Shown in pieces: positions 1 to 64,000 of a DNA stretch of 64,000 nucleotides. Source of the DNA: an uncultured Porphyromonadaceae bacterium. GTDB lineage: Bacteria; Bacteroidota; Bacteroidia; Bacteroidales; Muribaculaceae. Location: positions 1-64,000 of the forward strand of contig CAMWID010000006.1 of the NCBI GenBank assembly GCA_947174235.1, written 5' to 3'. Made by a program: the position numbers and the translations under genes. The notes beneath the pieces were generated by a model. The model made no database searches. It was not told the DNA's origin and saw only the letters and a list, made by a program, of their open reading frames with translations. How positions within the stretch are numbered: the stretch's first letter is position 1; every line of letters begins with the position of its first letter.

Positions 1-86
1 TTTGGCTGGTCCTTTTTTAGTGCCCGGCATCAGACACACTCAAAGAAACAGTATCGATAATTAATTATGAAAACTAATCAATTCTA

Positions 87-407
87 ATGGAAACAATAAT
101 TATTATTTCGATAATCTGTCTCACCATAATAGTTTTGGCTGGCTGTTTACTGTCTTATTTTCGGATAAAATCTAAACAACAACCCAGTGTGGTATCTTAT
201 ATATTTTGGGGCAGCGTAATTCTCAGTATTTCAATTGCAATATATTCGCATTACTTTTATGATAATGAAAAGGTTTTAGATTTCTTTTCCCTTGCATCTG
301 CCATAATATCAATAATTTTAGCAATAATCACAATTGTCTACTCCTTTTATACAAATAGTAGGTCAAATGGTCAAATTGAGATTCTCAATCAATCCGCCCG
401 TTTATGA
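87..407 (+). CDS. small multi-TM membrane protein, hypothetical
   Basis: 106 aa ORF with about three hydrophobic segments (IIIISIICLTIIVLAGCLL, YIFWGSVILSISIAIYS, ASAIISIILAIITIVYSF); stop overlaps the next start (ATGA). Confidence 0.65.
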   Translation: METIIIISIICLTIIVLAGCLLSYFRIKSKQQPSVVSYIFWGSVILSISIAIYSHYFYDNEKVLDFFSLASAIISIILAIITIVYSFYTNSRSNGQIEILNQSARL

Positions 408-808
408 CATTAGGAGAGGTTGTACATCTCTATAAATCCATTAAAGACGATGATTTGAAATTGCAGATAGCAAATGAATTTGGTATAAAAAAATTACCAA
501 CCTTTGAGAACTATCTAAATTTAATCAAAGATTTAAGAAATACATGTGCCCATGCAAATGTCCTTTATGATTTTACACCGGAAAAATCAATCAGAAAAGG
601 TCCTGCTATGAAGAAGGGTATCGGTGAAAATCAGAATCTTAATGGGGCATTGCGGGTTGTAATATATATGTTAAGTCAAGTATCTGAGAACCGATCCAAG
701 GAACTTATGTCCGAAATAGATGCTTTGATAACGAAATATGGTGTTTACCCTGAAGTCAACCGCATACTAACCAACGTAAGCGGTTTGGGACAGCTCCATC
801 GAAAATGA
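404..808 (+). CDS. Abi_2/AbiD/F-like protein C-terminal-type domain with HEPN-like R-x4-H motif
   Basis: 134 aa; 'MTLGEVVHLYKSI...' and 'LIKDLRNTCAHANVLYDF' resemble the Abi_2 (HEPN superfamily) pattern RNxCAH; 4-nt overlap with upstream ORF. Confidence 0.6.
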   Translation: MTLGEVVHLYKSIKDDDLKLQIANEFGIKKLPTFENYLNLIKDLRNTCAHANVLYDFTPEKSIRKGPAMKKGIGENQNLNGALRVVIYMLSQVSENRSKELMSEIDALITKYGVYPEVNRILTNVSGLGQLHRK

Positions 809-829
809 CCAAAACATAGCACGAATTAT

Positions 830-860
830 TTTGTTATATCATAAAAAAGAAGTACTTTTG
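830..860 (+). promoter_or_regulatory. Bacteroidetes-type promoter (TTTG-N19-TAnnTTTG)
   Basis: tttg at 830-833, 19-nt spacer, TACTTTTG at 853-860; exact match to the Bacteroides consensus. Confidence 0.55.
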
Positions 861-866
861 CAACAT

Positions 867-958
867 CAAAAGTGTCGGTATTGACTCTAAGGCTCAATGC
901 CAACACTATAAAAGGGAAAAAAGAGGTCGTGCATTCTGCTGCACGACCTCGCTTTTTT
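867..958 (+). ncRNA. candidate small RNA (two hairpins, second is an intrinsic terminator)
   Basis: Starts ~7 nt after the -7 box; hairpin 1 872-884/894-906 (gtgtcggtattga/tcaatgccaacac, one mismatch and one G-U); hairpin 2 923-933/940-950 followed by a T-run. Confidence 0.45.
923..958 (+). terminator. intrinsic terminator
   Basis: 11-bp perfect stem gaggtcgtgca/tgcacgacctc, 6-nt loop, gctttttt tail. Confidence 0.75.
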
Positions 959-1265
959 AGGATAAAATTCATACTATTCCCGATGATATACCGAGCTTGT
1001 GATCGAAATAGTGAGCCGTCATGGCCTATCATTGTTCGAGAAATGACTGGAAATGGATTTGGATATGGAACTATAACCATTTTAACTATAGGGATTTGGT
1101 ATGACTCTGGATTATTAGTAAATTTATATTTGTTATGCTCTGCATGGCGAAGATCTTTGAAATCTATATGAGTAAAAATCGGGAATAGCCGAAATTGCTA
1201 TAGATGCAAATGTTTGATAATTAGAGTGGTTACCTCAAGAAATAAGTGTCCCAACCGGATCACAG

Positions 1266-1295
1266 AAGGGACTATCAAATGATAGTCCCTTTTCT
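1266..1295 (+). terminator. intrinsic terminator-like hairpin
   Basis: gggactatc-AAAT-gatagtccc flanked by aa and ttttctt. Confidence 0.5.
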
Positions 1296-1366
1296 TGTAT
1301 ATCAGTTTGTTAGATGTCGTGTCGGTGCCGGTATGCGGTGCTATCCATCACATGTATTGGATAGTT

Positions 1367-1426
1367 TGCCCCTTCCCGATGATCAGTTGACTCTGTGATG
1401 TCGCGGAGTTAAATCGGGAAGGGGCA
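1367..1426 (-). terminator. inverted repeat at the 3' end of the PUL A operon
   Basis: 14-bp perfect inverted repeat tgccccttcccgat/atcgggaaggggca just downstream of the GH31 stop; no T-run. Confidence 0.4.
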
Positions 1427-1439
1427 GATGATCTCGCAA

Positions 1440-3743
1440 TTATTTGTATTCGACCGCGAGGCTGAAACCCTGTGTGCAATCAAATGCGGGGATGTCAATT
1501 TCGGCAGACGAATTCTTTTTGTCGTAGGTGGCAGGCACTTTCTTGCCGTTAAGTTTTGCTACTGCCGGTTTCGGACAATCGTATATTTTTACCACACAGC
1601 TTTTTGTGGTAGGCATGTCTTTATATCCGCCTTTGCGGGGAGCCACGTTGTATATCCATTTCTTTCCATCTCCGGAGTGGGAGACAAGGGTGGTGGCATA
1701 CTCCGTGGCGTAATCCTTGCTGTCGCCCGAATCTTCATAAAGCTCGAATTCTCCCGGTTTTAACCCGTAGAAATTGAGAATCAGACGGTCTGATTGTTCC
1801 GACGCATGTTTGAGCTCAGGAGGATTTGTGGCTATCACTGCCCCTTTCCTGATAAACCATGGGAACTGGTTGTGGGTAAATTCCATGGTCACGTCCTTTC
1901 CTCCCTCCAACATCCTTGAATGGGAAGGGGAGTACCATTCACCTTCGGGAAGCCACAGCGTCTTTTCGCTGACAACGCCGTTCCCCTTTTTGAAAATGGG
2001 AGCCACTAAAATGTCATCACCGAAAAAGTATTGCGTCTCATTAGCGTATGCCTCTTCAAGCTCGGGATATTCATAATAGAGAGGTCTTGTCAGCGATATG
2101 CCTGTGTCATAACACTTGCGTGCCATCGTATAGATGTAGGGAAGGAGAGCGTAGCGGAGTTTGACAGATTCCCGCAGCAACGGGAAATTGGGATATTTCC
2201 ATATACGGCGTTCGATACGGTCGTCACGTGTGGCATGAGTACGGAAGATAGGTGTGAACACACCGTATTGCACCCATCTGAGCACAAGTTCCGGATCGTT
2301 CGGATCCTGATCCGAATCCCCGGGGATCATGTGTCCGCCAAGATCATGCCCCCAGTATCCGTAACATACATTGGATGCCGTGGACGTGAAATAGGGCTGA
2401 AATTCCAGAGTCGGATAATTGATGTAGGTATCACCGGAGAACCCTATCTGATAGCGGTGGCTGCCCAGTCCGCCCCATCTGTGGAAGATCATGGGACGAC
2501 GGTCGCGATTGTTGAGCATATCGTTGAAAAACACATGGTTCAGCCAGAACGTCTCCCCCATGCCGTCCATCATGGGGTTCACAAGCTTCTGCTGCCAGTC
2601 GAGCCACCAGAAATCCACGCCCCGTTCCTCTTCCTTATGGATGAAATGCTTGAAGAAAGAACGGTAGAAAGTGCTGTCCTGTATCGCCCAATCGATCTTG
2701 CGTGTTTTGGCGCTGTCGGGCTGCAGCTCAAGGCGCATCGCCTCGAAGATGTCTTCGTCAGGCGCCACGCCTGTGGCGGGATGCAGGTTTAAAGCCACCC
2801 TCAGTCCCTGAGAATGCATGTCGGCTATCAGCTCGTCAGGGTCGGGGATAAGATTTGAGTTCCACGTCCATCCGGTCCATCCTCCGCGACCTCCAGACTC
2901 CTCGCGGCCATTATAATGCCAGTCCATGTCGAATATGATCACGTCCGAATTTATATCATTCTCTTTCAATGCCCGAGCTATCTCACGGAAATCGTCGGAG
3001 GTATATCCGTCATATTTGCTGTACCAATAACCGAAAGCGAAACGCGGAGGGAGCGGCACTTTCCCCGCCAGGACAGTATAGTCGCCGATCGCTTTCTTAT
3101 AGTCATGTCCGTAGCCGAAGAGATATACATCCATACTGCCGTCGGCGGGACGTGGCGCGATCCAGGGGATACCGTCGACACTCTTTTCAAATATCAGCGA
3201 TCTGCTCCCGTCGCCGCGTCTGGCGTCCGGGGAGTCGTCTATCACTGCCCACCCGTCGCGGGATATCGGTCCGTTCTCCAGAAATTTGCGGTGGCTGTCG
3301 CCGTTGTTACCGTCAAGAGTGCGGTACGTGCCTTTCAGGTTGAACGGTTCTTCCGCTCCCGGATGCCACTCCTTAAGTCCGGATTCCGTGCATATGGCGG
3401 CATTAAGGTTTTCCGGTTTCCGGGCGTCGGCGCCATCGCGGTAAGCGAGGCGGAGCGCCCCGGTATTGATGACGGTGTGTCCGGCGGAGTCGACTACAGA
3501 ATAGTTGACAGCAGGAAAATTCCTGTTGACCGCAAGGAAAGTGGCACGGTCTTCAAATTTGCCCGAATCATTGTATTCAATCCGCACGAGACGGGGTGTG
3601 AGGATGGTGAAACGCGCGTTGCCCCGCGTCACGGTCTGCTCCACCTTCGCGGCGGGATCCGGCAGAGAGGTTCCGGCGGAGGCGTTGGGACACATCAGGG
3701 CGGATGTGGCGGCGCAAAATCCCAACAGATTATAAAGTTTCAT
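1440..3743 (-). CDS. glycoside hydrolase family 31 (alpha-glucosidase/alpha-xylosidase-like), secreted
   Basis: 767 aa; signal peptide; GH31 motifs 'DVIIFDMDWHYN' and 'VDFWWLDWQQ', 'FRTHATRDDRIERRIW'. Confidence 0.9.
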   Translation of the reverse strand: MKLYNLLGFCAATSALMCPNASAGTSLPDPAAKVEQTVTRGNARFTILTPRLVRIEYNDSGKFEDRATFLAVNRNFPAVNYSVVDSAGHTVINTGALRLAYRDGADARKPENLNAAICTESGLKEWHPGAEEPFNLKGTYRTLDGNNGDSHRKFLENGPISRDGWAVIDDSPDARRGDGSRSLIFEKSVDGIPWIAPRPADGSMDVYLFGYGHDYKKAIGDYTVLAGKVPLPPRFAFGYWYSKYDGYTSDDFREIARALKENDINSDVIIFDMDWHYNGREESGGRGGWTGWTWNSNLIPDPDELIADMHSQGLRVALNLHPATGVAPDEDIFEAMRLELQPDSAKTRKIDWAIQDSTFYRSFFKHFIHKEEERGVDFWWLDWQQKLVNPMMDGMGETFWLNHVFFNDMLNNRDRRPMIFHRWGGLGSHRYQIGFSGDTYINYPTLEFQPYFTSTASNVCYGYWGHDLGGHMIPGDSDQDPNDPELVLRWVQYGVFTPIFRTHATRDDRIERRIWKYPNFPLLRESVKLRYALLPYIYTMARKCYDTGISLTRPLYYEYPELEEAYANETQYFFGDDILVAPIFKKGNGVVSEKTLWLPEGEWYSPSHSRMLEGGKDVTMEFTHNQFPWFIRKGAVIATNPPELKHASEQSDRLILNFYGLKPGEFELYEDSGDSKDYATEYATTLVSHSGDGKKWIYNVAPRKGGYKDMPTTKSCVVKIYDCPKPAVAKLNGKKVPATYDKKNSSAEIDIPAFDCTQGFSLAVEYK

Positions 3744-3747
3744 GATA

Positions 3748-6700
3748 TCATCGTTTTATTTTGAATTTAACTTGTCCGGTCACAAAAGGTTCCGCGGCTT
3801 CAGGAAATTTCACCGAATAATTTGAATAGACGGAAGGCTTTCCGGTCAGCGTTGCGCCTTCGGTGCCTGTCACGTCAGAGAGCGTCAACAGTCTGATGTC
3901 ATATTCCGCTCCAGGGCGTCCGGACAGGCGCAGGGTGTATTCCCCCGATTCTTCATCAAATTCTTCAGCTTCAATCTTTATGCCGTCGTTTTCCATCCCT
4001 TCCCTGAGTTCCGGAAGATTATGGCAGACACCAATACCTCCGGAATATCCCACCTCTATCACCTTATCTTCATCGACAACCATCGTGTCGATAACCACTT
4101 TAAGATTCTGAGGTTCGTGTATTATATGGAACGGAATTTTTTTCCCATTTATTTTGACATACCTTATCCGGGAAGCCAAGGGGAGCACCGCCGCGAAGTC
4201 AAGAGAGAATGCTCCACCGTTCTCTCTGTTGATTATATAACGGTAGACATTCCCTTCGCGCCGGTATCCGAGTCCTGCCTTCAAGTCTGCAATAGGGATA
4301 TGCGCCACGTCGGCACGGCTCCAGTCAGGAGGAAAACATGGCTCCATCCGCATTGACATCGCCAAAGCGTCGGTGTCAAGTCCCAGCATCCCTTTATAAA
4401 GGGGGGCAAGGTTCATTGACGAAGACCATTGCTGGTGAGGGCAGATTCCAGTGAAGCTCAGCCTGTCGCCGGTAATGACTTCCGCGATATTGCCATAGTC
4501 CCAGAGCCGGAAGAGCCGCAGACAGGAGAAGGCATGGCGGAACCCCTGGGTCCTTAGACCCGCTCCATATTCAGCCAGGGCGGCGCAGCCGTTGAGGAAA
4601 GGCCATACATTTCCGTAATTATAACCTCCCGTGGCATAATAGGGGCTGTCGTATCCCACCATTGTCACTCCCCAGTCGGTGGAGTAGAATTTTGAAGAGA
4701 AATTGAGCGCGGTGGCTCTTGCCTTTTCCTGATCGGCAAGTCCGAAAATGACCGGAGTTCCCCCAAGCACGCATTTCTGCGTCTGATATGACCCGTCTTT
4801 CATCAATCCGTGATTGAAAAATTGGAGGGAATCATTCCAGAATCTGTCATTTATGATTTCCTTGCAACGGATATGGTCTCTCGTGCATGCCGAGGCTATG
4901 GAATCATACCCGAGCGCGGTTGCCATGTAGGCACACTCATGAAGCGCGCGTGCCCAGATAGAGGCGAGATATATTTCCGTATGCGCCCCGTGCAGCTGGT
5001 GGCTTTCCTGCCATCCGTGTCCCACGCCTGTATTTTCAATCAGTCCGTCATTGTCGGTGTCGGTGCTACGGCAGAAGGCGAGCGCCTTCATAATATTTTG
5101 CCATTGGGACCGTATGAAATCAAGATCTCCCGATTTCCGTAAGAAATCACCCGCGAGAACAAGATAGAGTGGGGTTGAATCGGATGCGTCATAATGTACA
5201 GACCCGCTTGTGGTAAGCTCATGATAGATTTTCCCGTCCGGATCCTGATAGTTGCCGAATGTGGTGAGAATGTCTCTTACCTTATCGAAATCGCCGTAAT
5301 GGTTCATGGCTGTTCCCGTCCATTCCGTGTCGCGTCCGAAATACCATGCGTATCCGGGACGTCCGCTGACTTTATGTCCTCCGTTCCATCCTCTTGAGGT
5401 TGACCAGAATCCCGCCATAAGGGATTTCCCTATTGAAGGGGTATGGCAGAACAGCCTGTCGGTTGACAGTATCGCCTGTCGGTATGCCTCGTTGAATTCC
5501 GGATCGTCGCATTCTATCGAAAGATAACGGTCGGTAATCCCTTCCAGACTCCTGGAGATTTCCTGTGAGATCAAGTCGGCGGAAATCTTTCCGTCAAAAA
5601 GCGACACGCTTTCGTCAAGACCTTCCTCTCCTCCCGCCACATAAAGGGTCAGTGACCGTTCGGAACCGGCAAAAGTCCAGAGGAATGCGACTTGTTTATG
5701 TTTAGCCGGTGTCTGTCCGAACGTAGATATGTCTTTGTTTGAAAAATCATAAAAGCCTGACCGGCATGATTTCGGTGACCTGGAGAAGACGGATACCATG
5801 TTGAGTTTCCTGTCCCTGTCGCATACCGCCGCCACATTTCCGTCACGCGACACTGAATATAACAGGGATCCTGTAGACTCGAGGGAATATGGCCACATCA
5901 GTCTCAGATTGCTTGTCAGCGTCACAAAAACCTCTTCCACGCCCGGGTCGTCCCATTCATAGCTGACTGTCGCTACAGGTAATGACGGAGAGGCTGTGAA
6001 GATTTCCTTCAGGCTGCCTGCCGTCAAGGGATATTCACGCATTGTAAATTCCGGACACCGGGTGACTTCCGGACTGACGGTGTCGAGCCATACGGGTGTG
6101 TCGGAGTTTCTGTATCTAACGCCCACGCAAAGATCTCTCGCCGCCATGACAGGGTGAATCCATATTTCCTCGACATTACCTTTCTCCCGTCCGGTGACAA
6201 GCGTACGGCTTCCCGACACATTCCAGAAGTGTTTGCGGTCTGATTCTCTCACGCAGACAGTTCCCGCAGGTTCAGGGATCTTTGATCTGTCCTCCGGGAT
6301 TTTTACTCCATCAGTCAAAGAAGGAGTATGGATCACCGGTACCGAGTCGTATGTCCAATGCCGTGGCTCTGATTTAAAAACACGGGTTCCGGCAAGATAA
6401 TCCAATACGTTGTCTGTGAATATCGACAAGACAGATCTGTTGGCGTTCGGAAGGGAATAATATATGTATGCTCCCGCCGCGAGAATTTTACCCTTGCCAT
6501 AAGGGGTCTCCCAAATCAGTTTCCTGTCTTCATGGTAGTGGATATATGCCCAGTTGATACCGATTACCTTTGCTCCCGGGGCGGCAGGCAACTTCCCTTT
6601 CGGGAAGCCTGCCGTGCGTGCCATGTTGTCTTCCATCCCTTTCCAGACGTATGCCCCGCCTGAAAGAGATTCAAACAGAGGATGCTCCCTGTAGGCATGA

Positions 6701-7140
6701 AATCCTACGGCGCGTCCATATCCGTTGTCCACGGCTTCCTGATATTCCACGGAAACCGGGGTGGATTCCACACCCCAGCTGTTCAACAGTCTTACCCCTT
6801 CCATCGAAAGATAAAGATTGCCGCCTCCACTCACATATGCAAGAAGCGGATCTTTCATATCAATCTCCTCACGACAAAATGCCGAACTGTCAACGCGGTG
6901 ATAGATAACAATATCTGCACCTTTGAGCTTGTCTGTGTCGAGATCTTTCACAGGGACGGACACGATTTCTCTCTCCCCGTCCGCCGCCATTGAAGACAAT
7001 GAATGCAGTTCGTCGGGCGACGTATGTGATGAGGAAAGGAGTATGATTTTCGTGGTTTCACGGCAGACTCCTCCGCATATTCCGCATGACATCAATATGG
7101 AAAGTGTGATGACATGTCTCAGTAAGGTCGTGACTGTCAT
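3748..7140 (-). CDS. GATase/ThuA-like N-terminal domain fused to a six-hairpin (glycogen-debranching/GH63-like) glycosidase
   Basis: 1130 aa; signal peptide; N-terminal GATase-like region; 'GYAWYFGRDTEWTGTAMNHYGDF' and 'DNDGLIENTGVGHGWQE' typical of (alpha/alpha)6 amylo-1,6-glucosidase-like enzymes. Confidence 0.75.
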   Translation of the reverse strand: MTVTTLLRHVITLSILMSCGICGGVCRETTKIILLSSSHTSPDELHSLSSMAADGEREIVSVPVKDLDTDKLKGADIVIYHRVDSSAFCREEIDMKDPLLAYVSGGGNLYLSMEGVRLLNSWGVESTPVSVEYQEAVDNGYGRAVGFHAYREHPLFESLSGGAYVWKGMEDNMARTAGFPKGKLPAAPGAKVIGINWAYIHYHEDRKLIWETPYGKGKILAAGAYIYYSLPNANRSVLSIFTDNVLDYLAGTRVFKSEPRHWTYDSVPVIHTPSLTDGVKIPEDRSKIPEPAGTVCVRESDRKHFWNVSGSRTLVTGREKGNVEEIWIHPVMAARDLCVGVRYRNSDTPVWLDTVSPEVTRCPEFTMREYPLTAGSLKEIFTASPSLPVATVSYEWDDPGVEEVFVTLTSNLRLMWPYSLESTGSLLYSVSRDGNVAAVCDRDRKLNMVSVFSRSPKSCRSGFYDFSNKDISTFGQTPAKHKQVAFLWTFAGSERSLTLYVAGGEEGLDESVSLFDGKISADLISQEISRSLEGITDRYLSIECDDPEFNEAYRQAILSTDRLFCHTPSIGKSLMAGFWSTSRGWNGGHKVSGRPGYAWYFGRDTEWTGTAMNHYGDFDKVRDILTTFGNYQDPDGKIYHELTTSGSVHYDASDSTPLYLVLAGDFLRKSGDLDFIRSQWQNIMKALAFCRSTDTDNDGLIENTGVGHGWQESHQLHGAHTEIYLASIWARALHECAYMATALGYDSIASACTRDHIRCKEIINDRFWNDSLQFFNHGLMKDGSYQTQKCVLGGTPVIFGLADQEKARATALNFSSKFYSTDWGVTMVGYDSPYYATGGYNYGNVWPFLNGCAALAEYGAGLRTQGFRHAFSCLRLFRLWDYGNIAEVITGDRLSFTGICPHQQWSSSMNLAPLYKGMLGLDTDALAMSMRMEPCFPPDWSRADVAHIPIADLKAGLGYRREGNVYRYIINRENGGAFSLDFAAVLPLASRIRYVKINGKKIPFHIIHEPQNLKVVIDTMVVDEDKVIEVGYSGGIGVCHNLPELREGMENDGIKIEAEEFDEESGEYTLRLSGRPGAEYDIRLLTLSDVTGTEGATLTGKPSVYSNYSVKFPEAAEPFVTGQVKFKIKR

Positions 7141-7144
7141 GACG

Positions 7145-9658
7145 CTATTCGATTGAAGCCTCTAAAATACCTACGGCAGAGATCCCTTTGGGCACGATGT
7201 TCAGGCGTATGGCGTCAGCCTCGATGGGGTGTCCCGGATGGATCACATTGAACTGATCTTTATCTACTTTGTAGAAATCAGTATTGTATAATGGGAAAGG
7301 ATTCCATTTCCCGTCAGCCAGATACTCCGCGCTCCAGGAATCGGGCACCTGCACGCCTCCGTTGTCGTCATACCAGTAGACGGAGACACTTTCCACGTTC
7401 TGGCGTTCCTTCAGTGTAAGGATCACGGATTGCGCCTCACCTTTCTTTGGCCAGCTTGTCCATCTGAGTATTCCGGAATCGGCGGAGGCTTTGGGGAGTT
7501 CACCGTCCACTATCGCCGTCACGTCGTCACCGTTATATGTAAATGAGGCTTCGACAGACGCGATGTTTTTCTGTGGGCGGGTCACTGACGCGAGGGCAGT
7601 GGCGGCATCGCGAGCGAACCATACATTCATGGACGTGTTGTCTCCGCGATTGTTCCAGGCATAATAGGGGATGAGTGTAAGTCTGGCTGCCACCGTAGAA
7701 TCTCCGTCCAACGCTTCAGCGTCCATGCATATTTTGTCAAGACCCTTGAGCGTCCCGTCATTGAATGTAAGAATCTCAGCTTTGTGATCCGGTCCGGCAA
7801 CAACATACGCCGATGCCGGAAAACTGTTGTCAGGACTTTCCGCACAATATACAAGAGGCCCGCGGGTTATGCATAGGCGGTTGGAGTCTGCCTCCACACG
7901 GGAATCAGCTGCTGAGTAACAGACATCCATCGGGATTTCAAGAGTCAGTCGGTCTCCGGATTTCCATTTCCGTTTCACAGGTATGAATCCTTTCACCGCT
8001 TTGTCGTCGTATCTCTTTCCGTTTACGGAGATTGAGACAGGAGACCCGGAGGAGGATACATAGCTATAGAGATTGCCGGGAACAAATCTGTCCGTCGCCC
8101 AAGTCGGAACCCTCATCCATACGGTAAATTCGGCGCCATCGGTTTCCGGAGTAACTTCCAGGGTCACCTTCCCGTCATAAGGGTAACCCGTGGTCTGGCG
8201 TAATCCGACTTTTCCGGATTTTAGACTGACTGTCGTGGAAGATGAGGCGTAAAGCCCGCAATAAATATCGTCGGAGGTGTGGGAATACATCATTCCGGGC
8301 ACCTGTGGTATCAGACGCGCCATGTTAGACGGACAGCATGCCGTGCCGAACCATGGAGACCGTCCGGCGTTGCCATGGTTGAAAGCCTTTCTTCCGTCCG
8401 CCTCAAGGACATTGACGTAGAAAAACCGGTTGCCTTCTAGATTTACACCTGCGAGGACATTGTTGTATAACGCCACCTCTGCGACATCGATATATTTGGC
8501 GTCTTTGGACGCAAGAAACATCCTGTAGTTGAAAAACACGTTGCCGACGGCGGCACATGTCTCGTCATAGGTGTTTTTGTTGGGGAGTTCGTAATCCGGA
8601 CCGAACCCTTCGATACCCGGAACCGCGCCAAGTCCTCCGTTGATATGCATTTTCTTGTCGACAATGTCATGCCAGATGCTTTCCAGTGCCGGAGACAGTG
8701 TGCTGTCGCCTGTGGCGGCGAGTACGTCAGCCATCGCGGAATAAAGATACATCGCCCTTACGGCATGACCCTGTGCTGTGGTCTGCTGTCTGACCGGAAG
8801 ATGCTGCTGGCTATATTCCCCCGACATTATCCCCTTGCCGTCAGGATGAAACGTCACGCCTCTTATGTCGATAAACTGTCTTGCCATAGATAGATACAGT
8901 GAGTCTCCGGTCACTTCGAACAGCTTTATCAGGGCGAGCTCGATTTCCTGATGGCCCGGAGCCTGGTTGACCGGTTTTCCGTCATTGTATGCAGGGTCTC
9001 CCTCAAAGAATACACGGTTGACGTGTCGGGCGTTTTTTTCCGCTACGTCCAGAAACTTTCGTTTGCCGGTAGCCTTGTAATAAGCCACAGCCGCCTCATA
9101 CATGTGTCCCATATTATAAAGCTCGTGACTGTGTATCACAAATGAATAAGGGCGTTCTCCCGTGCCGAAACCAAGAGTGCGCATGGAGGGATCCACGGCG
9201 TGGAGCTCATAGAAATACCCGTCGGAACATTGTGCGTCGGCTATGATGTCAATAATGTCGTCAAGCTCTTTTTCAAGCACGGAATCCTTTTCAAGTATAA
9301 GGAGACATGCCGCCCCTTCCATGACTTTGAAGAGATCCGACGACACATAACGGGGAAGTTTAAGAAGAGGCTGTTTTTTACCGTTTTTCAGATAGTCTCC
9401 AACTATTTTAAGATTGTCCACAACTTGCTCTGTTTTGGACAGAGAGAATGGTACAAGAGTTTTTTTCTGTATCCTGAGTCTGTCAAGCCAGAAGTCATCT
9501 TCCAGACTTACTCTCTCGAAGGATACGGAAGACAATTGTTCGGAATCATCGGCATAAGCGTCGGAGCATGAAGATACGAGCCCTGTCGCCGAGATGTATG
9601 CGCCGGCAATTATAGGTATATATGCCAGCCGGTTGAGATATGTTTTAAGTCGTTTCAT
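7145..9658 (-). CDS. DUF1680/GH127-family beta-L-arabinofuranosidase-like lipoprotein
   Basis: 837 aa; lipobox-like LVSSC; DUF1680 features 'YDETCAAVGNVFFNYRMF', 'GTACCPSNMARLIPQVPGMMY'; C-terminal F5/8C-like extension. Confidence 0.85.
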   Translation of the reverse strand: MKRLKTYLNRLAYIPIIAGAYISATGLVSSCSDAYADDSEQLSSVSFERVSLEDDFWLDRLRIQKKTLVPFSLSKTEQVVDNLKIVGDYLKNGKKQPLLKLPRYVSSDLFKVMEGAACLLILEKDSVLEKELDDIIDIIADAQCSDGYFYELHAVDPSMRTLGFGTGERPYSFVIHSHELYNMGHMYEAAVAYYKATGKRKFLDVAEKNARHVNRVFFEGDPAYNDGKPVNQAPGHQEIELALIKLFEVTGDSLYLSMARQFIDIRGVTFHPDGKGIMSGEYSQQHLPVRQQTTAQGHAVRAMYLYSAMADVLAATGDSTLSPALESIWHDIVDKKMHINGGLGAVPGIEGFGPDYELPNKNTYDETCAAVGNVFFNYRMFLASKDAKYIDVAEVALYNNVLAGVNLEGNRFFYVNVLEADGRKAFNHGNAGRSPWFGTACCPSNMARLIPQVPGMMYSHTSDDIYCGLYASSSTTVSLKSGKVGLRQTTGYPYDGKVTLEVTPETDGAEFTVWMRVPTWATDRFVPGNLYSYVSSSGSPVSISVNGKRYDDKAVKGFIPVKRKWKSGDRLTLEIPMDVCYSAADSRVEADSNRLCITRGPLVYCAESPDNSFPASAYVVAGPDHKAEILTFNDGTLKGLDKICMDAEALDGDSTVAARLTLIPYYAWNNRGDNTSMNVWFARDAATALASVTRPQKNIASVEASFTYNGDDVTAIVDGELPKASADSGILRWTSWPKKGEAQSVILTLKERQNVESVSVYWYDDNGGVQVPDSWSAEYLADGKWNPFPLYNTDFYKVDKDQFNVIHPGHPIEADAIRLNIVPKGISAVGILEASIE

Positions 9659-9706
9659 TAGATTTTGGTTTCGGGTGGTAATAATACAACCCCGGAAGTC
9701 GGGATT

Positions 9707-11737
9707 TTATTTTCTTGTCACAGGGAATTCCGTGATCCTCAGTGTGGTGCATCCATACGGAATCAGAACGATATCTTCCTCGGGCAAAGTCTCCGCCTGA
9801 TATTGAGTGCTGTAGGGGAGTGGTCCGGCGGAACCGTTGTATAGAGCCCATTCTTTCATGCGTTTACCTTTCGCATGGATTTCCACAGGGGCGTTTTCCG
9901 GATTCCACGGGTATCCTTGTACCGGTTTCTCGACCACTTTGAAATGATTGTCGGTATTGCAGGCATTCACATGGTCTTCTATAAGACAGTAATTCCAGGA
10001 AGATGTCGGGAAAACCTCATAATACCAGTCTCCATAGCGGTCTCCGAATTTACGGTCATCTTCCACCTTGCGCCAGTCTTCGCCGATACGCAGCGCGTAC
10101 ACAAGGGGGCCGCGTTCCACTACGGCGGAACGTTCGTACCACCGTGATACACTGACTTCCATGGGCAGCTCCAGATTTACCACATCTCCCGATTTCCATT
10201 CTCTCTCCACAACAGCTATATCTCCGGCACCGCTTTTAAGGAACGGCTTTCCGTTGACGGTGATTGTGCCTTCCTTGCACCATCCGGGAATTCTGAGATG
10301 GAGAGGAAACCTGACTGTCTTCTTCTTTTTCCCATCTATACTGACCTTGAAAGAGATATTGCTTTCAAACGGATAAGAGGTTTCTTCGGTCAGGGTCACG
10401 GTTGTATTGTCTCCTACTGTTGCCGTTACCGTCGAGGGGGAATAGAAAAGCGCTGCCAGTCCGTTGTCGGGGGTGGCATACCATAGGTTTCTCACAAATT
10501 TGGGCCATCCCTGATGCAGGTTCGAGGTGCAGCACGGGTATCCGGCGAGAATCCCGAAGGTCTGGTCGGTCCCGTTGTAGCATGTAACGAAATTCCGGTC
10601 ATGGCGCGACACCTCCACCTGGTTCAGCTGCTGATAATATTGTCTGGCATCGAAATTGTCTGTGATCTGGGTAGGAAGCGCGTTGAAGGTCACCCGTTCA
10701 AGCCAGTCCGCCCAGTCGGTGCGGCCTGTTATCTCTATCATTTTCTCAAGAGAAAACATAAGCTCCACCGCACTGCAAAGCTCTGAACCCTGTGTCGGAT
10801 TGCCGGTATGAAGCAGTTCATCCCCTCCGTAAAGTCCTGTGGGCCATCCGTGTTTACGCATCAGGTCTTTGTATGCCATGTCTATGGCATCGATATGTCT
10901 TTTGTCTTTTGTCGCCTGATAGCGTATCACAGGCTGTTTCATCCCCTGCGCGAGGTTCACGCAATGCACGCTGAACAGACTGTTGAGCATGTCTCTTTTA
11001 AGGAACTCGCCTGTCCAGTCCATGGTTTGAGAATTGAGAAGGTCGCCGAGCTCCAGCAGGAATTTGTCTCCTGTGATATTGTAAAGCCAATATACGACAT
11101 ACTGGTTGTCGCCACCCCTCATTTTCCCCCAGTAAGTCCAATGGTCAAGAGGAGTGTTCTTAAGTTCTTTAAGCTGGTATTTGAAATAGTTAGTCATGAA
11201 CGTCAGCACCCGGTCGTCTCCCGTGGCGTCATAATATTGCTTCAAGAATTTCAAAACCACCATTTTCGGCCACCAGTCTTTGGAATTGTTCCTCTGCAAC
11301 CCTGACTCCGGTCCCCTGTCTTCCGACGGTCCGAAATATCCGTCCGGGCTCTGGCTCGCAAGTGCCCATTCCACCCATGGCTTTACTTTGGATTTGAGCG
11401 AATCGTTGTCCATGATATATGCGAGGGGAAGCAACCCGTCGATCCAATAAGGACCACGTTCCCAGACGTCTCCGTCTCCTCCGAGCCATCCGTTGCGTTT
11501 CCCCATGACTTTTTCATAAAGGATGTCGAGGTTTCCCGTCATTCCGTCGCACATCCGCGACATCTGGTCTTTGAGCCATCCTTCCGGTTTGACAGCCCCT
11601 ATCGGAAGCTCCATATAGCTTTTTTCAAGTAAGGGTGGGCGATTGTTGAGGTAAGGGCTGGTTTGAGAGGTATCCGCCATGGATCCGGCGGATACAAGCA
11701 CTGGGATGGCTGCCGCAAGAAAATATTTTCTGAACAT
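9707..11737 (-). CDS. DUF1680/GH127-related glycoside hydrolase, secreted
   Basis: ORF 9707..11815; start moved to MFRKYFLAAAIPVLVSAGSMA (signal peptide). 'ELCSAVELMFSLEKMIEITG' and 'AGYPCCTSNLHQGWPKFV' are DUF1680-like. Confidence 0.8.
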   Translation of the reverse strand: MFRKYFLAAAIPVLVSAGSMADTSQTSPYLNNRPPLLEKSYMELPIGAVKPEGWLKDQMSRMCDGMTGNLDILYEKVMGKRNGWLGGDGDVWERGPYWIDGLLPLAYIMDNDSLKSKVKPWVEWALASQSPDGYFGPSEDRGPESGLQRNNSKDWWPKMVVLKFLKQYYDATGDDRVLTFMTNYFKYQLKELKNTPLDHWTYWGKMRGGDNQYVVYWLYNITGDKFLLELGDLLNSQTMDWTGEFLKRDMLNSLFSVHCVNLAQGMKQPVIRYQATKDKRHIDAIDMAYKDLMRKHGWPTGLYGGDELLHTGNPTQGSELCSAVELMFSLEKMIEITGRTDWADWLERVTFNALPTQITDNFDARQYYQQLNQVEVSRHDRNFVTCYNGTDQTFGILAGYPCCTSNLHQGWPKFVRNLWYATPDNGLAALFYSPSTVTATVGDNTTVTLTEETSYPFESNISFKVSIDGKKKKTVRFPLHLRIPGWCKEGTITVNGKPFLKSGAGDIAVVEREWKSGDVVNLELPMEVSVSRWYERSAVVERGPLVYALRIGEDWRKVEDDRKFGDRYGDWYYEVFPTSSWNYCLIEDHVNACNTDNHFKVVEKPVQGYPWNPENAPVEIHAKGKRMKEWALYNGSAGPLPYSTQYQAETLPEEDIVLIPYGCTTLRITEFPVTRK

Positions 11738-11821
11738 GATTTCTGAATGATTGGAATTGTGGAAGTTAAAAGGGGAGACAAGACCACCCGGATCTGTCTC
11801 CCCGGACCTGACCACCGTTGA

Positions 11822-12232
11822 TTATTGTATCTGAACCCATTGATATGTCTCGCCGCTGTTCATAAGCAGATAGCGGGTTGTGGCTTTCACCACGACATCA
11901 TCTTTTGTCACCTTAAGATAATAATTCCCTTTTAATGTCTCGGGAGCCTGATTGTTTTTGTTGAATTCCGCAAGAGAGAAATGGGCTTCCCCCTTTTCAT
12001 CCGTCACTTTCGAGAGGTAAGGTGTTGTCCCGGCATCTCTTTCCGCGTCGGTCAGGAATATCTCGACAGTGGCGCCTTTCACCGGCTGGGTCTTGTTGTC
12101 GTCAGAATGTGTCACGACACAAAATCCCCATGGTATGTCGTTCTGGAATTCCTCATAGATTCCACTTCTGTCGCAGGAGACAGTGACCGTCAGTATCAAT
12201 ATTGTGAATATGCTTTTTATCAAAGTTTTCAT
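11822..12232 (-). CDS. small PUL lipoprotein with transthyretin/carboxypeptidase-regulatory-like fold
   Basis: ORF 11822..12292; start at MKTLIKSIFTILILTVTVSC (lipobox); 'VKGATVEIFLTDAERDAGTTPYLSKVTDEKGEAHFSL'. Confidence 0.65.
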   Translation of the reverse strand: MKTLIKSIFTILILTVTVSCDRSGIYEEFQNDIPWGFCVVTHSDDNKTQPVKGATVEIFLTDAERDAGTTPYLSKVTDEKGEAHFSLAEFNKNNQAPETLKGNYYLKVTKDDVVVKATTRYLLMNSGETYQWVQIQ

Positions 12233-12423
12233 TATCGTGGATGTTTTAAGATCGGTTATCCAATGTTTGTCAAGCATGCGCTCGCGCCACATGTACGGTT
12301 TCGGTGATGAAATTGCCTGTGGAATGTGCTATAAGATAACTTTAACATCATTTGGATCACCTCTGTATTATTTGATTGTTATCAAGTAAAAATATCAGTT
12401 TCTGAACAGGTCATCTCCAATGG

Positions 12424-13944
12424 TCAGAACTCATATCTGGAATCTGCATCGGCTTCTCCACCGAAGGTATAACTTTCAAGTCCGTAGGTCTTAAGTTCAT
12501 AATATGGAACCGGGAGCTGACGGAAAGAACGTGACGTGAGCTGGAAGTCGTCTATCGGGGTGCGACGGCGGTCATAGAAAGGAGTGGCGGGATATGGGAA
12601 TCCGCATTCCACAAACCGTTCATAATACAGCGCGCGCATCGCGTCGTCTTTTGAAGAGGAGGCTGTGATGTCATGCAGGTCTCCGCGACCTTCCCTTGTG
12701 TTGTTTATGATCCTTACCGCTTCTGTGATGTTGCCTGTATTGAGCAGCGCTTCCGCATAGATCAGGTCAGATTCTGTTTTGGTATACAGATATTCGTCCC
12801 CGTTTCCGTCTGTCGCATAATCATTGAAGCGGTTGAGGCTATATGGACTGTAATTGGTATAACCGGAGAAACTTGTTCCTGCCGGAGATCTCTGTTCGGG
12901 GGTATAATCAAAATCTGTTTTAAGCCGTCTGTCGGGACTTGTCAGTTCCGGAATAGTCGACGAGCTGTCGAAGTCACGGGGTAGAGGCCATTTCGCGTTT
13001 GGATCGTCAGGACACATCATGCTGAGTATGCGCATCCCTATTCTTGCCCATCCCCCCGTCTTGGCAGTGTTTTGTACAAGGGTCCATTGTCCGTAATCAT
13101 TGTTCGGCAATGTCGCAATGATGTCTTCCTGTAGTGCATCGGAGGCGTATGCCGCCACTTTGTTCCAGTCCACGAGTGAGGTCTCCTCTTTTGTGCGAGG
13201 GAAATAGGCGAGGCATCGTGCCGCCATGAAACTGGCGAGCTGTCTCAGCTTGTCGCCGGTAGCCATTGTCCTGTTGGGGAACAGTCCGTCGAGATTGTTG
13301 AAGTTTCCTTTCTCATTGCAGATCTTTATACATCTGTCAAGATAATCGAGAGCGATGGCTTGTGTCTGTGCCGCCTTTGACAGGTTGTCTGCGGTGATGG
13401 AGGTCATGTCGGTTTCTTCTGTTATGATGAAGCATTGGTCAAACATGAGTGCCATCTCCGTATATACACAACCCATCAGGAAATAGGTGTTGGAAAGGAT
13501 CTTGTAATTGGCATCTTCGTTGCTTTCGGTATATACGGCTCCGTTTTCGATAGCTGCAAGAATGTTTTTGAGAGTGTTGATCATCCCGTAAAAGTCATAC
13601 CATATCGCTTTGGGAAATGCGGCTGTTTCGGAAGAATTGTCTATTTCCGGTTTTTCCATGCCGTCATAGTAAGACCATGTTTTCAGGTTGAAGTTGCCGG
13701 CACCGGGTGCGAACTGGTCGGAGTTTGTCCCTAAAGGCCAGATCGCTTCGTTCCCGTATCCCAGAAGTGTGCCCCAGTAAGAGGAACATATTCCCGAAAG
13801 GAGGGAAGGGTATTGGCTTGCGTCGCTCATGACAGTGTTGATATCCGGCTGATATTCATTTTTTATGTCCATGCCGGAGAAATAATCGTCGCAAGATGAG
13901 ACCGCAACCGCGATCAGCGACAGGAGAAATATCTTAAGTTTCAT
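12424..13944 (-). CDS. SusD/RagB-family nutrient-binding outer membrane lipoprotein
   Basis: 506 aa; lipobox VSSCDD; SusD-like C-terminus 'YERFVECGFPYPATPFYDRRRTP'; directly downstream of SusC. Confidence 0.9.
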   Translation of the reverse strand: MKLKIFLLSLIAVAVSSCDDYFSGMDIKNEYQPDINTVMSDASQYPSLLSGICSSYWGTLLGYGNEAIWPLGTNSDQFAPGAGNFNLKTWSYYDGMEKPEIDNSSETAAFPKAIWYDFYGMINTLKNILAAIENGAVYTESNEDANYKILSNTYFLMGCVYTEMALMFDQCFIITEETDMTSITADNLSKAAQTQAIALDYLDRCIKICNEKGNFNNLDGLFPNRTMATGDKLRQLASFMAARCLAYFPRTKEETSLVDWNKVAAYASDALQEDIIATLPNNDYGQWTLVQNTAKTGGWARIGMRILSMMCPDDPNAKWPLPRDFDSSSTIPELTSPDRRLKTDFDYTPEQRSPAGTSFSGYTNYSPYSLNRFNDYATDGNGDEYLYTKTESDLIYAEALLNTGNITEAVRIINNTREGRGDLHDITASSSKDDAMRALYYERFVECGFPYPATPFYDRRRTPIDDFQLTSRSFRQLPVPYYELKTYGLESYTFGGEADADSRYEF

Positions 13945-13965
13945 AATGAAAAATCTTTAAAAATC

Positions 13966-16900
13966 TTAGAATTCGATTGTTATCGTGCCGGTGACCGTCC
14001 TGATGTCGGAAGGATATTTCGGAGTCTCGATACCGTTAAGCACTCCACTCTCGATGGTGCGGGTCTCCGGATCCGGTCCTGAAAACTTGGTTATGGTGAA
14101 AAGGTTTCGTCCGATCACTCCCAGCTTTATGCCGTCGATAAATTTGATGCCGATACGTTGGAATTGTTTCCTTGTGAAGTGGTAATTCAGGGCGATCTCC
14201 CTCATCTTCAGGAATGACGCGTCTTCCATAAAAGATTCGGTAGGGTGCTGGTTGGTGTAGCTGTATGATTTCCTTGCCGCCCATGGCTTTTCGGATTGAT
14301 CCCAGAGCGCGGCGTTGCGTCCGGCGAAACTCATATACATTTTTGTGTTGTTGAAGAGCATTCCTCCCTGCTGCCACGACATGGTGAAGTAGAAAGTGAA
14401 ATTCTTCCAGAAAAGCGTGTTGGTAAGGTTGAGATTGAAGTCAGGGTTCATGTTGCCGAGATAAACCTTTTTATTGTTGCCCTTCTCATCCAGGACATAC
14501 ATATGGCTTTCTTCGGTGGTGCCTATACGGTCTTTCCTGACCACATATCCATAATTGTTTATCGTGAACAGGTCTTCGGCGGTCTGACCCGGTTTGATAT
14601 CCTTGTGAGTCCTTACCTCGTCGAGCGATCTGGCGAACTTTGTGCCGTATAGCTTGCCGTATCTTTCATTGGAATTGATATAGAGGTTGCCCGATTGGAA
14701 ATCCGGACGTCCGAGATCGCCCACTCTTTGGGTCAGACGGTCCCATGTGCCTGTCACATTCCAGGAAAAGTCATTGCTGTTAAGGATGTTTGCGTTGACA
14801 GTCACTTCATAGCTCTTGGCGAAAAATTCTCCGAGATTGACATTCTGATAGGAGAATCCGGTGATGCCTGACACCGCCATTACATATGGCAGGTCGGTGT
14901 TTCTCTTATGGGAATATGTCAGCGCTACGTCAAACCTGTCGAGAAACTTGATGTCGAGACCGATCTCAAGTTCTCTCGAAAGCGCTGCCTTGAGTTTTGA
15001 ATTTCCCATCTGCGACGCTCCGTAGAGCGACCCGGCGCTCATGCTGTAGGTCTCGTATTTAGCCCCGTAGGCGGGGAGGATTCCTGCGGTGCCATATGAG
15101 ACACGGGGTTTCAGATAATTGATGTATGGCAACTTAAATGTCTTTGCGATATTCCAGGCGGCTGAAATACGGTAATATGTGTTCCACATGTCGTCATTGC
15201 CTATTACGGAAGCCCCGTCGCGCCGGATTAGCGCGTCAAGCATGTATTCCCCGTTGTAGTCACCCTGGAAAACAGCGGTGTAACTGTTGGATACGATGCG
15301 GTTGCCGTTGGAATTTATATCAAGAGTCTCGGGGTTTGCCAGTTCGAGGGAGATATTGTCCATTCCCGACACTGCAAGTTTGGATCCTGCCCCATATACC
15401 GATTTGTACTTGTCGTCCTCATAAAGATATTGAAGTTTGAGGGTGGTGTTGAAATCACCGAACGATTTCGAGAACAGTGCCCCTATCTCGAGGTTGTGTT
15501 TGAAATTGTTCCATGAGCTTGTCGATATTGATCCGAGTTCCCGGTCCGTACCGTCGGGTGAGGAGACTTTAAGGTTCCCTTTGGGAGAAAGGTAATAAGA
15601 ATATGAATTGCTGAAATCAAGACTATAGTTGGCATTCAGGCTAAGCCACTCTATGGGTCTGTAGCGCAGTGCGTAAAGACCCAGATATCTGTAAGAATGT
15701 CCTTCCGCCCTGCTGTTCTCGAATGTATATAGAGGGTTGGGGTTGTTTCGTGTGGAAACTGTGTTGGGATTGATCTTGTAAGGAGTCCCGTCGATGTTGG
15801 GGGCGTTGAAATCGGCGTTGGGATCCGCGTAGAAAATGTCATCAAAGTTGATGTTCCTGTTGTCGCTTTTTTTACGGACAAACATGTTTGATGTGGTGAG
15901 AGTGACAGTCCTGCTTAATTTGGCTTCCAGATTTGACCGGAAACTTGTGCGGTTTACGCCTTTGAGCTTTTTGATGACTCCGGGATTGAGTGTGTTCTGG
16001 ATGGATACATAATAATTCACGTCTCCGCTCGCGGATCTGCCTGATATGCCGAGAGTGTTTGTGGTGAAGAGCCTGTGTCCGAAGAAATCATCGTAAGAAT
16101 CATGGCTCATGTCGTATTTGTTGTCCCATATGCCGTCGTTTTCAATCACAGAGGTTATATTTCCTGCCGCGTCCACCACATGCCCATGGGCGGTGGTCCG
16201 TTCGGGCATGAATCCTACCCAGCTTGTTCCCACCTCTGATTTGAAAGTCACGTCTATTTTTCCGTTTTCAAGGGAGCTTCCGCGTTTGGTAGTTATAGAG
16301 ATCACACCGGCGGCGGCTTTCGATCCATAGAAAGATGCCGCGGCGGCGCCCTTTATGACCTCGATGTTTTCCACGTCTTCCATGTTGATATCGTTCAGGG
16401 ATCCGCTTGTCACTATCCCGTCGACTATGATAAGAGGCTGTCCCGTGCTTGCGAATGACAGAGCGCCACGAAGCTGGATGATTGGTTCGTCGTTTGGATT
16501 TCCGGTAGTCGGGAGCACCTTTATTCCAGGCATCTTTCCTGCGAGGGTTGATGCCACGGATGTGCCGGTCACTTCCTTGAGCGCGGAGTTCTGTACCTTT
16601 TCCACGTTGAAAGCGAGTTTTTCCCGTGACGTGCCTTTCGCCACACCGGTCACTATGACTTCAGACAGAAGCCTGTTGTCTTCGCTCATCTCGACCTTCA
16701 TGTTTTCCGACGCGGTCATCTCCACAGTGTTGTATCCGACGTAAGAGAATCTTAGTCTGTCGTTCTTCTTTACGTTGATTTTGAATTCTCCGTCAAGACC
16801 GGTGGTTGTGCCGGCATTTGACCCTACGACCAATACACTGACGCCGAGGAGGGGATCTCCGTTGCTGTCTGTAACGATTCCACCCGCGACAAAGTTATTT

Positions 16901-17019
16901 TCCCGGCTGCTTTGTGCTATGGCGGATTCTGTTCCCGGAGATGCGGATATTGCCACCGGAGCCATGAGTCCGGCGACGGCCAGTAAAAATACCTTTAGCG
17001 GCAATTCTTTTTTTGTCAT
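13966..17019 (-). CDS. SusC/RagA-family TonB-linked outer membrane protein
   Basis: 1017 aa; carboxypeptidase-D-like N-terminus, plug 'IIVDGIVTSGSLNDINMEDVENIEVIKGAAAASFYGSKAAAGVISITTKRG'. Confidence 0.95.
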   Translation of the reverse strand: MTKKELPLKVFLLAVAGLMAPVAISASPGTESAIAQSSRENNFVAGGIVTDSNGDPLLGVSVLVVGSNAGTTTGLDGEFKINVKKNDRLRFSYVGYNTVEMTASENMKVEMSEDNRLLSEVIVTGVAKGTSREKLAFNVEKVQNSALKEVTGTSVASTLAGKMPGIKVLPTTGNPNDEPIIQLRGALSFASTGQPLIIVDGIVTSGSLNDINMEDVENIEVIKGAAAASFYGSKAAAGVISITTKRGSSLENGKIDVTFKSEVGTSWVGFMPERTTAHGHVVDAAGNITSVIENDGIWDNKYDMSHDSYDDFFGHRLFTTNTLGISGRSASGDVNYYVSIQNTLNPGVIKKLKGVNRTSFRSNLEAKLSRTVTLTTSNMFVRKKSDNRNINFDDIFYADPNADFNAPNIDGTPYKINPNTVSTRNNPNPLYTFENSRAEGHSYRYLGLYALRYRPIEWLSLNANYSLDFSNSYSYYLSPKGNLKVSSPDGTDRELGSISTSSWNNFKHNLEIGALFSKSFGDFNTTLKLQYLYEDDKYKSVYGAGSKLAVSGMDNISLELANPETLDINSNGNRIVSNSYTAVFQGDYNGEYMLDALIRRDGASVIGNDDMWNTYYRISAAWNIAKTFKLPYINYLKPRVSYGTAGILPAYGAKYETYSMSAGSLYGASQMGNSKLKAALSRELEIGLDIKFLDRFDVALTYSHKRNTDLPYVMAVSGITGFSYQNVNLGEFFAKSYEVTVNANILNSNDFSWNVTGTWDRLTQRVGDLGRPDFQSGNLYINSNERYGKLYGTKFARSLDEVRTHKDIKPGQTAEDLFTINNYGYVVRKDRIGTTEESHMYVLDEKGNNKKVYLGNMNPDFNLNLTNTLFWKNFTFYFTMSWQQGGMLFNNTKMYMSFAGRNAALWDQSEKPWAARKSYSYTNQHPTESFMEDASFLKMREIALNYHFTRKQFQRIGIKFIDGIKLGVIGRNLFTITKFSGPDPETRTIESGVLNGIETPKYPSDIRTVTGTITIEF

Positions 17020-17100
17020 GACAGTTAGGTTTTAAGTTAAGAAATTATTCTGACAGGATAGCGGATTGAAGGCTGATGGCGGTTGTTTCCCTATCCGGCG

Positions 17101-17108
17101 CAAAGTTA
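17101..17108 (-). promoter_or_regulatory. candidate -7 box for the PUL A SusC operon
   Basis: caaagtta = TAACTTTG on minus strand (TAnnTTTG), ~80 nt upstream of SusC; no clear -33 TTTG. Confidence 0.4.
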
Positions 17109-17187
17109 GGCGCGATCCATGCCTTCAGACTTGGAAATTCGGGTCATATAATTGGAAAATCATCTCAATATCAAATTTGAGACATAA

Positions 17188-17384
17188 TGATACGATATTG
17201 CAATTTTTTATAAGACGCTGTATATTATTTGATTGTGGCTGCGATTTCACATTATGGGAAATCATGTTGACTGAATGAGTCCTGATCATGTGATATGATA
17301 TTGCATAATAAAGATGATTTGATTAATTTTGTCATTGTTCCCTCAGACAGTTGTCGGTTTTTATTCCTGATGCGATTTCACATT
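17188..17384. repeat. two interleaved direct-repeat pairs in the HTCS/SusC divergent intergenic region
   Basis: TGATACGATATTGCA (17188) / TGATATGATATTGCA (17291) and TGCGATTTCACATT (17240) / TGCGATTTCACATT (17371). Confidence 0.6.
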
Positions 17385-17483
17385 TGATCCACGTGTTGAC
17401 CATGCTTTACGGAACGGAGGGGACATGAGAGTTGAATTTAACGATTCCCTTGCTTAAAATCTAATCATGCAAAATAGATAGAC

Positions 17484-20400
17484 ATGAAACTCATGCCGGC
17501 GATATTATCCATCATTATGCGGGTGGCTGTCTTGATTGCGGTCATTGGCAATGCTTTGTCTTTAAACGCCAGATATACCTCGACATATCATTTCAAACGG
17601 ATTGATGTGGAAGACGGACTCACCCAATGCATGGTCTATGCCGTCGCGCAGGACAGGCAGGGATTCCTGTGGTTCGGTACGCAGAACGGTCTCAACAGGT
17701 ATGACGGCGCTTCTCTGAAAACGTATAATCTTAACAAATATCTCCATAACGGATTGAACAATAATTCGATTTTTTCACTTTCGGAAGATTCCGAGGGGAA
17801 AATATGGATCGGTACTGAGAATGGGATTGTGATATTTGATCCTGAGTTTGAGACATTCCGGCAATTGAAATTTCGTGCGGGAAAGAAAGGTGAGGTCAAT
17901 GGAGTCGCGCGCACAATGGTTAAAGATTCAGAAGGAAATATGTGGACCGGGATTTCCGGGTGGGGCATTTTTAAATTCGGCGGCGATGGAGGCGCGCTAT
18001 ATTTCCCGCTTGCAGGATTTATGTCGGAAAGGGAACATATCACGTCATTATGTCTTGATTCCCGGGATAACGTTTATGCCGTTTTATCCGGAAGCCGAGT
18101 GTTGAGAATTGAATCGGGCAAGAAAGTGACGGTGGTTGCCGACATGCAGCGGGACTGTCCTGATGCTGTGGAAATGAATTGTATAAAGATTCTAAATGAC
18201 ACCACCATTCTTGCCGGGACTGTAAGCAGGGGGGTGGTCGCTGTGAATACCGTTTCGGGGAAATGGAATGTTCCTGACATTGCAAGGTCTCTTCCGCCTG
18301 ATGCCTTTGTAAGGTGTATAGAGACTGACAGGGAGGGGAAGTATTGGTTCGGAACCCAGCAGGGGTTGTATGTATACTCTCCCGACTCCGGAGGAATGAC
18401 GCATCTTGAGCATTCGTTGGTGGATCCTTATTCGTTGTCTGACAATGCAGTCCATAAAATTTTTATGGATCGGGAAGGAGGTATGTGGATAGGCACATAT
18501 TTTGGCGGAGTGAATTATTATTCCGGATCCGGTGGAGGCTTCGAGAAATTTTATCCGTCGTCTGTGTCAGGGTCTTTGTCAGGAAAATGCATCAGTGAAT
18601 TTTGTGAGGATTCCGACGGAAGAATCTGGGTGGGTACCGAAGATGCGGGATTGAATATAATGGGGAATGACGGAAAATTTTCTCGGGTCTTGATTAACGC
18701 GAATAATATTCATGCCCTTATGAATGACAATGGAAAAATATGGGCAGGTACATTTTCCAACGGTCTTTTCACTATCGATGTGCGCTCAGGTAAAGTGTGC
18801 GCTATCCCACATTCTTCGACTGGGAAGAAAGGAGATGACAACATCTATTCAATTTTCAAGGATTCGGGAGGCACGGTGTGGGTAGGGACAAGGACAGGAC
18901 TTGAGTATTACGACAGTATAAGGCAGGCGTTGACAGGATATGCCGGATTCATAACATCTCAGGTAAACGATATTGTTGAAAACAAAGGGGGGAAAATCTG
19001 GTTTGCCACGATAGGGCAGGGCATTTTTATTTACAGTAAGACAGACGATATCTGGCGCCATCTCGGTAGCGTCTCGGGAAATAACCCTGCTGCAGGAGAG
19101 AAGGTGATAAGCCTGCTCGTTGGAGAGGACGACAGGATATGGGCGGGAACAAAAGGTGCCGGAGTGGTGGTACTTGATCAGGCGGGCGAAATCGTCAGAG
19201 AGTATTCTATGGGTAACGGGCTTCCCGACGACGTGGTCTATAAATTGATAAAAGATCCTGACGGAGGTATATGGGGAAGTTCCAACAACGGTCTTTTCAG
19301 AATCGACCCTTCCTCGGATATTGTCAGGACTTATTCGTATTCCGACGGTCTTCCGGGTGACCAGTTCAACTATAAATCGGGTTTTATCGACAGTGAGTGC
19401 AATATTTATTTCGGAGGTGTCAAAGGCTTTGTACGGTTCCGCCATGACCATCTGGTGGATGCGGTGGGGGTTCCGAACCTGGTATTCGGCAGTTTCAAGG
19501 TAGGAAATGAGGAAATATCCGCAGGAGGAGGTTCCGGAATACTTCGCCGTTCCATCAACTATTCAAAAGAGATATCGTTACCTTTCGACAAGTCTGCCTT
19601 TACGATCAGCTTCGGAGCCGTAAATTATGCCTCTCCCCACAGGGTCAGATATGAATACCGGCTTGCGGGATGGGACAAAGACTGGATAGAGACAGGCGAC
19701 ACGCGCCACGCCACGTATTCCAGCCTGCCTCCCGGAAAATATGATTTTCAGGTAAGGATTTCCGACGTATATGGAATGTGGGGAGCCGCAACCCGTCAGA
19801 TACGGATTATTATAACGCCTCCCTTTTATATGACCGGCTGGGCATACGCGGCATATGTGGTGATTTCAGTATCGCTGGTGTATATTTTTGTCGCACGTTA
19901 CAGGCGCAGGATCAGGAAAAGGGAGAGTGATGAGATTTCAAGGCTGCAACGTAATTATGAAAAAGAAGTTTATGATATGAAGATAAATTTCTTCACCAAT
20001 ATCACTCATGAGCTCAGAACACCTCTCAGCCTGATAAAGATACCTGTGGATGAACTTCTTAAAAACACACCTGATTCCGACAGCAACTATGGCAACATAT
20101 CAATCATAAAAAGAAACACCGAGCGGCTGCTGACACTCGTCAACCAGCTGCTTGATTTCCGTAAGGCGGAAGCGGCGGGTATGAGACTCAATTTTGTATC
20201 TGCCGACATATGCGGACTTCTGCGGCATGTGGCTGGAAGATTCATGCCGTCATTGCAGTTGAAAGGGATAGCGTTGGAAATCAACGCGCCTTCCGTATTA
20301 AACGCCCATGTGGATATCGAGGCGTTCACTAAAGTGATCAGCAATATTCTCTGGAACGCACTCAAACATGCCGATACATATGTCTCGATCGATATGGCGG

Positions 20401-21482
20401 AGGGATGTGGGGATGTCAGTATCTCGATATCCAATGACGGAGAACTTATCCCCGGCAATAAATTGTCGACAATATTCGAGCCATTTGTGAAGGTGGATGA
20501 AAACAGTGAGGGCTCGGGTATCGGTCTGGCTCTTGTCAGGAAACTTGTCGAGGCGCACAGGGGTGAGATTTCTGTCTGTCAGGATGATGGTGTGGTGAGG
20601 TTTACGGTCACTCTCCCTCTTTGCCAGCAATATGTGATGGATATAAGTCAGGATGCCGGGATGTCTGACAATGTAGAGAATTATGAGATAAATCTGCCGT
20701 CCGGGAAAAACGCCACGACTGTCCTGATAGTGGAAGACAATGACGATATGCTCACCTTGATGTCGAACCAGCTGCGGAGGCAGTTCAATGTGATTGCCGC
20801 GCGGAACGGGGAGGAGGCTGTGGCATGTCTGGAAAACAGTTATGTCGACATGCTTGTAAGCGATGTCATGATGCCGGGTATGAACGGAATGGAACTATGC
20901 CGGTATGTGAAAGGAAATGTCAGATATTCCCATATCCCTGTGTTGCTTTTGACCGCAAACACGGATCAAGGAAAGCGCATGGAGGGGTTGGAATATGGAG
21001 CGGATGAATATATCATAAAACCATATTCCCTTGATTTCCTGAAAGCGCGTATATCCAATCTTGTGGAGAACAGGAGGCGAATCATAGGAATGTATAAGAA
21101 CTCTCCGGATATACCGATAGATGCGATTGCTGAAAATGAGGCGAATGCGGCGTTTATGTCGGAATTGATACGCCACATATCAGAAAATTTGGATAATGAG
21201 GGTTTGAATGTGGACTTTCTTGCAGAAAAGATGAATGTCAGCCGTGCCACCCTTTACAGAAAGATAAAGGGGACATCAGATCAGTCTCCGAATGATTTCA
21301 TACGTCTCGTGCGTTTGAAGAAAGCCGCCGTGTTGCTTCGTGACAAAAATCTAAGGATAAATGAAATTTCGGATATGTGCGGATTCAGTTCTCCGTCCTA
21401 TTTCACGAAATGCTTCTTCCGGCAGTTCGGTAAAAATCCTAAAGAATATCAGAATGACAGGATCATCCGGACGGACGAATAA
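17484..21482 (+). CDS. hybrid two-component system regulator (HTCS)
   Basis: 1332 aa; Reg_prop propeller repeats, Y_Y_Y, HisKA 'NITHELRTPLSLI', HATPase, REC 'DMLVSDVMMPGMNGMEL', AraC HTH 'SRATLYRKIKGTSDQSPNDFIR'. Confidence 0.95.
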   Translation: MKLMPAILSIIMRVAVLIAVIGNALSLNARYTSTYHFKRIDVEDGLTQCMVYAVAQDRQGFLWFGTQNGLNRYDGASLKTYNLNKYLHNGLNNNSIFSLSEDSEGKIWIGTENGIVIFDPEFETFRQLKFRAGKKGEVNGVARTMVKDSEGNMWTGISGWGIFKFGGDGGALYFPLAGFMSEREHITSLCLDSRDNVYAVLSGSRVLRIESGKKVTVVADMQRDCPDAVEMNCIKILNDTTILAGTVSRGVVAVNTVSGKWNVPDIARSLPPDAFVRCIETDREGKYWFGTQQGLYVYSPDSGGMTHLEHSLVDPYSLSDNAVHKIFMDREGGMWIGTYFGGVNYYSGSGGGFEKFYPSSVSGSLSGKCISEFCEDSDGRIWVGTEDAGLNIMGNDGKFSRVLINANNIHALMNDNGKIWAGTFSNGLFTIDVRSGKVCAIPHSSTGKKGDDNIYSIFKDSGGTVWVGTRTGLEYYDSIRQALTGYAGFITSQVNDIVENKGGKIWFATIGQGIFIYSKTDDIWRHLGSVSGNNPAAGEKVISLLVGEDDRIWAGTKGAGVVVLDQAGEIVREYSMGNGLPDDVVYKLIKDPDGGIWGSSNNGLFRIDPSSDIVRTYSYSDGLPGDQFNYKSGFIDSECNIYFGGVKGFVRFRHDHLVDAVGVPNLVFGSFKVGNEEISAGGGSGILRRSINYSKEISLPFDKSAFTISFGAVNYASPHRVRYEYRLAGWDKDWIETGDTRHATYSSLPPGKYDFQVRISDVYGMWGAATRQIRIIITPPFYMTGWAYAAYVVISVSLVYIFVARYRRRIRKRESDEISRLQRNYEKEVYDMKINFFTNITHELRTPLSLIKIPVDELLKNTPDSDSNYGNISIIKRNTERLLTLVNQLLDFRKAEAAGMRLNFVSADICGLLRHVAGRFMPSLQLKGIALEINAPSVLNAHVDIEAFTKVISNILWNALKHADTYVSIDMAEGCGDVSISISNDGELIPGNKLSTIFEPFVKVDENSEGSGIGLALVRKLVEAHRGEISVCQDDGVVRFTVTLPLCQQYVMDISQDAGMSDNVENYEINLPSGKNATTVLIVEDNDDMLTLMSNQLRRQFNVIAARNGEEAVACLENSYVDMLVSDVMMPGMNGMELCRYVKGNVRYSHIPVLLLTANTDQGKRMEGLEYGADEYIIKPYSLDFLKARISNLVENRRRIIGMYKNSPDIPIDAIAENEANAAFMSELIRHISENLDNEGLNVDFLAEKMNVSRATLYRKIKGTSDQSPNDFIRLVRLKKAAVLLRDKNLRINEISDMCGFSSPSYFTKCFFRQFGKNPKEYQNDRIIRTDE

Positions 21483-21530
21483 GCGAAATTTTTTCTTGGA
21501 ACGCGCTATTATACTTCTAAAAAATTGAAA

Positions 21531-21573
21531 CCTGCAGACACATTGTCCGGGCATGTGTCTGCAGGCGGTTTTA
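21531..21573 (+). terminator. terminator-like hairpin downstream of the HTCS
   Basis: 12-bp perfect stem cctgcagacaca/tgtgtctgcagg followed by cggtttta. Confidence 0.55.
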
Positions 21574-21617
21574 TAGTTCTTTGGTTTGAGTGTCTATAAA
21601 AGGAAAATAATGGAAGG

Positions 21618-22220
21618 TCAGCTGCGGATCAGGCTATATTGAGAATCATACAGGTGCAGGAGGAAATCAAGCCCTTGTTCGGGTCGTCGTTTCGAGCACA
21701 TATAAAAGAATCCCAAGGTTATCGCCTGAAACAGCTCTCCCATGGCGTCGATGTTGATGTCGCTTCTCAGTTCGCCGGATTCCACTGACTTGCGTATTAC
21801 CTCTTTCCAGATCTTTCCGTTTCTGATCTGAGATTCTTCCGCCTGTTTTTTAAATCCGGGGATAAACTGCGCCGCGCTTCGCTCGATATTGAATCTCGCT
21901 TCACTTGGATTCGGAATATTGTAGGGAGTCAGGAGGGCAAGGTTATCACGGACGTTCTGTACGAACCGGTTGTAGAAGCGTTTCAGGGAGTCGCCTTCCT
22001 CTTCATGCACTTTCTCGATATTGTCGGGTCCGTAGAAAAAAGTTTCAAGGACAGCTTTGAATATACCTTCCTTGTTCTTGAAATAATATACCATAGAACC
22101 ACGGCTTATTCCCGTGGCTTCCTCAAGCAGAGAATAGGATACATCAGGGTAGGAGTAGCTGGCAAAGAGTCTGAAGGCTATTCCAAGGATTCTTCGGCGA
22201 GATTTAATGCCTTTTTCCAT
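21618..22220 (-). CDS. TetR/AcrR-family transcriptional regulator
   Basis: 200 aa; N-terminal HTH 'SRRRILGIAFRLFASYSYPDVSYSLLEEATGISRGSMVYYFKNKEGIFKAVLE'. Confidence 0.88.
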   Translation of the reverse strand: MEKGIKSRRRILGIAFRLFASYSYPDVSYSLLEEATGISRGSMVYYFKNKEGIFKAVLETFFYGPDNIEKVHEEEGDSLKRFYNRFVQNVRDNLALLTPYNIPNPSEARFNIERSAAQFIPGFKKQAEESQIRNGKIWKEVIRKSVESGELRSDINIDAMGELFQAITLGFFYMCSKRRPEQGLDFLLHLYDSQYSLIRS

Positions 22221-22342
22221 AATCGTCTATTGTATTAATTGCACCCTGGTTGCGGGTAACTGAAAATTAATGAATAATAGAAGTAGTGTTTCGGGACTTT
22301 TGTGGAAGTGTCCGGATCCACGCGGTTATATACGGTAAGATT

Positions 22343-24334
22343 TCAGTAGGAATTCGAGTTCCGTCTCCCTTTGTCATTGGGATCAAACGGATTGCGGGTA
22401 GGGTCGAAATATTCTTCCTCATCCTCGTCTTCGAGATTGTTATCTGATTTCTTGTTGCGGTTTCGTTTATCGGTCGCCGGTTTGTTTTTCTTGATGGCTT
22501 CCGGTTTCATCAGGTCTATGGCAGTGTCAAACACATTCCAGGACTCCGATTTTTCCCAGTTCTTTTTGAGGTTGATCACCTTCGGGTAGTAATATGCCAT
22601 GTCCGGCTGGCGGTGTGTGTCGAAATCTCCGGTATCGAAGATGCCGTTGCCATTTAGGTCCTCAAAAATACGGGCATAATATTTCCCGGGGGCGAGATAT
22701 TTGAAAGTCACGGAATTGTTGACCACCTGTTCTCTTCTCACCGGGGCATCGGAATTGTTGACAAGCTCAACGAATGCCGGCACCGAATCGTTGAAATTGG
22801 AGATCGTGAATGTCAGCGCGCAGTAGTCCTCCTCGGCTTTTGTCTTGAATTTGTGTTCAAGAGGATCAGTCACAAGCCCGTATATGCCTGTAGCGGCAAG
22901 GGTGTCTACGGTAAGGCGGTATTCGGACGCATATTCCCAGGGATATTCGATTTTGAATGTGCGGGGATTCAGGGAGTCTACAGGCTCTGTCTTCCATGGC
23001 TTTTCGACAGGTTTCCAGAGGGTGTCGACCATCATTTCGAGATGGAATGCCGTTGAATCAAGTCTTGAAAGCGGGGTGTCAAACTCCATCAGAAGAGGGA
23101 GGTTTACCTCCTGAGTGGACTGTGTGATCATCTTGAATCCTAAGGCAGGAATTTTTACGGGTATGGTGTCAGCCTCTTCGTCTTTCTTTTTCTTCTCTTT
23201 TTTCTTGGCGGTTTTCGGCCGTTGTGTGAAGAATCGAAGGGTGTCGGTTGCCTCTGTAAGATTCTGTGCTGAATCCGTGCGCAGGTATGTCGCGGCTATC
23301 CGCAGACTGTCGGTGGCTACCAGTCCGGGGGGAGTGATCCAATATGTCAGGGTATCGTTTTTAGCCGAGCGCTCAAGCACCCACCAGTCTTTATATCCTT
23401 CGATGCCGACAGGATTTATCTCCGGCAATGTCTCGGAAGGGGCGTTGAATATGAACTTCAGTCTTGTGGAGTCTACTCTCTCATACTTCTGGAGGAATTG
23501 CGATTTATAGTCGCTCTCGAAAGAACGGAGCAAGATATCATTCGGGAGGTATCTTGTTCTTTCCCTGTTGAGTACGGTGTCAACCTCACCCGTGAGAAGG
23601 TTGAAAACGGTATCCACGGCGTTTGTCCGTTCGGCATAAGGGGAGATCGTGAGGTCATAAAATGCCATCGCCTCTTCCGGATTGGCGCGTTTGTAATCGT
23701 TGTCTACATCCGCGACCGCGAAAATGCGGTACTCTCCCGGGGCGAGACCCTGCACGGAGAAACGCCCCCGGTCGTCGGTCTTGGCTACTCTCTCGAAAGG
23801 AAGGGTAGACAATGCCGAGTCAGCGAGATTGGAATATACCCCGACGAGCATCCCCTGCTGAGGCTCAAGCGCGTCGGCGGAGAGCACCATGCCGGAGATC
23901 TGAAGCGTGTCGAGGACGTCGCCGGTGGAGAATGAATACGTGAAACCCTGAAGTTTGTTGCTCTCGTTGTTGTCTTCTATGGCGTCGGCGAAGTCAATGG
24001 TGTAAGTGGTGTTGGGAAGGAGGGAGTCGATAAACTGTACAGAGACCCTTCTTCCGAGAGACGATACCCTCGGTGCGGATTTCGATACAGGGGATACAAC
24101 CACTTTAGAGAAAGCGTCTTTCACGTTTACGAGCTCGTCGAATTCGATGTCGATCCTCTGACGTGAGACATTGAGAGATCCGGGCGCCGGATTCGCCCTT
24201 ACAAACCTCGGAGGATCTTCGTCGCGGGGACCTCCCGAGGGATTGCCGATGGAGGCGCACGAGGCGAGCACCCCTGCCAGAACAAGGGTCCAGATCATAT
24301 ATATCGTATGTCTTTTGCGACGGATCATAGACAT
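22343..24334 (-). CDS. Ig-like (Big_5-type) domain-containing lipoprotein
   Basis: 663 aa; lipobox VLASCASIGNPSGGPRDEDPP; 'PRFVRANPAPGSLNVSRQRIDIEFDELVNV'. Confidence 0.8.
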   Translation of the reverse strand: MSMIRRKRHTIYMIWTLVLAGVLASCASIGNPSGGPRDEDPPRFVRANPAPGSLNVSRQRIDIEFDELVNVKDAFSKVVVSPVSKSAPRVSSLGRRVSVQFIDSLLPNTTYTIDFADAIEDNNESNKLQGFTYSFSTGDVLDTLQISGMVLSADALEPQQGMLVGVYSNLADSALSTLPFERVAKTDDRGRFSVQGLAPGEYRIFAVADVDNDYKRANPEEAMAFYDLTISPYAERTNAVDTVFNLLTGEVDTVLNRERTRYLPNDILLRSFESDYKSQFLQKYERVDSTRLKFIFNAPSETLPEINPVGIEGYKDWWVLERSAKNDTLTYWITPPGLVATDSLRIAATYLRTDSAQNLTEATDTLRFFTQRPKTAKKKEKKKKDEEADTIPVKIPALGFKMITQSTQEVNLPLLMEFDTPLSRLDSTAFHLEMMVDTLWKPVEKPWKTEPVDSLNPRTFKIEYPWEYASEYRLTVDTLAATGIYGLVTDPLEHKFKTKAEEDYCALTFTISNFNDSVPAFVELVNNSDAPVRREQVVNNSVTFKYLAPGKYYARIFEDLNGNGIFDTGDFDTHRQPDMAYYYPKVINLKKNWEKSESWNVFDTAIDLMKPEAIKKNKPATDKRNRNKKSDNNLEDEDEEEYFDPTRNPFDPNDKGRRNSNSY

Positions 24335-24468
24335 CAGTTGCGGTTTGCGGGTTCAAAAGTAGCAAATAAATTTGATTGGATAGCGCAATGTGAGGTAAAT
24401 TTTATTTAAAATGAGATAAAAACGCCATTTTTAGGGTTTGGAATGCGTCTTAGGTCAAAATTTTAAGC

Positions 24469-24476
24469 TATATTTG
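24469..24476 (+). promoter_or_regulatory. candidate -7 box for secDF
   Basis: TATATTTG (TAnnTTTG) ~90 nt upstream of the SecDF start. Confidence 0.4.
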
Positions 24477-24565
24477 CAAGCTGAAAAAATATATAGGGGC
24501 GTGAAAACGTCTTCTATGATTTTCTACCTGACAATAAAACAATAACAACAATAAATCAACACAAC

Positions 24566-27535
24566 ATGCAGAACAAAGGGTTTATCAGCACCATTGCCGT
24601 CCTTTTGATCTTGATTTGCGGATTTTATATCTCGTTCTCATTCGTGACATCTCACTATGAGAAGAAGGCAGAGGAATATGCCGCAATGATGGCGAAGACA
24701 AGCGACGTAACCAATGATGCCTACAAACAGAATCTAAAGCAGTTTAATGATTCGATCGACAAAGAGAAAGTGTATCTCGGCTACACCTACAATCAGGTGC
24801 GCAAACTTGAGATAGGGCTTGGTCTCGACCTCAAGGGAGGTATGAACGTGGTGCTTGAAATATCGGTGCCCGACATTCTCCGTCAATACGCGTCGGGCGA
24901 CGCCCAGCTCCGCCAGATCAACGACGCCATCGCCAAGACACAGGCTGAAGGCGTGAAAGGGAGCGACAAGGATTTCATCTCCAAATTCTCTTCTTTCATC
25001 CAGCCGGGAGCCATGGCGGGACTGTTTACCCGTGAGGGTGAATATCTCGGCAAGGTGAAGAGCGGGTCTTCAAACCAGGAGGTTGCCGACGCTTTGCAGA
25101 AACAGGTTGAGAGCCAGGTTGATGCAGCGTTCAATATCTTCCGTACCCGTATCGACCAGTTTGGTGTGGTAGCCCCCAACATCCAGAAACTTCAGGACAA
25201 GAACGGTCAGATCCTTCTTGAGCTTCCAGGTGTGAAAGAGCCGGAGCGTGTCACTGAGCTGCTCAAATCTTCTGCAAACCTCGAGTTCTTTGAAGTCTAC
25301 AACTATAATGAGATTGCCAACGATCTCGCATCGTTCGCACAGGCATGGGCTCAGCAGGATACTGTGAACCATACCAATATAATCGAGCTGCTCGGCGGTC
25401 CCCAGCGTGCGGGAAGCCCTGTCATCGGTATGGTGACTCCGCAGAACAAGGCTGTGGTAGACAGCATCCTTTCCTCTCCGCTTGCCAAGCAGAAGCTCCC
25501 CAGCGACTTCTCCGCAGTGTGGAGCGTGAAGCCGGTGGATTTCCCGGTATACGATGCCCAGGGCAATATCCTGAAGAAAGCTAACGGCGAAGACCGCACC
25601 ACCCCCTATTGGGAGCTTGTGGCTCTCAAGGGCGACGCGGCTCTTGAAGGTGACGTGGTCACTTCGGCGTCAAGCGAATATGACAACATGCGCGGCAACA
25701 CTGTCAACATGCGCATGAACGATGCCGGCGCACAGGCGTGGGCAACCCTTACCCGCAACAATATCGGACGTCCGATAGCGATTGTCCTCGACAACAATGT
25801 ATACTCGTTCCCCAATGTGAACAACGAGATCACCGGCGGAAGCTCCGAGATCACCGGCAACTTCACTCCCGAAGAGGCGAACGACCTTGCCAACGTGCTT
25901 AAGTCAGGCAAGATGAGCGCCAAGGTAGACGTGGTAAGCAACAACGTGATCGGTCCGAGCCTCGGTGCCGAAGCTATCCAGCAGGGCTTCGTTTCATTTA
26001 TCGTGGCTCTCGTGCTCCTCATGATCTTCATGATCTGCATCTACGGTCTCATTCCGGGTCTTGTGGCAAATGTGGGTCTCATGCTCAACCTTTACTTCAC
26101 ACTCGGTATCCTTGCTTCATTCCAGGCTGTGCTCACCCTCTCCGGTATAGCCGGTATCGTGCTTGCCCTTGGTATGGCTGTCGATGCCAATGTGCTTATT
26201 TTCGAGCGTACAAAAGAGGAGCTCCGTCTTGGCAAGAAGCTTCGTCAGGCTATCTCCGAAGGTTACAGCAACGCGTTCTCCGCGATTTTCGACTCAAACC
26301 TCACATCAGTGATCACCGGTGTGATCCTTCTTTTCTTCGGATCCGGTCCAATCAAGGGTTTCGCCACCACGCTTATCATCGGTATCGTCTGCTCATTCTT
26401 CACGGCAGTGTTCCTTACACGCATCGCGTTTGACCTTATCACAAAGAACGGACGTTGCGCCAACATGACATTCGACACAGGCATCAGCCGCAATTTCCTT
26501 GCCAATACCAAGATAAATTTCCTTGGACAGTGGAAGACAGCCGCATGTGTATGGATCTTCCTTATCGTGGTTTCTATAGCGTCTCTCGCTATCCGCGGTA
26601 TGAATCAGGGTATCGATTTCTCCGGAGGTCGCAATTATGTGGTGCAGTTCGACAAGGAGGTGAATCCTTCAGAAATTCAGGCGCGTCTTCTTGACGAACT
26701 CCAGAAAGAGGCAGACGACAAGACAGTCAGCGTAGGCGTGATCACAATCGACAATCCTACCAAGGTACGTATCTCCACAAACTATAAGATCAGCGGAGAG
26801 GACAACAATATCGACAACGAGGTAACGGCACTTCTCTATAAGAACCTTCAGCCTGAGCTTACAGGCGCTGACGGCGTGGTAATGGATGAGAACGCTTTTG
26901 CTGTGGCTGACGAGAGCCGCGGTATCATCTCGATTCAGAAAGTGGGTCCTTCGGTGGCTGACGACATGCGTCGTGACGCTTACTGGGCAGTAGGTATAGC
27001 GGTGGTCTGCATGTTCCTTTATATCCTTCTCCGTTTCCGCACTATCGCCTTCTCTGTAGGCGCTGTATGTGCGGTGGCTTTGACAGCATTCCTCATCATA
27101 GGTTTCTATTCCGTATGCTGGGGCTTCCTGCCGTTCTCAATGGAAATCGACCAGTCGTTTATCGCCGCCGTGCTCACCATCATCGGTTATCAGATCAACG
27201 ATACCGTGGTTGTGTTCGACCGTGTGCGTGAGATGATGAAGGTTTATCCCAAAGAAGACCGCTTCATCACATTCAACAAGAGTCTTAACACTACTCTTAC
27301 CCGTACGGTGATGACATCGTTCTCTACATTGCTCGTGCTTCTCTGCATCTTCTTCCTTGGAGGCGACACTATCCGCAGCTTCACGTTCGCGATGATATTC
27401 GGTGTGATCGTAGGTACATTCTGCTCGCTCTACTGCGCGGCTCCGATAGCCTACAACATCATCAAGTCAAATGCAAAGAAAGATGAAGCCGACAATGGCA
27501 AACCGGCTCTTGAAGGCAACCGTCGATTCAGATAA
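24566..27535 (+). CDS. secDF: protein translocase SecDF fusion
   Basis: 989 aa; SecD 'GLGLDLKGGMNVVLEISV' and SecF 'GMNQGIDFSGGRNYVVQF', 'QINDTVVVFDRVRE'. Confidence 0.97.
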   Translation: MQNKGFISTIAVLLILICGFYISFSFVTSHYEKKAEEYAAMMAKTSDVTNDAYKQNLKQFNDSIDKEKVYLGYTYNQVRKLEIGLGLDLKGGMNVVLEISVPDILRQYASGDAQLRQINDAIAKTQAEGVKGSDKDFISKFSSFIQPGAMAGLFTREGEYLGKVKSGSSNQEVADALQKQVESQVDAAFNIFRTRIDQFGVVAPNIQKLQDKNGQILLELPGVKEPERVTELLKSSANLEFFEVYNYNEIANDLASFAQAWAQQDTVNHTNIIELLGGPQRAGSPVIGMVTPQNKAVVDSILSSPLAKQKLPSDFSAVWSVKPVDFPVYDAQGNILKKANGEDRTTPYWELVALKGDAALEGDVVTSASSEYDNMRGNTVNMRMNDAGAQAWATLTRNNIGRPIAIVLDNNVYSFPNVNNEITGGSSEITGNFTPEEANDLANVLKSGKMSAKVDVVSNNVIGPSLGAEAIQQGFVSFIVALVLLMIFMICIYGLIPGLVANVGLMLNLYFTLGILASFQAVLTLSGIAGIVLALGMAVDANVLIFERTKEELRLGKKLRQAISEGYSNAFSAIFDSNLTSVITGVILLFFGSGPIKGFATTLIIGIVCSFFTAVFLTRIAFDLITKNGRCANMTFDTGISRNFLANTKINFLGQWKTAACVWIFLIVVSIASLAIRGMNQGIDFSGGRNYVVQFDKEVNPSEIQARLLDELQKEADDKTVSVGVITIDNPTKVRISTNYKISGEDNNIDNEVTALLYKNLQPELTGADGVVMDENAFAVADESRGIISIQKVGPSVADDMRRDAYWAVGIAVVCMFLYILLRFRTIAFSVGAVCAVALTAFLIIGFYSVCWGFLPFSMEIDQSFIAAVLTIIGYQINDTVVVFDRVREMMKVYPKEDRFITFNKSLNTTLTRTVMTSFSTLLVLLCIFFLGGDTIRSFTFAMIFGVIVGTFCSLYCAAPIAYNIIKSNAKKDEADNGKPALEGNRRFR

Positions 27536-27552
27536 TCTGATCTGACAGACAT

Positions 27553-27599
27553 AAAAAAGACAGGCGGGATGAAACAGTTTCATCCCGCCTGTCTTTTTT
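27553..27599 (+). terminator. intrinsic (bidirectional) terminator after secDF
   Basis: 22-bp perfect inverted repeat aaaaaagacaggcgggatgaaa-cag-tttcatcccgcctgtctttttt. Confidence 0.95.
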
Positions 27600-27680
27600 A
27601 TGTCTGTTTATATAGTAAAATTTCGAGTTTTTAACGTCTGTCGAATGGTCAGGTCGATGTGGGCCGTATGGTCTTGAAGA

Positions 27681-28595
27681 TCAGTTGTCGTCACATTGGA
27701 AGAACAGCCGCCATACAGGAGCGGAACGGAAAAGATGGACTGCCGACGGAACAAGGGTCAGCCTGCATTCCCGGTAGCGGTGTGATTCCGACGGATCGAA
27801 GAATGGCGTGCCGCAATCGAAAGGTGCCGGTTCCGGGCTTTCGCAGACAATTTCCTCAAGACTGTCGCAGCCGATAAAAAGAAATTCTCCAAGCAGATGA
27901 CTGTTGGCGGGAAGCACGGCGCGCCGCAGCGACCGGCAGTCGGAAAAGGCGTAGGATTCCAGTTCCTTGATTGAAGAGGGGAGTGTGATTTCCCTAAGCA
28001 TGGCGCAGCGGCTGAACACATTGCTCCCTATGTGCTCCACCCCTTCGGGAATGTCTACGGATTCAAGTGCTTTGCAATATGCGAAAGCATGGCTTCCTAT
28101 ATCTTTCGTGCCCTCAGGAAGTGACACTGAAGTCAGATTCTGATTCCATGCGCACATATAGCGCGGTATGGCGGAGATATTTTGGGGAATCACAAGCGAT
28201 TTAAGCGACGTGCATTCTCTGAACGCACCTTCTCCAAGGGAGGACAGGGTGGATGGAAGTTCCACAGATTCCAGGGAGCCGCATCCTAAGAAAGCGTAGT
28301 CGCCGACTGTCTCGAGTCCTTCCGGAAGAATGACTTTCTGTAATGACGCGCAGTCCGCAAACGCGTAATCTGGTATCTCTGTAACTCCTGCGGGTACTGT
28401 GATGACAGTATCATTGACACCTGCTCCGCATACGTCTTTAATAAAATCTTTCGGAAAACAGGACACTCCTCGATTTGTGGAAGTGCCGGATACATAGCAT
28501 ACAGCGGTGTATACACTATGAGGCTCCGCAGCCATCGGACAGGCGGCTGAGAGAACCATGATTCCGGACATTATCGTTGCATTCACTTTACTCAT
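27681..28595 (-). CDS. BspA-like leucine-rich repeat (LRR_5) surface protein
   Basis: 304 aa; ~23-aa repeats 'IPDYAFADCASLQKVILPEGLETVGDYAFLGCGSLESVELP'; signal peptide. Confidence 0.9.
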   Translation of the reverse strand: MSKVNATIMSGIMVLSAACPMAAEPHSVYTAVCYVSGTSTNRGVSCFPKDFIKDVCGAGVNDTVITVPAGVTEIPDYAFADCASLQKVILPEGLETVGDYAFLGCGSLESVELPSTLSSLGEGAFRECTSLKSLVIPQNISAIPRYMCAWNQNLTSVSLPEGTKDIGSHAFAYCKALESVDIPEGVEHIGSNVFSRCAMLREITLPSSIKELESYAFSDCRSLRRAVLPANSHLLGEFLFIGCDSLEEIVCESPEPAPFDCGTPFFDPSESHRYRECRLTLVPSAVHLFRSAPVWRLFFQCDDN

Positions 28596-28668
28596 TTCAC
28601 GGCAAAGTTAGCAAAAGTTATACATATAGGAATATTTGGCATATTAATTTTGTCTGTAATTCCGGCTG

Positions 28669-29937
28669 TCAGGAGTCGCGGGTCTGTCCTGATCCGGTGA
28701 TCAGGTATTTATATGTGGTAAGTTCGTGAAGCCCCATCGGACCTCGGGCATGGAGTTTTTGAGTGGAAATGCCGATCTCCGCTCCGAATCCGAACTGTCC
28801 GCCGTCTGTAAATGCTGTCGAGACGTTGGCATATACGCATGCGGCGTCCACTCTTGCCATAAAACCGTTGACGGCATCGTCAGACCCGCTCATTATGCAT
28901 TCACTGTGTCCTGAACCATATTCCGCGATATGTCTGATCGCCTCATCCAGCGTCCCCACTGTTTTTACAGCCATCTTATAGTCTCTGAACTCTGTGCCGA
29001 AATGATTTTCGTCTTCTATAAGCAAACTATCCGGATAATAAGACTTAAGTGCTGCGTAGGCTTTACTGTCGGCGTAAATTTCGACCTTCTTTTCAGCAAG
29101 AGAGAGGCAGATTTCCGCGAGATCAGGAAGTCGGTCTTCATGAATTATCAGGCAGTCGAGGGAGTTGCAGACGCTTACCCTTCTTGTCTTGGCGTTTAAG
29201 ACTATCCTGCGGCTCTTTTCTATGTCGGCTGCTGAATCTATGTACGTATGGCATACCCCTGCCCCTGTCTCTATGACCGGTACTTTTGAATTGTCGCGGA
29301 CATAACTGATCAATCCTTTCCCTCCGCGGGGGATTATGACATCGATCATGTCCGTGGCTTCCATCATGGCAGCCGCGCTTGATCTGTCGTCTGGAAGGAG
29401 CGTACACAATCCGGCGGGGAGATTCTCTTCGGCAAGTACCTCATGGATGATAGCTACAATCGCTCTGGAAGAATTGCCGGCTTCGTGTCCCCCTTTCAGG
29501 ACACACGCGCTTCCACTCTTGAAACAAAGTCCGAACACGTCGGCGGTGACATTCGGACGCGCTTCATATATAACTCCGATGACGCCGAACGGAACGGAGA
29601 TCTTGCGTATTTTCATACCGTTCGGACGTACTGTCTCGGAAATCACATTTCCATACGGAGAGGGGAGCCCTGCCACGGATACCATATCGTCAGCTATCCC
29701 TTTTATACGGTCTGCGGACAATCGAAGACGGTCATAATCCGGACTGTCACTGTCCATTTTTGCAAGGTCGAGAAGGTTGGCGTCAAGAATCTTCTCAGAT
29801 TTCTCGACAATACGCGCGGCGATCTTTTTCAAGATGCCGGTGATCATTTCCGGTTGAAGCGACGGGAGTGAAGATGATGCCATCTTGGCATCCGAAAGTA
29901 ATCGGTCTGTCATAAAGCTGGATTTATCAGGAAACAA
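28669..29937 (-). CDS. proA: glutamate-5-semialdehyde dehydrogenase (gamma-glutamyl phosphate reductase)
   Basis: 422 aa; 'FGVIGVIYEARPNVTADVFGLCFKSGSACVLKGG', 'RRVSVCNSLDCLIIHE', 'FGFGAEIGISTQKLHARGPMGLHELTTYKY'. Confidence 0.96.
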   Translation of the reverse strand: MFPDKSSFMTDRLLSDAKMASSSLPSLQPEMITGILKKIAARIVEKSEKILDANLLDLAKMDSDSPDYDRLRLSADRIKGIADDMVSVAGLPSPYGNVISETVRPNGMKIRKISVPFGVIGVIYEARPNVTADVFGLCFKSGSACVLKGGHEAGNSSRAIVAIIHEVLAEENLPAGLCTLLPDDRSSAAAMMEATDMIDVIIPRGGKGLISYVRDNSKVPVIETGAGVCHTYIDSAADIEKSRRIVLNAKTRRVSVCNSLDCLIIHEDRLPDLAEICLSLAEKKVEIYADSKAYAALKSYYPDSLLIEDENHFGTEFRDYKMAVKTVGTLDEAIRHIAEYGSGHSECIMSGSDDAVNGFMARVDAACVYANVSTAFTDGGQFGFGAEIGISTQKLHARGPMGLHELTTYKYLITGSGQTRDS

Positions 29938-29999
29938 GGTTTCCCGGGAATAAACAATTTCAATAATATTTGATATGCTTCCGTATTCAGAAAGGATTT

Positions 30000-31070
30000 C
30001 TATTCGATATGAAGATAATCATAATGGATCGCAGGTCTTATCCCTTTTCTGCCGATCGACGCGATAAGTTCGGCGGAAGAGTATTCGCTGCATCCGAGAC
30101 CTATCTTATTGCCTGAGGTCCCGGTTATCGAAATAAGATCCCCTTTTTCAAAATCTCCCTCGACATCAATGATTCCAACCGCCAAAAGGCTTGAAGCCGT
30201 GTCAGGGTCAAGCAGACTTTTTTCAGCGCCGGCATTGACTGTCACAGATCCTTTTGTGAAATCTGCGGAATGGGCTATCCATTTTTTCACACTGTTGATG
30301 CGTTCGCCGGGAATAATGCGTGTGCATATCGTGTCGGGATCGTTTAACAGGTCGACGAGAATGTTGTCACGTTTCCCGTTGGCAATTATTACTTCTATAC
30401 CCTCAGATGCCGCTTTCAAGGCGATGCGGCTTTTGGTCAGCATACCGCCCCGTCCGAAAGTGGATTTTCCGGTAGCCACCACTCGGGAAAGATCTGTCGT
30501 GTCAGGTTCAACTTTTCTGATCACCTCAGACTGTGGATCGGCGGGGTTTCCGTCATAAATGCCGTCGATATTGCTCAATATAATGAGCGAATCGGCGTCA
30601 AGCATGGCGGCGACGAGTCCTGCCAGCTCATCGTTGTCGGTAAACATAAGTTCGGTCACCGACACAGCGTCATTCTCGTTGATGACGGGTATGACACCTT
30701 GTCCAACCATCACCTCGATGCAATGTTTCTGATTGAGATAATGAGCGCGCGATCCGAATCCCTCTTTGGTGGTAAGTATCTGTCCGCAGGTGATCCCGTG
30801 GTCACGGAACAGCTCGTAATATCGGTTGATAAGTTTTGTCTGTCCCACGGCGGAATATAACTGGCGTGCGGATACGGTGTCGAGACGGTGAGAGGGAGTC
30901 ACTTCATTCCTTCCGGCTGCGACTGCACCTGAAGAGACCATGATCACGCGGTATCCGTTCTTATGGAGGATGGCGACCTGATCGACGAGGGCAGACATTC
31001 TTGTCACGTCAAGAGTGCCGTCGTGGCGGGTAAGCACGTTGCTGCCGATTTTAATTACAATTGTTTTCAT
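30000..31070 (-). CDS. proB: glutamate 5-kinase with PUA domain
   Basis: 356 aa; 'VIKIGSNVLT', 'PVINENDAVSVTELMFTDNDELAGLVAAMLDADSLIILSNIDGIYDGNP'; C-terminal PUA region. Confidence 0.95.
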   Translation of the reverse strand: MKTIVIKIGSNVLTRHDGTLDVTRMSALVDQVAILHKNGYRVIMVSSGAVAAGRNEVTPSHRLDTVSARQLYSAVGQTKLINRYYELFRDHGITCGQILTTKEGFGSRAHYLNQKHCIEVMVGQGVIPVINENDAVSVTELMFTDNDELAGLVAAMLDADSLIILSNIDGIYDGNPADPQSEVIRKVEPDTTDLSRVVATGKSTFGRGGMLTKSRIALKAASEGIEVIIANGKRDNILVDLLNDPDTICTRIIPGERINSVKKWIAHSADFTKGSVTVNAGAEKSLLDPDTASSLLAVGIIDVEGDFEKGDLISITGTSGNKIGLGCSEYSSAELIASIGRKGIRPAIHYDYLHIE

Positions 31071-31155
31071 CAGCTAAGAATAGGGGTAGCACCCCGGATA
31101 TAAAGAGAAATTGAAACTATTAAGAGAAATTGAAATGTCATTGCGGAGGGGGATT

Positions 31156-31938
31156 TCATTTCACGCATGAAGCGCGGAGGGCGGCTATCACGGCGTGGTT
31201 GAAACCGTTTTCCTCAAGCGCGTTGAGCCCTTTTATCGTAATTCCTCCGGGAGTGGTGACTTTATCTATCTCTGCTTCCGGATGAGATCCGTCGGCAAGC
31301 AGGGCGGCGGCTCCCTCAGCGGTCAATGCCGCTATTTTTGTAGCGAAATCGGCACGCAGTCCCAGTTCAACACACCCTTCTGCGGCGGCGCGTATAAAGC
31401 GCAGGAAAAAAGCGATGCCGCAGGAAGCGAGGGCGGTGCATGCCGGGAGATCTTTTTCCTTTACGACAAACGCTTTCCCCGACCGGTTGAATATCTCTTC
31501 CGCCCGGAAAATGATATCCGGTGCGACATCCGGCGCGGCGGATATGAATGTGGCGCTTTTGCCGAAACGTATGGCGGTGTTAGGCACCACACGGAGCACC
31601 TTGAGATTCTTTCTTTCCGCATCCAGTATGTCGCGCAGCTCCCCGATCGTCAGCGTGGCGATGACAGACATTATCACCGCTCCCGGTTTGATGCAGGCAT
31701 TAATCTCTTTAAAGACCTCAGGAGCGATATAAGGTTTGACCGCAAGCACCACTATGTCTGCATCTGAGACCGCCACGGTGTTTGACAATGTTGTCTCGAC
31801 TCCCGGGAGTTCGGATTTTATCTTGTCTAACGTGCCTTGCGAGGCTGCCGTGCAGACTATCCTGTCGTCGCCATTCCTGAGGGATGCGGCTATGGCAGAA
31901 CCCATGTTGCCGCAGCCTATCACTGCTATCTTTCCCAT
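31156..31938 (-). CDS. proC: pyrroline-5-carboxylate reductase
   Basis: 260 aa; Rossmann 'IAVIGCGNMGSAIA', 'VLRVVPNTAIRFGKS', 'VTTPGGITIKGLNALEENGF'. Confidence 0.95.
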   Translation of the reverse strand: MGKIAVIGCGNMGSAIAASLRNGDDRIVCTAASQGTLDKIKSELPGVETTLSNTVAVSDADIVVLAVKPYIAPEVFKEINACIKPGAVIMSVIATLTIGELRDILDAERKNLKVLRVVPNTAIRFGKSATFISAAPDVAPDIIFRAEEIFNRSGKAFVVKEKDLPACTALASCGIAFFLRFIRAAAEGCVELGLRADFATKIAALTAEGAAALLADGSHPEAEIDKVTTPGGITIKGLNALEENGFNHAVIAALRASCVK

Positions 31939-32081
31939 ATTTAGTTAAAGAAGTTGGTTAAATTGCAATTGAAGTTGTCTTTTATCAGAATATCAACCTC
32001 TGTGATATAAACGGTTTGGAGGTTAACATTTATTGTGTTGTCATTTTGATAAGGCTGACTGTCACCGGTCAGGAATGATAG

Positions 32082-32115
32082 CTGCCCCCGCCTGATGAAA
32101 ACCGGGCGGGGGCAG
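32082..32115 (-). terminator. GC-rich hairpin downstream of the EEP gene
   Basis: 11-bp stem ctgcccccgcc/ggcgggggcag; no T-run. Confidence 0.45.
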
Positions 32116-32139
32116 ATTCTAAGAGGATGTGCCGGGTGA

Positions 32140-33057
32140 TCAGATTTCCACTTTGATCATCACCGGGAAATGATCTGAGGGGGTGCGCGCGCGATAGGTC
32201 TTGAGTTCAATTTCCTTTGGCGCGTCCTTGGCTTCCATTTCGGCGGATACTTCCTCTGTGCGGTAGGTGTCGGTCAAGACACCGTATTTTCTTACCTTCA
32301 CGTCAGGGGTTGTGAAGATATGGTCGATGCGGCTTGTGGTGAATCCATCGGTGTGATAGCTGTTGAAAGTGCCGTTGAGCGCGTAACGCATGTCTGTGGA
32401 TTCATATGAATCACGTAGCGCCCCGTCGCCGGTGAAAGTTTCATAAGAGGGATTTGTCTGGTCTACGTTGAAATCCCCGGTGACAAACGCCGGAATGCCG
32501 TTGCCAATTTCGGAGATTTTCTGTTTTACGAGTTTGGCGCTTTCCACTCTCGCCACAGTCCCGACGTGATCCATATGGAGATTGAAGAACATGAAGTCTT
32601 TTCCCGAGGGTATGTGCCGGAACTTCCCCCATGTGCATATCCTCACGCAAGCGGCGTCCCATCCGAGTCCGGGTTTCTCCGGAGTTTCCGACAGCCAGAA
32701 GTCTCCGTGGTCAAGGAGGTCGAACAGATCTGTGCGGTAGAAAATCGCGGAATGTTCCCCCGCCTCTTTTCCGTCATCTCTGCCGACTCCGATATATTCA
32801 TATCCGGGGAGATCCTTTTTGAGGTCTTCAAGCTGTACCTTGAATCCCTCCTGGGTTCCGAAAATGTCGAATCCGTGGAAATTTATCAGCGACGCTATCA
32901 CGTCGTGCCGGTTGCCCCAGCCGTCTCCTGCCGCAGAGTCTCCTGCGTTCAGCTGACGGATGTTGTAGGTTGCCACATTGAATTCAGCCTCTCCGGTTTT
33001 TGTGGAGCATGCGGCTGTAAGCAATGTCAGCAACAGAAAAAGAATTGAATTTCTCAT
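32140..33057 (-). CDS. endonuclease/exonuclease/phosphatase (EEP)-family lipoprotein
   Basis: 305 aa; lipobox LTAACS; 'VATYNIRQLNAGDSAAGDGWGNR', 'FVTGDFNVDQTNPSYE', 'RIDHIFT', 'PSDHFPVMI'. Confidence 0.88.
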   Translation of the reverse strand: MRNSILFLLLTLLTAACSTKTGEAEFNVATYNIRQLNAGDSAAGDGWGNRHDVIASLINFHGFDIFGTQEGFKVQLEDLKKDLPGYEYIGVGRDDGKEAGEHSAIFYRTDLFDLLDHGDFWLSETPEKPGLGWDAACVRICTWGKFRHIPSGKDFMFFNLHMDHVGTVARVESAKLVKQKISEIGNGIPAFVTGDFNVDQTNPSYETFTGDGALRDSYESTDMRYALNGTFNSYHTDGFTTSRIDHIFTTPDVKVRKYGVLTDTYRTEEVSAEMEAKDAPKEIELKTYRARTPSDHFPVMIKVEI

Positions 33058-33174
33058 AATGAAGGTCGGTTATAATGAAAAGTTGTCTGGACTGCCTTGT
33101 GTGTCCGTGTGCCGTCAAGCGGGAAATATGATCGGCGGCACATAATTATAACTTGCCGGACCGTCCGGATATTG

Positions 33175-34644
33175 TCATCCTTCCGAGATATTGTTGAGCA
33201 GGTCTACTTTCCCTTCGTTCACAAGCTTCAATATCAGTTCGCCGAAGAGAGTGTTCTGCCATGCGAACCACGGGCGTGTGAAATTTGTGGCGTCGTGCTT
33301 ATGGAAAGATTCATGTATGAATCCTGTTCCGGCGTCAGTGTCCATCACCATTTTGATGCACTCTGCAATCTCATTGTCGTCGGTGCTTGTAAACGCCTTC
33401 ATCATTATGCTCATGGGCCATACCATGTCATAACCCACGTGTGGACCTCCTATGCCTTCCCCCGCCTCGCCTTTGAAGAAATACGGATTGCTGAGGCTCC
33501 ATACGAAACGTCGGGTGTTGAGATAGATCGGGTCGTCGGGGGCGACATCGCAAAGATAGGGGAGGGAAAGCAGGCTCGGGGCGTTGGAATCGTCCATGAG
33601 ATATTGGTTGCCGAATCCGTCTACCTCGAAGGCATATATCGGACCGAACTCCGGATGATTGTTGACGGCATACTTTTTCAGAGCCGCGTCCACCTCGTCG
33701 GCGAGAGAGGTGCATCGTTTCGCCATTTCCGCATTATTGTTTACGGTAGTCAGGACATCCGCAGCCTTGCGGAGCACGGAAACCGCGAAAAAGTTTGACG
33801 GAATGAGAAACTGGAGGTTGGTGGCGTCATCGCTCGGACGGAAAGCCGACACGATAAGTCCGCAGGGATTTACGGGAGATCCGAGACCGTCGTTGCTGAG
33901 AGTGTCGAGCGCACGTTCTGTCTTGCGCTGGAACTTGTATGGTCCCACCCCGTCTTTTCTCTGTTGCACGGTGAAAGTGTCAAGTATCTTGTCGACCGCC
34001 TCCAGCCAAGTGGCGTCGAATATAGAATCGTCGCCGGTAACTTTCCAATATTCATATGCGAGCCGCAGAGGATAACACAGGGAGTCTATCTCCCATTTCC
34101 TCTCATGAATCTCCGGTTTCATATCGGTGAGGTCGGTCATCCATTCCCCTCCGGTGGCACCGTCGTTGAAGGCGTTGGCATATGGGTCGAGGATAATGCT
34201 TTTGAATTGCCGGCGTATCACTCCCTCTACCATATCCTTCAGTTTCTTGTCGGAATTTGCGAGCTGTACGTATGGCCACACCTGTGCCCCGGAGTCCCGG
34301 AGCCACATGGCATGGATGTCGCCTGTATATACAAACGTGTCATGCTTCCCGTCTTCACCGATGCGATAGTGTACGGTGGTGTCGATGGTATTTGGAAAAC
34401 AATTCTCAAACATCCATGCGAGTTTCTTGTTAGTGAGAAGTTTTTTCACGCGTTTGATCTCGCTTTCCACGGCATCAGAGTGGAACAGCCGTTCTTTCTT
34501 GGGGGGACGGTTTGTTCTGGTATACTTTTCGACCGTCCTTACAGCCGTCTTGTCGCTGGCGCAACCGGGAGTCTCCGCCCCATAAGCGGCAGAAGAGCCG
34601 GCGGCGATAACAGCGCACGATATTGCAATAAAGATTTTGTTCAT
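33175..34644 (-). CDS. GH125 family exo-alpha-1,6-mannosidase
   Basis: 489 aa; 'GDIHAMWLRDSGAQVWPYVQLA', 'PYANAFNDGATGGEW', 'MDDSNAPSLLSLPYL', 'IHESFHKHDATNFTRPWFAWQNTLFGELI'. Confidence 0.92.
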   Translation of the reverse strand: MNKIFIAISCAVIAAGSSAAYGAETPGCASDKTAVRTVEKYTRTNRPPKKERLFHSDAVESEIKRVKKLLTNKKLAWMFENCFPNTIDTTVHYRIGEDGKHDTFVYTGDIHAMWLRDSGAQVWPYVQLANSDKKLKDMVEGVIRRQFKSIILDPYANAFNDGATGGEWMTDLTDMKPEIHERKWEIDSLCYPLRLAYEYWKVTGDDSIFDATWLEAVDKILDTFTVQQRKDGVGPYKFQRKTERALDTLSNDGLGSPVNPCGLIVSAFRPSDDATNLQFLIPSNFFAVSVLRKAADVLTTVNNNAEMAKRCTSLADEVDAALKKYAVNNHPEFGPIYAFEVDGFGNQYLMDDSNAPSLLSLPYLCDVAPDDPIYLNTRRFVWSLSNPYFFKGEAGEGIGGPHVGYDMVWPMSIMMKAFTSTDDNEIAECIKMVMDTDAGTGFIHESFHKHDATNFTRPWFAWQNTLFGELILKLVNEGKVDLLNNISEG

Positions 34645-34807
34645 TCTGAAAAAGGTTGTAAATTGTTTGATGCAAAATTAGTAACTGACGGGAAAACAAT
34701 TGTATGTCTTAATGACAACTGTGTACGTGTGGCGGCATGTGCCGCGAATGTATACAAAACTGGCGGTGACGGATACACGGTTATTCCGTGTTTCGTCACC
34801 GCCGGGT

Positions 34808-37800
34808 TCAGAGTTCGGCATCTTTCTCCCTGTTGGCGGTGCGGTATTCTTTGGGAGTAGTGTTGAATCTTTTTGAAAATTCCTTATAGAAATGTGACCG
34901 GTTGGTGAATCCGCAGCGGTATATTATCTCCTGCACCGTGAGGGAGGTGGTGAGAAGAAGGCGTGCCGCATAGTTGATACGGTGGTTCTTGATGAAGTCA
35001 TTTGGAGAGACTTCCCCGATCTCCTTGAATTTGCGGTAAAGGTTGCGGCTGCTCGTCTTGAGGTGCAACGCTATCTGTTCTGCGGAAAGGTCGTTGTCGT
35101 CTATATGAGAGTCAATGAAGTCTGTCACCTTGGCGATGAAATCCTTTTCCTCGCGGTGCATGAGTTTCCCTCCGCTGAATTCGAAAGTGCTGGCAGACGT
35201 GTTGTAATATTCTTTCAGATGTTCCCGGTTTTCAAGCAGTCTCTTCACGACGGCTTTGAGATAGCTTATGCTGAACGGTTTGCCGATATATGCGTCAGCA
35301 CCGGCTTCGATTCCTTTGATTTTTTCCTCATTGCTTGTCTTGGCGGAAAGCAGCACAAGCGGAATATGAAGCGTATGGCGGTTCCCCTTTATCTGCCGGG
35401 CAAACTCCGTGCCGTCGGTGCCGGGCATCATGATGTCGCTTATTATGAGATCCGGCGGTGTTTCCTTTAATATAGTCAGTCCTTCATCAGCATTCTCGGC
35501 AGTGATCACGTTGTATTGTGTCAGGCTGTCGCGCAGCAGGGTAAGAATCTCTTTGTTGTCGTCAAGCACAAGGATGGAGTAGCGTCGCGTCTCCTCTTTT
35601 CCGTCTACATTTCTTCGTTCTTTCCGTGAAGGGGACGAATCTGTGTCAGAGACGGGATGTGCCGCTTCTGATTCGTGAAACGCGGCTGACGGTTCAGTAT
35701 CCGGGGTGTCGGTCGGGGTGAGCTGCGGAAGAACTACAATGAACTCTGCGAAATTGCCTACCTCGCTTTCGATGGAGATGGTGCCGTGAAGCATCTCCAC
35801 CATACTATGGCATATCGCCATGCCGAGTCCGTTGCGGCTTGAAATTCCTTTTATCGCATTCTGTTCCACATTGTCAAGAACCGTGTATCGGTTGAAAATG
35901 CGGTTCTTGTCTTCATCGCGGACACCCTTGCCGGTATTGTAGACGGTGATGCGTAGGCGTCCGTCTGCCTCTTCCGCCCCCACTTTTATGATACCGCCGG
36001 GAGACGTATACTTGAAAGCGTTTGAGATAAGGTTGTTGAGAATCTTCTTAAGGCAGCTGAAATCGGAATTCCAGGTCAGTCCGGGTTTTATTTCATTGAT
36101 GAAATTGATATTGTTTCTTTCAGCGAGTTCCGTGAACGAGTCGAAAGTCTCGTTGCACAGATCGCTTACCCCGACTTTCCTTATCTTGACAGCCTTGTGT
36201 CCTGTCTCGATGCGTCGGAAGTCTATAAGTTCCTGGATAAGATTGTTGAGTCGTTCTGCGTTTGACCGTATCAGCCCTACATATTTGCGTATGTAGTCGT
36301 CCGAACCCGGATATTCGAGAATGCGTTCGCAAGGACCGTAGATAAGTGTGAGAGGAGTGCAGAACTCATGGGTGATATTGGTAAAGAAACGGAGTTTCTC
36401 TTCATATACCTCCTCTTTGTGTGCCTGTTCAAGCCGCATCATCTGTTTCTCCTGCTTCTCTTTCTGTCTGCGCAGATAGAAATATAATAGGGCTCCCGCG
36501 ATCGAGAGAACAATCAAAAGATATATCGCTTTGGCTATTCCCGACAGGTACCATGGTGCCTTTACGGTTATGTTGACTATATATGTATCGCTTTCCACCC
36601 CTGTGGCACGGTTAATGTATTTTACTTTCAGTCGGTATGATCCATGGTTCATTTCATTGAAAGAGATAGTCGGGCTTGTGCCGTTGCTGATCCATTCCTT
36701 GCCGTCGAGGGTATAATAATATGTATAATTGTCGGCGTTGATGAAGTCGGGGGCGACGAGGGTAAGTGAAAAATGGTTTTGGTTGTGCTCAAATACCAGA
36801 TGATGTCTGTCGGCTGAACTGTCAAGGTGGTCGTTAAGCGGCACTTCCTTGCCGGAAACTTTCAACTTAAGGAGCGACAGCCGTGGTGCAAACGGTTTCG
36901 GCACTTTATAAGTGTCGTGACGGTTGACAAGCACGATGCCGTTGATTCCGCCGAATATCAGGGTGTTGCCGGTATTGAAGCTCGCCCCGTCGCTGAATTC
37001 GGTCACATTTATACCGAAATTCTTGCCATAAGTCTGAGATTCATTGTTTTCCGGATTAAATCTGACAATGCCGTTGTTGGTGGTCACCCATATTTTATTG
37101 TCGTTTCCGGGTACTATTTCGTGTATGGTGTTGTTGTTGAACCCATATTCCTGACCGTGGAAATATTGCTCGTCATCTGCCGACGCCTTTACCAGACCGC
37201 TTCCCGTACCGAGCCAGAAAGTGTCTCCCTTTTTGAAGGCGTCAAACACGTCGTTCACCCCGTTGACACCGAAATTATTCTTCAGCGGGATGTTGGTGAG
37301 ACGGTCATTCTCAATACGGAACATACCTTGCCCTCGGTTACAGAAAAAGAGGTTACCGTCGTTGTCAGTCACGATTGAGAAAAACTGGTTTGAGGAGAAT
37401 GCCCCGTTGTCAAGGGAATACTTCTTTACATCCGACAGACGGGGATGACCAGGGTCGCCTGATATTCTGGCTTTCGCTACCCCCTGTCCGAGGGTACATA
37501 ACCATAAGGTAGAGTCGTTTATCTCAATGATTCCGTGTATGAACCTTATTTCGGGATCAAGATCAGCCTTATGAAGTTTCCCATCATTGTAATTATAGTA
37601 GTTCAGTCCTTCTTCGGTGGCTATCCACAGAATAGGGCGGCTGCTCTCGCTGAACGCGAAGACGGAATTATGGCGCAGTTCGCTGTCGGAGGATGTGTAC
37701 AGAGTCCCTTTGCCGATGGAGGAGGGGGGATAAAATTCGTTGAATCCTTCCACTTTGAGAAGTCCGTCACCTTTTGTGCCGAGCCACAGGTTATTATATC

Positions 37801-38854
37801 TGTCAAGGTGTATCGCTCTTACAGGATGTGAGATTTTGTTGTTGAACGCGTTGAAATCAAATGACCGGACGCTGTACAGGTCGTCCCAATAGGTGTAAAG
37901 CCCCTGACAGTCGGATCCAATCCAGACCACGTCTTGCTCAGGCGACTGCTCGAGGCAGAAGACCCCGACCTGTAGCCCGAGGTCTACGGGCTGAAATTCC
38001 CCGTGTTCGTTTTTTCCTACCCACAGCACTCCGTCCGTGCTGAAGGAGATGAAGAAATTCCCCTGATGGTCGTTCACGAGATTGGAAATCTTGCCTCGTT
38101 TCGACAGCTCGGAGGCGATATTGGTGATTTTACGTGCTTTGCCGTCAGAGAGTATCTCCGAGATATAACCTTCTCCGTCAATTATAAAAATCTTGTCATC
38201 CTGTATTTTTGCAAATATGACAGGAGTGTCGTTGATCCGTGAGACATCCAAGGATATTTCTGCCCCGTCAGCTCTGTTGGGAATGGCGGAGGAATATATT
38301 CCGCTGGTTGCTACCACCCATAAATAATTGCCTCTTATAGCTATGCGCTTGACGTCATCAAACGGTATGTCTATTTTTCCTGCCCGGGAGAATCCTGTAG
38401 GATTGCCGTTGTCCTGGCGCATAAGACATGAGTTTTCTTCAAGCACGAACAAGGTGCCCTCAGAATCCACGCACATCAGCTCTTGTCCGTTGAATTGCGG
38501 GAAAGTGGAGACGGTACGCGTGTTTGAATCTACAAGATCAAGACCGTGGTTTGTGAGAATCCACATTTTGCCGTTCCCTCCGTTGAATATTGTCTCTATG
38601 ATATTGCCGGAAAGGGTCTGTCCCGGAAATATGGATGTGAAAGGGTTGATCGACAGTCCGTCGGCAATGTTCACCCCGTCGCATGTCCCTATCCACAGGA
38701 ATCCGTTGTCATCGCGGCATAGCGAAAGGATCGCGCTGTTGGAAAGACCGTCAACATTGGAAGATTGACGCATGTTGTAAGGATATGCGGACTGTGATGC
38801 CGATGCTATGATGAAGATTATAAGAAGTAGTAGCGTCTGAATGCGGGAGATCAT
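34808..38854 (-). CDS. hybrid two-component system regulator (HTCS)
   Basis: ORF to 38992; start moved to MISRIQTLLLLIIFIIASASQSAYP. Propeller repeats, Y_Y_Y, HisKA 'NITHEFCTPLTLI', HATPase, REC 'PDLIISDIMMPGTDG', AraC HTH. Confidence 0.94.
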   Translation of the reverse strand: MISRIQTLLLLIIFIIASASQSAYPYNMRQSSNVDGLSNSAILSLCRDDNGFLWIGTCDGVNIADGLSINPFTSIFPGQTLSGNIIETIFNGGNGKMWILTNHGLDLVDSNTRTVSTFPQFNGQELMCVDSEGTLFVLEENSCLMRQDNGNPTGFSRAGKIDIPFDDVKRIAIRGNYLWVVATSGIYSSAIPNRADGAEISLDVSRINDTPVIFAKIQDDKIFIIDGEGYISEILSDGKARKITNIASELSKRGKISNLVNDHQGNFFISFSTDGVLWVGKNEHGEFQPVDLGLQVGVFCLEQSPEQDVVWIGSDCQGLYTYWDDLYSVRSFDFNAFNNKISHPVRAIHLDRYNNLWLGTKGDGLLKVEGFNEFYPPSSIGKGTLYTSSDSELRHNSVFAFSESSRPILWIATEEGLNYYNYNDGKLHKADLDPEIRFIHGIIEINDSTLWLCTLGQGVAKARISGDPGHPRLSDVKKYSLDNGAFSSNQFFSIVTDNDGNLFFCNRGQGMFRIENDRLTNIPLKNNFGVNGVNDVFDAFKKGDTFWLGTGSGLVKASADDEQYFHGQEYGFNNNTIHEIVPGNDNKIWVTTNNGIVRFNPENNESQTYGKNFGINVTEFSDGASFNTGNTLIFGGINGIVLVNRHDTYKVPKPFAPRLSLLKLKVSGKEVPLNDHLDSSADRHHLVFEHNQNHFSLTLVAPDFINADNYTYYYTLDGKEWISNGTSPTISFNEMNHGSYRLKVKYINRATGVESDTYIVNITVKAPWYLSGIAKAIYLLIVLSIAGALLYFYLRRQKEKQEKQMMRLEQAHKEEVYEEKLRFFTNITHEFCTPLTLIYGPCERILEYPGSDDYIRKYVGLIRSNAERLNNLIQELIDFRRIETGHKAVKIRKVGVSDLCNETFDSFTELAERNNINFINEIKPGLTWNSDFSCLKKILNNLISNAFKYTSPGGIIKVGAEEADGRLRITVYNTGKGVRDEDKNRIFNRYTVLDNVEQNAIKGISSRNGLGMAICHSMVEMLHGTISIESEVGNFAEFIVVLPQLTPTDTPDTEPSAAFHESEAAHPVSDTDSSPSRKERRNVDGKEETRRYSILVLDDNKEILTLLRDSLTQYNVITAENADEGLTILKETPPDLIISDIMMPGTDGTEFARQIKGNRHTLHIPLVLLSAKTSNEEKIKGIEAGADAYIGKPFSISYLKAVVKRLLENREHLKEYYNTSASTFEFSGGKLMHREEKDFIAKVTDFIDSHIDDNDLSAEQIALHLKTSSRNLYRKFKEIGEVSPNDFIKNHRINYAARLLLTTSLTVQEIIYRCGFTNRSHFYKEFSKRFNTTPKEYRTANREKDAEL

Positions 38855-39111
38855 GATTGTCTCGATTTCATTGTTAAGGTTAAGCAAAATCTGCGGCTCC
38901 GTTTCTGAAAGGCGCGGATTCCGGCGTTTTTGCCGGATCGCAGATTTATGATGCAAAATTAAATAAAAAAAAGAAAACTTAAAATCTCGCATCTGAGAGA
39001 GACCCTAATAAAATGTAACGGATTGCGCCAAAAATGTCCATATGGAGGAAATCCGGTGTCTGGAATATAGTTATGTCATAAACGGATACTAAAACAAATG
39101 AGGTATACACT

Positions 39112-39119
39112 TAATTTTG
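39112..39119 (+). promoter_or_regulatory. candidate -7 box for the DUF4965 gene
   Basis: TAATTTTG (TAnnTTTG) 26 nt upstream of the start. Confidence 0.45.
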
Positions 39120-39145
39120 CGGTGTGAAAAATTTATAACTGAATC

Positions 39146-41596
39146 ATGAAACAACTTCTTATTTCACTCTCAGTAGCGGCGTCGGCTATCAGTGGCGGAG
39201 CCTCCGCGGAACTCCGCGCGCCTGCGAATCCTCTTGTGACGGTAGACCCCTACACCAGTTGCTGGTCGACCGCAGATAAATTATATGACGATGTGACACG
39301 CCATTGGACGGGTGCCGAATATCCTCTTCTCGGTGTGTTGAGCGTGGACGGTGTCTCTTATCGTTTTATGGGTAAGGAGGTGCCTGTGCTTTCGTCTCTT
39401 GTCCCCACGGCTGCCGGCGAGGCATGGACAGGGGAATATACCACTGTAAAACCAGCCGAAGGATGGTACAAACCGGGTTTTGACGCCTCGGGATGGAAAT
39501 CCGATAAAGGCGCCTTCGGTTCTATACCGCAGGAGCAGCTTGCAAAAACACTGTGGAACACCGAGGAGATATGGGTGAGACGAGAGGTATCGATCCCTTC
39601 CGGTATCGGCAACAAGCCTGTATATCTGAATTATTCACATGATGACGACGTGATCATATATATCAACGGTATAAAGGTGGTTGACACCGGCAACCAATGT
39701 CATAAGAATGTGCGTCTGCTCCTGCCCGAAGATGTGCGCAAGACACTTAAACCGGGGAAGAACCTTATAGCTGCATGGTGCCGCGACCGTGGCGGTCTCG
39801 CATTCCTTGATTTCGGTCTCGACATCGAAGACAAGCCTTCACGTTATCTCACCAAAGAAGCTGAACAGACAGGGTGTGAGGTGCTTCCGATGAATACTAT
39901 CTATAGTTTCACCTGCGGTCCTGTCAATCTCGATCTCAAGTTTACCGCACCCGCTTTCCTTGATGATCTTGATCTTCTGAGCCGTCCGGTGAACTATATC
40001 ACCTATAATGTTGAAAGCACAGACGGCAAGAAGCACGATATCAGATTGTATTTCGAGGCGGGGCGTGAATGGGCTATCGACAACATTACGCAGAGATCGG
40101 TTTCCGGAATTGTACGGGAAGAGGGTATCACCGCCGTGACTGTGTCGAGCGTGAATCAGGAAATCCTTGCCAAGAGCGGAGATGACCTCCGCATAGATTG
40201 GGGTACATTCTATCTGGCATCTGATTCGGAAGTCTCCCCCTGGTTTGGAGACGCCAAGACGGCGCGCAAGAATTTTGTTTCCGGCAAAAAGATCAATCTT
40301 GCCACTTCAGGTAAGGAAGTCGGCATGACGGTCAACAAAGGGAAATGTGATTCGGCGTCGGGATACGTTATGGTAGGGTATGACGACATGTGGTCGATAC
40401 AATATTTCGGTACCAACCTGCGTCCTTACTGGAACCGCAACAATGACTCCACCATTATCCGCCAGCTTCTTGCTGCATCGAAAGAATATCAATCGCTGAT
40501 GGATAAGACTGCCGCTTTCGACAAGACCATGATGGAGGAGGCGCGGAAAGCGGGAGGCGACGCGTATGCTGATCTCTGTGCCCTCGCATATCGTCAGGCG
40601 ATCGCCGCCCATAAGCTCGTGGAGTCGCCTCAGGGTGATATCCTCTGGTTCTCAAAAGAGAATTTCAGCAACGGATCTATCGGTACGGTAGACATCACAT
40701 ATCCGTCAGCCCCGATGTTCCTGCTTTACAATCCGGAACTTGTGAAGGGATTGATGAACCATATCCTTTATTATTCAGAAAGCGGCAAATGGTCCAAACC
40801 GTTCGCGGCGCATGACGTGGGCACTTATCCTCTCGCCAACGGACAGACATATGGCGGCGACATGCCGGTGGAGGAATCGGGCAACATGCTTATCCTCGCT
40901 GCCGCGCTCGCCAAAGTGGAAGGTAACGCCGAGTATGCCGCACGCCACTGGAACGTGCTTTCCACATGGGCGGAATATCTCGCTGAATATGGGCTTGATC
41001 CCGAAAACCAACTCTGTACTGATGATTTCGCCGGACATTTCGCCCATAATGCCAACCTTTCTATCAAGGCTATTCTCGGAGTGGCTTCTTATGCGCGACT
41101 CGCAGAGATGCTGGGTAAAAAGAATGTGGCGGAGAAATATTTTGTCAAGGCTAAGGAAATGGCTGCCGAATGGGAGAAGATGGCTGACGACGGCGACCAC
41201 TACCGTCTGACGTTCGACAAGCCGGGCACATGGAGCCAGAAGTATAATCTCGTATGGGACAAGATGCTTGGTCTCGATATATTCTCTGACAATATAATGA
41301 AGAAGGAGATTCCGTATTATCTGAAAAAGCAGAACACTTACGGTCTTCCTCTTGACAACCGCGAGACATATACCAAGACCGACTGGATAATGTGGACGGC
41401 AACAATGGCTCCCGACAAAGCTACGTTTGAGAAATTTATAGTACCCGTACACAAGTTTATGAACGAGACACGTCATCGTGTCCCGATGAGCGACTGGATT
41501 TACACAGACCGTGCCGACCAGCGCGGATTCCAGGCGAGAGCTGTGGTGGGCGGTTACTTTATAAAGATGCTCGACGAGCGGATCAACGGTAAATAA
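39146..41596 (+). CDS. DUF4965/DUF5127 glutaminase A-like six-hairpin protein
   Basis: 816 aa; signal peptide; 'PANPLVTVDPYTSCWSTADKLYDDVTRHWTGAEYPLLGVLSVDG', 'LANGQTYGGDMPVEESGNMLILAAAL', 'LCTDDFAGHFAHNANLSIKAILG'; a jelly-roll-like segment is inserted near the N-terminus. Confidence 0.85.
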   Translation: MKQLLISLSVAASAISGGASAELRAPANPLVTVDPYTSCWSTADKLYDDVTRHWTGAEYPLLGVLSVDGVSYRFMGKEVPVLSSLVPTAAGEAWTGEYTTVKPAEGWYKPGFDASGWKSDKGAFGSIPQEQLAKTLWNTEEIWVRREVSIPSGIGNKPVYLNYSHDDDVIIYINGIKVVDTGNQCHKNVRLLLPEDVRKTLKPGKNLIAAWCRDRGGLAFLDFGLDIEDKPSRYLTKEAEQTGCEVLPMNTIYSFTCGPVNLDLKFTAPAFLDDLDLLSRPVNYITYNVESTDGKKHDIRLYFEAGREWAIDNITQRSVSGIVREEGITAVTVSSVNQEILAKSGDDLRIDWGTFYLASDSEVSPWFGDAKTARKNFVSGKKINLATSGKEVGMTVNKGKCDSASGYVMVGYDDMWSIQYFGTNLRPYWNRNNDSTIIRQLLAASKEYQSLMDKTAAFDKTMMEEARKAGGDAYADLCALAYRQAIAAHKLVESPQGDILWFSKENFSNGSIGTVDITYPSAPMFLLYNPELVKGLMNHILYYSESGKWSKPFAAHDVGTYPLANGQTYGGDMPVEESGNMLILAAALAKVEGNAEYAARHWNVLSTWAEYLAEYGLDPENQLCTDDFAGHFAHNANLSIKAILGVASYARLAEMLGKKNVAEKYFVKAKEMAAEWEKMADDGDHYRLTFDKPGTWSQKYNLVWDKMLGLDIFSDNIMKKEIPYYLKKQNTYGLPLDNRETYTKTDWIMWTATMAPDKATFEKFIVPVHKFMNETRHRVPMSDWIYTDRADQRGFQARAVVGGYFIKMLDERINGK

Positions 41597-41639
41597 TACC
41601 GGGTCTTAGGCAGCTTCAAAAATTTTTAATTCCAAACTT

Positions 41640-41690
41640 AAAAGCGTGTCTGATTATTTGTTATCTTTGTGAATGATCAGACACGCTTTT
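41640..41690 (+). terminator. terminator hairpin with promoter -7 box in its loop
   Basis: 15-bp inverted repeat aaaagcgtgtctgat (41640-41654) / atcagacacgctttt (41676-41690); loop contains TATCTTTG (41662-41669). Confidence 0.7.
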
Positions 41691-41705
41691 TATAATTTAA
41701 CAGAC

Positions 41706-43535
41706 ATGAAACTCAAGACATTGGCAATTTACGTGCTTGCATTCTTCGCGTCATTCCCGGGATACGCGGCATCTAATGCAGATACGGACGGTATCCCCCG
41801 TCCGGAGTATCCCCGTCCGCAGTTCGAACGGAAAGACTGGAAGAATCTGAACGGGGAATGGACATATACGTTTGATTTTGGAAAATCCGGCATGGACCGC
41901 AGATTGTATGAATCCAAAGGTTTTCAAGACAAGATAACAGTGCCGTATTGTCCGGAGAGCAAACTTTCCGGCGTGGGATATGTGGATTTTATTCCGGCGA
42001 TGTGGTATCACCGTGAGATCTCTATCCCTGAGGACTGGAAAGGGAGAAACATCGTTCTGAATTTCGGAGGTGTGGACTATTTTAGCGCGGTATATATCGA
42101 CGGCAATCTTGTCGGACGGCATTGGGGAGGAAGTTCTTCTTTCAGTCATGATATAACGAAATATGTAGGCGACGGCAAGCCTCATGACCTTGTCGTAAGG
42201 GTGGAGGATGACAACCGCCGAGGGGTGCAGCCTAAAGGGAAGCAGTCGTCGCTATATCATTCCCATGGCTGTGACTACACGCGTACTACAGGTATCTGGC
42301 AGACAGTCTGGATGGAACCTGTCGACAGCCATTCACTTGCGTCCGCCTATGTGGTTCCGGATCTTGATAAAAAGCGGTTTATCGTGCAGCCTGAATTTAG
42401 AAACCTTGACAAAGGTGTGAAGATTGAGGCAATAGTGCGCGACGGTTCAAAAATTGTTGCCAAGACTGTGGAAACAGCAACCCCGCATGCCCGGATTGAG
42501 CTTCCGCTGAAAAATGTGAAGACATGGTCTCCGGAATCTCCATTCCTCTACGACATTGAATTTAATGTCTATGATAAGAATGGAAAGGTTGTGGATAATG
42601 TCAAATCCTATGCAGGTATGCGCAAGGTGCATATGGAAGGCAACAGATTGTATCTTAACAATGAACCATATTTCTTGCGTCTTGTTCTTGATCAAGGGTT
42701 CTATCCCGACGGAATCTGGACTGCGCCTGACGATGCGGATCTGAAGAAAGATATCGAGATGAGTATGGCGGCAGGTTTTAACGGGGCGCGCCTTCACCAG
42801 AAAGTTTTTGAAGAGCGTTTCCACTATTGGGCTGACAAATTGGGATACCTGACCTGGGGGGAGACTGCCAGCTGGGGCGCCGACGCCAACAAGATCGAGG
42901 CGGCAAGAAATTTCTTGCCTGAATGGGAGAGCATTGTGGTGCGCGACCGTAACCATCCGTCTATAATAGCCTGGACTCCGTTTAATGAGACATGGGAACG
43001 CCCGGGAGACAGTGAGCAGGCTATGCAGCACGACCGTTTGTTGCATGATGTCTATAATCTGACTCATCACCTTGATTATCGTCCTGTGAATGAGACAAGC
43101 GGAAACTATCATGTGATAACAGATCTCTGGACTGTCCATAATTATGAACAGAACCCGGAGAAGCTTGCAGAATATTTTGTAATCAAGGAAGACGGGAGAT
43201 ATCCTCAGCTCGATCCGTCGAGAGAGGTGGCATATGGGGGACAGCCGTTCCTGATAGACGAATACGGCGGTATAAAATGGGTGGATGGCGCTCAGTTCGC
43301 CGACAATTCCTGGGGATATGGAGATTCTCCACGCACATTGGAGGAATTTTACGACAGACTGGAAAAACTTACCGATGTGATTCTTGCGGTGCCCTACATG
43401 TCGGGCTATTGCTACACCCAGCTGACAGATGTGGAGCAGGAGCAGAATGGTATCTACAATTACAACCGTACCACGAAATTCGATATGGATCGTATAAAAA
43501 AGATATTCAGCAAAAAACCTCAAGGTTTCAAATAA
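41706..43535 (+). CDS. glycoside hydrolase family 2 (beta-galactosidase/glucuronidase/mannosidase-like)
   Basis: ORF 41673..43535; start moved to MKLKTLAIYVLAFFASFPGYA. GH2 signatures 'RPQFERKDWKNLNGEWTY', 'NHPSIIAWTPFNETW', 'FLIDEYGGI'. Confidence 0.88.
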   Translation: MKLKTLAIYVLAFFASFPGYAASNADTDGIPRPEYPRPQFERKDWKNLNGEWTYTFDFGKSGMDRRLYESKGFQDKITVPYCPESKLSGVGYVDFIPAMWYHREISIPEDWKGRNIVLNFGGVDYFSAVYIDGNLVGRHWGGSSSFSHDITKYVGDGKPHDLVVRVEDDNRRGVQPKGKQSSLYHSHGCDYTRTTGIWQTVWMEPVDSHSLASAYVVPDLDKKRFIVQPEFRNLDKGVKIEAIVRDGSKIVAKTVETATPHARIELPLKNVKTWSPESPFLYDIEFNVYDKNGKVVDNVKSYAGMRKVHMEGNRLYLNNEPYFLRLVLDQGFYPDGIWTAPDDADLKKDIEMSMAAGFNGARLHQKVFEERFHYWADKLGYLTWGETASWGADANKIEAARNFLPEWESIVVRDRNHPSIIAWTPFNETWERPGDSEQAMQHDRLLHDVYNLTHHLDYRPVNETSGNYHVITDLWTVHNYEQNPEKLAEYFVIKEDGRYPQLDPSREVAYGGQPFLIDEYGGIKWVDGAQFADNSWGYGDSPRTLEEFYDRLEKLTDVILAVPYMSGYCYTQLTDVEQEQNGIYNYNRTTKFDMDRIKKIFSKKPQGFK

Positions 43536-43568
43536 GGGCGCTGCCCATAAAGAAATGTTTGTATTTCG

Positions 43569-43605
43569 GCGGCTTCCACGGATTATCCGGGGAAGCCGCT
43601 TTTTC
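43569..43605 (+). terminator. intrinsic terminator after GH2
   Basis: 9-bp stem gcggcttcc/ggaagccgc followed by tttttctt. Confidence 0.75.
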
Positions 43606-43791
43606 TTGAATCTCCCGGAAAGCGCGATGGTATTCCCGGCTGCTGTATCTTTCCGGATTGATATTCCCATGGAAGCGCTCCCGTAAGATGGATCTTGTGT
43701 CTGTCAGAGTGCCAATAAATATGTATTTATTGTGTGATGCGATTGAATATCAATTAATTATGTATATTATACAGTCTTGATGATGTTTCCG

Positions 43792-43841
43792 ATTCTGCCA
43801 AATATGTATACAATTTTGAAAGTATACCCATTTGGCAGAAT
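43792..43841. promoter_or_regulatory. 20-bp imperfect inverted repeat, candidate regulator-binding site
   Basis: attctgccaaatatgtatac (43792-43811) - 10-nt spacer - gtatacccatttggcagaat (43822-43841); 18/20 complementary. Confidence 0.6.
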
Positions 43842-44120
43842 AGGGTTACATTTCCGCATGATTTTCTCACTTATTTTGCATCGTGAAATTTGTAAAGGAC
43901 CATGGAAAATATTTGCGGCTGTTCAATGGAAATCCTCAGATGCTTTCCGGGTCATGCAAAACATAGATAGACAGCAAGAATAGTTAATAGGTGAATATAG
44001 GTTAAATCAGGTTATTATTCAGGTTTTTTTTGACAAGTGAAAACTCTGAGGTAAAAAAGATTGTGACAAGGTTCAGACAACAACGACAATGAAATCTATA
44101 AATTATAAATACTAACTATC

Positions 44121-45947
44121 ATGAACTTATCCAGACTACTTAAAAACATCGGTCTCGCGTTCATTACCGGTTGCCTGGCATTCTCAGCCGCTTCATGCAG
44201 CGATGAAGAAGAGGGTCAGGGAGCCGTGGGGAATGGCACGGTTTCCGGTGTTGTCACCGATGAGCAGGCGCGTCCTGTTTCGGGCGTGACGGTATCAATG
44301 CCTGCGAACGGAATTTCCGCGACCACAGGCTCTGCCGGAGAATACTCTCTTTCCAATGTGCCCATGACTTCGGGCATCATCCTTTTCGAGAGAGACGGTT
44401 ATGAGACGGCTGCGGTAACGGTGGTTGCCAAGAAATTCACAGATGCCAAAGCCACGGTGAATGTCGAGCTCGTCTATGCCAACGCCATAATAAAAGGTGT
44501 GGTATATGATGCATCCAAAAACAATTCTCCCCTCGCGGGCGCGACTGTAAAGGTGAGCGATTTCCAGAGCACGGAGACGAATGCACAGGGAGAGTTTGAA
44601 CTCCGCAATCTTACCCTTAAAGATTACACGGTGACGTTCTCCTATCCCGGATTTAAAGACGTGACCAAGAATGTGGGCGTGGATGCCTTCGGAGAAGAGG
44701 GTGTCGTGATGTTGGAGGCTACCATGGGTGCTGATGAGGTGCTGAGAGGAAAGACCAAGTATCAGCTCGCAGAGGCTCAGAAATGGTATTACAACGAATA
44801 TCGTGGCGGTCGCAATGCCGAAAACTATCCTCACTGGGACTGGGCATGCAACTATATGTGTACGCTTGATTTCGTGGGTGACTATGAGGAGCAGAACGAG
44901 GGTACAACCCTCCGTATCCGCAACTCCTCCGACGACCAGCGCAACAATCCTGTCGACATGGAGATGTTTGATTCATATGTCTATGGTTCAAAACTTATCA
45001 CCGCAGACAACTTCCTTATGACGCTCGAGGCGCGCACTCACAGCGCATCGGACAACGCTCCCGCATATTTCGGTGTGCAGGTGGTAGACCTCAGTGAGGC
45101 TGAGCCTAAGGCAAAACTTATCGGTGGTGTGCGTACTCTCGCTTCTGAAGCTTACCACCAGATTGAAACTGACCTCAGCGAATATATAGGTAAAGAGGTG
45201 GTGATCGCTATCGGTACTTTCCGTGCGGAAAAGGGGGATTATTGGAAACAGTTCGTTATCCGTCGTATCGCCTTTACCGCAGAACCGATCTCCGGATTAT
45301 GGAACTGGCTCCCCGGTACGGAAGTTCCCGGTCTTGAAGGCTGGCACTTGACTCAGGAGATGGTTCGCTCAACGATGCCTAACCAGACAAGCTCATTCAC
45401 AGGTATCAGTCCTGTCAGCGGAAACCGCGACAACTATTTTGAGGCATACCGCTCATGGATCCCCGTGCATCATGTGGCTGCCGAATGGAGCTTCATGCCT
45501 TTGACAAAAGACCCGGAGGTATTCCCTTCCGAAGGATACCTTATCAAGACACGCGGAGGTCAGGACGTGAGCACAAAAGTGCCGGAATCTTATTTCTATT
45601 CCAAGTTCTCAATAGCTCCGGGTCATAACAAGTTTACTCTCAAGACACGTTGCTTCAGCTCTACAAATGCTACTTTCTTCAAAATTACTGCTATCACTAA
45701 TGATGGTGAAGTGACTCACTTGAGTCCGGTAAGCAACACGGCGACTTACGCAGAGGCTGCTGCCGACGGGTGCTGGAAGTTCATGCATGAGAACGGAGAT
45801 CCCGGAAATCCTGACGGATATTGTGAATTTGTCTACGACCTTTCCGGATTCGACGGGCAGGACGTGATGATCACGATCGGTGTCTTCAAGGGTGAGGCGA
45901 ACGGAGATGAAAACAAACTTCTGTTCTACTCAATCAGTCTTAATTGA
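44121..45947 (+). CDS. PUL lipoprotein with tandem carboxypeptidase-regulatory-like domains (putative surface glycan-binding protein)
   Basis: 608 aa; lipobox FSAASCSDEEEGQG; two domains 'GVVTDEQARPVSGVTVSMPANGISATTGSAGEYSLSNVPM' and 'GVVYDASKNNSPLAGATVKVSDFQSTETNAQGEFELRNL'. Confidence 0.75.
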   Translation: MNLSRLLKNIGLAFITGCLAFSAASCSDEEEGQGAVGNGTVSGVVTDEQARPVSGVTVSMPANGISATTGSAGEYSLSNVPMTSGIILFERDGYETAAVTVVAKKFTDAKATVNVELVYANAIIKGVVYDASKNNSPLAGATVKVSDFQSTETNAQGEFELRNLTLKDYTVTFSYPGFKDVTKNVGVDAFGEEGVVMLEATMGADEVLRGKTKYQLAEAQKWYYNEYRGGRNAENYPHWDWACNYMCTLDFVGDYEEQNEGTTLRIRNSSDDQRNNPVDMEMFDSYVYGSKLITADNFLMTLEARTHSASDNAPAYFGVQVVDLSEAEPKAKLIGGVRTLASEAYHQIETDLSEYIGKEVVIAIGTFRAEKGDYWKQFVIRRIAFTAEPISGLWNWLPGTEVPGLEGWHLTQEMVRSTMPNQTSSFTGISPVSGNRDNYFEAYRSWIPVHHVAAEWSFMPLTKDPEVFPSEGYLIKTRGGQDVSTKVPESYFYSKFSIAPGHNKFTLKTRCFSSTNATFFKITAITNDGEVTHLSPVSNTATYAEAAADGCWKFMHENGDPGNPDGYCEFVYDLSGFDGQDVMITIGVFKGEANGDENKLLFYSISLN

Positions 45948-45956
45948 GTTGTGAGT

Positions 45957-46010
45957 CTTTCAGCCGCGGACCGTGGTAATGACGTCTTCTCCGCAGCCTG
46001 CGGCTGAAAG
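45957..46010 (+). other. intercistronic hairpin
   Basis: 11-bp perfect inverted repeat ctttcagccgc (45957-45967) / gcggctgaaag (46000-46010); no T-run. Confidence 0.6.
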
Positions 46011-46059
46011 CTTAAATCTCACTGCTCAGAACAATAATTCACAACTCAAACCTACAATT

Positions 46060-47529
46060 ATGAAGTCAAATATTCTGGAACGAGGATTATATACATGTGC
46101 CGCATGTCTTCTCGCTTTAGGGACTGTGTCCTGCAAAGGGGATGAACCGGGATCCGCCGGAACAAACCCCGGAGAACCCGGAGATCCTGTGGCGGATGTG
46201 TCTCTCACCAACACTAAGCGCGCGATAGAAATGATCGACGCAGCCATCGAAAATTATTTCGAAGGTACCGGTATGGCTATGTCCCGTTATTATAATCCCT
46301 ATAACGGTCAGAAATCAAGCGAACTTGGAAGCGTATGGATGTACACCTCTTCTATAGAGGCGGTCAATTCGGTGCTTAAAAGCCTTAAGGCGCAGAAAGC
46401 CGCCGGTAAACCGTCGCTTTATGACGCGAATTTCTCCCGTTATACGAAATTGCTCTCGCGCCTGGTGGACAATCTTGATTTTTATGCGGGCACATATACC
46501 CTCACGTCCTATACCGGCACCAATACCTGGACTGTCTATGGCGTGAACCGGGGAAGTGGAAAAGGGGCGGCGCAGGTCGACGGTATCCTCAATGTCTATG
46601 ACGACCAGATGTGGATCGTGAGGGAACTTCTCGAAGCCTACGAAGCAACCGGAGAGGAGGGATACCTCAGCAAAGCGGAATATCTGACGGCATACGTGCT
46701 TGACGGCTGGGACTGCACCCTCGACGAGAACGGCAACCAGCACGGCGGCATAACATGGGGACCCGGATATGTCACCAAGCATTCATGTTCCAACGGTCCG
46801 ATGGTGGCTCCTCTCGTGAAGCTTGCCGGAATCTATAAAGGAAAGCCGGACATGATCACTTATGGAGTTATCAACCCTGACAACACGCGCTCTAAAGCCA
46901 CAAGTCAGAAAGCGGATTATTATCTTGAGATGGCAGCCGCTGTCTATGACTATCAGATGTCGCATCTTCTCAATCCCTCGACAGGGGTGTTTGACGATAT
47001 GATGGGGGGCGACGACAACGGCGGACAGATCAGATACGAGACTGTAGATGGCGAGACTTATCGTGCCTATGTGCATCTGCGCGACAGGGTAGGTACCGCC
47101 TATTCCTACAATACGGGAACAATGATTTCCGGGGCTGCGGCGTTGTACGGCGCGACATCCGATTCCCGCTATCTCACCGATCTCCGCGACCTTTGCGACA
47201 AAAGCTTCCCTTTCTTCGCGAAGGCAGCCGACGGCAAAGAGGGATGTTACACGTTTGCGATCACCGGCTTCAACAACTGGTTCAACAACGTGCTTGAAAG
47301 AAGTTATGTCGACGCTGTCAAGGCATATCCGGGAGCGGGGGCTTATGCCGAGGCTTTCCAGGCAAACCTTGATTACGCTTACGGCAACTTCCTTTACAAT
47401 CATATGCTTCCACCCAATCTTCTGGTTGGCTGGAATTCCGACAGAGGCAGAAACAATATGGAGGCGATGTTCACATTCGCTTTCGCTGCGGAATATGCCT
47501 CTCTTGCAGAATATCAATTAACAAAATAA
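46060..47529 (+). CDS. GH76 family alpha-1,6-mannanase-like lipoprotein
   Basis: ORF 45973..47529; start moved to MKSNILERGLYTCAACLLALGTVSCKGDE. 'NVYDDQMWIVRELLEAYEATGEEGYL' carries the GH76 double-Asp motif; 'GGITWGPGY', 'YSYNTGTMISGAAALY'. Confidence 0.9.
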   Translation: MKSNILERGLYTCAACLLALGTVSCKGDEPGSAGTNPGEPGDPVADVSLTNTKRAIEMIDAAIENYFEGTGMAMSRYYNPYNGQKSSELGSVWMYTSSIEAVNSVLKSLKAQKAAGKPSLYDANFSRYTKLLSRLVDNLDFYAGTYTLTSYTGTNTWTVYGVNRGSGKGAAQVDGILNVYDDQMWIVRELLEAYEATGEEGYLSKAEYLTAYVLDGWDCTLDENGNQHGGITWGPGYVTKHSCSNGPMVAPLVKLAGIYKGKPDMITYGVINPDNTRSKATSQKADYYLEMAAAVYDYQMSHLLNPSTGVFDDMMGGDDNGGQIRYETVDGETYRAYVHLRDRVGTAYSYNTGTMISGAAALYGATSDSRYLTDLRDLCDKSFPFFAKAADGKEGCYTFAITGFNNWFNNVLERSYVDAVKAYPGAGAYAEAFQANLDYAYGNFLYNHMLPPNLLVGWNSDRGRNNMEAMFTFAFAAEYASLAEYQLTK

Positions 47530-47539
47530 CTACTACATC

Positions 47540-50500
47540 ATGACATCTATGAAGACTCCCGGCGGTCTTGCGCGTTTTCTCGTCTGCATGGCGATCGCGT
47601 TTATGGCTGCCCTCAATCCGGCGGGTGCCTTTGCGCAAGGCACGGTAACCGTCACAGGTCAGGTAACAGATGAACAGAACGAACCTCTTATCGGCGCCAC
47701 CGTAATGGTGAAAGGCTCATCTGTCGGTACGGCTACCGATATGGACGGTTCCTATTCTCTGACAGCCCCGAAGAATGCCGTTCTGGTATTTTCTTATGTG
47801 GGTTATAACTCAATCGAAGAGAAACTTAACGGAAGGACAACTGTCAATGTCAGAATGAGCGCTGACACTCAGCTTATGGACGAGGTTGTCGTGGTCGGTT
47901 ACGGCACACAGCGCCGAGGCTCCGTGACAGGCGCCGTGGCAAGTGTCAAGGGTTCCGAGATGCTTCAGACCAAGAGCGAGAACCCTCAGAACATGCTCAC
48001 CGGCCGTGTTCCGGGTCTGCGCGTATGGCAGAAGAGTTCTGAGCCGGGCACATATTCCAACAATATGGACGTGCGTGGTCTCGGCGCCCCGCTTGTGGTG
48101 ATCGACGGAGTTCCCCGCACGGTTGAAGATTTCCAGCGACTTAACGCTACCGACATTCAGGATGTGTCTGTACTTAAGGACGCGTCGGCAGCCATCTATG
48201 GCGTGCGTGCCGCGAACGGTGTGCTTCTCGTCACAACCAAGGGAGGCAACGCCGGGAAAGTGAATGTGACCTACAGCGGTTCCTACACTATCCAGAAGCC
48301 CAACAAGATGCCTGAGCTGGCAAGCGCGTACGACGCCATGACCATCTACAATGAGCAGAAATGGAACAACATCAACGGCGGTTCTATCGGTTTCAGTCAG
48401 GCTGATTTCGAGGCTCTCGCCAACGGCACACGCCGAGTGTCTGACTGGAACGACCTCGTGTTCTCCAACACCGCTCCCCAGACCCAGCATGATGTCAGCA
48501 TTTCCGGTGGTAACGACCGCAACCAGTATTATGTGAGCTTCGGCTATTTCTATCAGGAAGGTCTCTTCAAGAGCGGTGACCTCAACTATGATAAATATAA
48601 CGTGCGTGCCAACATCACGTCCGAAATTGTGAAGGGTCTCAAGTTCTATGCCAATCTCGCAGGGATGGCAGACTCCCGCAACACTCCCTACACATCTTCT
48701 GTAGATATCATCCGCAACTATTGGAAGCAAGGCGTTCTTTTCCCGGCTTATGCCGACCCCGAGAACACGATGCTGAACTATGAAGGTCTTGATCTTGAGC
48801 AGAACACCGTGGCTATGATGACTTCAGATATCAGCGGTCATCGCAAATACCGTCAGAAAACTTTCGAATCTTCTGCATATCTTAACTTTGACTTCGGTGC
48901 ATATGTGCCGGCGTTGAAAGGGCTTGAGGCTAAGGCGCTCGTAAGCTATGACTACCGTGTGGACGACAACGAGATCTACCGTAAGGAGTATTATCAATAT
49001 GCTTACGATCCTCTCACCGACAGCTATAACCAGAAGATCTACAACAGCAGCTCGCCGAGCAACCTGCGCCGTGAGTATTACTCAAAATCGCAGTTCCTGT
49101 ATCAGTTCCTTCTGAACTACAACCGTGAGTTCAACGAACTCCACAACGTAGGCGCCACTTTCGGCTGGGAGGGACAACGCCGCACAGGCGACAACTTCTA
49201 TGCAGTGCGTGATCTTGCGTTCTCCAATCCCTATCTGCTTGTCGGTGTGACAGAAGGTCAGATCGGAGCCATGGACGGAGGCAGCCTTTATGAATATACC
49301 AACAACGCACTCATCGGTCGTCTCAATTATTCATTCGCCGACCGTTATCTTCTCGAAGGTCAGTTCCGTTACGACGGTTCTTCCAAATTCGCCAAAGGTC
49401 ACCGCTGGGGTTTCTTCCCTTCGGTTTCAGCAGGCTGGAGAATTTCAGAAGAAGCTTTCTTCCGAAACACTGAGGCGCTTGATTTCATCAACAACCTGAA
49501 AGTCCGTGCCAGCTATGGTATGCTCGGTGACGACAGCGGCGTAAACTATGACTGGGCTATGGGCTATACTTATCCTTCAGGTATTCCTGCCGATAATGGT
49601 AACTACAACGGTTATTCTCCGGGTTATGTGTTCAACGGGCAGTATATTTCTGCAGCATCCCCGATGGCACTTCCGAACCTCGCAATTTCATGGTACAAGT
49701 CAAAGACATTTGACGTAGGTGTGGATTTCGATATGCGCAACGGTCTTTTCGGATTCTCTTTCGACTATTTCCACCGCAAGCGTACAGGTCTTTACGAACG
49801 CAACAATGGCGCGTTGCCTACAGTGGTGGGAGCCACAGCCCCACGTGAGAATATCAACAGCGACTCTCATATGGGTATGGAGCTTGAACTCCGTCATTCA
49901 AACCGTGTGGGAGAAGTGACATATAATCTGCGTGGAATGGTGACGATCACCCGCAACAAATATCTCTATGCCGCCAACAAGGGTCCTTGGGCAAACTCAT
50001 ATGACCGTTGGAAGAACGATAACCTGAACAACCGTTATCAGGGCGTTCAGTTCGGTTATACCTCCGCAGGCAGATACCATAACTGGAACGACATTTGGAA
50101 TTACGCCGGTTATCAGGAGAAAGATGTTCTCCCCGGCGACTACAAGTATGAAGACTGGAACGGCGACGGCGAGATCAACGGACTTGACGAGCATCCTTTC
50201 GCTTTCGACCAGACTCCCTGGATGAACTATTCGCTCAATATAGGCGTAAACTGGCGGGACTTCGATTTCTCCATGCTCTGGCAGGGTTCGGCGCTTGGTT
50301 CAATGGAATACAAGGAGCCGCTGTACTCTATCTGGGGCGACATGGGCGGCGGTATCCTCCAACAGTACACTGACCGTTGGCATCCGGTGAATCCTACAGC
50401 TGATCCCTACGATCCCGCTACTGAATGGGTGTCCGGATATTATGCATACACCGGTCGTTATCCGAAGTCTAATTCATCTTTCAACCGTGTAAGCACCGAT

Positions 50501-50707
50501 TATCTGCGTCTGAAGAGCATCGAACTCGGCTACACTCTACCTAAGAGGATCACACGCGAGACAAGTCTCCGTCTCTATTTCAACGCATACAACCTTCTTA
50601 CTTTCACAAAGGTGAAATTCGTTGACCCGGAACATCCGGACGATGATCTCGGACGTATGTATCCTCTCAACAAGACCTTCACGTTCGGTCTTACTTTCTC
50701 CTATTAA
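47540..50707 (+). CDS. SusC/RagA-family TonB-linked outer membrane protein
   Basis: 1055 aa; 'GQVTDEQNEPLIGATVMVKGSSVGTATDMDGSYSL', 'LMDEVVVVGYGTQRRGSVTGAVASVKG', C-terminal beta-barrel ending FGLTFSY. Confidence 0.96.
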   Translation: MTSMKTPGGLARFLVCMAIAFMAALNPAGAFAQGTVTVTGQVTDEQNEPLIGATVMVKGSSVGTATDMDGSYSLTAPKNAVLVFSYVGYNSIEEKLNGRTTVNVRMSADTQLMDEVVVVGYGTQRRGSVTGAVASVKGSEMLQTKSENPQNMLTGRVPGLRVWQKSSEPGTYSNNMDVRGLGAPLVVIDGVPRTVEDFQRLNATDIQDVSVLKDASAAIYGVRAANGVLLVTTKGGNAGKVNVTYSGSYTIQKPNKMPELASAYDAMTIYNEQKWNNINGGSIGFSQADFEALANGTRRVSDWNDLVFSNTAPQTQHDVSISGGNDRNQYYVSFGYFYQEGLFKSGDLNYDKYNVRANITSEIVKGLKFYANLAGMADSRNTPYTSSVDIIRNYWKQGVLFPAYADPENTMLNYEGLDLEQNTVAMMTSDISGHRKYRQKTFESSAYLNFDFGAYVPALKGLEAKALVSYDYRVDDNEIYRKEYYQYAYDPLTDSYNQKIYNSSSPSNLRREYYSKSQFLYQFLLNYNREFNELHNVGATFGWEGQRRTGDNFYAVRDLAFSNPYLLVGVTEGQIGAMDGGSLYEYTNNALIGRLNYSFADRYLLEGQFRYDGSSKFAKGHRWGFFPSVSAGWRISEEAFFRNTEALDFINNLKVRASYGMLGDDSGVNYDWAMGYTYPSGIPADNGNYNGYSPGYVFNGQYISAASPMALPNLAISWYKSKTFDVGVDFDMRNGLFGFSFDYFHRKRTGLYERNNGALPTVVGATAPRENINSDSHMGMELELRHSNRVGEVTYNLRGMVTITRNKYLYAANKGPWANSYDRWKNDNLNNRYQGVQFGYTSAGRYHNWNDIWNYAGYQEKDVLPGDYKYEDWNGDGEINGLDEHPFAFDQTPWMNYSLNIGVNWRDFDFSMLWQGSALGSMEYKEPLYSIWGDMGGGILQQYTDRWHPVNPTADPYDPATEWVSGYYAYTGRYPKSNSSFNRVSTDYLRLKSIELGYTLPKRITRETSLRLYFNAYNLLTFTKVKFVDPEHPDDDLGRMYPLNKTFTFGLTFSY

Positions 50708-50728
50708 TCCAATAATTGACCATACAAC

Positions 50729-52789
50729 ATGAAAAAGATATTATTTTCAGCTCTTCTCGGCGCCTGTCTGCTGACTTCCTGCCAGGATATGGATATACCA
50801 CCCAAGAATATCGTTACATCTGACGATCTTCTTTCGACCGAATCCGGTATGGACATCTACATGGCGCGCATGTATTCTACGATGCCTTTCGAGGATTTCA
50901 AGTATCTCGCCGAGCGCGGTCTTAACAGCTACAACGGCTGGCTTGCAGGTTTCGGTTTTGACGGTACGGGCGACGCGGTAAACCGCGACGGCTATTGCCG
51001 CGCGTTCACCGGTGAGAACGAGGCTTATTGGGGGAATGCGTTCACTCTTCTCCGCGATGCCAACTTCCTTATCGAAAATCTTCCAAATTATAAAGGAAAT
51101 TATCCAGAAATCACATACAATGATTATCTTGGCGAGGCTTATTTCGTAAGGGCATACGTGTTTTATGCACTCGCAAAACGTTACGGCGGTATCCCCTTGG
51201 TGACAAGAGTGATAAGCTATCCAGCTTCGAGCGACGAACTTGAGGTGCCCCGTTCAAGCGAGGAGGAAACCTGGAATCAGATCTGCTCCGATTTTGATAT
51301 GGCTGCCCAGCTGATGATGCCGAAAAGCCCCAAAAGAGGGTATGCCAACAAGTATGTGGCATTGGCTGTGAAATCTCAGGCTATGCTTTACGCCGGTTCC
51401 GTTGCTAAATATAACGAGACTGTCTCCGGCCGTCTCACAGGTCTCGGACAGAAGACGGGCGTGCGTGTGATGGGTTTTGATCAGGCAACTGCAGCCGAGG
51501 CTTCTAAACGCTATTTCACCGAGGCATACAAGGCTGCACGCGAAGTTATGGAAAACGGCGGTTATAGTCTCTATATGAAGAAATGGGCGGAAGGCGACAG
51601 AAGTGCAATGCGTCAGAACATGATTGACATGATCTCAGACACCGACAGCCCTGAGAATATCTGGATCCGTGAGTATATCTATCCCACTACAACTCACTCA
51701 TTCGATGCCTACAACGCACCTTATGTATTCCGTTCTCCTTTGAGCAGTGCGGTTTGTCCGACTGCCGATTTCGTGGAGCTTTTCGAAGGCTTCGAACGTT
51801 ATCCCGACGGAACTCTTAAGGTGACCACCGGCAATTCAAATACAGAGGGTACATATATAATGTATGACAATGTCGGCGACTTCTATAAGAATGCGGAGCC
51901 GCGTCTCCTTTCTTACCTTATCGCTCCGGGCGACCAGTTCAAGGGTCAGACAATGGAGATATATGCCGGCGTATATACCGGAACCACACCTGTCAAACCC
52001 CTGATGAGAGATTATTCCTATCAGGCTCAGGGCGACAACTATCAGAATCTGGATATAGCGCAAGGTGACAACCGAACTCTTTACATGACCCCCGATCCCA
52101 ACAATCAGACCATTGTGACGCTCCCTGACGGTTCGAAGATGAATGCCGCGGGTGCCAACGGACCTTTCTATAATTACAATGAGTCGGCGATGACAGGTCT
52201 TTTGGGAAGGAAATGGCTTAAGGACGATCCCTCGTTCACAGCACGTGAAGGCAACAGCGACCAGCACTATATACTCGTGCGTTATGCGGAGGTTCTTTTG
52301 AATGCGGCTGAGGCGGCTGTTGAGCTTTCAATCGCGGGTGCTGCTTCTCCCGACGGTTCCGACATGCTTGGTGTGGCGACAGATGCAATCAATGATATCC
52401 GTCGCCGTGCAGGCGCGACGCTTCTCGCAAGTAAGCTTACCGGCAGCAACGAGAGCCGTAACGAGGTGCGTAAGGAACGTCGCAAGGAGACTGCTTTCGA
52501 GACAGGTACAAAATGGGATCTCCGTCGCTGGCGTGTGAACGACTATGACAACCGCGACGGTTTCTGGGGCGAAGAACGCGACAAAGATAAATTCAGCTCT
52601 AATTCCCACTACCGTTTCCGCGGCATCTATCCTTTCTATTCAGCCACCGATAAGAAATGGTTCTTTGATGTGAAGTTTGAGTGTCTCGCCCACAAGCAAT
52701 TCGAATATAATCCTATTGATTATTATTTTGGAATCCCCGGCAACGAAGTGGTGAAGAGCAAGGTAATAGATCAGCAGCCCAACCGTTAA
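50729..52789 (+). CDS. SusD/RagB-family lipoprotein
   Basis: 686 aa; lipobox LLTSCQDMD; 'GEAYFVRAYVFYALAKRYGGIPLVTRV', 'RYAEVLLNAAEAAVEL', 'ERRKETAFETGTKWDLRRWR'. Confidence 0.95.
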   Translation: MKKILFSALLGACLLTSCQDMDIPPKNIVTSDDLLSTESGMDIYMARMYSTMPFEDFKYLAERGLNSYNGWLAGFGFDGTGDAVNRDGYCRAFTGENEAYWGNAFTLLRDANFLIENLPNYKGNYPEITYNDYLGEAYFVRAYVFYALAKRYGGIPLVTRVISYPASSDELEVPRSSEEETWNQICSDFDMAAQLMMPKSPKRGYANKYVALAVKSQAMLYAGSVAKYNETVSGRLTGLGQKTGVRVMGFDQATAAEASKRYFTEAYKAAREVMENGGYSLYMKKWAEGDRSAMRQNMIDMISDTDSPENIWIREYIYPTTTHSFDAYNAPYVFRSPLSSAVCPTADFVELFEGFERYPDGTLKVTTGNSNTEGTYIMYDNVGDFYKNAEPRLLSYLIAPGDQFKGQTMEIYAGVYTGTTPVKPLMRDYSYQAQGDNYQNLDIAQGDNRTLYMTPDPNNQTIVTLPDGSKMNAAGANGPFYNYNESAMTGLLGRKWLKDDPSFTAREGNSDQHYILVRYAEVLLNAAEAAVELSIAGAASPDGSDMLGVATDAINDIRRRAGATLLASKLTGSNESRNEVRKERRKETAFETGTKWDLRRWRVNDYDNRDGFWGEERDKDKFSSNSHYRFRGIYPFYSATDKKWFFDVKFECLAHKQFEYNPIDYYFGIPGNEVVKSKVIDQQPNR

Positions 52790-52801
52790 TAAAGAGGGTT
52801 C

Positions 52802-52941
52802 GGGTTTAGAGTTTGGAATCAAGGGTTCCGGGTCCGGATACGGATTCGACCCGGCCCGGGACCCTGACTCATAAATCCTTCTCCGGATTAAAGTCCGGAC
52901 AACTTCAATATCTCAAAATCATAAACTCTCAATCTAAACCC
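52802..52941 (+). other. structured intercistronic region between SusD and the DUF3823 gene
   Basis: 13-bp stem (two G-U) 52822-52834/52853-52865 nested inside a 9-bp repeat gggtttaga (52802-52810) / tctaaaccc (52933-52941). Confidence 0.55.
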
Positions 52942-52992
52942 CAAGCGGCTCTTGAAATTTTAACAGCTGCTTAAATATAAATATATAACGAA

Positions 52993-53808
52993 ATGAAACA
53001 GTTTAAGATATTCGGCATGACAGCCGCCCTTCTGATGCTCTCGTCTTGCAGCATGTTTGAAATCGACAACTACGACGCTCCCGAAGAGACGATCCAGGGC
53101 GAGGTGGTGGATGTGGCAACCGGAAATCCGGTGCTGACAGATCAGGGAAGCGAAGGTATCCGCGTGCGTCTCACAGAACTCAGCTGGGGCGACAACGTGG
53201 AGCATAACCCTGATTTTTTCTGTATGTCTGACGGCACTTTCCGGAACACCAAAATTTTCAAAGGTCATTACAACGTGCGAGTCGACGGTCCGTTCATCCC
53301 TCTTGTGCGTGAGACGACTGACGGCATGCTCCTCGCTGACGAGACGATAAACACCGACATAAAAGGCACCACAAAAGTACGCTTCGAGGTTCAGCCCTTT
53401 CTCAATGTGAAGATTGTGGGCGATCCGACTGTAAGCAACGGTGTCGTAAAGGCGAAGGTCGTAGTGGAGAGAGGTGTCTCGGAGAGTGAGTTCCGCGACA
53501 AGATCGAGCCGATGGGCAACTGGAGCGACAGCTATCTCAACGTGACCGACATCCAGTTCTTTGTAAGCTACTCCAATTCAGTAGGCTATCGTGCCCGCGA
53601 CGACCGTTGGTCAAGCAGCATCAGCTACACAGGCAACAGTTTCAACGATCTGTTGGGCGAGACAATCACAATCACTTCCAACGGCGAGATCCCCTCGGGT
53701 CGGAAAGTGTGGGTACGCGCGGCGGCACGAATCAACTTCGACACCCCCGTCGGCAGCGGCACACGTCGCTGGAACTACTCGGAACCAGTGGAGGTTATGA
53801 TCCCTTGA
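52993..53808 (+). CDS. DUF3823 domain-containing PUL lipoprotein
   Basis: 271 aa; lipobox LMLSSCSMFEIDNYDAPEETIQGEVVD; 'TFRNTKIFKGHYNVRVDGPF'; position after SusCD. Confidence 0.88.
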   Translation: MKQFKIFGMTAALLMLSSCSMFEIDNYDAPEETIQGEVVDVATGNPVLTDQGSEGIRVRLTELSWGDNVEHNPDFFCMSDGTFRNTKIFKGHYNVRVDGPFIPLVRETTDGMLLADETINTDIKGTTKVRFEVQPFLNVKIVGDPTVSNGVVKAKVVVERGVSESEFRDKIEPMGNWSDSYLNVTDIQFFVSYSNSVGYRARDDRWSSSISYTGNSFNDLLGETITITSNGEIPSGRKVWVRAAARINFDTPVGSGTRRWNYSEPVEVMIP

Positions 53809-53902
53809 CAACAGGTTACACAGCAATGCAATAATACAATAGGAATAAAAACACAGATTATATATCGCGGGACTTTCGTTTTGTAAACGGGAAATCCTTC
53901 AG

Positions 53903-53937
53903 GAGGAGGCTGATCTTCGGATCGTCTCCTCTTTTTT
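53903..53937 (+). terminator. intrinsic terminator at the end of PUL B
   Basis: gaggag-gct-gatc-TTCG-gatc-gt-ctcctc followed by tttttt. Confidence 0.8.
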
Positions 53938-53992
53938 ATGGGTGAACGGAAGATTTATCATGGCAAAATGACAATATACAAAAATAATTATG

Positions 53993-54000
53993 TAAATTTG
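53993..54000 (+). promoter_or_regulatory. candidate -7 box for marC
   Basis: TAAATTTG (TAnnTTTG) 64 nt upstream of the start. Confidence 0.4.
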
Positions 54001-54063
54001 CAAAACAATCTTATCCGATTCTTTAAATTTATAAAGCATACAGAAACCTAAACAACTGACCTC

Positions 54064-54711
54064 ATGGAAAATCTATTACCATTTGCATTTATTTGCCTGA
54101 CCTCTTTCTTCACTCTGGCAAATCCGTTGGGCACGATGCCCGTGTTCCTTTCAATGACCAAAGGGATGGACAATGCACAGCGTGGAAGGATAGTGCGGCG
54201 TGCATGTATCATGTCTCTGATAATCCTTATAGGTTTTACAATCGGTGGACAGATACTGTTCTCCCTGTTCGGAATCTCCGCTAACGGATTCCGGATAGCG
54301 GCGGGTTTCATTATCCTTAAAATAGGTTTTGACATGCTTCAGGCGAAATATTCCAATGTTAAGCTCAGTGATGAAGAGGTGAAGGTTTATGCCGACGACA
54401 TATCTATAACTCCTCTGGCGATCCCGATGCTGTGCGGACCGGGAGCCATAGCCAACGGTATCATGCTTATGGAAAATGCCACGACCTGGCAGATGAAAGT
54501 GACTCTTCTTCTCAGCATAGCCGTGATCTATCTTCTCACATATGTGATACTCAGGGCTTCGACACGGCTTGTGCCCATACTTGGAGAGACAGGCAACAAT
54601 GTGATGATGCGTCTTATGGGTCTTATCCTCATGGTGATCGCCGTGGAATGCTTTGTCGGAGGTCTAAAGCCGGTCCTTGTAGACATCATCCATGCCGGCC
54701 TTGCAAATTAA
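54064..54711 (+). CDS. MarC family integral membrane protein
   Basis: 215 aa; 'LTSFFTLANPLGTMPVFLSMT', 'ITPLAIPMLCGPGAIANGIML', multiple TMs. Confidence 0.92.
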   Translation: MENLLPFAFICLTSFFTLANPLGTMPVFLSMTKGMDNAQRGRIVRRACIMSLIILIGFTIGGQILFSLFGISANGFRIAAGFIILKIGFDMLQAKYSNVKLSDEEVKVYADDISITPLAIPMLCGPGAIANGIMLMENATTWQMKVTLLLSIAVIYLLTYVILRASTRLVPILGETGNNVMMRLMGLILMVIAVECFVGGLKPVLVDIIHAGLAN

Positions 54712-54714
54712 TCT

Positions 54715-54771
54715 CATTACAAAATGGAGCTGTGTCAAAACTGAATTACGACACAGCTCCATTCTGTAATG
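54715..54771. terminator. long inverted repeat, likely bidirectional terminator
   Basis: cattacaaaatggagctgtgtc / gacacagctccattctgtaatg, 21/22 paired, 13-nt loop; between convergent genes. Confidence 0.6.
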
Positions 54772-54830
54772 TATGGAAAGATCATGCATTGCCTTGAGAG
54801 TGGCACCCTCCGGGAAGAAATCTCATATGG

Positions 54831-55247
54831 TTATTGCCGCTTGTAGCGGACTGCAATCTTTTTTCTGAGGTAATGGTCTAAGACGAGAAGGATGGCTGAA
54901 ACAGGAAGCAGACTTGTGAGCATATCGGCGCTTGAAGACCATGAGGTTTCAAAGCTTTTTATCATTTCAGTTGTCGTTTGAACCGTGGATACCTTGCTTG
55001 CGGCAAATGTGGCGGCGGAGGTGTGTAAGGTTTCGTTAAACATGTCGCCGAAAAAGTAGACTAATGTGAATATCGCCACAAAGGCGGCGACAGCATATCC
55101 GGCTATTCCCCACCACATGTCTCTGCGTTTCCTGCGTTTTTCCACAGCCCTGATCTCATTCATAATTTCAAATGAAAAATCAGGAGGAAGCCGACGGCTT
55201 CTTCCTCTCTCTTCAAGAGCTTTATATAAAGGAGATTGTTTATTCAT
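54831..55247 (-). CDS. two-TM membrane protein, putative anti-sigma partner
   Basis: 138 aa; N-terminal basic cytosolic segment 'PPDFSFEIMNEIRAVEKRRKRRDMWW', two TMs; start overlaps the ECF sigma ORF by 8 nt. Confidence 0.55.
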   Translation of the reverse strand: MNKQSPLYKALEERGRSRRLPPDFSFEIMNEIRAVEKRRKRRDMWWGIAGYAVAAFVAIFTLVYFFGDMFNETLHTSAATFAASKVSTVQTTTEMIKSFETSWSSSADMLTSLLPVSAILLVLDHYLRKKIAVRYKRQ

Positions 55248-55794
55248 ATTTACCGGATAGTTTGTTGATCAACACATATAATTTTTTTCGGGTGCGCATC
55301 AGTCTTACTTTTGCTGCCGATTCTCCTATGCGCATCATGTCTGCCACCTCTTTCAAGGGGATTCCCTCGAAGTAATGAAACGAGATCAGAGCGCGTTCAT
55401 CCACGGAGAGCGCCTCGATTGCTTCCGGAAGTGCGGCAAGACGGGGATTGTCTGATTCAAGAAAGCTGTCAACTCTGGCATCCGGGAGATTGTTTAATGT
55501 CGCCTCGTCGATAGGGGTGGTTTCCACCTTCTTGCGCCTTGTGTGGCTGACAGCCTCGTTGTAGGCAATCCTGTAGAGCCAAGTGGAAAATGTGCTTCGG
55601 AAATCAAATTTCTCAAGATTTCTATAGGCATTGACAAACACATCCTGGGTTATCTCTTCGGCATCATCCTCACGGCTTACAATCTTCACGACAAGTGAGA
55701 AAACCTGTTGTGAATATCGGTCCATCAGAATCTTGTAGGATTCGGTGCTTCCGTCAATAACCCGGCGTATTATGTGTCTGTCATTATTTTCCAC
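55240..55794 (-). CDS. ECF-type RNA polymerase sigma-70 factor
   Basis: 184 aa; region 2 'DAEEITQDVFVNAYRNLEKFDFRSTFSTWLYRIAYNEAVSHTRRKK', region 4 'ALISFHYFEGIPLKEVADMMRIGESAAKVRLMRTRKKL'. Confidence 0.95.
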   Translation of the reverse strand: MENNDRHIIRRVIDGSTESYKILMDRYSQQVFSLVVKIVSREDDAEEITQDVFVNAYRNLEKFDFRSTFSTWLYRIAYNEAVSHTRRKKVETTPIDEATLNNLPDARVDSFLESDNPRLAALPEAIEALSVDERALISFHYFEGIPLKEVADMMRIGESAAKVRLMRTRKKLYVLINKLSGKYE

Positions 55795-55929
55795 GTTAGA
55801 TTAGACGAACCTTCACTCCTTCAGGTTACAAAAATACAAAAAAAATTTTTTTTTGAGAAATATGTAACCAATCTTGTAGCCATATCGTCTAAAGAAACAG
55901 AAAAATCAAAATTAAAAAACTTAAAAAAT

Positions 55930-56319
55930 ATGTATAACTTGACACCGATAGTTGTTACGGGAATTATCTTCCTGACAGTCTACAAAGTTTTCGACCTTTT
56001 TGTCCGTCGCAAAGAGCGCATGGCATTGATTGAGAAAATCAGTACCGAAATGACAGGTAATATTGACCTTTCCAAACTCGGAGGCATTTTGAATCCTCCG
56101 TCCGACAACCGGTTTGCAGCCCTTAAATGGGGATGCCTTGCAGTCGGTCTCGGCGCGGGGATTATGGTTGGTTTCTTTATTTATGTCAATTGCCCTATGG
56201 CGCAGCAGGAATGGGGTCTCAGGGAAATGATGTATGGCTCTATGTTTCTGATAGGGGGAGGTCTTGGATTGATAAGCGCTTTCATTATCGAGATGAAGGT
56301 GAGAAAACCGAAAGACTGA
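55930..56319 (+). CDS. small membrane protein (DUF6249-like), hypothetical
   Basis: ORF 55774..56319; likely start MYNLTPIVVTGIIFLTVYKVFDLFVRRKER; three TMs; divergent from the ECF sigma. Confidence 0.7.
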   Translation: MYNLTPIVVTGIIFLTVYKVFDLFVRRKERMALIEKISTEMTGNIDLSKLGGILNPPSDNRFAALKWGCLAVGLGAGIMVGFFIYVNCPMAQQEWGLREMMYGSMFLIGGGLGLISAFIIEMKVRKPKD

Positions 56320-56330
56320 CATTCACCAAT

Positions 56331-56378
56331 AAAAACAATAAAGGAACAATCTCAGCAGATTGTTCCTTTATTGTTTTT
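56331..56378. terminator. bidirectional terminator
   Basis: 22-bp perfect inverted repeat aaaaacaataaaggaacaatct-cagc-agattgttcctttattgttttt between convergent genes. Confidence 0.92.
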
Positions 56379-56389
56379 GTTACTTATGG

Positions 56390-61398
<5,009 letters not shown>

Positions 61399-61456
61399 GT
61401 GGAGGTTTTGTCGGGCTTAAAGAGTTTTTTCAAAAAGATGAGGAGAGAGGAATTTA

Positions 61457-62425
61457 TTAATCACTTAAAGAGATAGCGTTTATTTCTGCAACGTGAGTAG
61501 ACCACTTTCCATTGTAAACGGCAGTGATGGTGAGCTTAAAAAATCTTGCCTGTTTGAATCCCGGGAAGTAAGTCCGGAACTCTTCGGCGCCTCCGGCAGG
61601 CAATCCACTGAATGTACCTGCGCTCTCCCAAGATTCTCCGTCAAGGCTTGTCTCCATAGTGATTTCTTGAGGCCATCCTTCACCATGATCTCTTGTAATG
61701 AACTGGAACCCTAACATTTTGACCTCTTCCCCCATGTCAACAATTATGTGGTGGGGAGGTTGGTCTTCGCCTCCTTTCCATTGGGTGTGCCAGAATGTAT
61801 TGTTTTTACCATCGAATGCGTGTATCGCATGACCGTTGTCGCTTCCTTCTCCACTTGTCTCTTCAGAAGATACTTCCACAATTTCCCAGTTGCTTCTGTC
61901 AGCCAAAGGCATATTCCAGACATCTTCGGCACCACTCAACAGATAATAGATGGTCTGCTGTTTATTGTCGCAATTCCCGCCTGAAACTGTTGAGATTGTT
62001 ATTGGAAGAAGATATGAATCAAATGGGCGTAGTTTACCTGAAGCTTCGACATTGAGTGTCAGGTCTTCTGATATGGATGATCCTGACGGAATCGTTCCTT
62101 CTTTTGTGAGGGTGTAGCAATCGGCGGGAAGCAGGTTATATTTTGTGCCACAGTTTTCGTTATATTCCACCACTTTCTCCGGATTGACTTCGAGGGTGAA
62201 CTTGATTTCTGAATCTACGTCCATACCTGATGCCGTGGCATAGTCGCTGCCTGTCACTGCCACATGAAATATCTCTGTTAGTGGCTCGCTGAGATTAAAA
62301 TTTCTGACTTGCAATGTTTTTGCCTCCGGAATATAGACCGGCACGCTATTGTTGTCGTCGCATCCGGTCGCTATTGCCAAGATGGCGAGAGAGGGGAGTA
62401 TTAATAAATTTTTATATGGTCTCAT
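61457..62425 (-). CDS. DUF1735 + F5/8 type C (discoidin) lipoprotein, putative surface glycan-binding protein
   Basis: 322 aa; lipobox LAIATGCDDN; DUF1735-like 'FTLEVNPEKVVEYNENCGTKYNLLPADCYTL'; C-terminal 'AIHAFDGKNNTFWHTQWKGGEDQPPHHIIVDMGEE'. Confidence 0.88.
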   Translation of the reverse strand: MRPYKNLLILPSLAILAIATGCDDNNSVPVYIPEAKTLQVRNFNLSEPLTEIFHVAVTGSDYATASGMDVDSEIKFTLEVNPEKVVEYNENCGTKYNLLPADCYTLTKEGTIPSGSSISEDLTLNVEASGKLRPFDSYLLPITISTVSGGNCDNKQQTIYYLLSGAEDVWNMPLADRSNWEIVEVSSEETSGEGSDNGHAIHAFDGKNNTFWHTQWKGGEDQPPHHIIVDMGEEVKMLGFQFITRDHGEGWPQEITMETSLDGESWESAGTFSGLPAGGAEEFRTYFPGFKQARFFKLTITAVYNGKWSTHVAEINAISLSD

Positions 62426-62456
62426 AGTTGTTTATTAGTTAGTTTCATCCTTGAAA

Positions 62457-64000
62457 TCAATAACCCGGATTCTGTCCGTTAACCCAGTTGTCTTCTCCGC
62501 CGTTTTGTTGACGGATCACATGGTTTTTGTCGAGCACATACTGCGGAATGGGTTGATAATACATTCTGGGAAGGAATGTGCGTTGACACACTTCATGATA
62601 GTTGTATTCCAAAACTCCGTCACCGTCTGTATCAGTGATCATCATTCCTCCTACCGGTCTGTTCATCACACCATTCTCGCCGTCACATATTTTCCAGCGT
62701 ATTATGTCCCAATACCGTTTGTCTTCGAAGGCGAGTTCTATCCGTCGGTCACGGCGTAGCACATCCCTGAGCTGGTTTATTGTAATTCCTGATTTATAGG
62801 TTTGGCGTATCGACGGCATATTGTCTCCTCTTGTCCTGACCATGTCAAGGTAATCGATCGCCCCCTCTTTGTCTCCAGACTCAAGAAGAGCCTCCGCATA
62901 CATGAGCAAGACGTCGGCGTAACGGAAGAAGATATAATTTGCCATGCCGTTGCTCATTTGTAGATTGTCGGCTCCGTTTACAGATTCGTCAAGTGTTTTT
63001 CTTGTATAATAGCCTGTGTTTGTGACATCGCTCGAAGAAGAAGTGTCAATTTCATTGGGGCTACCCACTCCCATGCGGGTGATAATCTCTTCACCTTGCC
63101 ACATGGATCCGTCATAAAGAATGCTCTGATAGAAACGTTTCTCCCTGTTTTCGTATGGATGCTGTGGATCATAACCGGATGCCGGGTCTGTGATAGGCAG
63201 ACCGTTTGACATGCAATAGTCATCTACGAGTTCTTGTGTAGGCTGCATGTTGCCCCAGCTTGATTGAATCCCTTTCACAAACACCGGACCAAAAAGACCT
63301 TCCCTTCTGCCGCCGTTTTGTTTTGACATCTGGAAATCATATATCACTTCCGGGTTTCCGTTGGTTTCAGCCGTCCATAGATCAAGGATAGATGGTTGAA
63401 GACGGAACATCCCGAGGTCGATTATTTCCTTAAGTGTGGCAGCCGCCTTTTCCCATCTTGATCTGTCGGATGAGGGGTTGCGCAGTTCACTCGCGTGGAA
63501 TAGTTCGATCCAGCCTTTCAGAGTCATTGCGGCGGGACGGGTCGCTTTCCCCCCTTCTGACCCTCCTCTCGAGAGAGGCAGGTCGGGAATGATTTCGCTC
63601 AATTCTTTATCCAGAAATTCAAATGTCTCGCGAGCGGTGGCTCTTGGGAAAAATATGTCGCTGTCGACATTGTTGTCGAGCACATCCGTGATGATGGGAA
63701 CACCGCCATAAGCCATCCATAGATAATGGTAGAACCAGGCTCTCAGGAATCTTGCCTCGGCAATGCGTTCACGTTTGTAATCATCTGAAAAATTTGATTC
63801 CGATACTTTGTTTATAAAAAGGTTGCATGATCTGATCCTTTCATACTGTCCTTTGGCGTCGCTGTTGCTTGAGCGTCCCCATTTCCACATGTCCCAAGGA
63901 CCGCACAGCCAGCTTGTGGGGGAGAGGGCGGCGGTATAGATTGTGGTGCGGGCATTCATCCATTCGGCTCCTACATAAGAGTTGTCTGAATACTGGTCGA
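62457..64000 (-). CDS. SusD/RagB-family lipoprotein, N-terminus beyond the window (partial)
   Basis: Frame stays open from 63959 to the window edge (DQYSDNSYVGAEWMNART...); 'EARFLRAWFYHYLWMAYGGVPIITDVLD', 'RYADVLLMYAEALLESG', 'RRDRRIELAFEDKRYWDIIRWK'. Confidence 0.92.
   Translation of the reverse strand, partial: DQYSDNSYVGAEWMNARTTIYTAALSPTSWLCGPWDMWKWGRSSNSDAKGQYERIRSCNLFINKVSESNFSDDYKRERIAEARFLRAWFYHYLWMAYGGVPIITDVLDNNVDSDIFFPRATARETFEFLDKELSEIIPDLPLSRGGSEGGKATRPAAMTLKGWIELFHASELRNPSSDRSRWEKAAATLKEIIDLGMFRLQPSILDLWTAETNGNPEVIYDFQMSKQNGGRREGLFGPVFVKGIQSSWGNMQPTQELVDDYCMSNGLPITDPASGYDPQHPYENREKRFYQSILYDGSMWQGEEIITRMGVGSPNEIDTSSSSDVTNTGYYTRKTLDESVNGADNLQMSNGMANYIFFRYADVLLMYAEALLESGDKEGAIDYLDMVRTRGDNMPSIRQTYKSGITINQLRDVLRRDRRIELAFEDKRYWDIIRWKICDGENGVMNRPVGGMMITDTDGDGVLEYNYHEVCQRTFLPRMYYQPIPQYVLDKNHVIRQQNGGEDNWVNGQNPGY

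Follow-up and report, generated by a model that had tools for sequence, protein, structure and literature searches.

An inverted repeat upstream of a Muribaculaceae mannan operon as the probable core of two head-to-head HTCS operators

An inverted repeat at 43792-43841 of the 64,000-nucleotide stretch of DNA analysed here (the window), from an uncultured member of the Muribaculaceae, is very probably the DNA docking site at which a membrane-spanning sugar sensor of this gut bacterium activates genes for the digestion of yeast-mannan-type glycans. We consider it likely that this repeat is the core of a double HTCS operator, in which two dimer sites lie head to head as a bidirectional activator element; because the two docking sites would stand face to face, one element could drive genes on both of its sides. 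The operon predicted to be driven in the window (44121-52789, plus strand) encodes, according to Pfam, a lipoprotein with a carboxypeptidase regulatory domain, a GH76 enzyme, SusC and SusD. It is preceded on the same strand by a gene for a GH2 enzyme, and the surrounding region also contains a GtaA-like gene, a GH125 gene and an HTCS gene.

The repeat reads ATTCTGCCAAATATGTATAC-N10-GTATACCCATTTGGCAGAAT with 18 of 20 positions paired, and rechecking the sequence bore out the preliminary description in its position and pairing. Its core is GCCAAATnTGTATACA-N12-TACnnATTTGGC, with a span of 40 bp. Among 60 dinucleotide-shuffled versions of the 64-kb window, just one held any comparable arm pair (20-bp arms, at least 18 matches, loop of 3-20). 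The window itself contains five repeats of this kind, one of which is the repeat at 43792-43841; the other four mostly have the appearance of terminators at gene ends. The repeat studied here lies away from gene ends and lacks a T run, for which reason a terminator was rejected. An inverton or transposon end was also rejected, because the spacer is 10 bp long and the promoter lies at a constant distance. A short direct repeat inside the palindrome (GTATAC...TTTG, 16 bp) was likewise discarded, as it is not kept in orthologs. Upstream of the element, at 43709-43733, there is a further short palindrome, CAATAAATATGTATTTATTG, with TGC before it, which shows no conservation in the alignment.

Stronger evidence than the shuffle statistics comes from conservation, which indicates that the repeat is functional. 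Orthologs of the lipoprotein are found in Muribaculaceae and beyond. Five orthologous upstream regions show little alignment outside the two arms, a TTACA flank and a -7-like box, the arms being much better kept than the surrounding DNA; the left arm core retains 15-17 of 17 bases in four of these orthologs and 12 of 17 in the fifth. The core, with its exact 40-bp span, is found before the orthologous operon of six related genomes of Muribaculaceae. A pattern built from the arms and run against a sample of the family has matches in six genomes of the genus, and G141 is a seventh genome with the repeat, at the orthologous place. A cultured relative, Isolate-037 (L041), also has the site. The genome of the window contains a second copy (G000:C7:3642-3681) at a GH92 promoter, between a GH92 gene and a divergent unnamed gene; a matching copy is present in G022, and in G155 a copy is located between divergent GH76 and GH92 genes. 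The 40-bp span is invariant at ten sites, as are TAC and GGC of the right arm core, and a matrix scan allowing spans of 36 to 45 bp yielded strong sites at 40 bp only. The preliminary description would have given up its reading had orthologous PULs lacked the element, which is in fact conserved there. Its proposed search with the half-site TTTGGCAGAAT fared less well: the four other exact matches all lack a partner arm at the fixed span, and such a search alone is misleading because the sites have only GCCAAA...TGTATAC in common and do not share the outer AGAAT.

This conservation is narrow in range. Upstream regions of lipoprotein genes from other genera (Bacteroides muris, B. rodentium, Sphingobacterium, Echinicola and others) lack the motif, and a scan of 393 genomes at the level of the order gave, beyond the genome of the window, just one weak match (G587). 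Two matches within the family, in another genus (G208 and G307), have unlike flanks and were set aside as probably due to chance or unrelated. In G070, a second, tandem half-element (TTGGCAGAATTGGACACAT ... CTTATTTTG; L013:1120-1200) lies upstream of the main one and perhaps belongs to a second promoter.

Each arm of the palindrome is the inner half of a direct repeat of 21-22 bp, TGTnTCC-N6-GCCAAAnnTGTATAC. On the left side, the outer half CTTGATGATGTTTCC (43776-43790, plus strand) carries TGTTTCC exactly 21 bp ahead of the same bases in the inner half GCCAAATATGTATAC (43797-43811, plus strand), which is the left arm core and has the top score of the 15-mer matrix; the ATGTTTCC of this outer half is retained in G022 and G141. 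On the right side the arrangement is reversed, with the inner half GCCAAATGGGTATAC (43822-43836, minus strand), the right arm core, giving the second best score in the window, and the outer half GCGGAAATGTAACCC (43843-43857, minus strand) adjoining the promoter in a 22-bp register. The likeness between outer and inner halves resides mainly in the TGT core.

We scanned the loci with the 15-mer arm matrix, which was partly trained on the sites tested, and recovered single half-sites at other promoters. TGT is present in the outer (21-bp) register, usually as TGTnTCC, at 24 of 39 inner half-site matches, compared with 1 of 12 for the reversed matrix. In the window, a single direct repeat with the 21-bp register precedes GH125 (outer half AATAACCGTGTATCC, 34771-34785; inner half GCCAGTTTTGTATAC, 34750-34764; both minus strand), and the same site is found in G141. 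A second lies in the intergenic region between the HTCS and the GtaA-like gene and serves as the candidate operator of the latter (outer half TAATAAAATGTAACG, 39006-39020; inner half GCCAAAAATGTCCAT, 39027-39041; both plus strand), with counterparts in G022, G141 and G061; at the GtaA promoter of G061, the direct repeat is nearly perfect, GACAAATTTGTATCGG-ATATT-GCCAAAATTGTATTGG (16+5+16 bp). Operators of this type, with a period of about 21 bp, precede operons for SusC/SusD or enzymes within the same PUL (lipoprotein-GH76-SusCD, GH125, GtaA-like, GH92), and the GH76, GH92 and GH125 targets are alpha-mannan genes. Because of the TGTnTCC outer registers and the single direct repeats elsewhere, the inverted repeat is best read as two head-to-head operators, the palindrome resulting from two direct-repeat sites that face each other. 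The initial suggestion of a site for a dimeric regulator therefore appears sound as far as binding of a regulator is concerned, but not as to one palindromic dimer site, since each arm is the inner half of a direct repeat.

The distance from this element to the promoter is fixed. A putative -7 box, TTATTTTG (43871-43878, plus strand), previously noted as weak, is conserved at the same distance in all orthologs as TTAnTTTG or TAACTTTG. It differs by one base from TAnnTTTG, the -7 consensus of the Bacteroidota sigma-ABfr promoter class (PMC7366714); TAACTTTG occurs in G016, and TAATTTTG at the GH125 and GtaA-like promoters (34673-34680, minus strand, and 39112-39119, plus strand, respectively). 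No -33 TTTG is present at the expected place. Counted from the first base of the left arm core, TTTG of the -7 box lies 77 or 78 bp downstream at 10 of 10 sites (78 bp in the window), and in divergent cases a mirrored TAnnTTTA is found at 77/78 bp on the left side, in 5 of 5. Where there is no leftward gene, as in the window, this mirrored box is missing. The promoter-proximal ACA lies 27 bp from TTTG at 8 of 10 sites despite the 1-bp variation in arm distance, and the base missing from the shorter spacing falls between the arm and this ACA. At the single repeats of GH125 and the GtaA-like gene, the -7 box lies a further helical turn from the site, TTTG being at +88 and +89, respectively. Across all loci, the TTTG distances cluster at 77-78, 86-89 and 97-98 bp, roughly one helical turn apart, with 82, 91, 118 and 122 bp falling off this ladder; at single-repeat promoters they are mostly 77, 86-89 or 97-98 bp.

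The downstream gene has its start codon at 44121, so that use of this -7 box would give a leader of about 235 nt, consistent with the length predicted earlier. Within this 5' leader, a cluster of (T)AGGTTA repeats is present at 43988-44026; the cluster, though not its exact position, is kept in related leaders including those of L013 and G155. A second leader block, AGGTAAAAAAGATTGT-N6-GGTTCA at 44048-44076, is conserved in most ortholog leaders and is possibly an RNA element; it also occurs shortly upstream of another SusC-like gene in the same genome (L159).

The predicted regulator is the HTCS encoded within the locus at 34808-38992 (minus strand), which according to Pfam comprises a periplasmic Reg_prop/Y_Y_Y sensor, HisKA, HATPase, a receiver and an AraC-type HTH. 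Orthologs are present in 13 of 111 genomes of the genus, including 7 of 7 genomes with the inverted repeat, and are encoded about 5-12 kb from the site in the window, G022, G120, G061 and G155. The direct repeat, at up to 2 mismatches, is found in 10 of 13 genus genomes with the HTCS ortholog and in 2 of 98 without it (Fisher 3e-10, uncorrected for relatedness), a P value that overstates the case, since these are related genomes that also contributed to the pattern; the HTCS gene and the site may, in these related genomes, simply have been inherited together. At up to 3 mismatches there are 50 matches in the 13 HTCS genomes and 36 in the other 98, the latter number being near the level of the reversed control, so that sites exceed background only where an ortholog of this HTCS is encoded. 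No site of this type lies in the flank of the other HTCS encoded in the window (17484-21482). Co-occurrence, linkage and the presence of the same site type within the PUL all argue for the HTCS of PUL B, one of the two regulators named in the preliminary description.

The AraC-type HTH is well conserved among the HTCS orthologs. The HTCS of the window has LHIP, and several orthologs MHIP, at the position where most Bacteroides HTCSs have S/CHIP, a motif that has been tied to receiver-HTH inhibition (PMC11253607). The HTCS frame of G022 (L105:3864-8039) is interrupted by stops close to the N terminus and by a further stop within the HTH region, at residue ~1371; these may reflect a different start together with a truncated C terminus, or an assembly error.

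The same observations bear on other interpretations of the repeat. A single symmetric dimer of the HTCS or another AraC-type protein might occupy the palindrome itself, in the manner of RhaS/RhaR, with the flanks being only promoter sequence. No blocks are better conserved than the two 16-bp arms, and their 40-bp span is constant. However, the same half-site is used in single, non-palindromic direct repeats at other promoters of the regulon, the outer halves are conserved at a fixed register, and published predicted HTCS motifs are direct repeats in 16 of 16 cases (PMC3878776), which together make a single dimer unlikely. Less probable still is a different transcription factor, such as the catabolite regulator that was the other early candidate. 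Palindromic sites are typical of Crp-like proteins and many repressors, but the published Bacteroides Crp-like (BT4338) operator TATGTTnTAnAACATA (wwwTATGTTnTAnAACATAwww; PMC3878776) has no match near the repeat, even with up to 3 mismatches, and the site type is restricted both to genomes with the HTCS and to mannan genes, unlike what would be expected of a global regulator.

We give the least credence, and very little of it, to a role in RNA, whether as a hairpin in an upstream or antisense transcript or as a terminator. The sequence folds as a stem and its unshifted pairing outscores slid controls, but a symmetric DNA site predicts the same counts, and the signal comes mostly from invariant positions, not from compensatory changes. 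Pair 14/37, in the middle of the stem, is disrupted in 8 of 10 sequences and the innermost pair in 7 of 10; moreover, the repeat lies upstream of the conserved -7 box with no T run after it. A search of Rfam returned nothing.

In the double-operator model, a dimer of the AraC-type HTCS would bind the 21-bp direct repeat through its outer TGTnTCC and inner GCCAAAnnTGTATAC halves, and two such repeats placed head to head, with their inner halves facing, would generate the 20-bp palindrome. A mannan-derived oligosaccharide sensed in the periplasm would lead to phosphorylation of the receiver, the AraC domains of the phosphorylated HTCS would fill both direct repeats, and RNA polymerase would be brought to the -7 box, which lies at a distance of 78 bp from the left inner half and of 27 bp from the outer half next to the promoter. 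We infer this binding, activation, ligand and stoichiometry from sequence comparison. In G120 and G061, GH92 and the lipoprotein operon flank one element; in the window genome, G022 and G141, the element precedes the lipoprotein gene and no gene is driven to its left; the first two of these genomes have GH92 elsewhere, with an element of its own. The ancestral layout may therefore have been a single element driving GH92 leftward and the lipoprotein-GH76-SusCD operon rightward, with the leftward promoter having decayed in the window genome. Duplication of one bidirectional operator when the genes became separated would be the simplest account.

Bidirectional use alone offers no reason for keeping both arms where there is no left-facing gene. 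Since genomes that have lost the left gene keep the reversed right half, this half is probably still of importance to the rightward promoter. It is conceivable, though we hold this only tentatively, that the element is a rigid bidirectional switch (core of 40 bp, 78 bp to each -7 box), in which two membrane-tethered HTCS dimers form one assembly of fixed geometry and both are needed even for transcription in one direction.

The proposed layout shares features with known AraC-type systems. At araI1-I2, AraC recognizes two half-sites about 21 bp apart, the proximal of which adjoins the core promoter, as is the case here; the element differs in having a mirror-image second pair, a membrane-bound hybrid kinase as regulator and a promoter of the Bacteroidota -7/-33 class. 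The RhaS/RhaR operators at the divergent rha promoters also place inverted AraC-type half-sites between divergent genes, and the inverted pair there is believed to be occupied by a single dimer, whereas here every arm has its own direct-repeat partner. The Crp-like BT4338 palindrome (PMC3878776) is similar in being a palindromic element upstream of sugar genes but differs in sequence and length. HTCS_Man-1/2/3 of Bacteroides thetaiotaomicron (BT2628, BT3302 and BT3786; PMC3878776) are AraC-type HTCSs encoded within alpha-mannan PULs, for which a direct repeat of two 16-bp sites with a 5-bp spacer has been predicted, the same 16+5+16 layout as at the G061 GtaA promoter. The published motifs are direct repeats only, whereas in the element described here two direct repeats face each other across a 40-bp core span and form a palindrome. 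In the literature searched, head-to-head HTCS direct repeats are not described, and a Muribaculaceae mannan HTCS was not found.

HTCSs are the main glycan sensors of Bacteroidota, and their operators are known mostly from predicted Bacteroides direct repeats. For a little-studied genus of Muribaculaceae, our analysis supplies a precise operator consensus, its geometry relative to the -7 box, a small regulon and a spacing rule based on helical turns, and this precision makes binding and activation directly testable. A rigid switch, if true, would represent an operator layout new to the family and reveal how a membrane-anchored regulator contacts polymerase. The head-to-head layout also indicates how two mannan operons can share one element, which appears to be copied when its partner gene moves.
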